This document shows positions 1 through 64,000 of a stretch of 64,000 bases of DNA, piece after piece (positions within the stretch are counted from its first letter, which is position 1; each line of letters starts with the position of its first letter). The DNA comes from Methanoregula boonei 6A8 (lineage in GTDB: Archaea > Halobacteriota > Methanomicrobia > Methanomicrobiales > Methanospirillaceae): contig NC_009712.1 in assembly GCF_000017625.1 (NCBI RefSeq), positions 2,170,001 to 2,234,000 on the forward strand, read 5' to 3'. Below the pieces are notes generated by a model that made no database searches, was not told where the DNA came from, and saw nothing but the letters and a program-made list of their open reading frames with translations. Both the position numbers and the translations under genes were made by a program.

Positions 1-1
1 T

Positions 2-349
2 TCCGGAGTTTTCAACGCCGTCCAGTATGCGGCGATAGCTGCCCTATCAGGCCCGCAGGACTGCGTGAAGGAGGCCTGTGCGATCTACCAGGAGCGCCGG
101 GACGTGCTCGTTGCCGGGCTCCGCGACCTCGGCTTTGACGTGCCGGCCCCGAAGGCGACTTTCTATGTCTGGATGCCGGTAAAGGATTGCATGTCCTTTG
201 CGGCAAAACTCCTCAATGAGGCCGGTATCGTGGTCACGCCGGGCATCGGTTTTGGCTCCGCGGGCGAGGGCTATGTCCGGTTTGCGATCACCCGACCGGT
301 AGAAAGGATACACGAGGCCATAGAACGGATGCGGAGGCTTTCCCTGTGA
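2..349 (+). CDS. dapL: LL-diaminopimelate aminotransferase, C-terminal part (cut by window edge)
   Basis: This is the last ~115 residues of a PLP-dependent class I/II aminotransferase; the reading frame is open from base 2. The family converts tetrahydrodipicolinate and glutamate to LL-diaminopimelate in one step of lysine synthesis. The tail shows the DapL-type stretch ATFYVWMPV, then VVTPGIGFG and GEGYVRFAIT, which form the substrate-carboxylate binding region. The stop codon overlaps the GTG start of lysA by four bases, so the two are translationally coupled and act in the same pathway. The catalytic lysine lies outside the window, so a related aminotransferase cannot be fully excluded, but the lysA neighbour supports the call. 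Confidence 0.88.
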   Translation, partial: SGVFNAVQYAAIAALSGPQDCVKEACAIYQERRDVLVAGLRDLGFDVPAPKATFYVWMPVKDCMSFAAKLLNEAGIVVTPGIGFGSAGEGYVRFAITRPVERIHEAIERMRRLSL

Positions 350-1638
350 AACTGCCATCGCACATTACAATCAGGGACGGACATCTGCACATAGGGAGCC
401 ATGACTGCGTCACCCTCACGGCAAAGTACGGTACCCCGCTCTACGTGACAAGCGAGGACCGGATCTGCGAGCACTTTACGGCATACCAGTCAGCCCTCTC
501 CAGGAGATACGCGAAGGTTCAGGTCCTCTTTGCAGCAAAGGCAAACGGTAACCTTGCGGTGATGAGGGCGCTCGCCCGGCTCGGCGCCGGGGCGGACGTC
601 TTTTCCTCAGGTGAACTCGCGCTTGCCCTCGAAGCAGGGATGCCGGCGTCAAAACTGCTTTTTAACGGCAGCTCAAAAACTCCAGCCGACCTCGCCCTTG
701 CGGTAAAACACGGTGTGAAGGTTTCGCTCGATTCTCTCGACGAACTTCACCAGCTCGATGCAATCGCTGCAAATGCAGGAAAAGTTGCAGAGATCTCATT
801 TCGGGTCAACCCGGCGCTCGAAGTCCCGACTCACCCGAAGATCGCCACCGGCCTTGCGACAAGCAAGTTTGGGATCCCGCATGAGCAGATCCCGGCGGCA
901 TACAAAGAAGCGCTTGCCTGCAAAAACGTAAAACCCGTCGGAATTCACTGCCATATCGGTTCGCAGATCCTCGATGTGGTGCCGTTTGCAAGGGCGGCCG
1001 AGGTCATGGTTAGGATCGCAAAAGAGATTTCTGACATAGGAGTGAAATTAGAGTTTCTCGACCTCGGGGGCGGACTGGGAATTCCATACCACCACGATAC
1101 AGACCCGGCACCGACTCCCGAGGACTACGCGGCTGCAGTCATGCCGGTTTTCCTTGAAGGGATCGAGAAAGCAGGCATCACCCCCTCGCTCTGGGTTGAG
1201 CCGGGCCGGTTCCTTGTCGCCGACTCGACCGTGCTTCTTACCCGGGTCAATTCGACAAAGGCCGCCCACAAGAGGTTTGCCAACGTTGATGCAGGGTTTA
1301 ACCTGCTTATCCGGCCCGCAATGTACGACTCCTATCACGAGATTATTGTCGCAAACCGTGCGGACGCCCCGCACACCACTGAGTACACCATAACCGGGCC
1401 GATCTGCGAGACCGGGGATATCCTTGCTGCCGACCGGAAACTCCCGGAGCTTGCGGCAGGAGATCTCATTGCGGTGCTGGATGCCGGTGCGTACGGGTAT
1501 GCGATGTCCTCGCAGTACAATGGCCGGCCCCGCTGCCCCGAGATACTCATCCACGGGAAGGAGGAGACGCTCATGCGGCGTCCCGAGACACTCGCTGACC
1601 TGACCAGCGCTATGGTACATCCCCCCTGGCAGCGGTAG
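346..1638 (+). CDS. lysA: diaminopimelate decarboxylase
   Basis: A 430-residue PLP enzyme with an alanine-racemase-like barrel; it decarboxylates meso-diaminopimelate to lysine, the last step of the pathway. The PLP lysine sits in VLFAAKANGN (K65). HCHIGSQI and the glycine-rich LDLGGGLGIPY give the phosphate-binding loop, and GPICETGD with DAGAYGYAMSSQYN close the active site near the C-terminus. The length is normal for the family. The GTG start overlaps the dapL stop. The next gene begins 15 bases after the stop with its own Shine-Dalgarno sequence. Confidence 0.95.
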   Translation: MKLPSHITIRDGHLHIGSHDCVTLTAKYGTPLYVTSEDRICEHFTAYQSALSRRYAKVQVLFAAKANGNLAVMRALARLGAGADVFSSGELALALEAGMPASKLLFNGSSKTPADLALAVKHGVKVSLDSLDELHQLDAIAANAGKVAEISFRVNPALEVPTHPKIATGLATSKFGIPHEQIPAAYKEALACKNVKPVGIHCHIGSQILDVVPFARAAEVMVRIAKEISDIGVKLEFLDLGGGLGIPYHHDTDPAPTPEDYAAAVMPVFLEGIEKAGITPSLWVEPGRFLVADSTVLLTRVNSTKAAHKRFANVDAGFNLLIRPAMYDSYHEIIVANRADAPHTTEYTITGPICETGDILAADRKLPELAAGDLIAVLDAGAYGYAMSSQYNGRPRCPEILIHGKEETLMRRPETLADLTSAMVHPPWQR

Positions 1639-1653
1639 GGCCGGGAGGCTGTT

Positions 1654-2961
1654 GTGGTACTCTTCCACTATGCGCTGGTCGACGACCTCATCAGCAAGGA
1701 AGAATTCGAACGGCGCGTAGAAGAAAAGATCGAGGAATGCGGTGACCTCCTTGATGAGCCGACTGCAGCAATGCTGGTTGTCGGGGCACTCGGGAGACAG
1801 CATGTCAAGATCCGGGCCCTCTCGGGAAAATCCAGTCTTTTTTGCTTTTTTGCACGGGTGATCGATAAGACCGAGCCCAAAGAATTTGACCGCAAGGATG
1901 GCGAGAAAGGATGGGTTGCCACGCTCCTTGTAGGCGACGAGACCGGGACCACGCGGGTCGTTCTCTGGGATGAACGGGCGGGGGCGGTACTTGAGATCGC
2001 CATAGGGGACGTGCTGGAGGTGATCGGGAGGCACCCGGGAAAGAGCATGCACGAGATCTATGCCCTTGCCCTGCGGAAGGCTACGTGCGAGATTACCTGC
2101 ACTGCAACCGTAGGTATGAGCGGGACCGGGTTATCATCAGAACCGGTGGATCTCGAAGCAATCCTGATCGGTGCAGAGATGCCCCGCTCATTTACCCGCC
2201 GCGATGGGACCACAGGTGAGATGCGTGAATGCCTCATCGGTGATGCAGAAGGGACTGCCCGCCTTGTCGCGTGGGCACCGGATCACCTCATGGGCATCCC
2301 TCCGGGCAGCACGGTCCATATCCATGGGGCAAAGCCCGATCGCCGTGCGGAGGGTCGGGCATACAGCATTGATGAGACAAGCACGGTGAACCTCTCGGAT
2401 TCCACCGTAACCATCCCTTTTACCCCGCTCGGATCGGTTGCTGACGCTGGGCAGTACTCCGTTACCGGTGAAGTAAAGGCCGCACAGGAGCCCCGGGCGT
2501 TTACCACAAAGTCCGGTAACCCGTCCTGGGTGAGAAACATCCGTATCAGCGACGGGACGGAAGAGCTCGCAGTCGTGCTCTGGGGGGAACTCGCACTCCA
2601 GCCGCTCCGATCCGGTGACAGGGTCGAGATCTATCACGGGTCGGCCCGGGCCGGACGCTTTGGTGGGATCGAGCTAGGCGTGGGCAGGGGAAGCGTTTTC
2701 CGGCTGCCGCAGGAAGCGCGGCGGGAGATCACGTTTACCGGGACGATCATTCCCGGGAACGGGGGCACGTTCATCGACAACGGAACCGAGCGGTACCTCA
2801 TCACGGGCGAATACCAGCCCGGCGCTGAGATCGCGGTGACCGGGGTGCTTGCCGGCAGCCGTATTATCCCTGCAACCGCAGTGCCGGCCGGGAAGACCCC
2901 CAAGGAGCTGGCCGGTCGCCTCGCCGCCTTAATTGCACGGATTGACGCTCCCCGCACATGA
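1654..2961 (+). CDS. replication protein A-like single-stranded DNA-binding protein (multi-OB-fold)
   Basis: A 435-residue protein with at least three OB folds, at roughly residues 64-148, 165-250 and 267-350, and a probable fourth at 360-425. The signature recurs as GDETGTTRVVLWDE, GDAEGTARLVAWAPD and SDGTEELAVVLWGE. The N-terminal ~45 residues form a helical region typical of euryarchaeal RPA large subunits. The protein should bind ssDNA in replication and repair; no C-terminal zinc finger is visible. The start is GTG with a GGGAGG ribosome-binding site ten bases upstream. Its position just before radA fits a DNA-repair role. Confidence 0.88.
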   Translation: MVLFHYALVDDLISKEEFERRVEEKIEECGDLLDEPTAAMLVVGALGRQHVKIRALSGKSSLFCFFARVIDKTEPKEFDRKDGEKGWVATLLVGDETGTTRVVLWDERAGAVLEIAIGDVLEVIGRHPGKSMHEIYALALRKATCEITCTATVGMSGTGLSSEPVDLEAILIGAEMPRSFTRRDGTTGEMRECLIGDAEGTARLVAWAPDHLMGIPPGSTVHIHGAKPDRRAEGRAYSIDETSTVNLSDSTVTIPFTPLGSVADAGQYSVTGEVKAAQEPRAFTTKSGNPSWVRNIRISDGTEELAVVLWGELALQPLRSGDRVEIYHGSARAGRFGGIELGVGRGSVFRLPQEARREITFTGTIIPGNGGTFIDNGTERYLITGEYQPGAEIAVTGVLAGSRIIPATAVPAGKTPKELAGRLAALIARIDAPRT

Positions 2962-3051
2962 GAGACTACCAGTTCACTTTCGCCCCCCGCACGGCTCCGG
3001 GTTATAAGGGTCATGTTAAAATGTTGTTGTGCCATAGGAGATGTACAAGAA

Positions 3052-4029
3052 ATGGCTGAAAAAGCACTGGAAATAGAAGATTTACCCGGAGTCGGGCCAA
3101 GCACCGCTGACAAGCTTCGCGAAGCAGGTTACCTTTCCGTTGAGAGCATTGCAACGGCTTCACCAGCTGAACTCTCCGAGATCACGGAGATCTCAGAATC
3201 AACCGCAAAGAAGATCATTAAGGCAGCCCGCGAATCTGCAGATATAGGAAGTTTCCGGACCGGAAAAGACATCTTCGAGCAGAGGAAGGAAATCAGGAAA
3301 CTCTCGTTTAGGGTCCCGGAACTCGACGCACTCATGGGTGGCGGGCTGGAAACGCAGGCAATCACCGAAATGTACGGTGAATTCGGTTCCGGTAAAAGCC
3401 AGGTCGTCCACCAGATGGCAGTCAATGTCCAGCTTCCCGAGGAGCAGGGGGGTATGAACGGCAGCGTGATCTATATCGATACCGAGAATACGTTCCGTCC
3501 CGAGCGTATCGAGCAGATGGTGGCGGGCCTGGGTATCGATGATATCCCGGACACCCAGGAGTTCCTGGACAATATCCATATCGCCCGGGCCCACACCTCC
3601 GATCACCAGATGCTCCTTGTGGAGAACTCCCGAGATCTCGCAAACGAACTCAAAGGGAGCGAAAAACCCGTAAAACTCTTCATCATCGACTCGCTCACCG
3701 CCCATTTCCGGTCCGAGTACGCCGGCCGGGGCACCCTTGCCGCACGGCAGCAGAAACTCAACCGGCATATGCATGAGCTCTTCAAGCTCATTGATGAGCA
3801 CAACGCCGTAGGCCTTGTCACAAACCAGGTCATGTCCAACCCTGCGGTCTTCTTTGGGGACCCGACAAAACCTATCGGGGGGAATATTGTCGGCCACACC
3901 GCTACGTTCCGGATCTATCTCAGGAAGAGCAAGGCCGGCAAACGCATCGCCCGCCTCGTGGACAGCCCCAACCTTCCCGAGGGTGAAGCACCGTTCATGG
4001 TAGAAGAGGCGGGACTCAAGCCGTGTTAA
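3052..4029 (+). CDS. radA: DNA repair and recombination protein RadA
   Basis: The archaeal Rad51/RecA recombinase, 325 residues, which forms filaments on ssDNA and drives strand exchange. An N-terminal helix-hairpin-helix domain ([17 protein letters not shown]) is followed by the ATPase core with Walker [10 protein letters not shown] and Walker [12 protein letters not shown], then the L2-region sequence [12 protein letters not shown] and [13 protein letters not shown]. The frame is open upstream to 3013, but [15 protein letters not shown] at 3052 is the family N-terminus and is preceded by a purine-rich GGAG. A TATA-like TTATAAG lies near 3002. The stop overlaps the next gene's start by seven bases. 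Confidence 0.97.
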
Positions 4030-4721
4030 GTGCGATCCTCACCGATGTTGACGGGACCATAACAGATTCTGCCCGCAGGATAGATGTCGGGGCGATTGAA
4101 TCCCTCCGGTCACTTATAGACGACGGTATTGAGGTTGTCCTCGCGAGCGGGAATACCGCCTGCTTTATGGATGCACTCTGCAAAATGATCGGGACCAAAG
4201 GATCCTTTATCGCGGAGAACGGAGGGGTGTACCGGATCGGGTACACCGGATCTCTCCACATCAACGGTGACCAGCACGTCTGCCGTACTGCTCTTGAAGC
4301 AGTACAGGCGTATTACCGAAAGAAAGGGATCGAACTGGATCTCTACAATCCCACGTACCGGTATGCTGACCTGGCTTTTGCCCGTACGGTCCCGGCAGAA
4401 GAAGTAAAACAGGTACTTGCCGGCCACGCGGTACAGGTAATCGATACCGGATTTGCCATCCATCTCCAATCCGAAGGCGTCAGCAAGGGAACCGCCCTTC
4501 TTGCCCTTGCACGCGATATGGGGATTTCCCCCAAAGACTTTTTTGCCATCGGCGACGGTATCAACGATGTCCAGATGCTTGAATGGGCCGGCCGGGGTGT
4601 GACGATTGCCAATGCCCATCCGGCAACAAAAGCGGCAGCATCTGACGTTATGGAAGAAGCAAACGGGACTGGCTTTGTACAAGCCGTAAAAAAGTATAGG
4701 TCTTACCTGCGGGCAAGGTAG
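4023..4721 (+). CDS. phosphoglycolate phosphatase, archaeal type (HAD superfamily)
   Basis: A 232-residue HAD hydrolase. Motif I is DVDGTIT (nucleophile D8, acid/base D10), motif II lies in VLASGNT, the motif III lysine is in [10 protein letters not shown] and motif IV is [10 protein letters not shown]. The C2-type cap and length match the archaeal phosphoglycolate phosphatase family, which recycles 2-phosphoglycolate; substrate choice in this family cannot be proved from sequence. The GTG start lies inside the end of radA, so it is probably in the same operon. The 3' end overlaps the convergent PRC-barrel gene by 19 bases. Confidence 0.85.
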
Positions 4722-4957
4722 CGATCAACGACGATGTAGTCCTTGATATCTTTTACCGCTTCAAAGGGTACGACCAGAAGGTTTCCTTCCTCCAGATTGT
4801 ACCCTTCGGTGACAAAGGACTGGTCCGGGTGGATGATCAGGTCAAGGACCTGTCCGGAATCAAAATCAACTCTCAGGTTCTTGAGCGTCCCGATCAGCTT
4901 GCCATCATTACTCATGATCTTTTTTCGGGAGAGGCTGCGGGCGAATGTTCGAGTCAT
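4703..4957 (-). CDS. PRC-barrel domain protein
   Basis: An 84-residue, single-domain PRC-barrel protein of the small archaeal type that starts with an FARSLSRKKI-like strand and contains SNDGKLIGTLKNLRVD and VPFEAVKDIKDYIVV. Related domains occur in the RNA-processing factor RimM and in photosynthetic reaction-centre H subunits; the stand-alone archaeal forms have no firmly established role. A strong TATA box lies about 25 bases upstream of the ATG, so the mRNA is probably leaderless. It is monocistronic and convergent with the phosphatase. Confidence 0.85.
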   Translation of the reverse strand: MTRTFARSLSRKKIMSNDGKLIGTLKNLRVDFDSGQVLDLIIHPDQSFVTEGYNLEEGNLLVVPFEAVKDIKDYIVVDRYLARR

Positions 4958-4974
4958 AAAAAAAATGACGATGT

Positions 4975-4988
4975 ATAAATATATAAAC
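4975..4988 (-). promoter_or_regulatory. TATA box of the PRC-barrel gene
   Basis: The AT run TATAAATATATAAA on the plus strand reads TTTATATATTTATA on the minus strand. It is 18-31 bases upstream of the ATG at 4957, which is the spacing expected for a leaderless archaeal transcript. This is inferred from position and composition only. Confidence 0.6.
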
Positions 4989-5131
4989 TGTTCTGAAATG
5001 GAGGGGGATAACAGGTTATTTTGGGGATTTAATCTGATATTCTCGCTCTTTTGTGTGCGTGGCCCACGCTAGAGGGATATACAATCTCACAAAACCCTGT
5101 GGTCATTCCACCCCTCATGGAGAGCACACGT

Positions 5132-6010
5132 TCAGAGAGACGGGAAAACCCGGAGAATATCAGACTGGGTCAGGATACCCACCGGCTTCCCGTCTTCCGT
5201 CACTACCAGGCGCCCGATCTCACGTTCCTTGAAGCGCCGGATTACATCGAAGAGCTTGATATCGGAAGGCGCCTGAACAACATCCCGGGTCATCACGGAC
5301 GGGAGGGGCGTATCAAGCGGCAGGCCCTGGTCAATGACCTTTACCACATCACTCATAGTGACTATGCCGGCAAGGTTCTCGCCATCAAGCACCGGCGCAC
5401 CATGGATGTGGTGCTTGTGAAAAAGGGAGACTGCATCCCGTATAGTCTGGGAAACGGTAAGCGCCTTTAAAGGGGTGCTCATGTAGGATTTTATCGGCTG
5501 CTTGGGAAGCGAGATCATCTCCGATGTGGCAATAAGAAGCGCCTGCTTTACCTCGTCTTTCCCGAAAACCTCCCCACGGAGAAGGAGCTTGTTCACCGGT
5601 GTCGGGCCGATCGTGATCCTGTCACCTATCTCGAAGATCTTGGCACTGCCAACCAGTTTGATCACGGCATGACAGATATCCGGATGACAGAGAGTGGTAA
5701 AATCAATCTCCTGGACATGGGCCCCCTTGATAATCTCACCGTCGCGGCTGATCGGGACATCGTAATCCCCTTCGGAGATGTTCAGGTTGAGCTCCTTGTA
5801 GGCCAGCTGGGTGGGGATATACCCCCCTTTAGGGCCGGGAACACCGTCAACAAGACCGATCGCCTTCAACGACTGCATCTGGTTCCTGACCGTACCCGGA
5901 TTCCGCAGGATCATGTCTGCGATCTCCTCACCCTTGATAGAATGGGATTTCTGGTGGTAGAGGGTGATGAGGGTGATAAGGATATCCTTCTGGATCAGGG
6001 ACAGCTCCAT
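5132..6010 (-). CDS. HTH and CBS-pair regulatory protein
   Basis: A 292-residue protein with an N-terminal winged helix (residues ~1-70; EEIADMILRNPGTVRNQMQS as recognition region), a middle domain of ~100 residues and two CBS domains (~175-232 and ~238-292; HGAPVLDGENLAGIVTMSDV and GRLVVTEDGKPVGILTQSDI). CBS pairs usually bind adenosyl nucleotides, so this looks like a ligand-responsive transcriptional regulator of the type common in methanogens. The target is unknown. It diverges from the NOG1-like GTPase across ~46 bases that hold TATA-like sequences for both genes. Confidence 0.85.
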   Translation of the reverse strand: MELSLIQKDILITLITLYHQKSHSIKGEEIADMILRNPGTVRNQMQSLKAIGLVDGVPGPKGGYIPTQLAYKELNLNISEGDYDVPISRDGEIIKGAHVQEIDFTTLCHPDICHAVIKLVGSAKIFEIGDRITIGPTPVNKLLLRGEVFGKDEVKQALLIATSEMISLPKQPIKSYMSTPLKALTVSQTIRDAVSLFHKHHIHGAPVLDGENLAGIVTMSDVVKVIDQGLPLDTPLPSVMTRDVVQAPSDIKLFDVIRRFKEREIGRLVVTEDGKPVGILTQSDILRVFPSL

Positions 6011-6056
6011 AACGATAAGACGTATAACACTCTATGGATATATAGGTTGGAGTTTT

Positions 6057-7049
6057 GTGGAATTCGAACGGATGCCAACAGTGCCCACTGCAGATGAGAT
6101 CCTTGATCGGAGCTTTCGCCGTGCAGCAAAGAAACGTAAAGAGAAGCTCAATAAGGACCGGGCAAACGAGGAGTTTGTAAGGGCGGTCGGTGCAGCAATC
6201 CATGACCGGCTGGTCTATATCATCCGGGGGTTCCCTGAGTTTGAAGAGATACCTCCTTTTTACCGGGAGATGGCCGAGATCCTCTACGGGGTAGATAAGA
6301 TCAAGCAGTCCCTTGGGGCGGTCGGATGGGCGGCCAAACACACCAAAATGGTAGGCCACGAGATTGCGGTGCAGACCAGAAAGGCCACTGATACCATGGT
6401 ATACCGGAAGCGTGCGGTGGCCCGCCTCGCCTCCATGGTCCACCAGATCAACAAGGACCTGCTGTTCTTAAACGAAGTCAGAAACACTCTTCGGAAACTG
6501 CCCCATATCGAGGACGCGTTCACGGTTGTGATCGCAGGCTACCCCAACGTGGGTAAGTCCTCGTTTATCCGGCTCGTCTCATCGGCAACGCCCGAGATCG
6601 CGTCCTACCCGTTCACGACAAAAGGCGTGATTGTCGGGCTTCGCGAGGAGGGCCGGATCCGCATCCAGTTCGTGGACACGCCCGGCATCCTTGACCGTCC
6701 CGCAGAGGAAAGAAACCCCATCGAGAGGCAGGCGCTCTCAGCGATGATGAACGTCGCAAGCGTGATCCTCTTTATCCTCGACCCGTCGGAGCACTGCGGG
6801 TACCCGATGGAGATGCAGCTGCGCCTTTTGGATGAGGTAAAGGGCATGGTTAGGGTCCCGGTGATTGTCGTCGCGAACAAATCCGATATTAAGGTCGCCG
6901 CGGGTTACCGCTCCATGTCCACGGAAACAAAAAACGGGGTTGATGAGGTGCTCGCCGAGCTCCTCTCACACCGCAAGGCCTGGGAAGAATCACACAAAGC
7001 CGATGAGAGCCCAGCCAATGAGAAAACCGACGATAGTCCCGCCGTTTAA
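6057..7049 (+). CDS. NOG1-like GTP-binding protein
   Basis: A 330-residue GTPase of the archaeal NOG1 family, associated with large ribosomal subunit assembly. The helical N-terminus contains MPTVPTADEILDRSFRRAAK. The G domain has G1 GYPNVGKSS, G3 DTPGILDRP and G4 NKSD. I chose the GTG at 6057 (product begins MEFERMPTVP) because a GGAG lies four bases upstream of it; the ATG at 6072 is the alternative. The last ~30 residues are charged and probably disordered. The end overlaps the convergent presenilin-type gene by 60 bases, an unusually long overlap. Confidence 0.88.
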   Translation: MEFERMPTVPTADEILDRSFRRAAKKRKEKLNKDRANEEFVRAVGAAIHDRLVYIIRGFPEFEEIPPFYREMAEILYGVDKIKQSLGAVGWAAKHTKMVGHEIAVQTRKATDTMVYRKRAVARLASMVHQINKDLLFLNEVRNTLRKLPHIEDAFTVVIAGYPNVGKSSFIRLVSSATPEIASYPFTTKGVIVGLREEGRIRIQFVDTPGILDRPAEERNPIERQALSAMMNVASVILFILDPSEHCGYPMEMQLRLLDEVKGMVRVPVIVVANKSDIKVAAGYRSMSTETKNGVDEVLAELLSHRKAWEESHKADESPANEKTDDSPAV

Positions 7050-7970
7050 CGGGGGCAGGCCGGCCTGCGGACGACCCGACATCACGAAGTGAAGCAGGAC
7101 CACAAGGCCGCAGATCGAGCCGAGGATCGCCCCGAGCACTGGCAGATTGAGGATCCCGAAGTATTTTGTCCCATGGGTAAAGACCCCTGCGGAGACAACG
7201 AGGATCGAGGGCATAATGAGGTCGCCCATCCCTATAATGAACGCCGAACGCTCCCCGCCATCAGCTATCTTCCCGATCCCCTCTTTAATAAACGAGTAGT
7301 CGCGTTTTTTTGGAATCACAAAGAGGATCGGGGTCTTTAAGTCCATGACACCCTCGGCAAGGGTGATCATGTGCTTGGTCTTGTACACCGAGATCGCATC
7401 GTAGACCGCGAGGATCACAAGGAGCAGAACGACTGGCCATACATCAAGCGACGCCCCGAAGATCGCGGCCACACCGGCGGCAAGGAGAATTCCCAGCAGG
7501 TCAATCACGTACCATTCGGGGTACTTGTACAGCAGCAGGGTGGCAAGGGCGGCAAGGATAAGGACAAGGGCTGTTGCCGCAATCGTGCTTGCGGTTGTCG
7601 AATAAACAAGGACTGCCGGCACCAGGTCTTCCCACCAGGCACCGGTTCCCGACACCGTAATGTTTGCCGCAGCGTAGACAAGGGCCGCAAAGACAAAGCA
7701 GAAGGTAAAAAAGATCGAGAGCCCGATGATGGCCGCGATCAGTTTCTTCAAGGCATATTTTATCAGGATCAAAAGGACGATGGTAAAGCCGAGGATCATC
7801 GCAAGGAAGATGAACGGGTTTGCCACAGACTCGGGATCCTGGAATGCAACAAGGCCCGCAGACTGGACCGGGGCAGCGAGCAGAAGGGCGCCGAGTTCGA
7901 CTATAATAAGGAATATCGGCATCACTATGAGGGGCATGGCATCTTTGAGCCGGGCAAGTGTCGTGTCCAT
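6990..7970 (-). CDS. presenilin/signal peptide peptidase-type intramembrane aspartyl protease (family A22)
   Basis: A 326-residue polytopic membrane protein with about nine hydrophobic segments. The two catalytic motifs are present: YD in LAVYDAISVY (D191) and GxGD in IIGMGDLIMP (D250). The PAL-type motif near the C-terminus reads LPPLNGG (residues 305-311), so PPL stands where PAL is usual. Archaeal homologues of this kind have been used as structural models for gamma-secretase; their natural substrates are unknown. The C-terminal ~60 bases overlap the NOG1-like gene on the other strand. Confidence 0.9.
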   Translation of the reverse strand: MDTTLARLKDAMPLIVMPIFLIIVELGALLLAAPVQSAGLVAFQDPESVANPFIFLAMILGFTIVLLILIKYALKKLIAAIIGLSIFFTFCFVFAALVYAAANITVSGTGAWWEDLVPAVLVYSTTASTIAATALVLILAALATLLLYKYPEWYVIDLLGILLAAGVAAIFGASLDVWPVVLLLVILAVYDAISVYKTKHMITLAEGVMDLKTPILFVIPKKRDYSFIKEGIGKIADGGERSAFIIGMGDLIMPSILVVSAGVFTHGTKYFGILNLPVLGAILGSICGLVVLLHFVMSGRPQAGLPPLNGGTIVGFLIGWALIGFV

Positions 7971-8036
7971 GGTGTTTCTGTGCTCCGCGAAAGGGGATAG
8001 TTAGCTTAATGATGTGCGCTCTCATCATCTAAAAGC

Positions 8037-8351
8037 ATGGACATTCCCGAGTATCTCCCCGACATCGTGCTTACCGGCGTCATGGTCATCTCGACCCTCT
8101 TTCTCATCCTCCGGTTCTGGCAGGATCTCATTATTGCCATTGCCGCGGCGCTCATGATGCTCTCGCTTGGCGGGCTCTTTTTATCCCTTGAGATTAAGGT
8201 GAGGAACCTCGAGAAGAACGTGATTACCCGGGAGCGGATGCTGCGCACGAACCTTGAGGAGATATCAACGGCAATGAACGAAAAGTACGACAAAACCTCG
8301 GCGCACCTCGACGACCTGGTCGGCGAGCTCACGAAAAGGGCCTACAAATAA
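8037..8351 (+). CDS. small membrane protein with C-terminal coiled coil
   Basis: A 104-residue protein with two adjacent hydrophobic helices (about residues 8-27 and 30-51), followed by a charged amphipathic stretch (LEIKVRNLEKN and onward) likely to be coiled coil. No catalytic motif is visible and I do not recognise the family. It sits between the divergent presenilin-type gene and fen, 36 bases before fen, and may be co-transcribed with it. A membrane-anchored scaffold is possible but this is only inference. Confidence 0.7.
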   Translation: MDIPEYLPDIVLTGVMVISTLFLILRFWQDLIIAIAAALMMLSLGGLFLSLEIKVRNLEKNVITRERMLRTNLEEISTAMNEKYDKTSAHLDDLVGELTKRAYK

Positions 8352-8387
8352 GTGTGGTTTCTGCACAACCACGAGATGAGATAAGCC

Positions 8388-9389
8388 ATGGGTGTAGCAC
8401 TACGGGATATCCTTGCCGATTACAAGACCCCGGTCACCTGGGAGGGACTCTCCGGGGTGGCGGCGGTTGATGCAAACAACACGCTTTACCAATTCTTAAC
8501 CATCATCCGACAGCCGGACGGAACGCCGCTGATGGACGCCAAAGGCCGGGTCACCTCCCATCTCTCGGGGATACTTTTTCGGATGGTCAACTTCCTTGAA
8601 AAAGGGATAAAGCCGGTCTTTGTCTTTGACGGGAAACCGCCCGAGCTCAAGCAGGAAACGAACGCGGAGAGAAAGAAACTCCGTGACGAGGCGGGGGAGA
8701 AGTACAAAGAGGCAGTTGAGCGGGGCGATGAGGAGGAGGCATACAGGCAGGCCCGGTCAGCGACCCGGGTGGATGAAACCATTATTGCAACCTCAAAGGA
8801 GCTCCTCGATCTCCTGGGAATTCCGTACGTGCAGGCTCCTTCAGAAGGCGAGGCGCAGGCGGCATTCATGGTGCAGCGGGGCGATGCACGCTTTGCAGTC
8901 TCGCAGGACTACGATACCCTGCTCTTTGGCGCACCGCTCCTGATGCGCAACCTTACCGTGAGCGGGAAGCGCAAGATCCGGGGCCGAGCCGTAACTGTCA
9001 ATCCCGAACGCCTCGTGCTTTCCGAAGTGCTCTCCGGCCTCTCCCTGACCCGGGAGCAGCTTGTGGAAGTCGGCATCCTGGTCGGAACCGATTTTAACCC
9101 GGGTGCGGCCGGTGTGGGGGCAAAGACCGCACTCAAGATTGTAAAGAGCGGGGGGTTTGCCCAAAAACTCGCCGAGAAGTGCCCGGGCTTTGACCCGGCG
9201 CCAGTGGCCGACTTTTTCCTGAAGCCGCCGGTGACAACGGAGTACGAGCTTGCGTGGGGCCACCCGTGCGTGGAGGGGATCAAAAAGATGCTTTGCGACG
9301 GGTACGACTTTGCCCCGGAACGGGTTGATGCGGCACTCGAACGCTACTCGGCAAAGGCAGGTCAAAAGACGCTGGAAAGCTTTTTCTAA
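8388..9389 (+). CDS. fen: flap endonuclease 1
   Basis: A 333-residue structure-specific 5' nuclease of the XPG/FEN1 family that removes Okazaki-fragment flaps. The N-domain has FVFDGKPPELKQ; the I-domain has PYVQAPSEGEAQAA and VSQDYDTLLFG, carrying the metal-binding acidic residues; a helix-hairpin-helix region follows (VGTDFNPGAAGVGAKTALKI). The protein ends in QKTLESFF, a canonical PCNA-interacting peptide. Length and motif order are standard. Confidence 0.96.
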   Translation: MGVALRDILADYKTPVTWEGLSGVAAVDANNTLYQFLTIIRQPDGTPLMDAKGRVTSHLSGILFRMVNFLEKGIKPVFVFDGKPPELKQETNAERKKLRDEAGEKYKEAVERGDEEEAYRQARSATRVDETIIATSKELLDLLGIPYVQAPSEGEAQAAFMVQRGDARFAVSQDYDTLLFGAPLLMRNLTVSGKRKIRGRAVTVNPERLVLSEVLSGLSLTREQLVEVGILVGTDFNPGAAGVGAKTALKIVKSGGFAQKLAEKCPGFDPAPVADFFLKPPVTTEYELAWGHPCVEGIKKMLCDGYDFAPERVDAALERYSAKAGQKTLESFF

Positions 9390-9475
9390 AGGAGCAGTGC
9401 CGGTACCCAAAAAACGGTATTTTCCGGTAGTTAAATCGGGATGGCTGCAAATTTTGGATTTTTACCCCCTCCATA

Positions 9476-9485
9476 TTTTTATATA
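9476..9485 (+). promoter_or_regulatory. TATA box of the first REC-PAS-kinase gene
   Basis: TTTTTATATA is centred about 29 bases upstream of the ATG at 9510, which predicts transcription starting at or next to the start codon (leaderless mRNA). It is inferred from composition and spacing. Confidence 0.55.
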
Positions 9486-9509
9486 GCATAGCCCGGGATA
9501 CACATTCTC

Positions 9510-11492
9510 ATGGACGCAGGTGTCGAAAAACCCCGTATTTCGGTCCTGTACGTGGACGATGAACCCGGACTGCTCGAAATAGGGAAGCTGTTCCTGGAGG
9601 ACAACGGGGATGTCTGCGTTGATACCGAAACCTCGGCCCGGACTGCACTTGTAACCCTTGAAAAGACCGCGTACGATGCCATCATCTCGGATTACCAGAT
9701 GCCGGAGATGGATGGTCTTGCGTTCCTTGTGGAAGTAAGAAAACAGTTTCCTGAGATTCCATTCATCCTTTTTACCGGCCGGGGACGGGAAGAAGTGGTG
9801 ATCGAGGCGATCAACAACGGGGCCGATTTCTACCTCCAGAAAGGAGGAGAACCCATGTCCCAGTTCACTGAGCTTGCCCATAAGATCAGGCAGGCTGTGC
9901 GCCGGAGAAAGGCAGAACGAGCCCTCGAGGAGAGCCGGGATTATCTCAACCTGATATTTTCCTCGGTTAAGGCGGGGATTCTCGTGATCGATGCTGTAAG
10001 CCACGGGATTGTGGATATCAATCCCGCGGCAGCCGAAATGATCGGGCTCCCGCGGGAACAGATCGTCGGGAAAAACTGCCATAAGTATGTCTGCCCTGCC
10101 GAAACAGGAAAATGCCCGATCACCGATCTCGGCCATTCCGTGGACAATTCCGAGAAGATCCTTATCACGGCAGAGGGAAAACACATACCGATCATCAAGT
10201 ACGTTACCACGGTCATGCTCTCCGGAAAACCCTGCCTGCTTGAGACCTTTATCGATAATACGCAAAGAAAGCAGGCAGAGCAGGATCTCCGGAAGGCTTA
10301 CGACGAACTCAGGATGCACCAGGAAGAGATCCAGGCTGCGTACGCCGAACTTGCCGGAAACGAACAGATCCTTATGCATGATTATTCCACCCTTATCGAG
10401 AGCGAGCGGAGCCTCAAGGAGAGCGCGGAGCAGTTTAAGACCCTGTTTGATTCAGCAAACGATGCCATTTTCGTGGTTTCGGACGGCGTGTTTGTCCGCT
10501 GCAATGCCCGGACACGGGTCATTTTCGGCTGCTCCGATATCTCTGAGGTCCTTGGACACTCCCCGGCGGAATTTTCTCCCGAGTTCCAGCCCGATGGTAC
10601 GAGGTCCATGGAACGGGTCAGGGAAAACGATCGGGCCGCGCTGGAAGGGATCCCGCTTTTTTTTGAATGGGTACATACCCGGCGCGACGGGACACCCTTT
10701 TATACAGAGGTGTCGCTCAATGCCGTGGAAATTGGGGGGGAGATGTGCGTCCAGTCAATCGTGCGGGATATCTCGGACCGGAAACGAGCCGAGCAGGCTG
10801 CTGCACTTGCAAGCAGGAAGCTGTTTATGATGAACGAGTTTACCCGGCACGAGATCACCAACACCATCACCGGCCTTTTGGGGCTGGTGGATATGGCGTA
10901 CGGTATGCCGGCGGGCGAGGGTCGCGACCAGTTGAACCGGGAGATCAAGGGACTCGTTGTCGATATACAGAAACAGGTGGCGTTCACCAAGGAGTACCAG
11001 GAGGTCGGGGTCAAGGAGCCGCGGTGGCAACAGGTGCGGGAGATGATCCCGACCTCTTCCCGGCCGGGGATCCACGTCTCCCCCTCACTCGATGAGGTCG
11101 AGATCTTTGCCGATCCCCTGGTGGCCAAGATCTTTACCTATCTTGCCGAGAACGTGGTACGCCACGGTGAGCGGGCAACACGGATCACCATCGGGGCAGA
11201 GCAACACGGTTCCGGCCTGAAGGTTATTGTTGAGGATAACGGAGTCGGGGTGCCCGAAGCCATGAAGGCCGCAATTTTCGAGAAGAAGATTGGCGAGCGC
11301 AAAGGAATGGGCCTCTTTTTAGTCCGGGAGATCCTCGGGATCACCGGGATTACGATTGAGGAGACCGGAACGTTTGGCAAGGGGGCACGCTTTGAGATCC
11401 GGGTGCCGGAGGGAGGATTCCGGTATGGGAAGAACGGGAAGGCCGTAGCGGTGGAAGAGAAAATACCGGAGGGGGTGCCGGAGAGATCGTGA
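9510..11492 (+). CDS. REC-PAS-PAS sensor histidine kinase
   Basis: A 660-residue soluble signalling protein. Residues 10-125 are a receiver with phospho-acceptor D61 (IISDYQMPEMDG). PAS 1 (~142-255) holds a Cys cluster (C190, C195, C202 in NCHKYVCPAETGKCP). A coiled coil spans ~255-305 and PAS 2 ~306-425. The H-box is FTRHEITNTITG (H447), and the ATPase domain has N-box LAENVVRHGE, G1 DNGVGVP and G2 GMGLFLVREIL. With no membrane segment and the receiver at the N-terminus, it probably passes signals within the cytoplasm. The Cys cluster could bind a metal or heme; that is inference. A paralogue lies at 13744. Confidence 0.88.
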   Translation: MDAGVEKPRISVLYVDDEPGLLEIGKLFLEDNGDVCVDTETSARTALVTLEKTAYDAIISDYQMPEMDGLAFLVEVRKQFPEIPFILFTGRGREEVVIEAINNGADFYLQKGGEPMSQFTELAHKIRQAVRRRKAERALEESRDYLNLIFSSVKAGILVIDAVSHGIVDINPAAAEMIGLPREQIVGKNCHKYVCPAETGKCPITDLGHSVDNSEKILITAEGKHIPIIKYVTTVMLSGKPCLLETFIDNTQRKQAEQDLRKAYDELRMHQEEIQAAYAELAGNEQILMHDYSTLIESERSLKESAEQFKTLFDSANDAIFVVSDGVFVRCNARTRVIFGCSDISEVLGHSPAEFSPEFQPDGTRSMERVRENDRAALEGIPLFFEWVHTRRDGTPFYTEVSLNAVEIGGEMCVQSIVRDISDRKRAEQAAALASRKLFMMNEFTRHEITNTITGLLGLVDMAYGMPAGEGRDQLNREIKGLVVDIQKQVAFTKEYQEVGVKEPRWQQVREMIPTSSRPGIHVSPSLDEVEIFADPLVAKIFTYLAENVVRHGERATRITIGAEQHGSGLKVIVEDNGVGVPEAMKAAIFEKKIGERKGMGLFLVREILGITGITIEETGTFGKGARFEIRVPEGGFRYGKNGKAVAVEEKIPEGVPERS

Positions 11493-11507
11493 GGGGGATC
11501 CCCCCTC

Positions 11508-11848
11508 AAAAAAATTGGTCACCCCCCTCCCCCCACGTAGCGTTCCGCAAAAAAAATGATCGGTCCGATCGATTTCAAAATCGGTCGGGGTGACCTCTTT
11601 ACTTCCAGTATCGCAACATGTGCCTCCACTGGAGGTTCCGGCGAGACGGGGTGATCGGTCCGATCGTTTCTGAAATTGGCCGGACCAACCGATTCCGGAA
11701 TTGGTCGGGGCGGCCGCTCTTGCAGCAGTATCATAGGTAGCCCCCTCCCCCCACTTGCTGCTCCGCTAAAAAATTGATCGGACCGATCGACCTCATAATC
11801 GGTCGCCCGGCCCTTTGCTCGTGCAGGGAGAAACCATGGTTCCGAAAA
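11508..11848 (+). repeat. dispersed structured repeat, copy A
   Basis: About 340 bp of non-coding sequence that recurs at 36497-36842 (same strand) and 51803-52150 (opposite strand). It contains GATCGGTCCGATC at 11558-11570 and 11653-11665 and GATCGGACCGATC at 11776-11788. A 9-bp inverted repeat, GGTCACCCC (11517-11525) and GGGGTGACC (11587-11595), encloses the first module. A near-palindrome is centred on ATTCCGGAAT near 11697. The two ends are direct repeats of about 60 bp: a C-rich tract, a CCGC-plus-poly-A tract and then a GATCGG palindrome. It lies between the ends of two convergent genes. No terminal inverted repeats or transposase are seen. Confidence 0.88.
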
Positions 11849-11991
11849 AAGCCTGATTTTGCAGCTGAAGATTAAAAGAAAAAAGATCGGGTTTGTTGGA
11901 TTCCCTTTCGCGAAGGTACCCTGCCCTGGCTTTTTGGGATTAAAGCAGGGAAGATTCCCTCAAATTCCCAAAGAGAAGGTTACTGCCCCGT
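11849..11991. other. non-coding spacer with possible terminator hairpins
   Basis: This completes the 500-bp gap between the kinase and the convergent lipoprotein gene. CCCTGC near 11920 can pair with GCAGGG near 11946, and short T-runs sit nearby, so this may be the transcription end for one or both genes. Nothing else is visible. Confidence 0.35.
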
Positions 11992-12543
11992 TCACTTCGA
12001 GGTTGCCTCAATCACGATGCTGAAGGTGTTGGCAGCGGATGACGGACCTTCCCAGGAACGCATGTAGACCGCCTGGAACGTGTACGTGCCCACCGTGTCA
12101 GGCGCAAGGAGCCACTCGTGGTACCCGCCGGCCCCGATCAGGGAAGAGTTCGGCGCAACATAGGTATCCGAGACCACGGAGAGGCCTTTTGAAACCGTGG
12201 CGTTCCACTGGTATCCCGTAGTCGGGTTCTCCGCGAGGGTGACAAGAACCTGGTTGCTGGCCGGGATGGTCAGAATATCCCCGTTCGATGAGCTGTTCAC
12301 CGGAATCGTGGTTGCTGAATTGCCGGAAGTGGTGGGTGTTGGTGTCATGGTCTGTACAATGGAGGAGGTAGTCGAAATGGCCGTTGCTGCCGGTACGCTG
12401 GCAACGGGTGTAGTCGCCACAGGAACCGCCGTGGCAGCCGGTGTGGCCGGGGCGGGTGCGGCATTTTGCGTGCATCCTGCAATTACAAGGGCTGCAAGGA
12501 TAAGGGTGCAGCACAGCGCCCCCATAACGTAAGATTTCCTCAT
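11992..12543 (-). CDS. chagasin-like (I42) cysteine protease inhibitor lipoprotein
   Basis: A 183-residue exported protein. The N-terminus is a lipoprotein signal with lipobox LVIAGC (C24), followed by a ~65-residue Ala/Thr/Pro/Ser-rich linker. The C-terminal ~100 residues carry the three chagasin loops: NPTTGYQW (106-113), a GAGGYHEW segment (138-145) and RSWE (163-166). Members block papain-type cysteine proteases by inserting these loops in the active site. The ATG at 12543 is preceded by AGGTGA; an in-frame GTG at 12552 is less likely. The gene diverges from the cation efflux gene. Confidence 0.85.
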   Translation of the reverse strand: MRKSYVMGALCCTLILAALVIAGCTQNAAPAPATPAATAVPVATTPVASVPAATAISTTSSIVQTMTPTPTTSGNSATTIPVNSSSNGDILTIPASNQVLVTLAENPTTGYQWNATVSKGLSVVSDTYVAPNSSLIGAGGYHEWLLAPDTVGTYTFQAVYMRSWEGPSSAANTFSIVIEATSK

Positions 12544-12550
12544 TCTGGTC

Positions 12551-12603
12551 ACCTGTTAAACAAACAGGTTATCGCGCGAATTTTTAATAAATCTGGCGAT
12601 AAC
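12551..12603. promoter_or_regulatory. divergent promoter region with two inverted repeats
   Basis: Between the lipoprotein and cation efflux genes, ACCTGTT (12551-12557) and AACAGGT (12563-12569) form a 7-bp inverted repeat. GTTATCGC (12568-12575) and GCGATAAC (12596-12603) form an 8-bp inverted repeat that brackets the AT-rich TTTTTAATAAA. The second pair surrounds the likely TATA element and is a candidate operator. The role is inferred. Confidence 0.45.
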
Positions 12604-12688
12604 TACGATTCCTTTTGCAGTCAACCATCGCGCCCGGAAAAAAACGATCTCCCTTTTAGCCTCCCGGCCCAAACATCTCCGGGATCCT

Positions 12689-13624
12689 ATGAGTGAGGGT
12701 GCGGGAGATATCAGTACGACCCCGGGGGCCACCGCTTCAAAAGAGAAGACGGTTGTATTGAGCCTCCTCTGCGACATCGGGCTCTGGCTGCCTGAGATCG
12801 CCGCGGTCGTCCTCTCTGGTTCTGTGACTCTCTTTGCCGATGTCATGAAGGATGGCAACGAGATCCTTGCCACGGTCTTTGCGCTTGCCATCCTCCTCAA
12901 GATGAAGAAGGGAGGTGAGTTCAAATACGATTACGGGATGGGCAAATTCGAGACGTTCACCCGGAGTGCCACCGGCGTGGTGATGCTGGTCTCCATCATT
13001 ATCATATTCTTTGCCGCATTCCACCGCATCTTCGTCCCCGAACCCCTCCAGACTGCAGGAGCCTACCTCGCCATACCCTTAATGGTCATCTCTGCCATCA
13101 TCGATACGTACCTCTGGAAGAAAAACTACCGCATCTCCCTTTCTGATCCCTCGCCCATCATGGAGGCCCAGTGGCGGCTTCGGCGGACCAAGTCATTTGC
13201 CGATATCGCAGTCCTGCTCTCGCTGGTGCTCTCGTTTGCCCTGATCGGCTATTCCTGGTCCACCTACATCGATCCGGTGATCTCATTTGTGATCATCGGC
13301 TTCCTCCTCATTGCAGGGTTCCGGGAGATCTCCTCCTCACTCCCCGATCTCTTCGATAAAACACTCGAAGAGGAACTCCAGATCGTCATCCTCCACGAAC
13401 TTTCTGCCTTCTTTACCGAGTACGAAGGGTTCTACGGGGTCCGCTCCCGAAGGTCAGGCAGCAAGATCTATATCGATATCTTTCTTGGATTTGACCCCGG
13501 GCTCAGGATGGGCGAGGTGCAGGCCACATGCGACCGGCTCAGGGCCGCCCTTGAGCAGAAGATTTCCGGCAGTGTGGTCTCTATCGTCCCCACCAGTGAG
13601 CCGGCAGGACCGGCGCACAGGTAA
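12689..13624 (+). CDS. cation diffusion facilitator family transporter
   Basis: A 311-residue membrane protein with about six hydrophobic segments and a C-terminal cytoplasmic domain of ~90 residues. The second helix has the acidic metal site as LFADVMKD (D51 and D55), where many CDF proteins have HxxxD. The fifth-helix site is reduced to SFADIAVLL. The C-terminal domain has the CDF beta-alpha-beta character (YEGFYGVRSRRSGSKIYIDI). It should export a divalent metal in exchange for protons; the altered sites make the metal uncertain. The divergent promoter carries candidate operators. Confidence 0.85.
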   Translation: MSEGAGDISTTPGATASKEKTVVLSLLCDIGLWLPEIAAVVLSGSVTLFADVMKDGNEILATVFALAILLKMKKGGEFKYDYGMGKFETFTRSATGVVMLVSIIIIFFAAFHRIFVPEPLQTAGAYLAIPLMVISAIIDTYLWKKNYRISLSDPSPIMEAQWRLRRTKSFADIAVLLSLVLSFALIGYSWSTYIDPVISFVIIGFLLIAGFREISSSLPDLFDKTLEEELQIVILHELSAFFTEYEGFYGVRSRRSGSKIYIDIFLGFDPGLRMGEVQATCDRLRAALEQKISGSVVSIVPTSEPAGPAHR

Positions 13625-13743
13625 CCTTTTTCCACGGCTACAACAGGTGGTTTCTCCTCCCCGGGGGCGAGGGGATGTTTCACCGGAAAAGAAACTGTTT
13701 AATAACGCGCACGACAACCCGATCGTATCGGGTGTATGTTTTC

Positions 13744-16044
13744 GTGATACATGTTCTTTCTATCGACGACGAACCCGCCCTGCTCGATCTTACCCGGCTC
13801 TTTCTTGAAAACACCGGGGAATTTGCCGTAACGTCAGCCGTCTCCGCAGAGGAGGCACTTGAGATCCTTAAGACCCGGAGGTACGACGCGATCGTCTCGG
13901 ATTACCAGATGCCCGGCATGAACGGGATCACCCTTTTGCAGCACATCAGAGGTGCAGGAGATACCACCCCGGTAATCATTTTCACCGGGAGGGGACGTGA
14001 AGAGGTGGTCATAGAAGCGATCAACAGCGGTGCCGACTCTTATCTCCAGAAAGGGGGAAACCCAAAGGCCCAGTTTGTCGAACTCGCAGAGAAGCTCCGC
14101 CAGATTGTCCGGCGATCGCGGGCCGAAGGAGCCCTCCGCAAGGCAGAGGCACGGTACCGGGCGCTCTTCCAGAATGCCTCGGACATTATCCGGATCCTGG
14201 ATCACCAGGGCAGGATCGCGTACGATTCTCCCTCAGCCGCAAAGATCCTCGGGTATGCACCCGGTTCCCTGGAGGGGCGGAATCCTCTTGATTTTGTCCA
14301 TCCCGAAGATCGCGACCGGATCCAATCCGATCTGGCCCTGGTCTATAAAAAGAAAAACCCGGGAACGCCCTCCGAGTTCCGGATACAAAAAGCAGACGGC
14401 AGGTATATCTGGGTCGAATCCATCGCCTCCAACCTGATAGGAGAGGAAGACGTCGATGGCGTGGTGGTTACCACCCGCCCGATCACAGAGCGTAAGGAGG
14501 CAGAGATGCGGCAGAAGAAAAATCATGAGGAGCTCTTTGCCGCATTCGAGCAGCTGACGGCAACCGAGGAGGAACTCCGCCAGAACTACAACGAGCTTGC
14601 CGCAAGCGAACAGCGGAGGATGGAAACAGATCGCATGGTACGCGCCTCCGAAACCTTTCTCAAAAACATCATCACTGACGTCAGTGAAGGCATTGTAGCC
14701 CTGGACTCTTCCCTGCGCATTACGCTCTGGAACCCGTTTATGGAAACCCTCACCGGGATCCCTTCTTTGCGGGTGATGGGAAAACGGCTGGACGAGATCT
14801 TCCCCCAGTCCAAGAATACCGGCATCCTTGCCATGATCGAACAGGCACGTACCGGGGAAACAGTGGAGACTGCCGATCTCCCGGTCCTGCTGAATGCGAA
14901 AAAGGAGACCCCGATCTGGGTGCGGGGAATTGCCTCCCCCTTAAAAGACCACGAAGGTTCGATCACTGGCGTAATCGGGGTTGTCCAGGATATTACTGCA
15001 CGCAAGAGAGCGGAGCTGGCATTGCAGGAAGCCACCCGTGAGCTCCACGAAAGCGAGGAGAAGTACCGGACGGTCTTTGAGGCAAAAAACGACCCCCTCC
15101 TCCTCGCCGATGCGGAAACAAGGCGTATCATCGATCTCAACCAGGCGGCAGAAGATTTATACGGGTATTCCCGCAGTGAGATGCTCGGGATGACGCTGCT
15201 GGAGCTCTCTGCTGAACCGGAGAAGACAAAGGAGGTCCTCGACCAACGGGTTCCCCGGGTTGCCCTGCGCTACCACAGAAAAAAAGACGGCCTGGTCTTT
15301 CCCGCCGATATTGCGCTTGCCTGGTTCTCTTTTAAAGAAAGATCCGTGCTTATCCTCTCCATCCGGGATCTGACCGGCGTCCAGCAGATCGGCGATGCCC
15401 TCCGGATCGCAAACGTCAAGCTCAACCTGCTTATCGGGGTAACCCGCCACGACGTGCTAAATTCACTTACCCTGCTTTTGGCCTATAACGGGTTCCTCAG
15501 GGACCGCGAGGTCGATGATCCGACCCGGGACCTTCTTGAGAAACAGGAAAAGGCCCTGCTTGCGATCCGCAGCCAGATTGAGTTCACCCGCACCTATGAC
15601 GATCTCGGTATCAAGGCCCCGGTCTGGCAGCATGTGGGAAATACCGCGGTACGGGCCTATGCGCAGTTTATCCATACCATCTCATTTACCTGCGAGACCG
15701 GCGACCTTGAGATCTATGCGGATCCGATGCTCGAGAAGGTCTTCTACAACCTGTTTGACAATGCATTCCGGTATGGTGAAGGTGTCACCAGGATCCGGCT
15801 GTACGGGGAAGTAGACGGAACCGACCTGCTCCTCTTTTTCGAGGATAATGGGATTGGCATCGCTGATAGCCAGAAGAGCCGGATCTTCTCCCGGGGCATT
15901 GGCAAAAATACCGGCCTTGGACTCTTTTTAACCCGGGAGATCCTTGCCATTACCCGTATCGGAATCGCAGAGACCGGGGAGTACCGGAAAGGGGCGCGGT
16001 TCGCACTCCGGGTGCCCCGGGGTGCATACCGCCTGATGAAGTGA
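13744..16044 (+). CDS. REC-PAS(3) sensor histidine kinase
   Basis: A 766-residue soluble signalling protein. The receiver (residues 1-120) has D53 in IVSDYQMPGMNG, followed by PAS 1 (~133-250), PAS 2 (~300-420), PAS 3 (~435-545), a histidine-containing helix VTRHDVLNSLTLL (H569) and an ATPase domain with LFDNAFRYGEG, EDNGIGI and GLGLFLTREIL. The receiver shares TGRGREEVVIEAIN with the kinase at 9510, so the two are paralogues separated by about 2 kb. The frame is open upstream to 13675, but the GTG at 13744 gives the normal receiver start MIHVLSIDDEP. The sensed signals are unknown. Confidence 0.87.
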   Translation: MIHVLSIDDEPALLDLTRLFLENTGEFAVTSAVSAEEALEILKTRRYDAIVSDYQMPGMNGITLLQHIRGAGDTTPVIIFTGRGREEVVIEAINSGADSYLQKGGNPKAQFVELAEKLRQIVRRSRAEGALRKAEARYRALFQNASDIIRILDHQGRIAYDSPSAAKILGYAPGSLEGRNPLDFVHPEDRDRIQSDLALVYKKKNPGTPSEFRIQKADGRYIWVESIASNLIGEEDVDGVVVTTRPITERKEAEMRQKKNHEELFAAFEQLTATEEELRQNYNELAASEQRRMETDRMVRASETFLKNIITDVSEGIVALDSSLRITLWNPFMETLTGIPSLRVMGKRLDEIFPQSKNTGILAMIEQARTGETVETADLPVLLNAKKETPIWVRGIASPLKDHEGSITGVIGVVQDITARKRAELALQEATRELHESEEKYRTVFEAKNDPLLLADAETRRIIDLNQAAEDLYGYSRSEMLGMTLLELSAEPEKTKEVLDQRVPRVALRYHRKKDGLVFPADIALAWFSFKERSVLILSIRDLTGVQQIGDALRIANVKLNLLIGVTRHDVLNSLTLLLAYNGFLRDREVDDPTRDLLEKQEKALLAIRSQIEFTRTYDDLGIKAPVWQHVGNTAVRAYAQFIHTISFTCETGDLEIYADPMLEKVFYNLFDNAFRYGEGVTRIRLYGEVDGTDLLLFFEDNGIGIADSQKSRIFSRGIGKNTGLGLFLTREILAITRIGIAETGEYRKGARFALRVPRGAYRLMK

Positions 16045-16099
16045 AACCCGTAATCCTTTCAGGGTATGACCCGGCACGTAATCCGGGAAACTGTGTACA

Positions 16100-17041
16100 T
16101 CACGCGTCTGCGATCCCGTCAGCGTAATGGTGGGGTCCCGGGTGGACGATTTCTATCAGTGACCGCTCAAAGCACTCGTCCTCGCGGATCAGGCGGGAAA
16201 TATACCCGAGGGTATGAAGCGTTTGTGCGAACTTCATGGTGGACGCGATATACTCCGGCGGCAGCGCCGCGCAGTATTTCGGTGAGATCCGGTAGGTTTC
16301 AAGAACAAAACCTGGGTCCACCATCCCGGTTGTCCCTGCCACGATCCGTGCACATGCAGCCGGGTCACTGCGGATCCACTCGCATGCAGCCTCATGGGCG
16401 GTTAAAAACCGGGTAAGGAGATCGCGATTTTTAAGCATCCTGCGCATCACCACGATGCCATAGCTGGGATTGAACGGCCAGAGCCGGTCCGGCGGGATCA
16501 CGATCCTGCCATTCCCGTACGTCCGGGCAGTTGTTGCAAGCGCCGGGGTACCGGCGGCAGCGGCAATCTCCTTCTGTACGAGTGCATCGGAGAGGAAGTC
16601 TGCCCAGGGATAGTTGCGCACGGAGATGTCCGGCCTCCTGTTCTTTTCCAGCAGATCGGTAACGATCACATCATGAATGGAGCCTTTCGGGGGTGTCCCG
16701 ATCGCTTTTCCTGCAAGCTGGGAAAAGAACGCCTGCATGCTGCCGCATTCATCAAGGGTCCGGATCGTACTGTCCGCAATCATGACCGTTCCTTCGATAT
16801 GGCCGCCGGCGATACAGGCAAGTTCCAGCCCCCGGTCGATCCCTATGATGACCGGTGGCATACCGATATACCCAAGGTCAAGCCGCCCTGCCTGCATTGC
16901 ACTGATGATATCCGGCCCCGAGGGGAAGAGCGACCAGGTTGCACGGACACCCCGTTGTGCAAGAAGATCCGAGCCGCGGAGCAGGAACGCAGTATGGTAA
17001 AGGGTGGAGAGATGGCCGATCCTGATGGTCTCATCCGGCAT
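16100..17041 (-). CDS. NMT1/SsuA-like periplasmic-binding-protein-fold protein without signal peptide
   Basis: A 313-residue protein with the nitrate/sulfonate/THI5-type solute-binding fold (IRIGHLSTLYHTAFLL at the start; AGRLDLGYIGMPPVIIG; KGSIHDVIVTDLL). The N-terminus begins directly with the first beta strand, with no signal peptide, lipobox or membrane helix, so it is probably cytoplasmic. No permease gene is nearby. Other cytoplasmic members of this fold are enzymes (MqnA, THI5) or ligand sensors, so an uncharacterised enzymatic or sensing role is plausible. It lies three bases downstream of the HTH gene in the same operon. Confidence 0.78.
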   Translation of the reverse strand: MPDETIRIGHLSTLYHTAFLLRGSDLLAQRGVRATWSLFPSGPDIISAMQAGRLDLGYIGMPPVIIGIDRGLELACIAGGHIEGTVMIADSTIRTLDECGSMQAFFSQLAGKAIGTPPKGSIHDVIVTDLLEKNRRPDISVRNYPWADFLSDALVQKEIAAAAGTPALATTARTYGNGRIVIPPDRLWPFNPSYGIVVMRRMLKNRDLLTRFLTAHEAACEWIRSDPAACARIVAGTTGMVDPGFVLETYRISPKYCAALPPEYIASTMKFAQTLHTLGYISRLIREDECFERSLIEIVHPGPHHYADGIADA

Positions 17042-17044
17042 GAT

Positions 17045-17533
17045 TTATCCGACCTTTCTGAGTACAGCGTCGATAGCTTCATCCACGCAGGAGAGTTCGG
17101 GGCGGAGCATTCCCACGGGTACATCGACAATCTTCTCGACCATCGTTGCAAGGATCGGGGCGCAGATGATCCCCGATGCCCCGTCCTTTTCCGCCCGGGC
17201 GGCAGCGACAATGCATTCGTCAAGGGAGTGAGCGGAGTACCCCCGTATGACATATTTCTGCCCCCCGGCTTCCACTTCCCGGGTGGTAAAAGAATCGAGC
17301 AGGAATTTTGCCGCAATCACCGCGATAAACCGGTTGCGCTCCGGTTCTAATACAGACACGATCTTTTTTACCGTGGATAGGCGGGGATCCCGCTCCCCCA
17401 CCGTCACTTTGTACAGGGTAGAAACAGGGATACCGGTCAGTTCCGCGAGCTCTTTTACCGTCAGGTTCTTGCGTTCCAGTTCTTCGTTGAGGGCCGTAGT
17501 GAAATCGATCTCAAATATCCGTTTCGAGAACAT
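17045..17533 (-). CDS. HTH transcriptional regulator with C-terminal sensor-like domain
   Basis: A 162-residue protein. An XRE-type helix-turn-helix lies at residues ~12-60 (LTVKELAELTGIPVSTLYKV). The C-terminal half (KDGASGIICAPILATMVEKI, then VDVPVGML) resembles the nucleotide-like ligand domain at the N-terminus of PrpR-type regulators, so it may respond to a small molecule. It starts the operon that includes the solute-binding-like gene and diverges from the ABC ATPase gene, making it the obvious candidate regulator of both units. The ATG lies about 30 bases from a TATA element, so its mRNA is probably leaderless. Confidence 0.82.
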   Translation of the reverse strand: MFSKRIFEIDFTTALNEELERKNLTVKELAELTGIPVSTLYKVTVGERDPRLSTVKKIVSVLEPERNRFIAVIAAKFLLDSFTTREVEAGGQKYVIRGYSAHSLDECIVAAARAEKDGASGIICAPILATMVEKIVDVPVGMLRPELSCVDEAIDAVLRKVG

Positions 17534-17559
17534 ATTATCCTTTATGTGGTATTTTTAGG

Positions 17560-17579
17560 ATTATAATTGTTACTATAAG
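17560..17579. promoter_or_regulatory. shared divergent promoter elements
   Basis: ATTATAAT at 17560-17567 is its own reverse complement and sits ~27-34 bases from the HTH start. ACTATAAGG follows at 17572. These probably serve as TATA boxes for the HTH gene on one side and the ABC ATPase gene on the other. They are inferred from composition and spacing. Confidence 0.5.
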
Positions 17580-17636
17580 GTTAATTTTTTTGTAAAATTG
17601 GAAAGCTATTTGAAGAATCCCGCAGATGATCATGCG

Positions 17637-18449
17637 ATGTACAACGAGAAGGCATACGAACTGACCGTGCTTCCCGGCACCAACCGGAACGGGGAGCAGG
17701 AAGGCTTTGACCGGATCGTGATCCGCCCGGGAGATTCCCTCTCTATTGTCGGGCCCACGGGGTCCGGCAAATCGGCATTCATCAACGATATCGAGGTACT
17801 GGCACAGGAGGATACCGTAACCGGGCGAACCATTCTCGTAAACGGGGAGGAGCCATCAGAAGAGCTCGTGCGCGACCCGGCAAAAAAGCCCATCGCGCTC
17901 ATCTCCCAGAACACCCGGGTGATTGCCGACCTTTCGGTCTCCCGTTTCCTTGCGCTGCATATTCAGGCACGGGATACCGGGGCAGGCCGCCTGATGGCCC
18001 GCACCATTGCACTCGCGAACGAATTTACCGGTGAAAAGATTGCCGAAGGTATGCGGATGACCGAGCTCTCGGGAGGCCAGACCCGGTCGCTCCTTATCGC
18101 AGATGCAATCCTTGTCGGCCAGACCCCGATCCTGCTTCTTGATGAGGTGGAGAACGCCGGGATCAACAAGGAGCGGGTCATTGCCTGCCTGCGGGAATAT
18201 AAGAAAGCCGTGATCTTTGTCACCCACGACCCCTATATCGCCCTCATCACCGACCGGCGTATTGTTATGAAGAACGGAGCGGTGTCTGCGGTGATTGAAC
18301 CTGACGGATCCGAACGTGTTGTTACCAGTACAGTTGCAGAGATTGACGCGTACCTGTGGGATCTCAGGGAGAAGATCCGCAACGGGGACCGGGTAGATAC
18401 ACCGGATATCATTCCTGCAAATCACAAAAAGGAGGTAGTTGCCGCATGA
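17637..18449 (+). CDS. stand-alone ABC-type ATPase of unknown role
   Basis: A 270-residue ABC ATP-binding subunit. Walker A is GPTGSGKS, the Q-loop LISQNTRV, the signature LSGGQTRSLL, Walker B PILLLDEVE and the H-loop VTHDPYI. The order and spacing are complete, so it should hydrolyse ATP. There is no transmembrane partner here, and the Walker B lacks the usual DEPT. An in-frame TTG at 17598 could add 13 residues; the ATG was preferred. The HypB-like GTPase gene starts four bases before its stop, implying coupled translation. The role is unknown; the link to coenzyme M genes is by position. Confidence 0.8.
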   Translation: MYNEKAYELTVLPGTNRNGEQEGFDRIVIRPGDSLSIVGPTGSGKSAFINDIEVLAQEDTVTGRTILVNGEEPSEELVRDPAKKPIALISQNTRVIADLSVSRFLALHIQARDTGAGRLMARTIALANEFTGEKIAEGMRMTELSGGQTRSLLIADAILVGQTPILLLDEVENAGINKERVIACLREYKKAVIFVTHDPYIALITDRRIVMKNGAVSAVIEPDGSERVVTSTVAEIDAYLWDLREKIRNGDRVDTPDIIPANHKKEVVAA

Positions 18450-19153
18450 AACTCGTAATCGTTGCCGGCCCCCCAAGCGCCGGAAAGACCGCGGTCATCC
18501 GCCAGATCATAAAAAAATTCGTAAAGTCCGACAAACCTGCGTATCTCAAGATCGATGTGGTAAAGGCATTCGAGGACGAGGAACTCGCTGAAGAATTCAA
18601 AATCCCGACCCGCAAGGTCTACTCGGGCGATCTCTGCCCTGATCATATGGGCATCATGGTACTCAGGGACGCAATCGCCTGGGCAGAAGGGATCGGTGCC
18701 GGTATCCTTATTGTCGAGAGTGCAGGGCTCTGCCTCCGCTGCACTCCGTACACTACGCAGGCATTCGGCATAGCTGTACTTCCCGCCGTATCTGGTAGCA
18801 ACTCACCCCTGAAAATGGCACCCTTAATCGCCCTTGCCGATGCAGCCGTAGTCACCAAGACCGATCTGGTTTCGCAGGCGGAAAAAGAGGTATTCCGGGA
18901 ATGCATCCGCAGCGTTGTCCCAAAGATCGATATCATCGAAACCAATGCCGTGCAGGGGACGGGCCTCCGGTACCTCCTCAAGGCCATCAGCAAGTACCCT
19001 ACAATCACGGATGCAGAAGCCATAGCGCTCCGGGGTACCCCGCCGCTTGGGGTCTGCACGATCTGCATAGGTAAGAAAGAGATCGGGTGGCAGCACCACT
19101 TTGGTGTGATCCGCCCGCTTGAAGAGGCAGATAACCTCTACCGGGGGGACTAA
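18446..19153 (+). CDS. HypB/CobW-like SIMIBI GTPase
   Basis: A 235-residue P-loop GTPase. P-loop GPPSAGKT is at residues 8-15, a switch-like IVESAGLCLRC at 89-99 (compare the ENVG region of HypB) and the base-recognition motif TKTD at 137-140. Two Cys pairs, CLRC (C96, C99) and CTIC (C204, C207), could bind metal or an FeS cluster. HypB-type proteins insert nickel and related GTPases drive metallochaperone steps; the target here is unknown. The start at 18446 follows GGAGG and overlaps the ABC ATPase stop. It leads by six bases into the FeS protein gene. Confidence 0.83.
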   Translation: MKLVIVAGPPSAGKTAVIRQIIKKFVKSDKPAYLKIDVVKAFEDEELAEEFKIPTRKVYSGDLCPDHMGIMVLRDAIAWAEGIGAGILIVESAGLCLRCTPYTTQAFGIAVLPAVSGSNSPLKMAPLIALADAAVVTKTDLVSQAEKEVFRECIRSVVPKIDIIETNAVQGTGLRYLLKAISKYPTITDAEAIALRGTPPLGVCTICIGKKEIGWQHHFGVIRPLEEADNLYRGD

Positions 19154-19159
19154 AACGCC

Positions 19160-19774
19160 ATGGCATGGGTTCCCCCCGGAAAAGACTGCGGTGCGTGCGG
19201 CCTGCCGAAATGCAGGGATTTTGTAAAAGCCGTGAAAAAGGGGAGCAAGACGGAGAGCGACTGCCCGTATTATACAACGGATCACTGCGCTATACAGCGA
19301 CAGACGAGCTATTCAGGGACCGACGTCACCGGGGCCAAGTATGATTTTATCATACGGGCATTCCCCGGTGAACCCTCGGCACGTAAGTTTGTCGTGCCCT
19401 TCCGTGCCGATCTCGTGGAAAAGTGGGACATCCGGGCAGGGGCGCTCATTACCGGCCGCCCCGCGGGCCCGGGCTGTCCCCTGTACCATGCGCTCCGGGT
19501 ACTTTCTGCAAACCCCATTACCGGTGTCCTCGAATGCCACACGGTCGGCCCGCTTGAGGCACGAAAAGAGAAGGCTTTCGATGTGCAGGCCTACCATGTC
19601 CATGCATTCGAGGGTATTGCCGAGACCGTGATCCGACCCCCCACCCTTGGGCTCCGCCAGCGTTTCCTCCCCGGCTACTGCATGATCGATCTCGCCCACA
19701 CCGCACTTGTGAACATGGTCCTGAAGAAAAAAGACGGGGTCCATGTAAGGGTGGAAGACATCCGGATCCTCTAA
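19160..19774 (+). CDS. 4Fe-4S domain protein, uncharacterised
   Basis: A 204-residue protein. The N-terminus has a four-cysteine FeS motif (C10, C13, C18, C35; DCGACGLPKCRDF then DCP) of the kind found in corrinoid FeS proteins and Rnf/ASKHA-type reductases. The rest (~60-204) is a domain I do not recognise. It is seven bases downstream of the GTPase and 11 upstream of cysteate synthase, so all are likely one transcript. Electron delivery to a metal site served by the neighbouring ATPase and GTPase is a reasonable guess, no more. Confidence 0.78.
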   Translation: MAWVPPGKDCGACGLPKCRDFVKAVKKGSKTESDCPYYTTDHCAIQRQTSYSGTDVTGAKYDFIIRAFPGEPSARKFVVPFRADLVEKWDIRAGALITGRPAGPGCPLYHALRVLSANPITGVLECHTVGPLEARKEKAFDVQAYHVHAFEGIAETVIRPPTLGLRQRFLPGYCMIDLAHTALVNMVLKKKDGVHVRVEDIRIL

Positions 19775-19784
19775 AGGGTTCCGT

Positions 19785-21059
19785 ATGATCCCCAAGTACC
19801 GCATCCGGTGCATCAGCGGGGGGGAGATTGTCCCCGATATCACCTCCCTTTCCTGCCCTGCCGGCCATGATTCCCTGCTGCGCACCGAGTACACCAGCCG
19901 CAGGCTGCAGCTCTCTTACCACAGCGGGATCTTCCGGTACCTTTGCTGGCTGCCCGTTACCGCCCCCTTACTCCCATCAGGGGGTCCGGTAACTTTTACC
20001 AGTGATGAGCTCTCCCGCGAGCTCGGGCTTTCCCGGCTTGCCATCTCCTTTTCCGGGTATTCCCCGGAGCATCACGCCTCCCTTACCACCGGTTCGTTCA
20101 AGGAACTCGAAGCCCTTGCCACCCTCCAGAGGCTCTGGGAACTGGGAAAGAAGATCCCGGTGATTGCATCCGCGGGGAACACCGGGCGGGCCTTCGCCGG
20201 GCTCTCGGCACAGTACGGAAAACCTGTTGTCGTGGTTGTACCCTCCAGTGCGGTCTCCCGCCTCTGGACAACGACTCCCGCACAGGACGTCTTCCTCGTT
20301 GCGGTGGACGGGGATTATACCGATGCAATCGCGGTGAGCACCGCGCTTGCAACGGTCCCCGGGTGCGTGCCGGAAGGCGGGGCAAGGAACGTTGCCCGCC
20401 GTGACGGCATGGGAACCACAGTGCTTGATGCCGCAGTCACGCTCGGCCGGATACCGGATCATTATTTCCAGGCTGTCGGGAGCGGCACGGGAGCGATTGC
20501 GGCGTGGGAAGCGGCGCTCCGCCTTATCGGGGATGGCAGGTACGGCACAAAACTTCCCCGCCTTCACCTGGCCCAGAATAAGCCATTTACTCCCATCGTT
20601 TTGGCATGGCAGCAGCGCCGTCGTACCTTTAAGCCGGAGCTTGATATGCCGGATGCACCCAATGCCATAAAGGAGGTAATGTCCCCGGTGCTCACGAACC
20701 GCAGCCCGCCCTATGGCATAGGGGGCGGGCTCTTTGATGCCCTTCAGGCAACGGAAGGGCAGATGTATGCGGTATCAAACGACGAGGGAAAGAAAGGAAT
20801 GGCACTCATCAGGGATACTCTGGGGATCGATCCTGATCCGGCAGCAGCGGTTGCCACAGCAGCGCTCGTGCAGGCAGCAGCGGCCGGCACCGTTGGACCG
20901 GACGACTCTATCCTCCTCAATATCACCGGGGGAGGCTATGAAAGAATACGGGAGGATTATACTCTCTATCCGATCGAACCGTCTGTGACGGTCAATCAGC
21001 ACGAAACCGGGGATACCCTGAAGGCAGAACTTTCACGGTGGGTCGCACACTATGGATGA
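19785..21059 (+). CDS. cysteate synthase
   Basis: A 424-residue PLP enzyme of the threonine-synthase fold. It is assigned as cysteate synthase, which makes L-cysteate from O-phosphoserine and sulfite in the Methanosarcinales/Methanomicrobiales route to coenzyme M. The PLP lysine lies in LTTGSFKELEA, the Asn loop is SAGNTGRAFAG and the phosphate-binding loop GSGTGAIAAWEAAL. The N-terminus contains a short Cys-containing segment as in other members. The assignment rests on the eight-base overlap with the sulfopyruvate decarboxylase gene, because threonine synthase itself is close in sequence. Confidence 0.9.
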   Translation: MIPKYRIRCISGGEIVPDITSLSCPAGHDSLLRTEYTSRRLQLSYHSGIFRYLCWLPVTAPLLPSGGPVTFTSDELSRELGLSRLAISFSGYSPEHHASLTTGSFKELEALATLQRLWELGKKIPVIASAGNTGRAFAGLSAQYGKPVVVVVPSSAVSRLWTTTPAQDVFLVAVDGDYTDAIAVSTALATVPGCVPEGGARNVARRDGMGTTVLDAAVTLGRIPDHYFQAVGSGTGAIAAWEAALRLIGDGRYGTKLPRLHLAQNKPFTPIVLAWQQRRRTFKPELDMPDAPNAIKEVMSPVLTNRSPPYGIGGGLFDALQATEGQMYAVSNDEGKKGMALIRDTLGIDPDPAAAVATAALVQAAAAGTVGPDDSILLNITGGGYERIREDYTLYPIEPSVTVNQHETGDTLKAELSRWVAHYG

Positions 21060-22170
21060 AGACCAGATCATCGGGGAACTAAAAAACCAGGGGATCGACC
21101 TAATCGCTTCGATCCCGTGCGACAAGGCAAAGGGACTCTTTTTTGCGCTGCCGGACCACTTCCGGCATATTGGCCTGACCCGGGAAGAGGACGGGGTGGG
21201 GATAGCGGCAGGGGCGTACCTTGCCGGGGCCCACCCGGCGCTTGCCATCCAGAGCTCAGGCCTTGGGAACATGTTAAACGCAATACTCTCCCTCACGATA
21301 ACCTTTGGCCTTCCGCTCCCGATCCTTGCCAGCTGGCGGGGGTGCGAGGGAGAGAAGATCCCGGCCCAGATCCCATTCAACCGCCCGCTCCCGGCTATTC
21401 TTTCCGCTGCCGGGATTGCCTGCACAGAAGTCTCCGGGCCTGATGCTGCGCATGAGATCGGGAAGGCGGTTGCGGCAGCGTACCGGAACCGGGCGCCGCA
21501 GGTCATCCTCCTCCGCCCGGAATGCTTTTCCGAATGCGGCGGCAGAACAGTGTTGCCGCAAGACCAGCCGCCACGTCTATTATCGTTCTGTTATACCCGG
21601 AGCTGGCGGCCTCCCGTTATGACCAGAGACGATGCCATCCGGGTCATTGCCGGAAGTGTACAGGATGAAATACTGGTCGCAAACATCGGTGTCCCATCAA
21701 AAGAACTCTACGCGGCGAAGGACCGGCCGGAGAACTTCTACATGCTGGGCAGCTATACGCAGGCATCTGCAATCGGCCTTGGTATCGCGGCTGCGCGCCC
21801 GGACAAACACGTGATCGTGATTGACGGTGACGGAAGCCTGCTTGGCTCGGCAATCCTCCCCGTTATTGCCGCAGCCGGCCCGAAAAATCTCACTATTGCC
21901 TGCCTTGACAACGGCGTCTTTGGGAGTACCGGTAACCAGCCCCGGCCCGGACAGGACAGCGCAGACCTCGCCCTCATGGCTCTTGGGGCGGGATTTGCAC
22001 ACGCTTCAACGGTACACGAGAACTGGGAATTTCAAGCCGCACTTTCGCAGAAAAACCGAGAAGGGCCGACATTTATCCATGCCCGTATCCGGCCCGGGAA
22101 CAGCGAGGTCCCCAATATCCCTCTTTCACCCGAAAAGATACGGGACCGGTTCGTGGCTGCACTCTCATGA
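21052..22170 (+). CDS. comDE: sulfopyruvate decarboxylase, fused alpha and beta subunits
   Basis: A 372-residue thiamine diphosphate enzyme that converts sulfopyruvate to sulfoacetaldehyde, an intermediate of coenzyme M. Residues ~1-170 correspond to ComD (PYR domain; GLTREEDGVGIAAGAYLAG) and ~195-372 to ComE (PP domain; GDGSLLGSAILP followed by the Asn in CLDNGVFG). In Methanocaldococcus these are separate proteins; here they are one chain. The start overlaps the cysteate synthase gene. A terminator-like hairpin with a T-run follows the stop. Confidence 0.93.
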   Translation: MDEDQIIGELKNQGIDLIASIPCDKAKGLFFALPDHFRHIGLTREEDGVGIAAGAYLAGAHPALAIQSSGLGNMLNAILSLTITFGLPLPILASWRGCEGEKIPAQIPFNRPLPAILSAAGIACTEVSGPDAAHEIGKAVAAAYRNRAPQVILLRPECFSECGGRTVLPQDQPPRLLSFCYTRSWRPPVMTRDDAIRVIAGSVQDEILVANIGVPSKELYAAKDRPENFYMLGSYTQASAIGLGIAAARPDKHVIVIDGDGSLLGSAILPVIAAAGPKNLTIACLDNGVFGSTGNQPRPGQDSADLALMALGAGFAHASTVHENWEFQAALSQKNREGPTFIHARIRPGNSEVPNIPLSPEKIRDRFVAALS

Positions 22171-22189
22171 ACCCTGAGGAAAAATAAGG

Positions 22190-22217
22190 GAGCGGGTGAT
22201 AACCCGGGCTCTTTTTT
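22190..22217. terminator. hairpin and T-run between convergent genes
   Basis: GAGC-GGGT (22190-22197) pairs with ACCC and, after a GG bulge, GCTC (22202-22211), with loop GATA, followed by six T on the plus strand. It is placed to end the coenzyme M transcript 20 bases after comDE and just before the end of the convergent marker 8 gene. Confidence 0.5.
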
Positions 22218-22227
22218 CATTCCGTTT

Positions 22228-23094
22228 TTACAAGAGGGGATCGGGAAGTTCCGGACCGTAGACCGGAAGTTTTGAACCGGATACCAGCACCGGGCGATCC
22301 GACCGCGCAATCTTGTCGAGAATCAGTTGCTTCCCGCGCTTGGTAAGCGCAAAAACCGGCACGGCAGTACCTGCCTGGAGGAGGGCGCGGGCCCCTGCGA
22401 TCTGCCAGATCCATCTCGAGGCGCAGGCAGTTACAATATCCGCAGCCCCGATAATCCGCTCAGCATCTTCTTCGGTAATGCCGCTTAAATGTACGCCGAA
22501 AATAAAGGCTTCCGGGAATTTTTCGCGGATCGCCAGTGCAGTACCTGCTGAAGCTACAGTAACGGCAACACGGGTAAATCCCTTCTCATATGCTTTTGCC
22601 GTCCCGAGCACCGGATCAACCATGGCTTTTGCGCGGTCAAGGACGATACCTCCACCCTGCTCAATCCGGTCCATCTCCTCAGCAAGCGGTGTAGTGCTCA
22701 CAAGGCCGGACATCCTGCCACCGATGCCCTGAACCATCTCAGGCGTTGTCACGATCACTGTGCCAGCACCGTCACAGGCAAGGACGGCAGCGTCAAGGCT
22801 CCCGGACAGGATGCCGGTGCTGATCAGCTCGGACGCACCAAACCCGACAAAATCCACCGCCCCGCAGACATTCCGGTGCGGCTGGCACATGCCCCACGAA
22901 TCCATCCGGTGCTCGATGTTGGCCTTTACCTCATCCTGCGTAATCTCGTTTACGGGCCGGGCAAATTTTTTTGCAAGCGGGCACTGGCGGAGTCTTGAGA
23001 CTGAGACTTCTGCCACATTCCCGTTTTTGATAACGATCTTCGACCGGCCTATCGCTTCGATCACATGGATGTCATTCTCTTCGTTTTCAGCCAT
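22228..23094 (-). CDS. methanogenesis marker protein 8 (DUF2099)
   Basis: A 288-residue protein matching the DUF2099 family found almost only in methanogens and related alkane oxidisers; its biochemical role is not settled. Visible features are a glycine-rich core (GFGASELISTGILSGSL, VQGIGGRMSGLVSTTP), several cysteines (CPLAKKF, MCQPHRNVCGAVDF) and ACASRWIWQIAG near the C-terminus. It is convergent with comDE, an arrangement that hints at a link to coenzyme M or methyl-coenzyme M reductase, but the sequence does not show it. Confidence 0.88.
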   Translation of the reverse strand: MAENEENDIHVIEAIGRSKIVIKNGNVAEVSVSRLRQCPLAKKFARPVNEITQDEVKANIEHRMDSWGMCQPHRNVCGAVDFVGFGASELISTGILSGSLDAAVLACDGAGTVIVTTPEMVQGIGGRMSGLVSTTPLAEEMDRIEQGGGIVLDRAKAMVDPVLGTAKAYEKGFTRVAVTVASAGTALAIREKFPEAFIFGVHLSGITEEDAERIIGAADIVTACASRWIWQIAGARALLQAGTAVPVFALTKRGKQLILDKIARSDRPVLVSGSKLPVYGPELPDPLL

Positions 23095-23231
23095 TGCCTC
23101 TCCCTCTTCTTCTCACGTCCCGCAGGATTGTCTTTCCCCGGGGAAAAGGTATCCTTAGCTACAGGACGTAACGATTGTTAATTAAGGGATCTTTTACTGT
23201 TCTTAAAATAAGAATCCGCGCTTTGGTGCGG

Positions 23232-24140
23232 TTATAAGGCAAGCATCCGCCCGATAGCCCGGCGGGCGCGGGATGCGATCTCATCCGGTACGGTAATCCT
23301 GGGCTGGCCCGTGACAAGAGCGTCCCGGACATGGACAAGGGTGGTCTTTTTCATATTAACGCAGACGGCCTTGTCCGAGAGTGGGAAGCAGCGCTTGCCC
23401 GGGCACTCTTTACTCAGGCGATGCAGGATGCCGATCTCGGTCCCGATGATAAACTCCGAGCCGGGGGAGGTCTGGACATACCGGATAATTCCCGATGTGC
23501 TGGCAACGTGATCCGCAAGGTCGATAACTTCCGGCCGGCATTCGGGGTGCACAACTACAGCTGCGCCGGGATGCGCATCCTTGGCACGCGCAACGTCATC
23601 GGGTGTGTACCGGTCATGGACAAGGCAGAATCCTTCCCAGGGCAGGACTTTTTTTTCGGTAAACCGGGCAGCATACCGGCCGAGGTTTTTATCCGGGACA
23701 AAGATGACACGATCTTCGGTGAGGGAATTGACCACGCTTATGGCGTTTGCGGAGGTACAGCATATGTCGCTTTCCGCCTTGACACCGGCAGTCGTATTCA
23801 CGTAACAGACCACTGCCGCCCCGGGATGGCGGGCGCGGGCAAACCGGAGCTCTTCAGCAGTCACCATCTCCGCCATGGGACAGCAGGCATCCGCTGCGGG
23901 CAGGAGGACTGTCTTGTCCGGGGCAAGGATGGCCGCGGTCTCTGCCATAAAATCAACCCCGCAAAAGACGATAGTGTCGCCCTGCATTGCCGCTGCAGCG
24001 CGGGCAAGTTCCAGGGAATCCCCAGTGAGATCGGCAATATCCTGTACCTCGGGGCGCTGGTAGTTATGCGCAAGGAGGATCGCATTTTTCTTTTCTTTGA
24101 GCCGCAGGATCTCCTCCTGCAGCAGGGCGGTATCATCCAT
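23232..24140 (-). CDS. nadA: quinolinate synthase
   Basis: A 302-residue 4Fe-4S enzyme that condenses iminoaspartate with dihydroxyacetone phosphate in de novo NAD synthesis. The three expected cluster ligands are in DACCPMAEM (C86 or C87), EGFCLVHDRY (C172) and KAVCVNMKKTTL (C260). HPECRPEV supplies the active-site His and Glu (H198, E200), matching the pattern of archaeal NadA. The length is standard. It stands alone on the minus strand, with no nadB or nadC beside it. Confidence 0.95.
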   Translation of the reverse strand: MDDTALLQEEILRLKEKKNAILLAHNYQRPEVQDIADLTGDSLELARAAAAMQGDTIVFCGVDFMAETAAILAPDKTVLLPAADACCPMAEMVTAEELRFARARHPGAAVVCYVNTTAGVKAESDICCTSANAISVVNSLTEDRVIFVPDKNLGRYAARFTEKKVLPWEGFCLVHDRYTPDDVARAKDAHPGAAVVVHPECRPEVIDLADHVASTSGIIRYVQTSPGSEFIIGTEIGILHRLSKECPGKRCFPLSDKAVCVNMKKTTLVHVRDALVTGQPRITVPDEIASRARRAIGRMLAL

Positions 24141-24266
24141 GAAGGTTAGCTCGCGTGGGGTTGTATCCTAGTAGTGTGTTGTTGAGTGTCAAAAACTCGC
24201 TGGCAGGATCCAGACCCTACCGGGATATTTATGCACCGGGCACTCCTACCCTCTTTTCGAGAGAGC

Positions 24267-24461
24267 ATGAGAGTCCTTCTGCCGGATCAGGGAATCAGGG
24301 TGATCGATTGGGGCCCCGGCACGGTTGCGGCACTCCTGCAGGAGCTTGGGATCAATCCCCTTGAGGTGATGGTTGCAAGAAACGGCGCCCTTGTCCCCGA
24401 GCAGGCAGCAATCGGCGGGGATGACGAGATCCGGATCATCCGTATCGCGCACGGGGGGTAG
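24267..24461 (+). CDS. ThiS/MoaD/Urm1-like sulfur carrier protein
   Basis: A 64-residue beta-grasp protein ending in AHGG, the C-terminal di-glycine that is adenylated and thiocarboxylated in sulfur carriers. The core has VAALLQELGINPLEVMVARN and a conserved VARNG turn. The ATG at 24267 follows GAGAG; a TATA-like GGATATTTATG lies ~40 bases upstream. The following TtuA-like gene starts five bases after its stop, which strongly suggests it delivers sulfur for tRNA thiolation. Confidence 0.88.
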   Translation: MRVLLPDQGIRVIDWGPGTVAALLQELGINPLEVMVARNGALVPEQAAIGGDDEIRIIRIAHGG

Positions 24462-24465
24462 CCGG

Positions 24466-25413
24466 GTGGCCAAGTCAGCAGTCCCCTCCCGTATCCCGCC
24501 CTGTGCTATCTGCGGGGAACCGGCGGTCATCTGCCAGCCTGCACAGAAGCGCCATCTTTGCGGTACGCATCTTATCCAGGATCTGGAAGCCCGGGCAGCG
24601 GCAACCATCCGGGAGGGGGACCTGATCCACCCGGGCGATCGGATCGCGGTGGGCCTGAGCGGCGGCAAGGACAGCACTGCACTCCTGGTTATCCTCTCCC
24701 GGCTCCTGCCCGGATTGCCGGAGGTAAAGATTGTGGCCATTACGGTAGACGAAGGGATCGCCGGATACCGTTCTGACACGATAAAATCGGCGGAAGCACT
24801 GACCCGGCGCCTCGGCGTGGAACACCGGATGGTCTCGTTCCGGGATCTCATCGGGAGTGATCTCGACACCCTGCTTTTGGGACGCGGGAAACAGGCCTGT
24901 ACCATCTGCGGCATCCTGCGCAAGAAAGCCCTTATGGATGCGGCCCGAGACTCCGGTGCAACCGTGATTGCCACCGGCCACAATCTCGATGATGAGGCAC
25001 AATCGGTCCTGATGAATGCCCTCCGGGGGGATCTTCCCCGCCTTGTCAGGGACGCCGGCGCCGGCCGGTCAGCACCCTTTCTCCCGCGGATTAAACCCCT
25101 TGCGGCAATTGCAGAAAAAGAGATTGCCGCATACCTCTTTGTCCAGGATCTCTTTCCCGTGCTGCCCGAGTGCCCGTACACCCGGTACGCGCTCCGTGCA
25201 GATGTACGGTCCCTGCTTGCCGGGCTGGAGAGCCGGTATCCCGGTACAACCGCCAGCCTCGGGGAAAGCAAAAAAAAGATCCGAGGGTATTGTGCGGGAA
25301 CCCCGGTAATGACCCCCCTCAACCGGTGCGGGGAGTGCGGCGATCCCTGCTCGGGCGATCTCTGCCAGGTCTGCCGGCTCAGGCACTCACTGGAGAGGGG
25401 AAGGGATTCCTGA
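24466..25413 (+). CDS. tRNA 2-thiolation enzyme, TtuA/Ncs6 type
   Basis: A 315-residue PP-loop ATPase. An N-terminal zinc motif with C13, C16, C23 and C32 is followed by P-loop SGGKDST (65-71), the central pair ACTIC, TGHNLDDEAQ and a C-terminal zinc ribbon (RCGECGDPC then CQVC). This layout is that of TtuA/Ncs6, which activates tRNA U54 or U34 for thiolation using a thiocarboxylated carrier, and often an FeS cluster held by the central cysteines. The GTG start is adjacent to the ThiS-like gene. The 3' end overlaps the convergent fdhD gene by 27 bases. Confidence 0.9.
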   Translation: MAKSAVPSRIPPCAICGEPAVICQPAQKRHLCGTHLIQDLEARAAATIREGDLIHPGDRIAVGLSGGKDSTALLVILSRLLPGLPEVKIVAITVDEGIAGYRSDTIKSAEALTRRLGVEHRMVSFRDLIGSDLDTLLLGRGKQACTICGILRKKALMDAARDSGATVIATGHNLDDEAQSVLMNALRGDLPRLVRDAGAGRSAPFLPRIKPLAAIAEKEIAAYLFVQDLFPVLPECPYTRYALRADVRSLLAGLESRYPGTTASLGESKKKIRGYCAGTPVMTPLNRCGECGDPCSGDLCQVCRLRHSLERGRDS

Positions 25414-26175
25414 GATCCGTTCCGGGTGAGTGTAGATATTCATCTTTGCACTGCGGACAAAACCGATGATGCAGACCCCGTTCTGTTCGGCGATCTGCAC
25501 GGCAAGGGTCGTTGTTGCCCCCCGCGAAACGATCACCGGGATACCGGCAACCAGACACTTGCGCACCATTTCCGAAGAGATGCGGCCGGAACAGATGGCA
25601 AAGGTTCTGGAAAAATCGGTGCCCTTTTTGAGGCCGTACCCGATCACGCGGTCAAGGGCATTATGCCTCCCGATATCCTCTGAACGGGTAATAATACCTG
25701 CCTCAGAAGCAAGCCCGACCACGTGGATGCCCCCGGTTACCGTATGCAATTCGGAATCGAGCACCTCAACGGTGGTCTTCCGGATCAGATCGACGGGGAA
25801 CGGCTGCCCCGGGAGGATCCGGGGGAGTTTTTCGGTATCGATAAACGATGCTGCCCCTCCGCACCCGGAAAGGATGGTCTTTTTCGGGCCAAGCACTTTA
25901 AAGAGATTCTTGGTGATCACGCTGATCCGGTTTGTCTCGATACGGATGGACTCGATCTCCTCGGCACTTTTGATGATCTGCTCGGTAAACAGGTAGCCGG
26001 TGACAAAGTCCTCAAGGTCCGATGGGCTCATCATCGCGGTCATCGCATGCCTGCCATTGACAAAAACCGCTTCGGGCACCTCATCGATTACTTCATGCAG
26101 CCCGGATTTTGCGCCCTCTGCGTCCAGTTTGATGCAGCGCACCTTCTTAAACATCGGCACCGTCATCGCGGTCAC
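25387..26175 (-). CDS. fdhD: FdhD-type sulfurtransferase for formate dehydrogenase
   Basis: A 262-residue member of the FdhD family, which transfers sulfur from a cysteine desulfurase to the molybdenum or tungsten bis-MGD cofactor of formate dehydrogenase. GYLFTEQII, GGIHVVGLA, SEDIGRHNALDRVIG and CSGRISSEMV with SRGATTTLAV are the family motifs. The loop that in E. coli carries a CxxC reads LSGCGGAAS with one cysteine (C105). Its ATG overlaps the stop of the LarE-like gene, so they are co-translated. NifS and IscU genes nearby are possible sulfur sources. Confidence 0.94.
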   Translation of the reverse strand: MTAMTVPMFKKVRCIKLDAEGAKSGLHEVIDEVPEAVFVNGRHAMTAMMSPSDLEDFVTGYLFTEQIIKSAEEIESIRIETNRISVITKNLFKVLGPKKTILSGCGGAASFIDTEKLPRILPGQPFPVDLIRKTTVEVLDSELHTVTGGIHVVGLASEAGIITRSEDIGRHNALDRVIGYGLKKGTDFSRTFAICSGRISSEMVRKCLVAGIPVIVSRGATTTLAVQIAEQNGVCIIGFVRSAKMNIYTHPERISGIPSPLQ

Positions 26176-27008
26176 CGTGCCGGTCCCGCAGGAGTCTGCC
26201 TGACGGCAGAGGGGAGCACCTCATCCATACTTCCGGTGCGGTACCCCTCGAGATCGAGGGTGACATAGGAGAAACCAAGCCCGTGAAGGGTCTTTGTCAC
26301 GTCTGCCTGCATATCCAGTACTGCATTCATCTCTGATTTGGGTACTTCGATGCGGGCAATCTTCCCGTGGATGCGGATGCGCACCTGGCGAAATCCGTTC
26401 CGGTGCAGGAACGCCTCGGCTTCCTCGATCATGTGGAGTTTCTCCCCGGTTATCTCATCGCCATAGGGAAAGCGGGAGGACAGGCAGGCCGCCGAGGGTT
26501 TGTCCCAGAACACCATGCCTTCATTCCGGGCAATCTCGCGAATCTCGTTTTTGGAAATGCCAGCTTCAAGGAACGGGTGGACAACTCCTTCCTCGGTGCT
26601 GGCAACAAGGCCCGGCCGGTGCTCCCCGGTATCTGAGACATTGATACCATCGGCAACGCAGGCAAATCCCAGTTCCCGCGCCCGCCATTTGAGCACGGCA
26701 GCCGAATTCTTCTTGCACCAGTAACAGCGTTCGGCAGGGTTCTTCGTGAACCGTTCATCATCCATCACCTTTACAGGGAGGATCTCAAGGTCAAGCTGGT
26801 ACTTTTGTGCAATGAGCCGCGCCTCCTCAATTGCTTCCCGGGGCACCACCGGGCTGTCAAGAAGAACGCAGCGGCTCCTCTCCCCGAGTACCTTCTGTGC
26901 AAGGACTGCAAGCAGGCTGCTGTCCACCCCGCCGGAAAAAGCAACGAGCATAGAGCCCCGCCCCACTATCTGATCACAAAGACGCTGACGCCGCTCATCA
27001 GTACTCAT
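26172..27008 (-). CDS. LarE-like ATP-dependent sulfur transferase
   Basis: A 278-residue PP-loop protein with the pyrophosphatase motif SGGVDSS (25-31). Cysteines sit at C95 and C98 (ERCYWCKK) and C175 (PSAACLSSRF). In lactate racemase maturation LarE gives sulfur to the nickel-pincer cofactor; single-cysteine forms sacrifice the residue equivalent to C175, while three-cysteine forms are reported to bind an FeS cluster and act catalytically. The three positions here predict the cluster type. No larB or larC is seen in the window, so the acceptor may differ. It is coupled to fdhD. Confidence 0.85.
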   Translation of the reverse strand: MSTDERRQRLCDQIVGRGSMLVAFSGGVDSSLLAVLAQKVLGERSRCVLLDSPVVPREAIEEARLIAQKYQLDLEILPVKVMDDERFTKNPAERCYWCKKNSAAVLKWRARELGFACVADGINVSDTGEHRPGLVASTEEGVVHPFLEAGISKNEIREIARNEGMVFWDKPSAACLSSRFPYGDEITGEKLHMIEEAEAFLHRNGFRQVRIRIHGKIARIEVPKSEMNAVLDMQADVTKTLHGLGFSYVTLDLEGYRTGSMDEVLPSAVRQTPAGPAR

Positions 27009-27053
27009 TACAAACCCGCCTTTTTGGATCCCTTGATTTGACTCATCCGGGAA

Positions 27054-27401
27054 TCAGCTGCCGCACCGGGGATTTTTTGGGGAAGTGTTACCCCCGCCAC
27101 ACTGATATTCCTCGCCTTCACGCAGCTGGTGGCAGATATCGCAGGTGCGCTGCACGAGATTCACCTCTTTACCCTCTTTTAAATCCCGGGCCAGCTGCTC
27201 TATCGAAAGCTTCACATCATTCTCGAACTCAATGCGGTAACCTCGTTTCCCTGAGAGGTACTGGGAAACCGCAGAGGGGGCAATAGCAAGCATGCGGGCC
27301 GCCTCCACCTGGGATACACCGCACTTTACCAGCTCCACTGCGATGGCGGCACGGATTGCCGGCAATACATCCCATACGATCTTCTGGCAGGGGGCTTCCA
27401 T
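27054..27401 (-). CDS. HTH regulator with C-terminal cysteine cluster
   Basis: A 115-residue protein. A lambda-repressor-like helix-turn-helix spans residues ~25-55 (VSQVEAARMLAIAPSAVSQY). The C-terminus carries C87, C90, C101 and C113 (TCDIC, YQCGG, PRCGS), a likely FeS or zinc site. Divergence from the nifS-iscU operon and repeated ATCACAATTG half-sites between the two suggest it autoregulates and controls FeS/sulfur genes in response to cluster or metal state, as IscR does in bacteria by analogy only. Confidence 0.85.
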   Translation of the reverse strand: MEAPCQKIVWDVLPAIRAAIAVELVKCGVSQVEAARMLAIAPSAVSQYLSGKRGYRIEFENDVKLSIEQLARDLKEGKEVNLVQRTCDICHQLREGEEYQCGGGNTSPKNPRCGS

Positions 27402-27490
27402 TATATCACAATCTTTAAGTTATCACAATTGTTACATAATCAATTGTATTCACAATTGTGAATTTGTTGTGAGGCCATAAATATATTCCC
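27402..27490. promoter_or_regulatory. multi-site operator region between the HTH and nifS genes
   Basis: ATCACAAT occurs at 27405-27412 and 27422-27429. A perfect 14-bp palindrome TTCACAATTGTGAA lies at 27449-27462, and the inverted half GTTGTGAG at 27466-27473. Spacing of about 17 then 27 bases indicates several binding sites for a dimer. TATA-like CATAAATATATT at 27476-27487 follows. The sites cover the promoter of the HTH gene, so autoregulation is likely. Confidence 0.6.
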
Positions 27491-27524
27491 GCGGACATCC
27501 CGCCCACGGAGCATCCGGATGGGG

Positions 27525-27534
27525 TATAAATATC
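27525..27534 (+). promoter_or_regulatory. probable TATA box of the nifS operon
   Basis: TATAAATATC gives a predicted start near 27555 and a leader of about 90 bases before the ATG at 27644. A short hairpin, ACTAC with GTAGT, lies at 27538-27552 at the predicted transcript start. Confidence 0.45.
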
Positions 27535-27643
27535 AATACTACCGATAGTAGTGAAAACCTGTTGCCAGCAACAAAAGGATAATCAGACGAAACGCGCACA
27601 TATTCACTCAATTACTCACTTAAAAACGACGAGGTTCAAGAGC

Positions 27644-28840
27644 ATGGGAGAACAGCGTATAATCTACATGGATCATTCCGCGACAACGTATACAAAAGAA
27701 AATGTTGTTGAGGCAATGCTTCCCTACTTTACCCGGCACTTTGGAAATCCTTCGTCCATCTATGGTATCGCCCGCTATACAAAGCAGGCCATAGACACGG
27801 CCCGGGCCCAGGTGGCAAAGGCAATCGGGGCAGAGCCCGATGAGATCTACTTTACTTCGGGAGGCAGCGAATCCGACAACTGGGCAATAAAAGGTGTTGC
27901 ATACGCCAACCGGAAACGGGGTAACCATATTATTACCACAAAGATCGAGCACCATGCGGTCATTCATACCTGCCAGTTCCTTGAAAAAGAGGGATTTGCG
28001 GTCACCTACCTCCCGGTGGACAAGTATGGGCGTGTCGATCCGGCAGAACTTGAAAAAGCGATCACCGACAAAACGATCCTTGTCTCGATCATGTATGCGA
28101 ACAACGAGATCGGTACGATCGAACCCATCCGGGAGCTCGCGGCAATAGCACAGAAGCATAAGATATACTTCCATACCGATGCAGTGCAGGCAATCGGGAA
28201 TGTCCCTATCAATGTCAGGAACGAAAAGATCGATCTGCTCTCCCTTTCCGCCCATAAATTCTACGGGCCCAAGGGCGTCGGCGCCCTCTATATCCGGAAT
28301 GGTGTCCGGCTCGATAACCTGATCCATGGCGGCGGGCAGGAAAAGAAGAGACGGGCCGGCACGGAGAATATTGCGGGAATTGTCGGATGCGGGAAGGCAA
28401 TAGAGCTTGCCACTGCCGATATTGAGGGGCATAATGTACGGATTCGTGCGCTGCGCGATCGGCTCCTCAAGGGGATCCTTGAGAGGATTCCCCATGCATA
28501 CCTCAACGGCCACCCCACAGAGCGGCTGCCGGGGAACATCAATATCAGTTTTGAGTTCATCGAAGGGGAATCCATGCTCCTGTGGCTGGACGACGAGGGG
28601 ATCTGTGCCTCGACCGGGAGCGCCTGTACCTCCGGCTCACTCGAACCCTCGCATGTGCTTCTTGCCACAGGTCTTCCCGTTGAGATCTCGCACGGCTCTC
28701 TCCGGCTGACCCTTGGTGATGTTAATACAGAGCAGGATGTGGATACTGTGCTTGAGGTACTGCCAAAAGTGGTATCCCGTCTGAGGGAGATGTCTCCCTT
28801 GTACCAGTCTGCAGGAAAGAAAGGAGGGTGTAATGTATAG
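27644..28840 (+). CDS. nifS: cysteine desulfurase NifS/IscS type
   Basis: A 398-residue PLP enzyme that takes sulfur from cysteine as a persulfide for FeS assembly and other acceptors. IYMDHSATT opens the fold, TKIEHHAVIHTCQFLE is the cofactor-stacking His region, SLSAHKFYGPKG holds the PLP lysine and CASTGSACTSGSLEPSH carries the catalytic loop cysteine. The frame is open to a GTG at 27551, but the extra 31 residues match nothing in the family, so the ATG at 27644 was chosen. Its stop overlaps the iscU start by eight bases. Confidence 0.94.
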   Translation: MGEQRIIYMDHSATTYTKENVVEAMLPYFTRHFGNPSSIYGIARYTKQAIDTARAQVAKAIGAEPDEIYFTSGGSESDNWAIKGVAYANRKRGNHIITTKIEHHAVIHTCQFLEKEGFAVTYLPVDKYGRVDPAELEKAITDKTILVSIMYANNEIGTIEPIRELAAIAQKHKIYFHTDAVQAIGNVPINVRNEKIDLLSLSAHKFYGPKGVGALYIRNGVRLDNLIHGGGQEKKRRAGTENIAGIVGCGKAIELATADIEGHNVRIRALRDRLLKGILERIPHAYLNGHPTERLPGNINISFEFIEGESMLLWLDDEGICASTGSACTSGSLEPSHVLLATGLPVEISHGSLRLTLGDVNTEQDVDTVLEVLPKVVSRLREMSPLYQSAGKKGGCNV

Positions 28841-29267
28841 CGAAACCGTAATGGATCATTTCAAGAATCCGCGCAATGTCGGAGAGATTGAGAATCCCGA
28901 TGGTGTCGGGGAGGTCGGGAACCCGGTCTGCGGCGACATCATGAAGATCTTCTTAAAGATCGAGAACAACATCGTTGTCGACGCGAAGTTCAAGACCTTT
29001 GGCTGCGGGGCGGCAATTGCATCGAGCAGCATGGCAACAGAGCTTGTCCGGGGAAAAACTCTTGAGGAGGCATGGCAGCTCTCCAACAAGGCCGTTGCCG
29101 AGGCGCTTAACGGCCTGCCACCGATCAAGATGCACTGTTCGGTGCTCGCGGAGGAGGGCATTCATAAAGCAATCAACGATTATCGTGTCAAACATGGTCT
29201 CGAACCCTGGCAGGAAACCTCTTCTCATGCCCATGAGCATGAGGAAGGAATCGAGTGCCAGCACTAG
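28833..29267 (+). CDS. iscU: FeS cluster scaffold protein IscU/NifU N-terminal type
   Basis: A 144-residue scaffold with the three ligand cysteines in NPVCGD (C33), FGCGAA (C58) and MHCSVLAEE (C102), and an Asp in the CGD motif. It builds 2Fe-2S or 4Fe-4S clusters with NifS. The tail (~125-144) is His/Glu rich (SSHAHEHEEG), which is unusual and may bind metal. It overlaps nifS and is 43 bases from the hesA-like gene, forming one operon. Confidence 0.94.
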   Translation: MYSETVMDHFKNPRNVGEIENPDGVGEVGNPVCGDIMKIFLKIENNIVVDAKFKTFGCGAAIASSSMATELVRGKTLEEAWQLSNKAVAEALNGLPPIKMHCSVLAEEGIHKAINDYRVKHGLEPWQETSSHAHEHEEGIECQH

Positions 29268-29310
29268 CATGGCGGCATCACTGCATCCACGCCGCCGGAC
29301 CGGGTGAAGA

Positions 29311-30087
29311 ATGCTCTCGGCCCGCGAGCGCGAACGGTATAAACGCCAGCTGATACTCTTTGGCGATGAAGGCCAGGAACGGCTCAAAAAAGCCCATATC
29401 TTCATTGCCGGGGCCGGAGGACTGGGCTCGCCGGTCTCCATCTATCTTGCGGTGGCAGGGGTCGGGACCCTCACCGTGGTGGACAAGGATGTGGTCGACC
29501 AGACCAACCTCAACCGCCAGATCCTGCACTATGACAAGGATATAGGAAAAAAGAAGACGGAATCCGCTGAAGAGAAGCTCATAGCCTGGAACCCGGATAT
29601 CACCATCCGCGTGATCGATACCACCATCGATGCGGGGAATGTAGGGAAGCTGATCGGGCGTGCCGATGGGATTGTCGATGCGATGGACAACTACCCGACA
29701 CGGTATCTCCTCAACGATACTGCTCACACAAAAAAGATCCCGTTCTTCCATGGAGCAATCCGGGGATTCTATGGCCAGGCCACAACGATTATTCCCGAAA
29801 AAACTGCCTGCCTGCGCTGTATCTTTCCCTGTGCCCCGCCCCAGGAAGTGTTTCCTGTTGTGGGAGTAACACCGGGCGTGATCGGTACCATCCAGGCAAC
29901 CGAGGTCCTCAAGTATCTCCTTGGAACCGGGGACCTGCTGGCAAACCGCCTGTTGATCTGGGACGGGATGGCCATGCATACAGAGGAGATCAGGGTTGAA
30001 CAAAACCCGGCCTGCCCCACCTGTGGAGCGAAGGTCAATCCACCTGAAACGAAAAGATCACAAAAGAGGGAAAAAAATGACAATTAA
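29311..30087 (+). CDS. MoeB/ThiF/HesA-type E1-like adenylyltransferase
   Basis: A 258-residue enzyme that adenylates the C-terminal glycine of a ubiquitin-like sulfur carrier. The nucleotide-binding loop is IFIAGAGGLGSPVS (31-44), followed by VVDKDVVDQTNLNRQI. Zinc cysteines are CLRC (around 170) and CPTC near the C-terminus. The moaD-like gene starts inside its last codons, so its substrate is very probably that MoaD, although the ThiS-like protein at 24267 could also be a client. Confidence 0.92.
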   Translation: MLSARERERYKRQLILFGDEGQERLKKAHIFIAGAGGLGSPVSIYLAVAGVGTLTVVDKDVVDQTNLNRQILHYDKDIGKKKTESAEEKLIAWNPDITIRVIDTTIDAGNVGKLIGRADGIVDAMDNYPTRYLLNDTAHTKKIPFFHGAIRGFYGQATTIIPEKTACLRCIFPCAPPQEVFPVVGVTPGVIGTIQATEVLKYLLGTGDLLANRLLIWDGMAMHTEEIRVEQNPACPTCGAKVNPPETKRSQKREKNDN

Positions 30088-30355
30088 GGTACGGTTTTTT
30101 GCCCGGTTCCGCGAGCTGCTCGGGACCGATATCATAGTCACCTCACAGGAAGGAACGCACCTCCTTACGGTAGTGAAAAAGATAGCAGAAAAAAGCCAGG
30201 ATGGGTATGATGCCATCTTCGATGCGAAGGGCGACTTCCGGGAATTTGTCATCGTAATGCAGAACGGCAGACGCGTGGAGACTGCCACTGCCGCCTCAAC
30301 CCCCGTCACTGACGGCGACGAGATCGCGGTATTTCCCCCGGTTGCGGGCGGGTAG
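30077..30355 (+). CDS. moaD: MoaD-like molybdopterin synthase small subunit
   Basis: A 92-residue beta-grasp protein with VRFFARFRELLG at the start and the functional C-terminus PPVAGG. As a thiocarboxylate it donates sulfur to precursor Z during molybdopterin synthesis. The ATG at 30077 overlaps the end of the E1-like gene; moaE follows 16 bases after the stop. Confidence 0.92.
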   Translation: MTIKVRFFARFRELLGTDIIVTSQEGTHLLTVVKKIAEKSQDGYDAIFDAKGDFREFVIVMQNGRRVETATAASTPVTDGDEIAVFPPVAGG

Positions 30356-30371
30356 GCAGAGGAGGGCCGAT

Positions 30372-30794
30372 ATGATCGCGATCCAGACCGGCGATGTGGA
30401 TATCGGGGCACTGATCACCGGCGCCAAAAAGAAAGGGACCGGGGCAATTGTTGTCTTTGACGGGGTTGTCCGCGATGACGATATCAGGGAAATAGAACTG
30501 GAAGCATACGAAGAAGTTGCCGTTCCCGAACTGGAGAAGATTGCCGCAGAGGCACAGGCAGCCTACCACCTTCTTTCCATTGACATCATTCACCGGATCG
30601 GCCGCCTTGCCATTGGCGAGAATATCCTGGTTATTGTGGTGAGCGCAGGTCATCGTAAACAGGCATACGAGGGCTCGCGGTTTATTATCGAGGCCATCAA
30701 AGCCGGCGTCCCGATCTGGAAAAAGGAGCTCTCCCGCAATGGCGATCGCTGGGTACCCGGGGAGCACTCGCACGGGCAGAGACCAAAAGACTGA
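30372..30794 (+). CDS. moaE: molybdopterin synthase large subunit
   Basis: A 140-residue MoaE. IVVFDGVVRDDD and LELEAYEEVAVPELEKI are the N-terminal half, then IIHRIGRLAIGENILVIVV, HRKQAYEG and the catalytic lysine loop VPIWKKEL. It works with MoaD to insert the dithiolene sulfurs of molybdopterin, which agrees with FdhD and a MOT1-type transporter elsewhere in the window: the cell uses a Mo/W pterin enzyme such as formate or formylmethanofuran dehydrogenase. It is the last gene of the nifS operon. Confidence 0.94.
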   Translation: MIAIQTGDVDIGALITGAKKKGTGAIVVFDGVVRDDDIREIELEAYEEVAVPELEKIAAEAQAAYHLLSIDIIHRIGRLAIGENILVIVVSAGHRKQAYEGSRFIIEAIKAGVPIWKKELSRNGDRWVPGEHSHGQRPKD

Positions 30795-30824
30795 GCCATC
30801 CTTTGCCTTATACCCTGTTTATGT

Positions 30825-31061
30825 TCAGGCCACTTTCTTTTCTGTGAGTTTCCGGTACATCTCCTCGCCCACGCATTCACGTGCGTGTTTACACCACTGC
30901 ACGCACGATGCAATATCGTTGTAAATCTCAAACCCGCATTTACTGCATTTCACAGAGACATCATTAGAGAAGATTTCGACTTCCTCTCCACATTGCGGGC
31001 ACTTCTTAATGGCAAGCGTCGGTGTCCGTATATTCGCTGCGCCGGGACAGTGGTCGTACAT
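30825..31061 (-). CDS. small zinc-ribbon protein
   Basis: A 78-residue protein with a treble-clef-like ribbon: CPQCGEEVEIF then CSKCGFEIY, followed by CVQWCKHARECVG with three further cysteines. The second group resembles the Cys-rich tail of small methanogen proteins with an additional metal or FeS site. The function is unknown. It ends 30 bases after moaE on the opposite strand, so it is convergent with the sulfur operon. The actual start could be a little further in, near the second third of the first 20 residues. Confidence 0.75.
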   Translation of the reverse strand: MYDHCPGAANIRTPTLAIKKCPQCGEEVEIFSNDVSVKCSKCGFEIYNDIASCVQWCKHARECVGEEMYRKLTEKKVA

Positions 31062-31205
31062 GGCTCACTTCTCTGGGATATGTTGTTTTCCCAGCTCATG
31101 AACCGGACGGATCAGGACGAGTGTCTAGGAAAACTCAGGGATCGGAAAGGATCCACCTCAGTGCATCAGGGAATCACCAACAAAAACACACAGGGCTGTT
31201 GAGGC

Positions 31206-32750
31206 ATGGGTCATCCAAAGATGTATGAGTGCCTGCGGCAAAGATTCCGGCAGATCATGGCCGCAAAACAGTTTCTTTCAACAGTAAAATACGTGGCCGG
31301 CACAAAACCGGTCTTTTTGCTTTCCGAGATTGCGGCCTATCTCGATGATCCACTCACGGTCGGGCAGATGTATGCCGCGCTCCAGCCGCATCTTGCCGGC
31401 TTCGGGCTTTCCGCACTAAAGACCGGTGAAGATTATACAATCTCGCGGCCGCAACAATCCCCCCTCTATACCTTGAATACTGCCGAGGAAAAACGCCTTG
31501 CCGCATACCTCTCCCTTGGCTCCATGCCCTCCGTTCTTGAAGATGCCATTGAACAGTATATCACCCGCAAAACCGGTAAGGACTGGTCTGATCCGATCAT
31601 CCTCGAACGGCTCCGCCATGCGATTGTCGCCCAGAAGGACGATTACTGGAAACCTGCAGACAAACGGTCACTCCAGTACACGAAAGGCTATGCCGTGCTC
31701 GGCTACCTGGCGTACCATTTCCCGGTCTATTTCATGCAGGCCCGGTACCTCTTCGCGCAGCTTGCCCGCGACGGCCTGCTCAAACGGGATATGACTGTCC
31801 TTGATCTCGGCACCGGGCCGGGAGTCATGCCGCTTGCCCTTGAGGATTTCTGGAGGTGTCTAGATAACGCCAGGGCGACCGTCTCCTCGATCGAACGTTC
31901 AAAAGAAAACATCGAGGCGTTTGGCGCTCTTGCCCGGAGCATTGCCACACCGGATCCCCAGGTAACGATAGAGCCCCCAAAGGAAGCGGATATAACCTCT
32001 CCCGGGGATGTGCTGCTTCCCGACCGTATAGACTTGATGATCTTTTCCAACGTGCTCAACGAACTGGCCGGCCTTCCCCTTGCAAAGAGAGCAGATCTGG
32101 TCATGACCTATGCAGAGCGGCTCGCACCCGATGGGACAATCCTCATTATCGAGCCGGCTGAGGAGGTGACCTCAACCGGTTTGCGGGCCATGTCCCTTGC
32201 GTTAAAGAAAAGGGGCCTCTCGATCTATGCGCCCTGCACGTTTGTCTGGGGGACGAACTGTACGCCGGACCGGTGCTGGAGTTTCCAGACTGCACCTTCC
32301 ATCCGGCCCACCCGGATCATGAATACGCTGGCGTCATGTAATGAGCCGTTCCGGTACGTGAACACTGATATCAAGTACAGTTACGTGATGCTGCGCAAAG
32401 ACGGGAAGGTTCGCACTTCCTGCAACATCCCAAAGGAAATGAAAGCCCTGCGGTTGTCCAAGGTACACCTGAACGTGGGAAAACGGATCACGGTGGTTGC
32501 GGCGAAGATGTCCGAGGATCTTGGCGACAAGGAGACCCATATATTCAGGCTCTGCGATGGTTCGGCGGAAAAACCGGTGTACGCCATGCTGCCCGCGTTT
32601 CATATTATGCCGTCTAACCGTGAGCTGGGGATTGCACCGTACGGAACGATACTTGAAATCCGAAACGTGCTGGTGCGGTATAACCCGGATCACGACGCGT
32701 ATAACCTGTTCGTGAGCAGGGATACTATGGTCATACCCTTAGTTAAATAG
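31206..32750 (+). CDS. Rsm22-like ribosomal RNA methyltransferase
   Basis: A 514-residue SAM-dependent enzyme. Residues ~1-190 are a helical, winged-helix-like domain; the methyltransferase fold begins at LDLGTGPGVMPLAL (motif I) with LMIFSNVLNELAG as motif IV region and TILIIEPAEE. After it comes APCTFVWGTNCTPDRCWSF with three cysteines, the metal/FeS-binding signature of the mitochondrial small-subunit Rsm22 family, and a C-terminal OB-like region. The role in ribosome assembly is from the family; the exact target base is not established here. Confidence 0.88.
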   Translation: MGHPKMYECLRQRFRQIMAAKQFLSTVKYVAGTKPVFLLSEIAAYLDDPLTVGQMYAALQPHLAGFGLSALKTGEDYTISRPQQSPLYTLNTAEEKRLAAYLSLGSMPSVLEDAIEQYITRKTGKDWSDPIILERLRHAIVAQKDDYWKPADKRSLQYTKGYAVLGYLAYHFPVYFMQARYLFAQLARDGLLKRDMTVLDLGTGPGVMPLALEDFWRCLDNARATVSSIERSKENIEAFGALARSIATPDPQVTIEPPKEADITSPGDVLLPDRIDLMIFSNVLNELAGLPLAKRADLVMTYAERLAPDGTILIIEPAEEVTSTGLRAMSLALKKRGLSIYAPCTFVWGTNCTPDRCWSFQTAPSIRPTRIMNTLASCNEPFRYVNTDIKYSYVMLRKDGKVRTSCNIPKEMKALRLSKVHLNVGKRITVVAAKMSEDLGDKETHIFRLCDGSAEKPVYAMLPAFHIMPSNRELGIAPYGTILEIRNVLVRYNPDHDAYNLFVSRDTMVIPLVK

Positions 32751-32767
32751 TGAGATGTATTCAGGGA

Positions 32768-34711
32768 TCAGGATAGGGAATACCCGGTCGCTCCACCGGT
32801 ATAGTAAATAGTCGCCATGGGTCCGAGATTAATTCCACCTGAACCCATCCCCAGATTATAAACTGTGATCGGGGTAGAACTGACCGCATTGCATATCACG
32901 CATGCACCATTTGCATCGAATTCGGTTTGTGCAGATTGAGAGGGGACATTCAACGTAAGTGTCGATGTGAATGAACTGTAGCTGCCAATATATATTTGGG
33001 AAATCGTAGACTGGCCATAATCAACCCCGTTGATGGTCAGGTCAACATTATTGAGATAAAATGCACTGATTTGACTTGATGTGACATATATTGTTGGCAC
33101 GTTAGTCCCTTGCGTGGTTGATTCTAATGTCAGTCGGACAACATCGCCATTATTAAAAGTATGCTGAGTGCCTCCATAGGTTATCGTGTAATAACTTCCC
33201 GTTACTGTGAACTGGATATATCCTCCACTCAGCAGATACCCCGGTTTCCCCGGGTAATTATTAGCATTCACGAGAACTGAGGATGCCGGGACGACATTAC
33301 TGGTGACCGTAAATCCAGAGGAGAGTGTTGCGGTCTGTCCATCCGGATTTGTCATCACTACATTCCAAGCGCCGGTTGCTGCTCCGGCAAGACTAAATGT
33401 ACAGGTGATCTGCGTTGATGACACCACATTCACGCTGGTCGCCGTAATCGTGTTTGATCCCATCGTCAGCTGGACAACGGTGGTCCCGCTGACACTGAAG
33501 TTTGTTCCTGCAAGATTGGTGATGCTTACCGATGTACCGGTTACCCCGCTGCTTGGCGTAATACCTGATAGTGTCGGCGCATTGAGCGCAAATGATGCTA
33601 CAATGGTGTGGCTTGTTACCACATTTGAAAATGTATAGGTGGATATGGTTCCATTCGAGACCCCATCGATCAGGACATTGGAAATATGGTATCCTGAATT
33701 TGCGGTAATGCTGAATGTCTGGCTTGCACCATACTGAACGCTTACCGCACCCAATGGGGAAATGGTGCCTCCCGACCCTGATACTGACGAAGTGATAATC
33801 TGTACAGTATTGGCAGCAAACGATGCGATGATCGTGTGGTTTGAGGCGACGCTGGTGAACGGATAACTGGATACAGCACCTACGGAGCTTCCATCAATAG
33901 AAACGTCGGAGATGTGGTACCCTGAATTTGCCGTAATGGTGAATGTCTGGCTCCCGCCATAATTGACACTGATCGATCCATTCGGGGATATCATTCCTCC
34001 CGTAGTAGCATTGGTAGCACTGATCACGTAGGTGGTAAGCGCAAATGACGCCACAATGGTATGATTTGCAACTACATTTGAGAATGTGTATGACGACTGA
34101 GGACCAATTGAGGTTCCATCGATCAAGACATTGGCGACAGAATATCCGGAATTTACGGTAATGCTGAATGTCTGACTGGAGCCATAGGTGACATTAACCG
34201 ATCCGCTCGGGGAAATAGTGCCGCCAGTTCCCGAAACAGATGATGTAATAGTGGAGGACGTTCCCGGTACCGGCGAAGTCGTTGCTGTCACTGTTGCCGT
34301 CGTCAGCGGTCCTGTCCCGAAATACGCCGATGTCAAGACCACTCCCGTGGAGCTATATCCGGTATATACGATCACCACACTTGACGGGGGAGTTGTCCCG
34401 GGTTTTGTATAGGTAAGCGTATTACCGATCGACCATGTGGATGGCAGGTTAATGCTGGAGGTAACGTCTGCCCCATCGACAAGAATCCGGTAGGTCCCGT
34501 TCTGGAGCGGATCCCCACCGTTGTGCTTGATATATACAATCTGGCTCTGGTTTGAGATGAGGGCACTTACCGCAGGGATCTTCTGCGCCTGGGGCTGAGA
34601 GAAGACAGCGACGGCAATAATCGATGCTGCGAGGACGACTATCGATATTAATAATACCGTTCCGATGATCTCGGAGACGGCAGAATCCTGTTTCCGGCAC
34701 GGACGCATCAT
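32768..34711 (-). CDS. type IV pilin-like surface protein with three InlB-type repeats and an IPT domain
   Basis: A 647-residue exported protein. The class III signal is QDSAVSEIIGTVLLISIVV, cleaved near A11-V12. After a ~100-residue pilin-like domain come three repeats (residues ~154-223, 229-298, 304-373) with a period of 75-76, each of the form GGTISP...YG-SQTF-I--NSGY, then SYTFSNV--HTIVASF. An IPT/TIG domain follows (~379-475), then a ~170-residue C-terminal beta domain. Many NxS/T sequons suggest glycosylation. It overlaps the upstream pilin gene by four bases. It is clearly AT-richer than its neighbours. Confidence 0.85.
   Translation of the reverse strand: MMRPCRKQDSAVSEIIGTVLLISIVVLAASIIAVAVFSQPQAQKIPAVSALISNQSQIVYIKHNGGDPLQNGTYRILVDGADVTSSINLPSTWSIGNTLTYTKPGTTPPSSVVIVYTGYSSTGVVLTSAYFGTGPLTTATVTATTSPVPGTSSTITSSVSGTGGTISPSGSVNVTYGSSQTFSITVNSGYSVANVLIDGTSIGPQSSYTFSNVVANHTIVASFALTTYVISATNATTGGMISPNGSISVNYGGSQTFTITANSGYHISDVSIDGSSVGAVSSYPFTSVASNHTIIASFAANTVQIITSSVSGSGGTISPLGAVSVQYGASQTFSITANSGYHISNVLIDGVSNGTISTYTFSNVVTSHTIVASFALNAPTLSGITPSSGVTGTSVSITNLAGTNFSVSGTTVVQLTMGSNTITATSVNVVSSTQITCTFSLAGAATGAWNVVMTNPDGQTATLSSGFTVTSNVVPASSVLVNANNYPGKPGYLLSGGYIQFTVTGSYYTITYGGTQHTFNNGDVVRLTLESTTQGTNVPTIYVTSSQISAFYLNNVDLTINGVDYGQSTISQIYIGSYSSFTSTLTLNVPSQSAQTEFDANGACVICNAVSSTPITVYNLGMGSGGINLGPMATIYYTGGATGYSLS
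33593..34252 (-). repeat. three tandem coding repeats within the pilin-like protein
   Basis: The DNA encodes three tandem copies of about 225-228 bp. They differ at many synonymous sites but keep the same peptide pattern, so the repeat is old and under protein-level selection rather than a recent duplication. Confidence 0.75.
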
Positions 34712-36126
34712 AAGCTCCCCACGCTCTGCACGCTGGCAGTAAGGTTTGCAGTCTTCACGCTGAGGGTTATATGTGGGGACGTCCCGGGGAAATTAATATA
34801 ACTACCGTTTGTGGTGTTACCCGCCGCGTACAAGGAGGTTGGAATTCCACCGGTCTGGTTTGCCGCCGCGTTTAAGTAGGCTGCCCACATCACGGCAGCA
34901 TTCGGGTCCGGTGTCGTGATATTGATACTTGCATTCCAGGTATTCAGGTTGATCGGCGCATAGGGAAGGCTGCCGGCATTGGAATCCAACGATGTTGAAA
35001 TTTGTGCCGGGCTGCTGCCGCCAATCGCACCTGAATCTGCGGGATCATAAGCTATCGCCACGATGCTGATGGTAACATTCCCGTTCCCATTGTTGAGAAA
35101 AGTGATCTCCGGGGGTAGTTTGTACGTGATTCCATCAGACTGGGAGAGGAACACCCCGCCCATCTGGTAATAATAGGTCTGGGGGATCCAGTAGTTGTTG
35201 TTCGTGCTGTATTCAAGGGAGCCGAGAGGGACTGAGTAGGTATAATTGGTTTGTTGCTGGTAGGCGTACTGGGCGGTTGCCGTTGCAGTTGTAAGTTGAC
35301 TGCTCGGGTCATATTTCGAAAAGTAAAGCGTCGCAGGGTACGTAATCGATGATTGTATCCCGTATGCCGCATCAAGCAGGTTAATCGAATAGATGGATCC
35401 TGGTTTAATATTTGAGTATATCACTGCACGATTCAACGTGGTTATACCATTTTTCACAACGGTTGCCGTAACATCAGATCCATAACAACTGGTCAGATAG
35501 GTCACATTATTTCCGGATCCGGTGGTCAGGCAATCGGAAATATCCGGGGTGATATTAATTGTTGCACTCCAGGTACTGCCATTAATCAGGACGCTTCCCG
35601 GAGCGGTGTTGTTCCAGAATGCATTTGTTGTTGAGAGGTTTACCTGCAGGCTCGAAGGTGCATTTAAAATTGCCTGTGAGGCTGATGATGTGGTAATCTG
35701 AACCTGAGAACCTGACGAAGTCGAAGTCGTATTGCTGATATAGGATGCGGATGACACGGTAAAAATTTCGGGTGTGGTTGTCCGCTGGTTGATGGCAAGT
35801 ACTCCGCTCGATCCGATGGGCTGAAGAACAGGTATGATGCTTGTACTCCCCTGTGCGGTCTGACCCGCGGTGCCCAGAGGAAACGTGGTGCTCATGGCAA
35901 GACCGGTCTGCTGGTTTGTCCAGAGCGAATCGACACCAATCTTGTAACTGACGAACTGATCGTTTATGACATTCATGTGGTTGATCTCGTTCTCGCGGCC
36001 CTGTACCGGAACGCCATAGACCAGGTACAGGGAGAATGCCGCCATAATAATCCCAAGAATAAGCACAAACCCGATAACTTCAGAAAGAGCCCGTTCCCGA
36101 CAGGCCCCGGCGGCAGTACATTCCAT
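34708..36126 (-). CDS. type IV pilin-like surface protein
   Basis: A 472-residue protein starting with ACRERALSEVIGFVLILGII, an archaeal pilin N-terminal signal with processing expected near A14-L15. The rest is Ser/Thr/Asn-rich with many NxS/T sequons and repeated Tyr-containing stretches (NYTYSVPLGSLEYSTNNNY) and has no recognised domain. It is probably an adhesin or a component of a surface filament with the downstream protein, with which it overlaps (ATGA). A TATA box is ~30 bases upstream of the ATG. Base use is AT-rich relative to flanking genes. Confidence 0.82.
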   Translation of the reverse strand: MECTAAGACRERALSEVIGFVLILGIIMAAFSLYLVYGVPVQGRENEINHMNVINDQFVSYKIGVDSLWTNQQTGLAMSTTFPLGTAGQTAQGSTSIIPVLQPIGSSGVLAINQRTTTPEIFTVSSASYISNTTSTSSGSQVQITTSSASQAILNAPSSLQVNLSTTNAFWNNTAPGSVLINGSTWSATINITPDISDCLTTGSGNNVTYLTSCYGSDVTATVVKNGITTLNRAVIYSNIKPGSIYSINLLDAAYGIQSSITYPATLYFSKYDPSSQLTTATATAQYAYQQQTNYTYSVPLGSLEYSTNNNYWIPQTYYYQMGGVFLSQSDGITYKLPPEITFLNNGNGNVTISIVAIAYDPADSGAIGGSSPAQISTSLDSNAGSLPYAPINLNTWNASINITTPDPNAAVMWAAYLNAAANQTGGIPTSLYAAGNTTNGSYINFPGTSPHITLSVKTANLTASVQSVGSL

Positions 36127-36153
36127 GTTCAGACTATTCGTATATTACTTTGC

Positions 36154-36163
36154 TTATAAAGTT
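36154..36163 (-). promoter_or_regulatory. TATA box of the pilin-like operon
   Basis: On the minus strand the sequence reads CTTTATAAGC, centred about 32 bases upstream of the ATG at 36126. The position suits a short or leaderless mRNA. Confidence 0.5.
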
Positions 36164-36496
36164 GTTCGTGTCAGTTCACTCCTTCCTGTTCTGACAGGAA
36201 GTGTGCGTCTCTCCCTATTTCGGAGGAAGACCGATCTGCTGCTGGCAATATGGGGACCACGTCTCTCTTGCCGGCCCGGTAGCACAGGATCTGTTTTTAC
36301 CGGAAAAGGCCGGTGAATTTCAAAGAGTCGGTTCCAGAAAAAAACTCTTTGGTTTGGTACAGGGATCATGAGAATTGTCCGGGACCTTTGATATATTTTT
36401 TCCGGAAAAGATCCGATCTGGCAGCCCGGGATTTCAAAAAAATCCGGGTCCCAGGCTTTGAGGATTCCGGAACATAAGCGGACCCCACCCCCCATT
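36164..36496. other. non-coding region with several hairpins
   Basis: There is no supported gene. CTTCCTGT (36182-36189) and ACAGGAAG (36194-36201) form an 8-bp hairpin with loop TCTG. CAAAGAGT (36321-36328) and ACTCTTTG (36344-36351) form an 8-bp inverted repeat. CCCGGGATTT near 36425 pairs imperfectly with AAATCCGGG near 36440. It leads directly into repeat copy B. The purpose is unknown. Confidence 0.4.
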
Positions 36497-36842
36497 TAAA
36501 AAAAACAGTCACTCCCCTCCCTCCACTGTGCAGCCCTTTAAAAAAATTGGCCGGACCGATCGATTTCAAAATCGGTCGGGGTGACCTCTTTTCTTCCAGT
36601 ACCACAACCAGTGTTTCCACTGAACTTTCAGGTGAGGCGGAGTGGTCGGTCCGATCGTTTCTGAAATTAGCCGGACCGATCAATTCCGGAATTGATCGGG
36701 GTGACCGATCGTACAGCGGGATCAGAGATAGCCCCCCTCATCCCGCTTTGCAATCCGCAGAAAAGTTGATCGGGCCGATCGATCTCAGAATTAGTAGCCC
36801 CGACCATGTGCTCACGCGAGCGGGGGGCCTCTTTTCCGGGAA
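36497..36842 (+). repeat. dispersed structured repeat, copy B
   Basis: This is homologous to copies A (11508-11848) and C (51803-52150). It contains a perfect 24-bp palindrome at 36676-36699 with half CCGATCAATTCC. A GACCGAT...ATCGGTC hairpin lies at about 36554-36577, a GGTCCG...CGGACC hairpin at 36648-36677, and GATCGGGCCGATC near 36768. It has the same C-rich and poly-A blocks at both ends as the other copies. It sits upstream of the pilin operon in the long intergenic region. Confidence 0.88.
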
Positions 36843-37263
36843 ATGTGCGGATCAGATGTTGAGGATTTTTACAAAAACCCGTATTATTTTGCACCAAAAC
36901 CGATCGACCCGCCAGTAACCCTCAAATTCTTCGCTGGATCCCCAAAATATCCGTATTCTAAAAAAAATGTCCTGCAAATAACCCGCAGGTTTTTGAGAAA
37001 AAGGACATCCGGGAGTAGGAAATTCCGGATTCTCTCTTTCCCCTTTTTGTGAAATGGCCGGTTAAATGCATAACGAATTTTGTAAAACCGCTCCCTCAAA
37101 CTGCCATGACGCAAAGATTAAACGTCACCTCCCGCGCATAGGGTTATTTCCTGAAATGAAGCATGCGGGAGCCTTTATGATCAGCTGCACTTTCACCCCG
37201 TCCGTGCCCTGCCTTTAAATGACCTCCCGCAGACGGTTGGGATACCGCACTAGGTGAACAAGC
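36843..37263. other. non-coding region upstream of the frameshifted gene
   Basis: There is no convincing gene. CTCCCGC (37129-37135) pairs with GCGGGAG (37165-37171), enclosing a second stem ATTTC/GAAAT. A TATA-like CTTTAAATG near 37214 may drive the gene at 37264. The stretch 36850-37050 is AT-rich and contains two similar ATATCCGTATT/ACCCGTATTAT segments, which may be remnants of a repeat. Confidence 0.35.
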
Positions 37264-37781
37264 ATGAACGCTCAACGAATAGAAACAGGCACGGAAGCCG
37301 GAGATGCCCTTGGATTTTTTGAAACCCTCTATTCCGGCTGGCTGGAACTCAGGGATCACCGCAGGCTCTATCTTCATTTCATCATTTCCCGGAGCAAAAA
37401 CAGGGGCAATACCCAGAATTTAATCAGCGACTGGATTGAACGGGGGTACGATGTGCGGGTGGTAATGCCGCGTCCTATTATGCAGCATATCCTCGAAAAA
37501 TTTCAGTTCGTCCCCTACAGGGAATCACTCCCGGACTGGTATGAAGGGATCGTAGAGATCTGGCGCAGGCCAAAGGTACAGCTCCGGTCAGGTTTGCCGG
37601 GTAAGGCAGATAGTTTTCAGGGAAAGGAAAGACTATCCATTTCGTCGTCAATAAACTCAAGATGGCAGAGGTATCCGGGATATTTCTGTGTGTAGAAAAC
37701 ATTCTCGATCCACGCATTCTCTCTCATATTTCAGCCTTTGTCGACAAAATTGTGAACTACGAGGATCTAAAGAAGTCATAA
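37264..37781 (+). pseudogene. uncharacterised protein gene with a frameshift
   Basis: The first frame reads 143 residues (MNAQRIETGTEAGDALGFFE...) and stops at 37695. Another frame is open from 37614 to a stop at 37779-37781 and translates as a normal-looking continuation (GKTIHFVVNKLKMAEVSGIF, then LCVENILDPRILSHISAFVD). The switch lies between 37614 and 37630, near TTTTCAGGGAAAGG. One missing base (or two extra) restores a ~170-residue protein. I do not recognise the family. It could be a true pseudogene, programmed frameshifting or a sequence error. Confidence 0.6.
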
Positions 37782-37955
37782 GTGCTCAGGCAAGCGTAAG
37801 TGACACCATAATTATTAGCTCCTTTTTGCCGTGCGGGTTTCTCCCACCAAGGAATCCTTACTCTATCGTGCGCCGCAACATCAATGGCCACTGGTATTGT
37901 TTGGCATCAACCGGTGATAGTGAGAGGTCAAACAGATCCGGCTCAAAAAAAGGTC

Positions 37956-38552
37956 TTATTCCATCTTCCGCCAGACGTACGCGAAGCGCTGGAACGCGGT
38001 CACATGGCCAAAAACCCCGAAGAGAAGGAGGAGCCAGCCAAGCAGGTTTAGGCCGTAAATCGTCATGGGGAAGACAATGAATGTGATCCCTACCACCATG
38101 ATGAGCACAAGCCGGTCGGCACGACCGAGCAACCCGGCATAGACCCGGCCAACGCCAACTGCCTGCGCCTGCGTGCCCAGGTACGAGGACATCAGGACGC
38201 CGGTAAGGGCAAGCACCCCGATCGGCCAAGGTACAAGGCCGCTTGCGAAGATCCCGGTGATGATGAAGATATCCGCATAGCGGTCAACGGCATGGTCAAG
38301 GAAGTCGCCCCGCAGGCTCTGGTTCTTCATCTCCCGGGCGACCGCACCATCCATGGCATCGCAGAATGCGTTGATGGCAACGGCAAGGACAGCCCAGAGC
38401 TCAAGCCGGAAATAGAAGAGTATGCCCGCAACGGCTGATGCGATAAGAGCTGCAATAGTCAGGACATTGGGGGTAATCCTGCACCGGATCGCAAACCGGA
38501 CAAGAGGATCGAAATAGACTTTCACATGCGGCCGGAACTGGTCGAGCGTCAT
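37956..38552 (-). CDS. CDP-alcohol phosphatidyltransferase, probable archaetidylinositol phosphate synthase
   Basis: A 198-residue membrane enzyme with about six helices. The catalytic signature is complete: D65 A M D68 G A V A R, then G82 and D86 and D90 (GDFLDHAVDRYAD). Members join CDP-archaeol to inositol 1-phosphate or another alcohol in ether-lipid headgroup synthesis. The archaeal length and SLRGDFLDH sequence favour the inositol phosphate type. It overlaps the Fap7-like kinase gene by four bases. Confidence 0.88.
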   Translation of the reverse strand: MTLDQFRPHVKVYFDPLVRFAIRCRITPNVLTIAALIASAVAGILFYFRLELWAVLAVAINAFCDAMDGAVAREMKNQSLRGDFLDHAVDRYADIFIITGIFASGLVPWPIGVLALTGVLMSSYLGTQAQAVGVGRVYAGLLGRADRLVLIMVVGITFIVFPMTIYGLNLLGWLLLLFGVFGHVTAFQRFAYVWRKME

Positions 38553-39061
38553 AGCGATCCCTCCGCATACGAAGACCAGTCAATCGATCCGAATGATGCG
38601 GGAATCTCCCCCAGGTAAAACTGCTCGATCAGATCGGCACATACAACAGGGCTTTTTCCTGTGGTGTCCAGCTCAAAGACCTGATTGGGTGAGAACTGTT
38701 CCACAGTCTCGATCAGGCAGACATCCAGCGCCTCGGCATCCCGGTTCTCCCGGATCTTATCCTGCTCGTACCCGCGGGCACGCAGCCGGGCTGCCAGTTC
38801 GTCAGGCCGCAGGCGCATAACAACCATGCGGTCACAGGGCAGCAGATGGGCGAAATGACCCTCGATAAAACCATCGAACGGCACGAATTCGTCCACCATC
38901 CGGTCGGTATCGATGACCTGTGTGTCCCGTTCCGGGTCTCTCCCGAGCACGTAGGGCTGCGCGATATCGGTGATGTGGACAACAGTATGCCCGCGGCGGG
39001 CAAGCTCATCGGCTGCCGTCGATTTCCCGGTTCCCGGTGTGCCGGTGATCCCGCACATCAT
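38549..39061 (-). CDS. adenylate kinase-like NTPase (Fap7 type)
   Basis: A 170-residue P-loop protein with GTPGTGKS (7-14), the AMP-site-like HTVVHITDIAQ and the lid-like RARGYEQDKIREN segment. Archaeal Fap7 proteins have adenylate kinase activity and help late maturation of the small ribosomal subunit. The frame is open further upstream inside hisC, but the ATG at 39061 overlaps the hisC stop (ATGA) and starts the normal MCGITGTPGTG sequence. Confidence 0.88.
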   Translation of the reverse strand: MMCGITGTPGTGKSTAADELARRGHTVVHITDIAQPYVLGRDPERDTQVIDTDRMVDEFVPFDGFIEGHFAHLLPCDRMVVMRLRPDELAARLRARGYEQDKIRENRDAEALDVCLIETVEQFSPNQVFELDTTGKSPVVCADLIEQFYLGEIPASFGSIDWSSYAEGSL

Positions 39062-40113
39062 AGGGCGTTGAGCTCCTGTATGCACCGCTCGTTCTCCCAG
39101 TCCTCTCCGACGCTCACCCGGATATAATGATCGCCGAGCCCTGTAAAACTTCTGCACGAGCGCACGAGTACGCCCTTGGCGGCAAGATTCTCTACGATCT
39201 CATCGCCCGTGTGGGGTGTCACATTAATCATCACAAAGTTTGCATCAGAGGGGAGGACGGGGAATTTTATCTTATCTGCATACCGCTTCCGCCACACACG
39301 GACATGCCCGATATACCGGTCCGCATGCCCGTCATCCGAAAGGGCAGCAGCCGCTGCTGCTGCCGAAACCGAGTTTACGGTAAAGGGCGTCCCTGCCCGG
39401 GCATAGTAGGGTTGGAGCCAGGCCGGGACGAACGCATACCCAATCCGGAGACCGGCAAGCGAGTACACCTTCGAGAACGTCCGGCCAATCACCAGGTTCT
39501 CGTACTTCCTGATCAGGGGCAGATAATCAATCCCGGAGAACTCGACGTACGCATTGTCCAGAAAGAGGAATCCGTTGATCCCTTCGAGCACTCTTTTCAC
39601 ATCTTCAACACGGGTTGCGTTCCCCGTCGGGTTATTCGGCGAGCAGAGTACGATAATCTTCGCGTCCTTCCCGGCCGCAATAAGTGCATCGATGTCGACA
39701 GAAAAGTCCGCCCGGCGCGGGACAGAAACAACCTTTGCTCCCTGTGCCTGTGCGGCAAGCCCATAGAAGGAAAACGTCGGGGTCGAAACCGCCACCGTCT
39801 CTCCCGGCTCGACAAGCGTCCGCATCAGGGTCTCGATTACCCCGTCCATGCCAACGCCGGCTACAAAGGCGTAGTCCCCGTAGTGCGTCTTTAATGCAGA
39901 CACGAGTACGTCCACCCGCTCATCGGGGTACCGGTTTGCGGTAAGGACCGCTTCCTGTGCAGCCATTACCGCTGCCGGCGACGGACCCTCGGGATTCTCG
40001 TTGCTGGCAAGGCGGGCGATACGCTCGTCGCCCGCACCGTGTGTACGGCCTCCCGCCTTCTTTGCGAAAACATATCCGCCCTGCTTATAGCACGACCTTA
40101 CCAAGCGCTCCAT
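39058..40113 (-). CDS. hisC: histidinol-phosphate aminotransferase
   Basis: A 351-residue class II aminotransferase for histidine synthesis. RLASNENPEGPSPA at the N-terminal side, CSPNNPTGN, DNAYVEFSG and the PLP lysine in IGRTFSKVYSLAGLRIGY are all present, and RVSVGED closes the C-terminus. The start at 40113 lies inside the argD 3' end (29-base overlap), typical of a tight operon argD-hisC-kinase-lipid synthase. hisD is separate at 50451. Confidence 0.93.
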   Translation of the reverse strand: MERLVRSCYKQGGYVFAKKAGGRTHGAGDERIARLASNENPEGPSPAAVMAAQEAVLTANRYPDERVDVLVSALKTHYGDYAFVAGVGMDGVIETLMRTLVEPGETVAVSTPTFSFYGLAAQAQGAKVVSVPRRADFSVDIDALIAAGKDAKIIVLCSPNNPTGNATRVEDVKRVLEGINGFLFLDNAYVEFSGIDYLPLIRKYENLVIGRTFSKVYSLAGLRIGYAFVPAWLQPYYARAGTPFTVNSVSAAAAAAALSDDGHADRYIGHVRVWRKRYADKIKFPVLPSDANFVMINVTPHTGDEIVENLAAKGVLVRSCRSFTGLGDHYIRVSVGEDWENERCIQELNAL

Positions 40114-41236
40114 CGATCACCTTCACCGCCCGGTCAATCTCGGCATCCGAGATCACTAAAGGCGGGACAAGCCGGAGGTTCCCGTCTGCGGCGCAGTTCA
40201 CAAGCACGCCGTTTTTCAGGCACTCTGCCTGTACCTCGGGGCACTTCTCCCCGACCGTGATCCCAATCATTAGCCCGCGGACCCGGGGATGATACTTCGC
40301 AAGCCCTTTTTTGAACCGCTCGCCCTTGCGGGCTACATCCGGAAGGATCTGCTCAAGGACACTGATCGTTGCAAGCCCTGCTGCGCAGGCAACAGGCCCG
40401 CCGGCAAACGTACTTCCGTGCTCCCCTTTACCAAACTCTAACCCGTCGCGGGCAGCAAAGGCACCCATGGGAAAGCCGCTTGCAATACCTTTGGCAAGCG
40501 TAACAATATCGGGCTGAACCTTTGCGTGCTGGAGAGCAAGCCATTTCCCGGTCCGGCCCATGCCAGTCTGGACCTCATCGACAATCATAAGCGCCCCTTT
40601 CCTGTCGCAGATCTCCCGGATACCCTCAAGGAAACTGTCCTGGGGGATGATGACGCCGGCCTCACCCTGGATCGGCTCGACAATCACCGCCGCAGTATCA
40701 TTATCCACCGCTTTTTTTACGGCATCAAGATTCCCGTACTCCACAAACGTGGTCGGGAGACCGAGAGGCTCGAACGGCTCACGGGCGGCAGGCTTGTGGG
40801 TCACTGCAAGCGATCCGATCGTCCGGCCATGGAACCCGTGGGTGAACGCGACAAACTTCTTTTTCCCGGTGCGGACCCGGGCAAGCTTTAACGCCCCGTC
40901 GCTTGCCTCAGCCCCCGAGTTCGAGAAGAACGCCTTTTTCATGCCCGTTACCTCAACGATCTTCTTTGCCATCTCGCCCTGGTGGGGGACATAGTAGAGG
41001 TTGGAGCAGTGGATGAGCTCGTGTGCCTGCTCGCAGATCGCCTTTACCACTGCGGGGTGGCAGTGACCGGTGCTGCAGACTGCGATCCCTGCTACGCAGT
41101 CGATATATTCCTTCCCGTCCCCATCCCAGACGGTCGAGCCCTTTCCGCGTACGATCGCCATGTTCCGCGAGAACGCAGGCATATAATACTGGTCATCAAG
41201 CGCCCTGTACTGCGCCGTTATATCGGTATTTTTCAT
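40085..41236 (-). CDS. argD: acetylornithine aminotransferase
   Basis: A 383-residue class III aminotransferase of arginine synthesis (it may also act on succinyl-diaminopimelate). FFSNSGAEASDGALKLAR, FHGRTIGSLA, VEPIQGEAGV, MIVDEVQTGMGRTG and the PLP lysine in TLAKGIASGFPMGAF are conserved. The ATG at 41236 is preferred to a GTG three codons upstream. It is the first gene of the hisC operon. Confidence 0.93.
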   Translation of the reverse strand: MKNTDITAQYRALDDQYYMPAFSRNMAIVRGKGSTVWDGDGKEYIDCVAGIAVCSTGHCHPAVVKAICEQAHELIHCSNLYYVPHQGEMAKKIVEVTGMKKAFFSNSGAEASDGALKLARVRTGKKKFVAFTHGFHGRTIGSLAVTHKPAAREPFEPLGLPTTFVEYGNLDAVKKAVDNDTAAVIVEPIQGEAGVIIPQDSFLEGIREICDRKGALMIVDEVQTGMGRTGKWLALQHAKVQPDIVTLAKGIASGFPMGAFAARDGLEFGKGEHGSTFAGGPVACAAGLATISVLEQILPDVARKGERFKKGLAKYHPRVRGLMIGITVGEKCPEVQAECLKNGVLVNCAADGNLRLVPPLVISDAEIDRAVKVIDGALGKVVL

Positions 41237-41341
41237 GGGTATCACGTGATTTCTTGCTGGTGTTATTCCCGTTTAGTATTCTGTCCCTGTTCTCCTAAAA
41301 AACCCTGTTTGTTTCTGGTTCTCTGGAGGTTGCCGGCCGGA

Positions 41342-42259
41342 TTATTCGTACTCAATGGTTGCCGGGGGTTTGGGGGTGATGTCGTACACCACCCGGGCAA
41401 CGCTTGGGATCTCAGCGGTAATTCTCGACCCGATTCTCACAAGATCCGCAAACGGGATCTCAAGAGGGTCGGCGGTCATCCCATCCCGGGAGTTCACGGC
41501 CCGGACCGCAACGATCCAGCCATGGATCCGATTGTCCCCTTTGACCCCGGTCCCAAGGCCGATAAGCGCTGCAAAGCACTGCCAGGGGCGGTACTTCTCC
41601 ACAATCTCCGACTCGGCGATCCAGTTGGCCTCCCTTATCACCGCAACCTTCTCTTTGGTGACTTCCCCAAGGATACGGACTGCAAGTCCCGGGCCGGGGA
41701 AAGGCATCCGGTGCTGGATCTCGGGCGGCAGGCCGAGCGCCCCCGCAACCTCCCGTACTTCGTCCTTGTACAGATCCCTGATCGGCTCGATCACTTTTTT
41801 AAATGCCGTATGCTCAGGCATCCCTCCGACATTGTGGTGGCTTTTTATGCCCCCCTCGCTCTCGATCCGATCCGGGTAGATGGTGCCCTGTAAAAGGCAG
41901 GTCGCCCCCGACTTTTTTGCCTCGCGCTCAAAGACCCGGATAAATCGCTCCCCGATCGCTTTGCGCTTCTTCTCGGGATCGGTGATCCCGGCAAGCGCTG
42001 CAACAAACTCGTCACCGGCATCGACCACCTGGAGCCGGATGTTGCCAAAGACCGCCTTTATCCGTTCCGTTTCGCCTTTTCTCATCAGGCCGGTATCGAT
42101 ATAAATCGGGATAAGGCGATCCCCGATGGCACGGGCGGCAAGGCTTGCGCAGACCGAGCTGTCCACGCCTCCCGAGAGGGCCATCACGACCTTCTCATTA
42201 CCTGCCTCTTTTTGGATCTCCTCGACAGATTTTTGGATGAACTTCTCTGTTTTTACCAT
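41342..42259 (-). CDS. guaAb: GMP synthase, ATP pyrophosphatase subunit
   Basis: A 305-residue PP-loop subunit (archaeal GuaA subunit B) that amidates XMP with ammonia from a separate glutaminase subunit. P-loop SGGVDSSV and [11 protein letters not shown] with the dimerisation C-terminus KPPATIEYE are seen. The frame runs upstream to 42376, but the ATG at 42259 gives the usual start [15 protein letters not shown]. The glutaminase subunit is not in this window. It follows pyrG by 14 bases. Confidence 0.94.
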
Positions 42260-42272
42260 GGTGCTCCCCTGA

Positions 42273-43853
42273 TTATGTGGTCCGCTTGTTTGCCCGGCAC
42301 GCTTCGACAAAGCCGAGGTACGGCGGCGACGGGCGGGTCGGCCGGGACTTGAACTCGGGGTGGAACTGGGTTGCAAAGAAGAACGGGTGGCCGGGGAGTT
42401 CCAGGCACTCCATCCGGTTTTTGTTCGTTGCAGAGAAGACCAGTCCCTCTTTTTCGAGTTTTTCGATATAGTGAGGGTTTACCTCGTACCGGTGCCGGTG
42501 GCGCTCGATGATCTGGGATTTCCCGTAGAGTTTCATCGCAAGCGTTTTGTCCCTGATATCTGAGGTATAGTCACCAAGCCGCATAGTGCCGCCCAGTTCA
42601 GTCACGCTCTCCTGTTCGGGAAGGAGCGCGATCACGTGCGAGCCTTCGCCAAACTCCTCGCTTGTTGCATCGGCAATCCCGCACTTGTGCCGGGCAAACT
42701 CGATTGTCGCAAGCTGGAACCCGAGGCAGAGACCAAGGAAAGGGACCTTGTTCTCACGTGCAAACCGGATTGCCCCGATCTTGCCCTCGATCCCCCGCTT
42801 CCCGAAACCTCCCGGGATAAGGATGCCATCATAATCCTTGAGCGAGCAGGGTTCGTACCGCTCGGCATCGAGCCAGACGATCTTCACCTCGGTCGAAAGG
42901 GCGCGGCCCGCGTGCTTAAGCGCTTCCTTGATGCTGATGTACACATCCTCGATCCCGTATTTGCTCACGATGGCAACGGTGACGCGGTTGGTGTATTCTT
43001 TGGTGACGAGCCGGTACCACGAGGGGTCGGTCTCTTTCTTCTCAAGGCCGAGATGGGTCGAGAGGACATCGGCGATCCCCTCCTTTTCCATCTCCATGGG
43101 AACCTCGTAGGTATCCCGGGCGGTTGCAGCCGAAATGACAGCGCTGAGGGGGAGGTCGCAGAACGCCGAGATCTTGCGCTTGGTGTTTGCCCCTACCACC
43201 CGCTCGCTCCGGCAAACGATAATATCGGCGTGAAGGCCGAGCTCCCGGAGCGCCTTTACCGAGTGCTGGGTGGGCTTGGTTTTTAAGTCCCCCATCGCAT
43301 CCTCGGGAACAAGGGTCACGTGAACAAGGACGTAGTCATGCTCATCGAGTTCTCCCCGCATCTGCCGAACGGCCTCGAGAAACGGCATGCTCTCGATATC
43401 TCCGACCGTCCCGCCAACCTCGACAAGGCAGACATCGGCTTTCGTGCCGTCGGGAAATGTCTCTTCTGCGGCCTGACGGATACAGGTCTTGATCTGGTCG
43501 GTGATGTGGGGGATGATCTGGACGGTCTCACCCAGGAAATCGCCACGGCGCTCTTTTTCGATCACCGTGCGGTAGACCTTCCCCGTCGTGATATTGTGCG
43601 AGGAGGTGAGCTCGATGTCTAGGAACCGTTCATAGTTACCCAGGTCAAGGTCGACCTCCCCCCCGTCCTTCAGGACAAAGACTTCCCCATGCTGGGCCGG
43701 GTTCATCGTGCCGGCATCGATATTAAGGTACGGATCGATCTTGACCGCCGTGACCCGGTACCCCCGGTTTTTCAGGATCCGCCCCACAGAAGCGGCCGTG
43801 ATCCCTTTCCCCAGGCCGCTCATGACTCCGCCGGTGACAAAAATATACTTCAC
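42273..43853 (-). CDS. pyrG: CTP synthase
   Basis: A 526-residue enzyme converting UTP to CTP with glutamine. The N-terminal synthetase domain begins [16 protein letters not shown]; the C-terminal class I glutaminase has the nucleophile in [11 protein letters not shown] and the His-Glu pair in [10 protein letters not shown]. Length and order are standard. It is first in the pyrG-guaA unit. Confidence 0.97.
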
Positions 43854-43995
43854 GTGATCTCCCCGATTGCTTTACCATTTGCGTCGCATTCCCTATTATT
43901 ATTATCTTAACGTCGTGATAGAAAGCCGTCCCGGCATCCCGGAGACTGCCCTGCCAAAGCAAGATTGATGAATGCCCAAGATCCATATACCGGGC

Positions 43996-44778
43996 ATGAA
44001 ACGAGGGCAGATTCTTGGTATTCTGGCACTTCTCCTGATATGTGCCATAGCCGTTATTCCAGCAATGGGTGCAAATGTGACTACATCGTACCCTCAAGCC
44101 CCTGATGCCGCAACGAACTATTACAATAGTGCTGTACAGTTAACAACTAGCGGGGACAACGCAGCTGCAAGCGGAGACAATGCAACAGCGAGCAAGAGCT
44201 ATCTGGAGGCGATTGCACTTTATGATATGGCGCTGAACTCGAACACGACGGAAATACAGGAATCCGATGGCCTTCTCTATACATATCAGGGAAAGTCCTA
44301 CGCGCAGATCCAATTGGGAAATTACACCGGTGCGATAGATACCCTCAACGCAGGGCTGGCCCTGTACCCCACGGATGAGCATCTCTGGAACAACAAGGGA
44401 TACGCCCAGTTCAAAACCGGCGATTACAAAGACGCCGTTACCTCCTATAATAATGCGCTCGCAAATGATTCAAATAACACCCTGACCTTGGTCAATAAGG
44501 GCGATGCCCTTGTTAAACTCGGAAATTACCAGGATGCCGTTACCTCCTATAAAGCAGCGCTTGCAAACAATCCCGACAGCAATGAGACCGCAACCAAGCT
44601 GGCCGCTGCAGAGAAATTTACTTCCGCTGAGCTGCCGGTCTCCCTGATCGCACTGGTTATCGTAGTGATTATCGCCGGGGCAGGGGTTGCGTATTATATC
44701 TTAAAAAAGCGCCCGGTCCAGCAAAAGGCAAACGAAGTACCGGTCAAAAAAGCAGGCTCAAAGAAAAATAAAAAATAA
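43996..44778 (+). CDS. exported, membrane-anchored TPR protein
   Basis: A 260-residue protein with a signal peptide (MKRGQILGILALLLICAIAV, cleavage near AMGA), about three TPR units (~95-210; LYTYQGKSYAQIQLGNYTGA, LWNNKGYAQFKTGDYKDAV, LVNKGDALVKLGNYQDAV) and a C-terminal transmembrane helix (~220-240) followed by a Lys-rich tail. It probably sits on the outer face of the membrane as an interaction scaffold. The frame is open to 43972, but the ATG at 43996 gives a normal signal peptide. Confidence 0.82.
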   Translation: MKRGQILGILALLLICAIAVIPAMGANVTTSYPQAPDAATNYYNSAVQLTTSGDNAAASGDNATASKSYLEAIALYDMALNSNTTEIQESDGLLYTYQGKSYAQIQLGNYTGAIDTLNAGLALYPTDEHLWNNKGYAQFKTGDYKDAVTSYNNALANDSNNTLTLVNKGDALVKLGNYQDAVTSYKAALANNPDSNETATKLAAAEKFTSAELPVSLIALVIVVIIAGAGVAYYILKKRPVQQKANEVPVKKAGSKKNKK

Positions 44779-44797
44779 ACTCACTTTTTTCTTTGTC

Positions 44798-45214
44798 TTA
44801 CACGCACGAAGTCACTGCAAAAGAAGCAGTCGTTCGGGAAAGCACGGTCTTTTCGGGGTTATCCATCCGGACCTCTCCTTCGCAGAACGCCACACGCCTT
44901 CCCTTACGGATCACTCTGCCCTCGGCGATGATCACACCGTCGCGGATCCCCTTGATAAAACTCGTGGATTCAGAGATCGTTGCGATCCCCTCACCGGGTC
45001 CAAGCTGGGAATAGAGCGCAAGTGCCATTGCCTCATCGGCAAGTGCCACAAGCATCCCTCCCTGGAGCCAGCCCACGCCATTATGCATATCGGGCCGGAC
45101 CGCCATTTTCAAGACGGCATGACGTTCCCCCATGCTGACCACTTCAATTCCGGTCAGGCAGAAAAAGGGATTGGCATATTTCCCGTTTTTTTGTAGATTC
45201 TCCAGATAACTCAT
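44798..45214 (-). CDS. PaaI-type hotdog thioesterase
   Basis: A 138-residue hotdog-fold protein. The active-site region is HNGVGWLQGGMLVALADEAM, close to the HNxxxxxHGG motif of PaaI but with Gln in place of the second His. Members hydrolyse acyl- or aryl-CoA thioesters. The substrate is not predictable. It is alone and convergent with the TPR gene. Confidence 0.85.
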   Translation of the reverse strand: MSYLENLQKNGKYANPFFCLTGIEVVSMGERHAVLKMAVRPDMHNGVGWLQGGMLVALADEAMALALYSQLGPGEGIATISESTSFIKGIRDGVIIAEGRVIRKGRRVAFCEGEVRMDNPEKTVLSRTTASFAVTSCV

Positions 45215-45321
45215 GGTATTCGTAAAGGAACTTTCTCGCGCGAAACGGGGATTAAGGTTACCATTCTAGGACAAAAGGTTCCACGGCCAACCTATATGTG
45301 TCCGGAAACGGTAACCGGTGC

Positions 45322-45594
45322 ATGGTGACACGTAATATGCCGCTGTCTGTTGCTGAATTTGAAAAAGGAGAGTCCGGGACAAACGAAATTGAGGCCCTGC
45401 TAAGGAAACACCCGGATACCGCATACTCCCTTCACGAGATCGAGGAGGCATTAATCGGGCCCGGTATGAACCGTACAAAGCATCTTGACCTTTTCATCGC
45501 CGCCCTGACACTCCTTGCGCCGCTCCTCTTTGAAGAAAAAAAGATCGAATCCCGGGTAATCAATGGTATCCCGTACTTCCGATGGAAAGGATAA
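45322..45594 (+). CDS. small uncharacterised winged-helix-like protein
   Basis: A 90-residue protein (an 85-residue form starts at 45337). The pattern AEFEKGESGTNEIEALLRKH, SLHEIEEAL, a predicted recognition helix and then VINGIPYFRWKG looks like a winged-helix domain ending in a wing strand. I do not know its partners. A TATA-like CCTATATGTG near 45289 suits this start. Confidence 0.6.
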   Translation: MVTRNMPLSVAEFEKGESGTNEIEALLRKHPDTAYSLHEIEEALIGPGMNRTKHLDLFIAALTLLAPLLFEEKKIESRVINGIPYFRWKG

Positions 45595-45676
45595 TCCCGT
45601 CATTATTCTTTTTTCCGGATACAGCGGTTCCCTTAGAGCTTATCTTTAATTATTCTGCACCGCGGAAATAACGTGT

Positions 45677-45907
45677 ATGGAAGATGCAGAACTCAAAAGT
45701 ATGCTTGCCGATCTGATCTGGCTTAATGCAGTTATTGCAACCGAACTTATCCAGGTAACGGAGAATACCTCAGCCATTCTGCGCAAATCCTCCCCTCCCG
45801 AAAGTTGCCTGGCCGATCACCGGGATCTCCGGGCCACTGCCCTTGCCATAGCCGAGAAATACCGCAAGGATACTGCACTTGCCCGGCACCTGGGAAAACA
45901 CCAGTAA
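45677..45907 (+). CDS. small uncharacterised helical protein
   Basis: A 76-residue, mostly helical protein (MEDAELKSMLADLIWLNAVI, then ALAIAEKYRKDTALARHLGK). No domain is recognised. It has an ATG start. It is about 100 bases before the glycosyltransferase gene. Confidence 0.55.
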   Translation: MEDAELKSMLADLIWLNAVIATELIQVTENTSAILRKSSPPESCLADHRDLRATALAIAEKYRKDTALARHLGKHQ

Positions 45908-46004
45908 TATTATTCGGTTCCTCACCCAACGGTACAGGACTTGCCCCGCTGCAGAGCATATCGCTACCAAATATCTGCAGATAGGCAGGGACCCACGGCC
46001 TGCC

Positions 46005-46715
46005 ATGTCATCCCCCGCCACCGAATTCAGATACAGTCTGGTTATCCCGGCATACAACGAGGAAAAACGGATTGCCTGCATCTTTGAGAACCTCCGGTGC
46101 TTCGATGGAGAGATCATCGTTGTCTGCGATGGAAGCGACCACACTGCAGATATCATAGAGACTATCGCCAGAGATCAGCCAGCACTCGGTATCCGCTGCC
46201 TGCGTTTCTCAAACCGCCTGGGGAAAGGCGGAGGGGTGATCGCGGGGCTTGCAACAGCACGGGCTCCCCTTGTAGGGTATGTTGATGCGGATGGTTCCAC
46301 CAGCATTGAGGAGATGATCAGGCTTTTTGGCCATCTTGCATCTTATGACGTGGTTATCGGTTCGCGGTGGGTACCCGGTTCGGCTCCTTCAGTACGGCAG
46401 GGATGGGTCCGCCGGCTGGAAAGCCGGGGATTCAACACAATTATACGGCTCCTGTTTGGTCTTACCTTCCACGATACCCAGTGCGGGGCAAAAGTCTTTA
46501 AAAAAAACGCGGTCGATGCTGTATTACCTCATCTTATCGCACAGGGTTTTGAGTTCGATGTAGAATTGATCTGGAGGCTGGAACAGGCCGGTTGCCGGAT
46601 TGAGGAGGTTCCAATCGTATGGCAGAACAAGGGGGATTCCCGGGTCAGGAAAGGAGATATGCTGCGGATGCTTGCCGGTCTCCTCCGGGTCCGGTTCCGC
46701 CCGGCCAGGCCATGA
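46005..46715 (+). CDS. GT2 family glycosyltransferase, dolichyl-phosphate hexose synthase-like
   Basis: A 236-residue GT-A enzyme. VIPAYNEEKRI, IVVCDGSDHTADI, NRLGKGGGVIAGLATA, the metal-binding DADGSTS and VIGSRWVPGS are the nucleotide-sugar and acceptor motifs; FHDTQCGAKVF ends the catalytic core. It is like AglJ/AglK-type enzymes that load a sugar on dolichyl phosphate for N-glycosylation, which would suit the many sequons in the pilin-like proteins. There is no transmembrane tail. The stop overlaps the TPR gene (ATGA). Confidence 0.85.
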   Translation: MSSPATEFRYSLVIPAYNEEKRIACIFENLRCFDGEIIVVCDGSDHTADIIETIARDQPALGIRCLRFSNRLGKGGGVIAGLATARAPLVGYVDADGSTSIEEMIRLFGHLASYDVVIGSRWVPGSAPSVRQGWVRRLESRGFNTIIRLLFGLTFHDTQCGAKVFKKNAVDAVLPHLIAQGFEFDVELIWRLEQAGCRIEEVPIVWQNKGDSRVRKGDMLRMLAGLLRVRFRPARP

Positions 46716-48526
46716 TACCCCCTCCCGCTGATGACAGGATAAAGGAAGCATTTGCGCTGCATCAGGCCGGGAAATATGCTGAATCCCAGGTGCTCTGCAA
46801 CCGGCTGCTGGAATCGACCCGGGATCCGTCTCTTGAGATCCTCGCTGCCATTAACCTTTTTTCCTTGGGAAAATTCGAGGATGCGGAAGTGCATTTCCGG
46901 GACCTTGCCCGGAGGATGCCCGAGTCATCGCATGTTCACAGTTATCTTGCAAAGGTGCTTGAAATAAAGGGGGATACTGGTGCAATTTCCGAATATGCAG
47001 CCGCGGTCAGGCTGGATCCCGCAAACCTCGAAGCATTGCGCAGTTATGCAGCGGGATTGATCGCACGAAACGATCACCGGGGTGCATTGCCCACACTCAA
47101 AAAACTTCACATCCTGAGCGGGCGACCCGATGATCTCCGGCTCCTTGTGGCAACGCTCACAGGTACCGGACGCTATGAGGAGGCCTGTCTTCTCTGCACA
47201 TCACAAAGCCCGGGAGCGGGTTTGGGCCGGGAATATGCCGAAGCCCTCCAGGCTGCAGGCAGGTACCGGGAAGCCGCAGACAAAGCATGGGAATTGCATA
47301 ATGAAAACCCTGAGCCGGCACTGCTCCGGATCTACCTTGCCGCTCATGCCCGTGCCAGTGCAGACGAGGGTATGACGGCCTACGCATCGGCAATAAGGGA
47401 AACATCCGATCCCGGCATCTGTCTGGATTATACGCTCCTGCTCAGGGAACGAAAAGAACTCCTCCGGGCCCTTGCCACATCAAAGAAACTCCTTGATCTT
47501 GACAATTGCCCGCAGTACAGGCTCCTTGCCTGCGAGATTTCTGCAGAGCTGGGCGATCACCTGCATGCATTAGGGGAATATGAGGGACTGATCAGGGATA
47601 TCCTGAATATGCCGATTGAGCCTGAGGATCTCCGACAAATTCTCCGGTCCTATCGTAAGTACCTGGTTGCCCGGTTTTCCCCGGACGAGGCCAGGCAGCG
47701 GTTCCTTTGTCTGATCTCAGGGGACACCGATGTTACCTGCCTTGAGGAAACTGCGCGTATGTACCAGGAGGAGGGCAAGCCCGAAGAGGCCCGGTCCTGG
47801 TACTACCGTGCGTACCGCGCGGATTTCCGTACCGGGGGCCTTTCCTATGCAATATTCCTTGCCACCAGCGGGGATATGCGCGAATGCGAAAAAGTACTGC
47901 TTCACATCCTCGCAAATGTCAAAAAACCCGTTGATCTCAGCAGGGTTGCCGCTGTGGTCACAGAGCTTGACCAGCCCCCGCAATACATGAAGCGGCTCTC
48001 CCTGCAGCTGATCAAAAGACTGGAAGAGCAGCGGCAGATTCTCACCTCCGATGACCGGGAGTGTCTCGCAGCGGCATACCTGCACCAGGCCGCATATGCA
48101 CTTTCGCAGGGTGATGGGGCGGCGTGCATGCGCAGCTGTCTCTGCGGTATTGATGTTTTGCCGGCTTATCCCCGCTTCTGCCAGACCGGGGACTTTCTTA
48201 CCCTCATTAACCGGGCCAAAGAGCAGGCACTTACCGATACCCCGGTCATGACGGTGAGTTTTCCGCAAACAAAAGAGCGCACAGGGCAGACGCTCCAGGA
48301 AATAGTGGATCGCGTTACACTTTCGGAGGCAGAGCAGAAGATCCTGATGTTCCTTGCCACTCACCGAAGGGCAAGCGAGACGGATCTGCGCCGGCTGCTG
48401 GGAAGCCGGAGAGTCACCGGAATGGTCAACCTTATGATCCGGAAAATGCAGGCACAGGGGCTTATGCTGATAGAAAAAAAAGGAATGGGTACTGAGGGGG
48501 AGATCTATGAATACTGCGGACCCTGA
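46712..48526 (+). CDS. TPR protein with C-terminal winged helix
   Basis: A 604-residue soluble protein. Residues ~10-500 are TPR-like helical pairs (EAFALHQAGKYAESQVLCNR, FSLGKFEDAEVHFRDLAR, AGRYREAADKAWELHNEN). The last ~75 residues form a winged helix (LSEAEQKILMFLATHRRASE, LMIRKMQAQGLMLIEKKGMG). The next gene, a BrxD-like ATPase, starts 20 bases before its stop, so the two are translated together and probably form a complex. The winged helix suggests DNA binding or a protein contact. The ATG at 46712 is chosen because it overlaps the upstream stop; the frame is open from 46619. Confidence 0.8.
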   Translation: MIPPPADDRIKEAFALHQAGKYAESQVLCNRLLESTRDPSLEILAAINLFSLGKFEDAEVHFRDLARRMPESSHVHSYLAKVLEIKGDTGAISEYAAAVRLDPANLEALRSYAAGLIARNDHRGALPTLKKLHILSGRPDDLRLLVATLTGTGRYEEACLLCTSQSPGAGLGREYAEALQAAGRYREAADKAWELHNENPEPALLRIYLAAHARASADEGMTAYASAIRETSDPGICLDYTLLLRERKELLRALATSKKLLDLDNCPQYRLLACEISAELGDHLHALGEYEGLIRDILNMPIEPEDLRQILRSYRKYLVARFSPDEARQRFLCLISGDTDVTCLEETARMYQEEGKPEEARSWYYRAYRADFRTGGLSYAIFLATSGDMRECEKVLLHILANVKKPVDLSRVAAVVTELDQPPQYMKRLSLQLIKRLEEQRQILTSDDRECLAAAYLHQAAYALSQGDGAACMRSCLCGIDVLPAYPRFCQTGDFLTLINRAKEQALTDTPVMTVSFPQTKERTGQTLQEIVDRVTLSEAEQKILMFLATHRRASETDLRRLLGSRRVTGMVNLMIRKMQAQGLMLIEKKGMGTEGEIYEYCGP

Positions 48527-49814
48527 CCAAAAGGAATTGCGCCGGCACGAAAGCCTCAACATCATCAATGCCCTGCGAAGAGGTACCGTCCCTGCGGATG
48601 GTCTTGCACGGATAGTGGTAGGGCTTGAGTTGGAGGAGGGGGCGGTCAGCCGGCAGCTGGACTACGTAGCAGAAGGAGGAGGCGATCTCAAGTTCATACG
48701 AGGAGATTTTGGAAGCGGCAAAACTTTTTTTGTTGCAAGAGCCCTCGAGATTGCCATGGGAAAGGGCTTTGCTACCGCACATATCTTTGTCTCACCAACA
48801 GCCCCGCTCGGGAAACCAAAGGCACTCTACCAGCAGATCTGTGCAGGCCTCAGGACGACTGAAGGCGATCATGCGCTCAAAACCATTGTGGACAACTGGG
48901 TCTATGCCATAGAGGAGCGCCTGATAGCAGCCAATCGGGGAACTGATGGAGACACCAGTCTTGAACGTGCAGCAGAGAACGAGATTGAAACGGCATTGGC
49001 CGGCATCAGCGAAACAAGTACCGGTCTCTCCGCGGCGTTGCGCACCTATTACCGTGCAAACAACACCGGGGACTTCTCCCTTGCACAGGCAGCCATTGGC
49101 TGGATTGCCGCAGAACCGACCGTGGGACGTGACTTTAAGCAACAGGCCGGGATCAAGGGAGAGGTCGATGACAGTACTGCATTTCCTTTCCTCGCAGGCC
49201 TTATCGAGATCATTCATGCTGCCGGATATGCTGGGCTCGCCATTGCGATCGATGAGATGGAAACCATCCAGGGACTCCAGCGGAGCCAGCGGGACCGGAG
49301 TTACCAGACACTCGCCCGGATCATCGACGCACTGGATGGGGGGCGGATGCCGCACTGCTACTTCCTGTTTACCGGCACCCCGGCTTTTTTTGACAGTTCA
49401 CGGGGCATACGATCGGTGCCCCCCCTCTATGACCGGATCAGTGTGGCCGGTGCCGAAACCGATGCTTACAAAAATCCCCGCCAGCCGCAGATCCAGTTGC
49501 CGAAGTTCGATACCGGAAAGCTCGAGCTGGTGGCCCTTAAGGTAACAGAGGTGTATGCGCAGGCCTATCGTGAGGTGGACAGGGAAAGGGTCTCCCACCG
49601 GTTTATCCGGGCAATGATCAAAAAACTCACCGGTCGGTTCGGGGGCCGGGTTGACGTAATCCCACGGATCTTCCTCAAGGAGTTTATCGATGTGCTGGAC
49701 AAGTGCGAGCTGTACGAGGATTACAACCCGGCAGACGCCTATGAGTTTGATGCAGGGCATCTCAAGGGAGAACTCAGGGCAGAAGAAGAAGCCGTCATGG
49801 TAGTGGAATTTTAA
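48507..49814 (+). CDS. BrxD-like AAA ATPase (DUF2791, BREX ATP-binding family)
   Basis: A 435-residue P-loop ATPase. The family start RRHESLNIINALRRGTVPA is followed by Walker A GDFGSGKT (66-73), Walker B LAIAIDE (244-250), a sensor segment CYFLFTGTP (284-292) and an arginine-rich LYDRI. The C-terminal third is helical and ends VIPRIFLKEFIDVLDKCELY. BREX type 2 and several Ter-linked systems have this ATPase, but no BREX methyltransferase, PglZ or helicase is near. Its only stable partner here is the TPR/winged-helix protein. The biological role is unknown; phage or stress defence is inference. Confidence 0.85.
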   Translation: MNTADPDQKELRRHESLNIINALRRGTVPADGLARIVVGLELEEGAVSRQLDYVAEGGGDLKFIRGDFGSGKTFFVARALEIAMGKGFATAHIFVSPTAPLGKPKALYQQICAGLRTTEGDHALKTIVDNWVYAIEERLIAANRGTDGDTSLERAAENEIETALAGISETSTGLSAALRTYYRANNTGDFSLAQAAIGWIAAEPTVGRDFKQQAGIKGEVDDSTAFPFLAGLIEIIHAAGYAGLAIAIDEMETIQGLQRSQRDRSYQTLARIIDALDGGRMPHCYFLFTGTPAFFDSSRGIRSVPPLYDRISVAGAETDAYKNPRQPQIQLPKFDTGKLELVALKVTEVYAQAYREVDRERVSHRFIRAMIKKLTGRFGGRVDVIPRIFLKEFIDVLDKCELYEDYNPADAYEFDAGHLKGELRAEEEAVMVVEF

Positions 49815-49872
49815 CCTCACGGCTTGTGATACTGTTTTATCGTTCAGGAGAGATGGGTACAGAGGTGTGCCT

Positions 49873-50403
49873 ATGTGGGGGAGGGTCTTTTGTGTATTTT
49901 TCTTTATTCTCGTTCTGGGCTCGCTCCCGGCAATGGCGCAAACGATCACCATCAATGCTACTCCTGCCGGGGTCCATCCGGGCGATACCATCAACCTGAA
50001 CGGATCCGTCTCCGGCATCCATACCATAGCGGTCTACCTTTTCCTGACCGGGCCCGGCCTGGATCCCCGGGGAGTGACCCTGGAGAACCTCAATATCCCG
50101 GCCGGCCACGGACTCTTTACCACGGCACCGGTCAATGTGAATGACGGATCCTGGCAGTACACTTGGGATACATCGGTTATTCTTGGCAATCTTCCTCCGG
50201 GGGACTATACCCTCTATGTTGAAACTGCACCCTTTGACCGGGAGAGGTTGGGCAGCGAGGGATATGCAACGGCAACGGTTACGATCCTTCCCCCGGAAAA
50301 CGCACCTACACCGGTTCCCCTGTCACCGGGAATGGCGATCCTGGCACTGGGGATTACAGTCACTGCCAGCTCCTGCATCATTCGCCGGGTGAAAAACAAA
50401 TAA
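49873..50403 (+). CDS. exported surface protein with C-terminal membrane anchor
   Basis: A 176-residue protein. The signal peptide is MWGRVFCVFFFILVLGSLPA, cleaved near MAQ. An all-beta domain follows (TITINATPAGVHPGDTINLN, IAVYLFLTGPGL), as in methanogen extracellular DUF3821-like domains. A Pro-rich spacer (APTPVPLSPG) and a C-terminal hydrophobic helix with Arg/Lys tail complete it. It is probably anchored on the outer face. The upstream GTG at 49867 is the alternative start. Confidence 0.75.
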   Translation: MWGRVFCVFFFILVLGSLPAMAQTITINATPAGVHPGDTINLNGSVSGIHTIAVYLFLTGPGLDPRGVTLENLNIPAGHGLFTTAPVNVNDGSWQYTWDTSVILGNLPPGDYTLYVETAPFDRERLGSEGYATATVTILPPENAPTPVPLSPGMAILALGITVTASSCIIRRVKNK

Positions 50404-50450
50404 AAGGGAATGGGGTGGTTTTCCGGGAGGGCCGGTGCGCAATTCGAGTA

Positions 50451-51731
50451 TCAGGTAAGGGGTGCCTTACAGTCGGGTTTGGCACTCCTGAGCCGCACAT
50501 CCACAGACTGTGCGTGAGCGGCAAGCCCCTCAGCGGTTGCAAGGGTTTCGATAATATCCCCAATGCTTTCAAGCCCCTCCCGGGACAGCATCTGGACTGA
50601 TGATGTTTTACAGAAATGATGTACATTGAGACCCGAGTACTGACGTGCATATCCAGCAGTCGGGAGGACGTGGTTGGTCCCTGATGCATAGTCACCGCAT
50701 GCAACCGGCGTATAGGGACCGACAAAGATGGAGCCCGCATTCCGGATCCCGCCAAGCACCGGGAGCGGGTCGGCAACCTGAATCGAGAGGTGTTCCGGGG
50801 CAACCGCGTTTGAGATCGCAACGGCCTCATCAAGATCCCCGGCCAGGATATATCCCGAGTTCTTAAGCGCCTGTGCCATTATTTCCTTGCGCGGGGCGTT
50901 TTCGGCCTGTTTTTTGATCTCGGCGCCAACCTCGTCGGCAAATGCGGCAGAGGTAGTGATGAGCACACATGCAGCATGCGGATCGTGTTCGGCCTGTGCA
51001 AGGATATCTGCCGCAACATAGGAAGGCACGGCATTTTCATCAGCAATGACCGCAATTTCGCTTGGCCCGGCCGGGAAATCGATCTCGGCATATTCCCGCA
51101 GCAGCATCTTTGCCGCGGTGACATACACATTCCCCGGTCCCACGATCTTTTCCACCGGCTCGATACTCTCGGTTCCTAGAGCCATGGCCGCAATTGCCTG
51201 GGCCCCGCCGCACTGGTATATCTCTTCGACCCCGGCAATATCGAGCGCGACAAGGGTGAGCGGCTGAATCGGGGGTGGTGAGCAGCAACAGATCTCCGGG
51301 ACTCCGGCGATTCGCGCCGGGATCGTGCACATAAGGGCCGTTGAGGGATACGCGGCACGCCCCCCGGGCACATACGCACCGACCCGTGAAAGGGGAGTGG
51401 TCTTCACGCCGAGCGTGATCCCGGGCTCTACCTCGGAAAGCCAGAGGCCCCGGGGGAGCTGGAGTTCGTGAAACCTGCTGATCCTGGCTTCAGCCTCCAC
51501 AAGGCATTCGGTAACTTTGGCATCGACCTGATCGTAGGCCGCCTCCCGGGCATCCTCGTCAACCGCAACCGAATCCAGGTGAACTTTGTCAAATTTTTCG
51601 GAAAGCTCGATGAGTGCGGCATCTCCACCCGATTTTACCTTCCCGATGATTTCCTGGACCGGGCCGTGAACCTCGTCCAGCCGGGATGTACGCCGCGAAA
51701 CCCACGTCTCGACATCTACCGCGCTCCACAT
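50451..51731 (-). CDS. hisD: histidinol dehydrogenase
   Basis: A 426-residue zinc and NAD enzyme that makes histidine from histidinol in two oxidations. YVPGGRAAYPST, QAIAAMALGTESI, VGPGNVYVTAAK, ADILAQAEHDP (zinc ligands) and PEHLSIQ are conserved, and the C-terminal GTNHVLPTAGYARQYSGL is typical. It is alone, away from hisC. The upstream gap holds repeat copy C. Confidence 0.96.
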   Translation of the reverse strand: MWSAVDVETWVSRRTSRLDEVHGPVQEIIGKVKSGGDAALIELSEKFDKVHLDSVAVDEDAREAAYDQVDAKVTECLVEAEARISRFHELQLPRGLWLSEVEPGITLGVKTTPLSRVGAYVPGGRAAYPSTALMCTIPARIAGVPEICCCSPPPIQPLTLVALDIAGVEEIYQCGGAQAIAAMALGTESIEPVEKIVGPGNVYVTAAKMLLREYAEIDFPAGPSEIAVIADENAVPSYVAADILAQAEHDPHAACVLITTSAAFADEVGAEIKKQAENAPRKEIMAQALKNSGYILAGDLDEAVAISNAVAPEHLSIQVADPLPVLGGIRNAGSIFVGPYTPVACGDYASGTNHVLPTAGYARQYSGLNVHHFCKTSSVQMLSREGLESIGDIIETLATAEGLAAHAQSVDVRLRSAKPDCKAPLT

Positions 51732-51802
51732 AGCAGGAAAAATCGGCGGGATAGGTTGTTAAGGTTTCGACACTGAGGGTTTTTCTCATCAGGGGGGTAA
51801 GC
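51732..51802. other. hisD upstream spacer
   Basis: A short non-coding stretch between the hisD ATG and repeat copy C. On the minus strand CCTTAACAACC about 35 bases upstream of the ATG could be a weak promoter. Nothing else is visible. Confidence 0.3.
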
Positions 51803-52150
51803 CGGCCTTTTTCCGGAACCGGGTCCCCGTCCTGCATGAGCACAGGGTCAGTCCGACAAATTTTGAGATCGATCGGTCCGATCATTTTTTTTGCGGAGCG
51901 GCAAGCGGGGGGTGGGGGACTACCTTCGATCCCGCTTCACGATCGGTCGCCCCGACCAATTCCGGAATTGATCGGTCCGGCTAATTTCAGAAACGATCGG
52001 ACCGATCTCCCCACTTCACCTGAACCTCCAGTGGAAACACACGTGGTAATACTGGATAAACGAGGTCACCCTGGCTTATTTTGAAATCGATCGATCCGAC
52101 CGATTTTTTTAGGAGGGGTACGCGGGGGGTAGGGGGGTGACCGGTTTTTT
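51803..52150 (-). repeat. dispersed structured repeat, copy C
   Basis: The minus strand aligns with copies A and B over the full length. The palindrome near 51952-51975 reads CCGATCAATTCCGGAATTGG from the minus strand, so one A:T pair has become a G:T-type pair. GATCGG-type palindromes lie at 51871-51883 and 51994-52007. The outer pair GGTCACCC/GGGTGACC is kept (8 bp). It lies between the hisD start and the end of the MOT1-type transporter gene, so this copy is beside the 5' end of one gene and the 3' end of another. Confidence 0.88.
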
Positions 52151-52234
52151 GGTGGCCGGGACGATCATATTCCAGATCTTCAGCCCATATCACGTTCTTT
52201 TTTGGAAAAATGTGCCTGGAGCCCCTGTTCCGGA

Positions 52235-53374
52235 TTATTCCGGAATAGGTTTTGCAGGTTCCTTCTTCTCCCGCTGCCTCTTTAGCTGGATCAGGATATA
52301 GGCAATAACCAGTCCGATGATAAACGCAACGGTCATGGAAAGCAGCAGGGCAAGAACCCCGATCAGGCAGGTGACAAGAAGGGAATCGGTTTTCAGGCTG
52401 TACCGGCACATTTCAATTCCGACAAATATCAGGAGCGCCCCGAGAACACCCACGGCTACAATGGAGAGTACCTGGGGCGAGGTAAAGAAAAGCGCGAGTA
52501 CGATGAAGATCACCCCCGCAATGATGCTTGCCCCACCGGTTCTTGCCCCGTACCGGTACTGACCGGCAAGCCCTCCGGCCCCATGGCACATGGGAAAACC
52601 CCCAAACGGCACAGAGACGATATTCATAAGGCCGATGGACGTCGAAAATTTCTTGGGGGGCACATCTTTTCCAAAGAGATCTTTTGTCAGAAGTGAGGTG
52701 GCAAGGATCGCATTGGCGATGGTAAGGACTATCTGCGGGAGGACGAGGGTGGAAAGTGCCGACGGGAAATCCGAAAGGGGCGGGATCACCAGCTGGGGAG
52801 GAGGGATCAGGCTGATGGGGGGAATTCCATGCAGGAGAATCCCACCTATCACCCCCACCGCGATAACACAGATCGAGGAGAGATCAGGGACGTTCCGGTA
52901 CCGCACCAGCAGGACGAAGATTACGATCACCGCTATTCCCAGGACAAAAAAGAAAGAGTCCTTGATTACAAAATCCAAAGATGCCTTGAACAGGAGCAGG
53001 GCCAGGCCGAGCTGGATCCCCCGCACAACGCTCTCCGGCACCCATTTCCCAATTACCTCAAAAGAACGCCCGTAGCCAAGCAGAAGAAAAAGAACACCGA
53101 GGATGAGGCCGGCAGCCGCGATCTCGGTACTTCCTATTCCACCGGCTATGACAATCACGGCGATTGCCTTCATTGGTTCAAGGGGAATGGGCAGCCGGTA
53201 ATAAAGCCCGGTCAGGATAAACCAGATCCCGAAAAAAAGGAGGATGTAGCGTGGGTTTACATCGGATACCAGCGCAATGGCAAGGATGAGGGGGATAATC
53301 GTACCGAAATCCCCAAGCGACCCGGCAAATTCCGAGAGGGTAAACCGCAAAGGAACAATATCTTCCCCGGTCAT
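52235..53374 (-). CDS. MOT1-type molybdate/sulfate transporter
   Basis: A 379-residue membrane protein with about ten helices and the MOT1 family signatures EFAGSLGDFGTIIPLI and FGGFPMCHGAGGLAGQYRYG. MOT1 members carry molybdate with high affinity and related ones carry sulfate. With moaD, moaE and fdhD in the window, molybdate (or tungstate) is the likelier cargo, by inference. The C-terminus is charged and cytoplasmic. Confidence 0.87.
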   Translation of the reverse strand: MTGEDIVPLRFTLSEFAGSLGDFGTIIPLILAIALVSDVNPRYILLFFGIWFILTGLYYRLPIPLEPMKAIAVIVIAGGIGSTEIAAAGLILGVLFLLLGYGRSFEVIGKWVPESVVRGIQLGLALLLFKASLDFVIKDSFFFVLGIAVIVIFVLLVRYRNVPDLSSICVIAVGVIGGILLHGIPPISLIPPPQLVIPPLSDFPSALSTLVLPQIVLTIANAILATSLLTKDLFGKDVPPKKFSTSIGLMNIVSVPFGGFPMCHGAGGLAGQYRYGARTGGASIIAGVIFIVLALFFTSPQVLSIVAVGVLGALLIFVGIEMCRYSLKTDSLLVTCLIGVLALLLSMTVAFIIGLVIAYILIQLKRQREKKEPAKPIPE

Positions 53375-53515
53375 GTGCAGCCCTCACCCGGATGATGTTC
53401 CATGACCTCTCCCCTCACACCGGTACAAACGTTTTTGCCGCTAATGATCTTTTCTATGGGAATACCTGAATGGGCATAAACACCCGCACGGAAAATTGCC
53501 ACGAGATCAGGATTC

Positions 53516-53525
53516 AATAAATTTA
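53516..53525 (+). promoter_or_regulatory. TATA box of the small membrane protein pair
   Basis: AATAAATTTA is centred about 40 bases upstream of the ATG at 53561. It is the best archaeal-type TATA in the gap between the transporter gene and the small membrane genes. Confidence 0.45.
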
Positions 53526-53560
53526 TCACCATCCTGCCGTAACAGTCAATGTGATTTGCC

Positions 53561-53749
53561 ATGGCGGACATGCTGACGGATCTGCTTATCTACATCGGTT
53601 TTGGGATCATCACTTTTGTTATTGGTTGGGTTATCGGGGACCAGGTTCTGACAGGGCACTACACGAAACGGTTTATGGTGCTTGCAAAAGAGTGCTCCGA
53701 TTCAGATTCCGTTGTCCCGCTGGTGGATGAACTGGCCCGGGAGACATAA
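53561..53749 (+). CDS. small membrane protein, first of a tandem pair
   Basis: A 62-residue protein: one or two hydrophobic segments (LLIYIGFGIITFVIGWVIG) and a short cytoplasmic tail (YTKRFMVLAKECSDSDSVVP, then LVDELARE). The tail pattern recurs in the next gene, 16 bases downstream, so the pair arose by duplication. The function is unknown. Confidence 0.6.
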   Translation: MADMLTDLLIYIGFGIITFVIGWVIGDQVLTGHYTKRFMVLAKECSDSDSVVPLVDELARET

Positions 53750-53765
53750 AAAAGGGGGGAAAGAT

Positions 53766-53951
53766 ATGGTTGACATAGTAAGTTATTCACTGATCGGGAT
53801 TACCTGCCTCTGTTTTGGCCTGATCGTCAGTTTCCAGATAGCGCACATCCGGTACTGCCGGCGGCTCGCGATCCTTGTCCGGCGTTCCGTATCCACTAAG
53901 ACCATTGCCCCGGTTCTTGCAGAATACGAAGTACTGAAAACAAAAAAATAA
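53766..53951 (+). CDS. small membrane protein, second of a tandem pair
   Basis: A 61-residue protein with a membrane helix (VSYSLIGITCLCFGLIVSF) and tail YCRRLAILVRRS...IAPVLAEYE that aligns with the tail of the gene before it. The start has a good ribosome-binding site (AAAGGGGGGAAAG). The function is unknown. Confidence 0.62.
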   Translation: MVDIVSYSLIGITCLCFGLIVSFQIAHIRYCRRLAILVRRSVSTKTIAPVLAEYEVLKTKK

Positions 53952-54030
53952 CGAAAAATCCCTTTTTGATTTTTTTAGAGTACTGCACAAGGAAAGCGGG
54001 TTAATACAAACAAAAACCAGTATAGTAAGG

Positions 54031-54819
54031 ATGCGGTGCACAATACTTGCAAGCGGGAGCAAAGGCAACTGCACCTATGTGGCGGGCAGTAACGGTTCCC
54101 TTCTCATCGATGCCGGTCTGAGTGCAAAGGAGACCTTTGTGCGCATGACCAAGACCGGTTGCGATCCGGATCGCGTTGCTGCGATCCTTGTCACCCATGA
54201 GCACGGGGACCATATCAGGGGTCTGGATGTGCTTGCCCGTAAATTATCCTGCCCGGTCTATGGAACCCAGGGGACCCTTGCAGAGTTCCTCTCTCACCGG
54301 CGTACGTCCGATAGGCCATTGCAGATACAGGCCTGCCAGTACGATACTGCCTTTTCTGCAGGAGAGTTCAGGGTCCTGCCTTTTGCCACCTCACACGACG
54401 CTGCAGAACCCTGCGGGTTTGTCCTGCAGGAGAACGGCTCAAAAATCGGGTACTGCACCGATACCGGCATTGTAACCTCCCATATGCTCGATCTGCTCCG
54501 GCATTGTGACGGAGTGGTGTTGGAAAGCAACCACTGCCCGGAGATGCTTGCAAACGGGCCGTACCCCGAGTCCCTCAAAAGACGAATCCGTTCAAACCGG
54601 GGGCATCTTTCAAACCCGGCCGCGGCACGTGTGCTTCAGACACTTGGCAAGGATGTAACTCAGGTCGTGCTCTCGCACTTAAGCGAGATCAATAACACCC
54701 CGGAACGCGCCCGTGCAAGCGCACGCGACGGGATGGGACTTTTTTTTGAGGAAAAAACCCTGATTGTCGCATCCCAAGAGGGTTCAAGCCCGGATTCCCC
54801 GCAGGAAATCCTGTTGTAA
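54031..54819 (+). CDS. MBL-fold metallo-hydrolase (YycJ/WalJ-like)
   Basis: A 262-residue metallo-beta-lactamase-fold enzyme. The metal motif is VTHEHGDHIRGL (H56, H58, D60, H61), with the distal ligands in ATSHDAAEP, YCTDTG and LESNHCPEML and VVLSHLSEINN. The YycJ/WalJ group is linked to DNA repair or cell-wall-related control in bacteria and is likely a phosphodiesterase or nuclease here. It is convergent with the degenerate two-component gene, one base from its end. Confidence 0.88.
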   Translation: MRCTILASGSKGNCTYVAGSNGSLLIDAGLSAKETFVRMTKTGCDPDRVAAILVTHEHGDHIRGLDVLARKLSCPVYGTQGTLAEFLSHRRTSDRPLQIQACQYDTAFSAGEFRVLPFATSHDAAEPCGFVLQENGSKIGYCTDTGIVTSHMLDLLRHCDGVVLESNHCPEMLANGPYPESLKRRIRSNRGHLSNPAAARVLQTLGKDVTQVVLSHLSEINNTPERARASARDGMGLFFEEKTLIVASQEGSSPDSPQEILL

Positions 54820-55878
54820 TTATTTCCGGAGGGAGATCTGTGCCAGGGATTCCTCAAGTTCCTTGAACCCGTACGGCTTGATAAGGGCGGCAACAAATCC
54901 GCTGGCGGCATAGTTGACCAGAAGAGGATGGGTAGCGTACCCGCTGGAGATGATTGCCCGTACATTCGGATCGATCTCCCGGAGACGGGGAAGTGTTTCT
55001 TCGGCACCGATCCCGCATGGCACCGTAATGTCAAGGATTACGACATCGAATCGTGAGTCTCCGGCATATGCCTGCCTGTACATTTCGATGGAATCCTCCC
55101 CGCTCTTTGCGACGGTGACCGTGTGTCCCAGGAATGAGAGCATATCGCTTGTTGCCGAGAGAATTGCTTCCTCATCGTCCATCAGGAGGATCCGGTAACC
55201 GGCAGCGGCACCTTTTTTCTTCTCATGTGACCGGCGCGGGTGTGCAGGGGGTGCCGGTGCTATCTTTACCGCACCTTCTGTTTCCTCCAGTTCCTTTAAT
55301 GATGGCTCAAGCAGCTGGATGGAATGGTCACGTGCCCGCAGGATACTCTTTTCTGCATCATCCAGATGCCGGCATTCATCCTCCTCATGCGTACAGGACC
55401 GGCGTGCAAGCTGGATATTGGCAAGTGCTGAGGATAGGGAGTTATTTATGTCGTGAGCTGCTTTTCGCACCAGAGAGGCAGGATATGCTTTTTTTCTAAC
55501 GGTGCGGGTGGTGCGGGAATAGGCAGCTTCCACCACATTCCTGAACGTGCGGGGGCCGAAGGGCCGGACCAGATACCTGCAGGGATGACCAGCAGGGTTG
55601 TCAAGATCGGGAAGATCCTCATCAGAATCCGCTACCAGAATCACCGGTATGCCCAGACCGGATTGGATCCTTTCAAGGATTTCATTCAGGCTCATATTTC
55701 CAAAGGAAGGTGCGCCCAGAAGGACAACATCCGGGCGACGGGATTCCGCCAGGGCAACTGCCTTGTCTCCGGTCGTCACCCGCTCCAGTACCCCGAACCC
55801 TTCTTTATTCGCCAAAGATTCAAGTTCTTCTGCCTCTGCAGCATTCCCGACAGCAATAAGCATTGTTACCTTTGCCAT
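54820..55878 (-). CDS. degenerate hybrid two-component protein: pseudoreceiver, H-box domain and receiver
   Basis: A 352-residue soluble protein. Residues 1-125 form a receiver-like domain in which the phospho-acceptor Asp is replaced by G55 (PDVVLLGAPS). Residues ~132-200 form a histidine dimerisation helix with RKAAHDINNSLS (H142), but no ATPase domain follows. Residues 228-350 are a complete receiver with D283 (DVVILDITVP). It can accept phosphate but not make it, so it may be a phosphotransfer or output protein. The ATG at 55878 is preferred to one nine codons upstream. Confidence 0.82.
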   Translation of the reverse strand: MAKVTMLIAVGNAAEAEELESLANKEGFGVLERVTTGDKAVALAESRRPDVVLLGAPSFGNMSLNEILERIQSGLGIPVILVADSDEDLPDLDNPAGHPCRYLVRPFGPRTFRNVVEAAYSRTTRTVRKKAYPASLVRKAAHDINNSLSSALANIQLARRSCTHEEDECRHLDDAEKSILRARDHSIQLLEPSLKELEETEGAVKIAPAPPAHPRRSHEKKKGAAAGYRILLMDDEEAILSATSDMLSFLGHTVTVAKSGEDSIEMYRQAYAGDSRFDVVILDITVPCGIGAEETLPRLREIDPNVRAIISSGYATHPLLVNYAASGFVAALIKPYGFKELEESLAQISLRK

Positions 55879-55948
55879 CACAGACCACCGTTCCGCAACG
55901 GACATGCAGATTTTCCTGCTTTCCTATCAGATATCGCAGATCCTGCCA

Positions 55949-57142
55949 TCATAAACCCTCAATCTTGAGCAGTTTCATGCAGTACTGATCAATGGAATCG
56001 AAGATCGCTTTCTTCGACCGCTTGAGCTTTTTTGGATCCTCTGAGTGAAAATCATGCGCAACGTACTCCAGAAGTGTAACAAAAAAATGCTGGGGACCGA
56101 AGCGCTTTCTGATCTCGTCCATGCACGCCGCTGCATCGGCCTGCTTGCCACTCATCACCTCAAAGGAGTAATCCAGCAGGAGGAGAGCCTGAAGAGGTGT
56201 GTTCTTACCCGTGGCCAGCTTCCGGAACCGGTAATACGTATCCATGCGACTGGTGATAATGGAAAGCTTGAGACCATAGTAAATTGGCTCAATCTCATCG
56301 GGATACTGCTGGGTCATCTGCTTGACAACACCGGCAACTCCCCCGGCGTCGCGGTTCTCGAGCTTGAGTTTGTACAGCTCGCGCAGGAAGAACATGTCGT
56401 TGTAGAACCGCTCGATCGCGATATTGAGAAGCTCCTCCTTGAGATCACGTCTCCCGTCTTTAGACGCCTTTTCGATCCCGATGCGGAGGAACTCGCGCTC
56501 GCTGGGGAACCAGTCGATCGCCTGCTTGATCATGAACCAGAAGATCTTGTTGATCCGGGGATCTTCCGCGATTTCGAGATCCTTGAGCCGGTTTATCGGA
56601 GGATTAAGCCGGATCAGCTCGATCATCTGCTCGCGGGCGGCAAGCGCCATGTCCTTGAGCCGCTGGTACTCCCCGCTTCGCTCAATGGGGTTCTGCTGGG
56701 TGGAGAGGACAAAATAGCAGTACGCAATCGCCGGGCAGATGATGATATCCGCGGACCGGTATTTCTTGAGCTGCTCGGCACCCTCTGCGTACTTCCCGGT
56801 ATTGATCATCTTCATACCAAGAAGGATATCGTAAACGGCGCGGTTCCGGCTCCCTCTCTTGTTACGCATGGCGTAATCGAAAAGTTTCTCGACGAACGGG
56901 ATCTCTTCGGATCTTTTTGAGGTTTCCAGAACCGCAAATGCCATCGCATCGATAAACTGGTCGAAGAACTCGTCGCTGAGGCCGGGAAGCGTCTTATCGA
57001 GGGATGCTATAACATGGCCAAAAAAAACCGGGATATTCGCGTCAATTTTCTCGCTGTTGACGCTAATATAATCAGAAAACTCCTTTTTAAGACGTTCCAG
57101 TCTGAGCCTCACTACGGCTTCGGGCTGCCACTCGTCACCCAT
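55949..57142 (-). CDS. uncharacterised helical repeat protein
   Basis: A 397-residue soluble protein with no recognised catalytic motif, mostly helical with TPR-like pairs (YAEGAEQLKKYRSADIIICP, LLNIAIERFYNDMFFLREL, LQALLLLDYSFEVMSGK). It resembles conserved methanogen proteins of unknown function. It diverges from the DNA ligase gene over a ~170-base gap, which may hold promoters for both. Confidence 0.72.
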   Translation of the reverse strand: MGDEWQPEAVVRLRLERLKKEFSDYISVNSEKIDANIPVFFGHVIASLDKTLPGLSDEFFDQFIDAMAFAVLETSKRSEEIPFVEKLFDYAMRNKRGSRNRAVYDILLGMKMINTGKYAEGAEQLKKYRSADIIICPAIAYCYFVLSTQQNPIERSGEYQRLKDMALAAREQMIELIRLNPPINRLKDLEIAEDPRINKIFWFMIKQAIDWFPSEREFLRIGIEKASKDGRRDLKEELLNIAIERFYNDMFFLRELYKLKLENRDAGGVAGVVKQMTQQYPDEIEPIYYGLKLSIITSRMDTYYRFRKLATGKNTPLQALLLLDYSFEVMSGKQADAAACMDEIRKRFGPQHFFVTLLEYVAHDFHSEDPKKLKRSKKAIFDSIDQYCMKLLKIEGL

Positions 57143-57310
57143 AGGACAATTCCACGATCTTCTAGTGCATGAACTATCGGCAGGGCATTAAAAATACTTT
57201 TACCTTTATCAAACGGGCGAAAACCCCTGGTTTCGGAAGGCACGGAAAATTCACCTGCGACACAGCAAAATGTTAATGCTTCCGTCTCCAACCCACACAA
57301 CAGAAAACCC

Positions 57311-58963
57311 ATGCTGTTCTCTGAGTTCGCTCAGGTTTGCGAAGAACTGGAACATCTCTCCGGCCGTCTGGATATGATCGAGGTGATCAGCCGGGCGCTG
57401 CCGGATCTCGCACCGGATGAGCTCCCGGTCTTTGTCCGGTTTGTCATGGGCAGGATCTTCCCCGACTGGAGTGCCCAAAAACTGGGAATAGGGCCGAATC
57501 TCCTCTATGAGGCAGTCCGCCAGGCCGCCGGGGTAAAACTGGAGACAGTCATCACCCGGATTAATCAGCAGGGGGACGTTGGAAGAGCCGTTGAGGATAT
57601 CCTGGCAAAAAAAACCCAGGTTTCCTGGTCACACCAGGATCTCGAACTGGTCTATGTCTACAACAAACTAACGGGAATATCCTCCCGTGGAGGAGTTACA
57701 TCCCAGAAAGAGAAGATCCGTATTGCCATGCTCCTCTTAGGTGATGCCTCACCACTTGAAGGACGGTACCTCGCCCGGATCATGCTTGAAGAGCTCCGGA
57801 TAGGGGTGGGTGAGGGAACCGTCCGTGAAGCAATCGCAAAAGCGTTTATGGTTGACTCTGCACTGGTCGAGCATGCGATGCAGGCCATCAACGATCTCGG
57901 GGAAGTGGCACGGCTTGCAAAGAAAGGGCCCACTGCCCTTTCGGATGTACATATAACGCCCTTCCATCCGGTGAAGATGATGCTTGCCCAGCAGGGAACG
58001 ATTGCCGGCATGATCGAAGATCACGGCGAGATTGCAGCAGAGTACAAGTACGACGGGTCCCGTTTCCAGTTCCACAAGGAGGGGGCAAAAGCGAGGATGT
58101 ACTCGCGCCGGCTCGAAGATGTCAGCGAGGCGCTCCCCGATGTGATTGACCTTCTTTCCAAAGCAACCTCCCATGATGTGATCCTTGATGGTGAGGTGAT
58201 CGCGATCAAGGACGACCGGCCCATGCCGTTCCAGTCGGTACTCCGCAGGTTCCGGCGCCGGCATGATATCGCCGAGGCACAAGAGGCAATACGCATGGTG
58301 CCAAACGTCTTCGATATCCTCTACCTCGATGGCGAAACCCTCATCGATCTGCCATTCTTTGAACGGCGTAAGAAACTGGAAACCGTGGTCGGGAAGTTCG
58401 TGGCACCACAAGTGGTAAGCACAGATCCGCAGACAATAGAGCAGACATACCACGACGCACTCGCCGCGGGGCATGAGGGAATTATGCTTAAGGTACCGGC
58501 GTCCCCCTACACCCCGGGCCAGCGGGGAAAGAACTGGATCAAGATCAAGCCAGAAGTGGACACACTCGACCTCGCCGTTATCGGGGCCGAGTGGGGCGAA
58601 GGGAAACGGGCCCATGTCTTTGGGTCGTTTCTTGTTGCCTGCCAGGACCAGGGTAAGCTGATCCCGCTCTCCCGGGTGGCCACCGGGTTTTCAGACGAGC
58701 AGCTGACCGAGGTATACGATCTCCTCAAGGATGCAGTGATCTCGCGCACTGGAAAAGAGGTACGCTTTGAACCGGAGCTGGTTTTTGAGGTAGGATATGC
58801 CGAACTCCAGGTCAGCCCGACCTATGATGCCGGATTTGCCCTCAGGTTCCCCCGGTTTATCCGGATCCGCGATGACAAGGATACCACCGAGATCGAGACC
58901 CTGGAGAGCATCAGGGGCCGGTACCAGCGGCAAGCAAAATCGGCACAGGCATACACAAAATAG
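57311..58963 (+). CDS. lig: ATP-dependent DNA ligase
   Basis: A 550-residue archaeal ligase for Okazaki fragments and repair. The N-terminal DNA-binding domain is at ~1-210, the adenylation lysine K246 is in [10 protein letters not shown], and motifs IV and V are seen as EGIMLKVP and KNWIKIKPE, followed by the OB-fold. Length and order are standard for euryarchaea. A neighbouring nreA fits a DNA-repair pair. Confidence 0.96.
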
Positions 58964-58967
58964 CCTG

Positions 58968-60110
58968 TCAGAACGAGAAAAGGGATCTCTGGGTACGCAT
59001 CTCGGGGATGAGCGTGCTGTGCTGCTGCCAGTGCGAAAACCCGATCCGGGCAGATGCGGTGGCAACGGCTGCTTCCAAGGATTCACAGGAGACAGGAGGG
59101 GACGCCATTGCTTTTCTTGTCGCTTCCCGGATCACCCAGGTTCCCAGCGGCGCCCAGTAGTCGCTGGATATATGACGCAGCACAATGACCCGGGCAGAAT
59201 GCCGTACCCGGGCCAGGTACTCACACGCAGCCAGACGAGCTGAGTAATAGGCACCTGAAATAGGGGAGTACCCCTGTTTGGTCATCCCTTCACGATCCTG
59301 GACGATCACCTCTGCATCCCCGGCCCAGAGGGTCTGTTTTCCCCAGATCTCGATCATCTCGTACCGCCAGTCTCCCGGGGCGAGGATACAGACTATCCGG
59401 TTGGAAAATACCTCTCCGGAAAAGACCAGGTACTCATCAAGAGGAGGATACCGTGCTATCTCTTTTTTGAGCGCTGTAGAAATCGTATCATCAACTGCCG
59501 TTATTGCCCAGCGGGTAGGGACAAAGCATCGGCGTTTCCCGGGAAGACCTGCGGTCATGAGCTTGGTAATACCGTACACATCGCTTCCTCCCCGCGAGAG
59601 AGCCATGCAGGCTTCACCAGCCCCGAGATCGGTATCCCCGGTGATCCGGTCCACAATCCGTTCCACCTTTGCACTTCCAACTACATCCAGCCGCCGGATC
59701 TCCCCGGAAAAACCCATCGGGGCCACAGTCCCGTCAAAGGTCATTGCAAAAGAGACCGGGCGGGAGAAGGCAACATCCACTTCCAGCGGGAGTGACGAAC
59801 GGGCGATCTCCTGCAGTCCTCCTTCAACATGACGGGCCGGAGATCGCCCGCAGATCGTCCGGGCACGGAGGCTCACGATATCTTCAATCCCAAGACCCCG
59901 GGTTAACCAGTCCGGAGGATGATCGCTGTCGTCAATAAGGAGGGGGCCTCTCCGGATATCCGGGTACCCGAAGCTCCCGACAAAGACCGAGGGCGCGCTT
60001 CCCTGGTAACTTGCGGATATTTTCACGTCTGTCTGGGCGAGAAACCGGCTCGTAATCGGGCACCGAGGCAGGCCGCACAATCCCTTTCCCTTGCATGAGA
60101 TGCACTGCAC
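58968..60110 (-). CDS. nreA: DNA repair protein NreA
   Basis: A 380-residue archaeal Nre protein. The N-terminal zinc finger has C3, C6, C12 and C17 (CISC, LCGLPRC) and the C-terminus ends QRSLFSF, a PCNA-interacting peptide. The middle has the family blocks FVGSFGYPDIRRGPL and VRHSARVIVLRHI. In haloarchaea the family helps DNA repair. It is convergent with the DNA ligase, five bases from its end. Confidence 0.92.
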   Translation of the reverse strand: MQCISCKGKGLCGLPRCPITSRFLAQTDVKISASYQGSAPSVFVGSFGYPDIRRGPLLIDDSDHPPDWLTRGLGIEDIVSLRARTICGRSPARHVEGGLQEIARSSLPLEVDVAFSRPVSFAMTFDGTVAPMGFSGEIRRLDVVGSAKVERIVDRITGDTDLGAGEACMALSRGGSDVYGITKLMTAGLPGKRRCFVPTRWAITAVDDTISTALKKEIARYPPLDEYLVFSGEVFSNRIVCILAPGDWRYEMIEIWGKQTLWAGDAEVIVQDREGMTKQGYSPISGAYYSARLAACEYLARVRHSARVIVLRHISSDYWAPLGTWVIREATRKAMASPPVSCESLEAAVATASARIGFSHWQQHSTLIPEMRTQRSLFSF

Positions 60111-60183
60111 CAGGTTTCCCTCCGCATACTCCCGCTAATCCCGTCCACTATCCTTTCCCTGCACGATACCCTCCATCAGATTT

Positions 60184-60453
60184 TCAGTGCAGGAACGTAG
60201 CAGCAAGGACAACGTGGCTCTCCTCATCGGAGAATGAGACCCGCCAGCCTGCATCGAACCGGGCCCCGCATTCCGGGCAGATCAGGATCACGCGGTAAAG
60301 GTCCCGGGTGGATTTCACCGCGCTTGTCTTCCCGTCCTTTGGAGCATTCAGCCGGATAAAAGATGTATGAAATCCGTACTCGTACCCGCAGGCCGGGCAG
60401 ATATGCAGGTCATCTCCCGGTTTTATGGATGTGATCTCTGCAGAAACTCCCAT
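60184..60453 (-). CDS. small zinc-ribbon protein
   Basis: An 89-residue protein with a zinc ribbon, CPACGYEYG and CPECGARFDAGW, and a well-formed beta C-terminus (WRVSFSDEESHVVLAAT). The function is unknown. It lies 12 bases downstream of the glycosyltransferase gene and is probably in its operon. Confidence 0.75.
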   Translation of the reverse strand: MGVSAEITSIKPGDDLHICPACGYEYGFHTSFIRLNAPKDGKTSAVKSTRDLYRVILICPECGARFDAGWRVSFSDEESHVVLAATFLH

Positions 60454-60465
60454 GATTCCACTATT

Positions 60466-61599
60466 TTAGGGTTTGGAGGATGAAACCTTAATGTTCCTGT
60501 TTGCAGCAGCACCGAAAGACGCCTCAATAACTGCTGCGGCATTTTTTCTGCCATTTACCGCAGCCAGATCGCGACCGCCAGACCGGAGGGGAAGGGAGAG
60601 AGTCTCTGCAATCTTTTGTTCGAGAATTTCAAGAGTGACTGTCCTGCCATCCACTACCGTCCCTGCTCCCAGGTCAACGATTTTTTGTGCGTTGTTCTGC
60701 TGTTCAGGATGGCCCGGGTCCATGATGATGAGGACGGGCTTATTGAAGAGCAACGCTTCGTGGAGGGTGGTCAATCCGCCATGCACGATGGCAATCCGGG
60801 CCTCGGCGAGATGTTCATAGATATTAGGCACATACCCATGGGAAAGGAAATTATCCGAGGATCCCGGGAGGGTTGCACCTGTATAGAAAACATCGAACAT
60901 CAGGTCTTTTCGTTTGTCCGCGATCGTCCGCAGCAACCGGTACAGGGGGAGTTTGTAGGGCTCTCCCCCGAAACTGGTAAAGATCGTCTCCTGCGAGAAT
61001 TGGTACCGGTTGAGATCGATCTCCAGAAACGGGCCGGTGAAATGATAGTGCGGTTTCTCTTTCTCCGGAATGAGGAGATTGTACTCGCTCACGGAATCCG
61101 GTGGAGGGTAGTCGGGAATGATAACGGCATCGGCGAGTTTAAGGTAGCGTCGGATCAGGAAGTTGAGCACGCTCCAGACCGGGTTCTTCGCCCCTCCCGG
61201 GCCGCTGAACCGGTTCTGGTTGGTAATAAAGATCACCGGTACCCGGCAAAACCGTGCAGCAAGGACACCTGCGTACATCGTGTCACAAACAACGCAGTCG
61301 ATCTGCTGTTCCCGGATCAAACGTCTGACGCGCAGCCCGGACCGGACCATGTTTATGACGATCCAGCGCGAGCACCAAAGGGTCTTTTTTAAGGAGAAAA
61401 AGCCATTCTCACCTTCGAGGCAGACCTCGCGTTCCCCACGGTAAACCCGGGTACATCCATGGTCCCGGAAAAAGTCGTAGGATTTCCCGTATGCCAGGAA
61501 ACTGACCGAATGACCCTGCTGCTCCAGGTAATGGCCGAGATGGATACACCGGGATGTGTGGCCCAGACCCTCCCCGCATACAACAAACAAAATCCGCAT
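60466..61599 (-). CDS. GT-B family glycosyltransferase, MurG/EpsF-like
   Basis: A 377-residue GT-B enzyme. FVVCGEGLGHTSRC is the acceptor-side loop and IVHGGLTTLHEALLFNKPVL is the nucleotide-sugar-binding region. It may add a sugar to a lipid- or surface-linked glycan. The ATG at 61599 (MRILFVVCGEG) is the normal start; upstream ATGs at 61626 and 61692 add unlikely residues. Confidence 0.83.
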   Translation of the reverse strand: MRILFVVCGEGLGHTSRCIHLGHYLEQQGHSVSFLAYGKSYDFFRDHGCTRVYRGEREVCLEGENGFFSLKKTLWCSRWIVINMVRSGLRVRRLIREQQIDCVVCDTMYAGVLAARFCRVPVIFITNQNRFSGPGGAKNPVWSVLNFLIRRYLKLADAVIIPDYPPPDSVSEYNLLIPEKEKPHYHFTGPFLEIDLNRYQFSQETIFTSFGGEPYKLPLYRLLRTIADKRKDLMFDVFYTGATLPGSSDNFLSHGYVPNIYEHLAEARIAIVHGGLTTLHEALLFNKPVLIIMDPGHPEQQNNAQKIVDLGAGTVVDGRTVTLEILEQKIAETLSLPLRSGGRDLAAVNGRKNAAAVIEASFGAAANRNIKVSSSKP

Positions 61600-61832
61600 C
61601 CTTTTCAATCCCTCGTGTACATGCATCGTGATGCTGCGGTAAGATAAATCAAAACGCAAGACCTGCAACAGGACGATATCGGAAGCTGCCAACCCCTGGC
61701 GTCACATCCCGTTCACAGAATATGGTGCGTTGTTATCGATTAAGAGGGTTGCCCCCGTGGAAGAGAGAGGCGGATTAGCCGAAAATCTTAACAGGTACAA
61801 GGGACAGGATAACGCTGGATGATTGAAAACAC
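61600..61832. other. divergent promoter gap between glycosyltransferase and msrA
   Basis: 233 bases with no supported gene. AT-rich patches such as AAAATCTTAACA near 61780 may be promoter elements. Nothing else is visible. Confidence 0.3.
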
Positions 61833-62324
61833 ATGAACTTTAGGACCTCATCATTTGCCGCCGGCTGTTTCTGGGGTGTCGAAGACGCATTCCGTAAGAT
61901 CCCCGGCGTAGTGGCAACGGAAGTCGGATATGCAGGGGGACCCACCAGCAATCCGCGATATGTGGATGTCTGCACCGGCGGGACCGGACATGCCAAGGCG
62001 GTCCGGATCCTGTACGATCCAGATGTAGTCACCTACCAGAATCTGCTCGATACGTTCTGGTCGATCCACGATCCCACGCAAAAGAACCGGCAGGGCCCTG
62101 ACGTCGGGACAAATTACCGCTCGGTGATATTCTATCACGACAGGGAGCAGAAAGAATCGGCCATACAGTCAAAGGAAGAACTCGAACGATCGGGCCGATT
62201 TAAAAGACCGGTAGTAACCGAGATTATACCTGCCACAGTATTCTGGCGGGCCGAAGAGTACCACCAGCAGTACCATGAGAAACACGGGAGGGCCGGCTGC
62301 AGGCTTGTAGGAATAGAGAAATAA
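61833..62324 (+). CDS. msrA: peptide methionine-S-sulfoxide reductase
   Basis: A 163-residue MsrA with the active site [13 protein letters not shown] (C12). Conserved VGYAGG and [12 protein letters not shown] follow, and the resolving-type cysteine is C157 in RAGCRL near the C-terminus. It repairs oxidised methionine. The stop overlaps by one base with an upstream ATG of the next gene. Confidence 0.95.
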
Positions 62325-62359
62325 TGCATGAGATGCAATACCTATTCCCTGAGATGACC

Positions 62360-63664
62360 ATGAGAGATCCGAAGACAACCCAGGGTATCTCTGAGATTGC
62401 CGCAGAGATCCTGATTATCATCCTCGTTCTTGTGATTGCCGCCATCGCTTATGCAGCGTTTAGCGGCGCATTGAATCCCCTCTTCACCAAAAAAAGCGTT
62501 TATGTTGCAGGCAGTGCCGGGATAGATACCATCCCGCAATCGGGAGGTAGTTCCGCAGATGTGCTTACTTTCCTGCCAAAAGCAGGCGATCCCTTCTACC
62601 TTACCGGACAGAAATCCGGGACAACCGGAACTCAGGTTACCCTTAAGGCAATCAGTCCAACGGGGCTGGTGTTATCTCCGGATGCAAGTTCCCTAAGCGG
62701 CAGCCTGTATGGAAAGACACTGTTCATTTATCCAAACAGTTCGGCCGCAGCAACGCAATGTAACTATGTGATCTCCTCCAATTCCCCGACGGGAACAATT
62801 CGGCCTATGACGCAGGGTACCTGGAATATCCAGATGATCGACAATACCGTGAATGTGATTGCAGGATCCTATTCCCAGCAGGTAAAGAACGGCGCAACTG
62901 CATTACCGGTAGCCGGTGGCTTTTTGGGTAGCGGTACCGGCCAGTTCTACGATGTGAATTGCAACCCGGTCACGGAGACGATCAATGGGCAGGTGACCAC
63001 CTCGACAATTGCACCGGGCAATATGACAGCCACCTATTTCAACGGAGATTCGTCCATTCAAATCCCCAATTCTGCAGGACTTGGGTTCAACGGATCTATG
63101 ACAATTTCCATGTGGTTTAATCCCACCACCGCCGGTTCTGCAAGCAACAGCGGTGCCTGGCAGCAGTTGATCGGAAAAGGGCTAACAAACACTGCCGGAA
63201 GCAGTTCCACCAATGAAAACGACAACTACCAGCTCTTCCAGTTAGGGAACCAGTTGCTCTTTGAATGGAATGACGCAAACACGGGAATCCATTATCAGGC
63301 CATCACCACAACAACCTCGGTCCAGGCAAATGCGTGGAACTACGTTGCGGTCACGGTCCAGAACGGACAAGTGACGATATATAATAATGGAGTAGCACAG
63401 CCGCTTGTCTACGATGAGGGAAATGTACCTTATACGGTATCAGGAGCGACTCCCGTCACTAGTCTCTCCTCACTCCCGAATCCCCCAACCGGAGGGGTAC
63501 AACTTGCGAACAACAATAATTATCCGGTAAATGTAGGCGAACAGAATGCAGCAACCGCAGGCAATGATTTCTATTATACCGGGTCTATCGGTTCAACTGC
63601 GATTTACGGACAGGCACTGTCCCAAACACAGATCCAAAACAATTACGCGAGTTATACAGCATAA
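62360..63664 (+). CDS. type IV pilin-like protein with LamG-type domain
   Basis: A 434-residue exported protein. The N-terminus is a class III signal, TTQGISEIAAEILIIILVLV, with processing near G9-I10. A beta-rich middle is followed by a concanavalin-like/LamG domain (~235-430; FNGSMTISMWFNPTTAGSAS, NAWNYVAVTVQNGQVTIYNN, YYTGSIGSTAIYGQALSQTQ). It is AT-rich and Ser/Thr/Asn-rich with many sequons. LamG domains bind sugars or proteins, so an adhesive pilin tip is plausible. An ATG at 62324 would add 12 residues. Confidence 0.83.
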   Translation: MRDPKTTQGISEIAAEILIIILVLVIAAIAYAAFSGALNPLFTKKSVYVAGSAGIDTIPQSGGSSADVLTFLPKAGDPFYLTGQKSGTTGTQVTLKAISPTGLVLSPDASSLSGSLYGKTLFIYPNSSAAATQCNYVISSNSPTGTIRPMTQGTWNIQMIDNTVNVIAGSYSQQVKNGATALPVAGGFLGSGTGQFYDVNCNPVTETINGQVTTSTIAPGNMTATYFNGDSSIQIPNSAGLGFNGSMTISMWFNPTTAGSASNSGAWQQLIGKGLTNTAGSSSTNENDNYQLFQLGNQLLFEWNDANTGIHYQAITTTTSVQANAWNYVAVTVQNGQVTIYNNGVAQPLVYDEGNVPYTVSGATPVTSLSSLPNPPTGGVQLANNNNYPVNVGEQNAATAGNDFYYTGSIGSTAIYGQALSQTQIQNNYASYTA

Positions 63665-63740
63665 TTATTTTTTCTGATTTTTGTGGGGGGAAGACCCCCG
63701 ACCATAAACCAGATATTCCCCACAACACCCATCCTCAAGT

Positions 63741-64000
63741 ATGGACCTCTTCGAAGGGCTTACCCTTTTTAGCATCCTTATTGAATGTGCAATTTTCGTT
63801 CTCGCAGTCCTGATCGCAACACGGAACAGAAGGGCGTACGGCTGGCTTATCGCGATCACGTTTGCCCTCTTTGCATTTTTTAACGGTATTCGCCTCTGGT
63901 ATCCCTCCGGGCTCCCCCGCCTGAATGGGGTTATCCTTCTTGCAGCATGTGTTTCGATGCTTTATGCGATCTGGCAGATCTATGAAGAAACCAGGAAAAA
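63741..64000 (+). CDS. small membrane protein, C-terminal end outside window
   Basis: The frame opens with ATG at 63741 and runs to the window edge with no stop (86 codons). It begins MDLFEGLTLFSILIECAIFV and includes three hydrophobic segments with a charged loop (RNRRAYGWL). It may be a polytopic sensor or a small membrane protein. No family is recognised from this part. Confidence 0.65.
   Translation, partial: MDLFEGLTLFSILIECAIFVLAVLIATRNRRAYGWLIAITFALFAFFNGIRLWYPSGLPRLNGVILLAACVSMLYAIWQIYEETRK

Follow-up and report, generated by a model that had tools for sequence, protein, structure and literature searches.

Dispersed intergenic elements with phased palindromes in Methanoregula, possible docking arrays for a DNA-binding protein

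What kind of element recurs three times, with the same complex palindromic architecture, within 64,000 nucleotides of the Methanoregula boonei 6A8 genome (the whole stretch analysed, hereafter the window)? The original prediction had described three non-coding copies in this window. They are real: three stretches of about 310-350 bp lie at the predicted places and can be aligned from end to end, with pairwise identities of 79-80% over a core alignment of about 295 columns. The predicted positions hold, but the right ends had been set slightly too far out, since a tail of about 35 bp (TGTGCTCATGCAGG...GGTTCCGGAAAAAG) follows the right end in some copies only. The features of the three copies are the following:

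11508..11813, plus strand: element copy 1; the tail is present and runs to about 11848
11514..11587, plus strand: copy 1, left end block (C-rich tract, TTCCGC, A-run, dyad P3, spacer)
11558..11595, plus strand: copy 1, dyads P3 (11558-11570) and P4 (11583-11595), centres 25 bp apart
11596..11652, plus strand: copy 1, asymmetric core of 57 bp with the inverted repeat TTCCAGT...CCACTGGA
11653..11715, plus strand: copy 1, three-dyad array P5 (11653-11665), P6 (11678-11690) and P7 (11703-11715), in 25-bp steps
11733..11805, plus strand: copy 1, right end block in direct orientation, 82% identical to the left block over 73 bp
11776..11788, plus strand: copy 1, dyad P9, inside the right end block
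36505..36830, plus strand: element copy 2, aligned with the other copies
36549, 36574, 36644, 36669, 36694 and 36768, plus strand: copy 2, first bases of dyads P3, P4, P5, P6, P7 and P9
51830..52151, minus strand: element copy 3, between a MOT1-like transporter gene (52235-53374) and hisD (50451-51731)
51945..52007, minus strand: copy 3, three-dyad array P5-P7

Read on the plus strand, the element is thus made up of a C-rich tract, a CTCCGC-like stretch, A7, P3, P4, the 57-bp core, P5, P6, P7 and a second C-rich/CTCCGC/A7 block, which carries P9 and a weaker P10. The claim that the first block is repeated at the other end is correct, the two end blocks being direct repeats with identities of 82%, 72% and 76% over 73, 58 and 84 bp in copies 1, 2 and 3, respectively. 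The palindromes are not a product of chance: the genome contains 97 dyads of the 13-base form GRTCGNNNCGAYC against 6 for a reversed-pattern control, and 29 dyad pairs spaced by 25 bp against none in the control. Read directly, the 25-bp unit can also be seen as two overlapping inverted repeats with common arms, AAATCGGTCGG-N-CCGATCGATTT-CA. A CRISPR array was considered and rejected, as the sequence from one dyad to the next is itself palindromic and conserved from copy to copy, with no unrelated spacers. The presence of TTCCACTGGA in the core also led to archaeal origin recognition boxes being considered as a candidate identity. In two copies of the relative G059 (L029 and L023), several dyads read GGTCANNNTGACC in place of GATCGNNNCGATC, as if they had changed jointly within one copy.

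The search of the single 2,542,943-bp contig of M. boonei, in which the window occupies 2,170,001-2,234,000, found 13 near-full-length copies together with fragments and a solo end block, as expected from the density in the window, and the alignment of these copies is not confined to the GATCGG motifs. All of them sit in gaps between predicted genes (as defined by ORF calls and Pfam rather than by annotation), at unrelated loci and in both orientations. The genes beside them are varied, including those for a histidine kinase, a SufC-like ATPase, GluRS, HisD and a PAN-like AAA ATPase, and this variety suggests no role at single genes. The copies are not clustered, the gaps from neighbour to neighbour resembling random spacing in a hand calculation; with orc1/cdc6 at about 1.3 kb, a hand count places 8 of the 13 copies within 0.4 Mb of it, a weak origin-proximal bias. 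The dispersed intergenic family is therefore borne out, and it reaches well beyond this genome. Among the 108 genomes of the taxonomic family, most of the relatives being incomplete, the same sequence (family A) was found elsewhere in G049 and G059 only. When the genome collection was scanned for the pattern, the carriers returned were Methanoregula sp. STF2_46, with positions that agree with G059, and a SPRUCE MAG of Methanoregulaceae, with positions that agree with G049; dyad-pair matches in other genomes look on inspection like unrelated sequence. Two further stretches near element copies (L009, 1857-2147, and L010, 2266-2422) resemble each other at the protein level (81% over 26 amino acids) and are possibly another repeat associated with the elements.

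Elements of this kind are gained at new intergenic sites. The site of copy 3 is empty in three relatives (G049, G059 and G043), in which the flanking genes lie 104-127 bp apart, as measured between alignment ends, against about 545 bp in M. boonei. The G059 loci are, moreover, not orthologous to the M. boonei loci in the flanks compared. Apparent solo end blocks occur at 502 kb of the M. boonei genome and on contig 5 of G059, as would be expected from recombination between direct repeats; the former (G000:501982-502019, L117) seems to consist of an end block with the element tail, the core and the second block being missing. On contig 5 of G059 (L114), at about 500-1150 of the locus, the stretch that separates the solo end block from a full element contains small AT hairpins similar to GGATTTTTCTAAAAACC every ~30 bp, and hairpins like these are also found upstream of several M. 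boonei copies.

Empty sites, scattered unrelated loci in both orientations, non-orthologous locations and solo end blocks are what would be observed if this were a mobile element of a selfish, non-autonomous kind that depends on an enzyme supplied in trans, which possibly works on single strands folded into hairpins. In that case the enzyme would recognise the palindromes, the host would gain nothing and the spacing would be set by the needs of the enzyme. Other observations make this reading rather unlikely. As the original prediction had noted, there is no terminal inverted repeat: matches between the flanks of the same copy are no longer than those between flanks of different copies (6.15 against 6.44). 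Target-site duplications are likewise undetectable (6.38 against 6.67), with exact element ends that are uncertain. The search for a Y1 transposase (RAYT, PF01797) was negative in the complete M. boonei genome and in G059, G035, G038, G039 and G050, while control genomes were positive, and no transposase occurs among the flanking proteins scanned. Carriage by a plasmid, phage or virus was rejected, since the element has no match in plasmids, phages or IMG/VR. Lastly, the spacing is kept even in diverged copies. The mobile non-coding element initially proposed is partly supported: the empty site in three relatives shows insertion, but target duplication, inverted termini and a Y1 transposase were not detected.

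The conservation of this spacing was studied in 19 copies from three genomes (M. boonei, G049 and G059). The distances are nearly fixed: 38-39 bp for P3-P4, 56-57 bp for the core, 63-65 bp for P5-P7 and 59-63 bp for P7-P9. Pairwise identity in the variable core loop averages 0.53, and the loop aligns without a single gap, unlike an 18-column tail, in which six gap patterns are found. Identities of the dyads lie between 0.81 and 0.86 in five of the seven, with 0.72 for P6 and 0.55 for P10, and one G049 copy (L020) is shortened on the left side of P3. A coding element was rejected, as each reading frame is open in at most one of the 19 copies. Phased dyads with conserved spacing are a feature of centromere-like or nucleoid-protein arrays. 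Alternatively, the fixed spacing might result from recent insertions of copies descended from diverged active elements, with no selection in place.

The locus upstream of sufC allows orthologous copies to be compared. The M. boonei copy at this locus (L003) lies at the same position as a G049 copy (L020) and has the same distinctive flank on its right, the left-hand flanks differ, and the element is missing from the sister genome G047. L003 has an identity of 74% to its G049 orthologue, against 86-90% to several other M. boonei copies. In the tree, L003 falls among eight M. boonei copies (support 80/82), and the G049 sufC copy joins three copies from G059 (88/89). Fourfold sites are 35% (hisD) and 60% (sufC) identical between the genomes. 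Selection on the sequence, homogenisation or both are needed to account for this pattern; homogenisation, which would proceed by gene conversion within each genome, has moderate tree support at this one locus. The same intergenic region is occupied in 4 of the 30 genomes compared, by family A in M. boonei and G049 and by a second family, B, in G035 (L101) and G050 (L073). When the proteins flanking family-A copies were compared with the 1.5-kb flanks of the G035 and G050 loci, sufC was the one sampled family-B locus with a clear orthologue next to it, and further positions common to families A and B were rejected.

Family B belongs to a wider set of arrays in other Methanoregula genomes that share the 25-bp period and resemble family A in layout and in core motif (TCCGTCTG) but are built from different palindromes. 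In family B (sampled by alignment in G035, G038 and G050 and by reading in G039), units such as AAAATCGGATCCCGATTTTCGTACG number about three on the left side and about four on the right side, and both ends carry a block similar to AATCGCGATCACGATCGCGATCAAAAACCGTTCCGGAAAAATCG. The family-B query matched 27 of the 39 genomes of the genus, with up to 49 pieces per genome (pieces, not elements), and none of the three family-A genomes. A third type, C (G068-G071), is built from units such as TTGATTGAAATTTTTCAAGCAGACT and often has at least two cores, about 281 bp apart. Autocorrelation peaks at a lag of 25 in families B and C and in family A of M. boonei, and at 26 in the G059 copies of family A, whereas control DNA gives coding-type lags instead. 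The core motif takes the form CCGTCTGAAC in family A of G049 (with similar forms in G059), TTCCGTCTGTA in B and TCCGTCGTGAA in C, and most M. boonei copies carry a degenerate form of the extended motif. Since the bare string CCGTC is no more frequent than expected in the scanned loci, the weight rests on the extended motif adjoining the array. Apart from substitutions and flank gaps of one or two bases, the only difference between the orthologous arrays of the sister genomes G069 and G070 is one block, exactly 25 bp long. The homology of A, B and C rests on layout and a short motif, on which basis family A would be one lineage-specific version of an element class found throughout Methanoregula. 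Two other repeats were noticed in these genomes: a G-rich repeat at two places in G057 (L109 and L110, contigs 1 and 2), with GGAGGGGGGGTATGCYGGATACCCCCC beside TCTGATCGATTTGAAAATAAAA, and a common hairpin sequence, GCGCAAAACGCCTCGNCGGGTTTTGCGCTACGCACTTACC, just outside two arrays of G068 and G070 (L177 and L182), which looks like a separate dispersed repeat.

Whether such an element acts as RNA or as DNA can be approached through its base pairs. If it were a structured non-coding RNA gene or leader whose inverted repeats form hairpins, compensatory changes would be expected in the stems. Covariation of the dyad base pairs is not above shuffles. The 24-nt hairpins formed between neighbouring dyads, taken with the core stem, show slightly more pairing than shuffled sequences do (87.2% against 85.9%, 1/500) and contain 7 double-change pairs against 3.7 (4/500), a weak excess. 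This excess counts weakly against a protein-docking array, being expected of an RNA or of a cruciform. G-U and A-C mismatches number 96 and 77, a near-balance with little strand bias, so neither strand is clearly favored. Single strands fold moderately better than shuffles, and do so similarly on both strands; no Rfam family reaches its gathering score, with chance-level matches only below it. The constant length of the variable core loop also speaks against an RNA, as RNA loops usually tolerate length changes. Taken together, this evidence favors the DNA level. The structured RNA of the original prediction, weakened by shuffle-level covariation in the dyads, the small strand bias and the lack of an Rfam match, now seems improbable.

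A transcription terminator or mRNA 3'-end element of the BIME kind, located downstream of genes, seems more improbable still. Stems followed by a T-run do occur on the minus strand of copy 1 (11570-11558 and 11792-11776), the region containing 3 terminator-like sites against 1.2 expected, and most copies follow the end of one gene or more. Nevertheless, the orientation relative to gene ends is mixed, the element is far too long and termination does not require fixed spacing over long distances.

The explanation that we tentatively prefer, at slightly less than even chances, is that of an intergenic DNA element which gains copies and is kept as a phased array for a candidate dimeric DNA-binding protein. 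The maintenance of phasing despite sequence drift, the change in length by a whole unit and the constant period under new palindromes all suggest a complex of DNA with several protein dimers. In such a scenario the element would act at the DNA level, and dimers of a putative sequence-specific protein would sit next to each other on the phased dyads and assemble into an ordered complex around the core. Because the neighbouring genes are unrelated, the role would most likely lie in chromosome organisation or segregation and not in the control of single genes; nucleoid or chromosome organisation, one of the roles first suggested, appears to fit best with the fixed spacing and the array-plus-core anatomy. 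Gene conversion would homogenise the copies within a genome and, together with changes in the putative protein, could make the units of one lineage change together. A bolder version, a genus-wide archaeal docking system of tens of dispersed arrays whose palindromes would be replaced in concert as they co-evolve with a fast-changing putative DNA-binding protein, in the manner of eukaryotic centromere repeats and the proteins that recognise them, must be regarded as rather unlikely.

These elements are not described in the open-licence papers searched, and their nearest known kinds are the bacterial REP/BIME and BOX repeats. Like REP/BIME sequences and the REPINs of bacteria with RAYT transposases, they are dispersed intergenic palindromes in many copies, often 3' of genes and in modular arrays, but they have a fixed plan of ~310 bp, a core, direct end blocks, 25-bp phasing and an archaeal host. 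An assignment to REP/RAYT was rejected, given that the RAYT (Y1) enzyme that defines REPINs is absent from the complete M. boonei genome. The BOX elements of Streptococcus pneumoniae also combine dispersed non-coding modules, one of them in variable number, with strong inverted repeats, and in all of this the Methanoregula elements resemble them; yet BOX has other module sizes and no 25-bp phased array, and in Methanoregula it is the repeat sequence that varies by lineage under one layout. Archaeal MITEs are also short, non-coding, dispersed and variably present between relatives, and the empty MOT1-hisD site demonstrates insertion, but a MITE with inverted ends and target duplication was rejected because neither is seen. 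In parC/parS, in SegB sites and in eukaryotic centromere satellites, phased repeated dyads are found whose sequence may change fast and in concert. The likeness to such sites lies in phased dyads that could hold many protein dimers; the differences are the many dispersed copies, the weak origin bias and the lack of a linked partition gene in the flanks examined. The elements are numerous and follow one layout across a methanogen genus, their repeat changing between lineages while the period and the core are kept. As docking arrays, they would be a ready bait for a chromosome-organising protein of archaea; as mobile elements, they would be unusual in having neither inverted ends nor a known enzyme. 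Either way, the lineage-wide replacement of a repeat under a fixed layout makes it possible to test concerted evolution in the non-coding DNA of prokaryotes.
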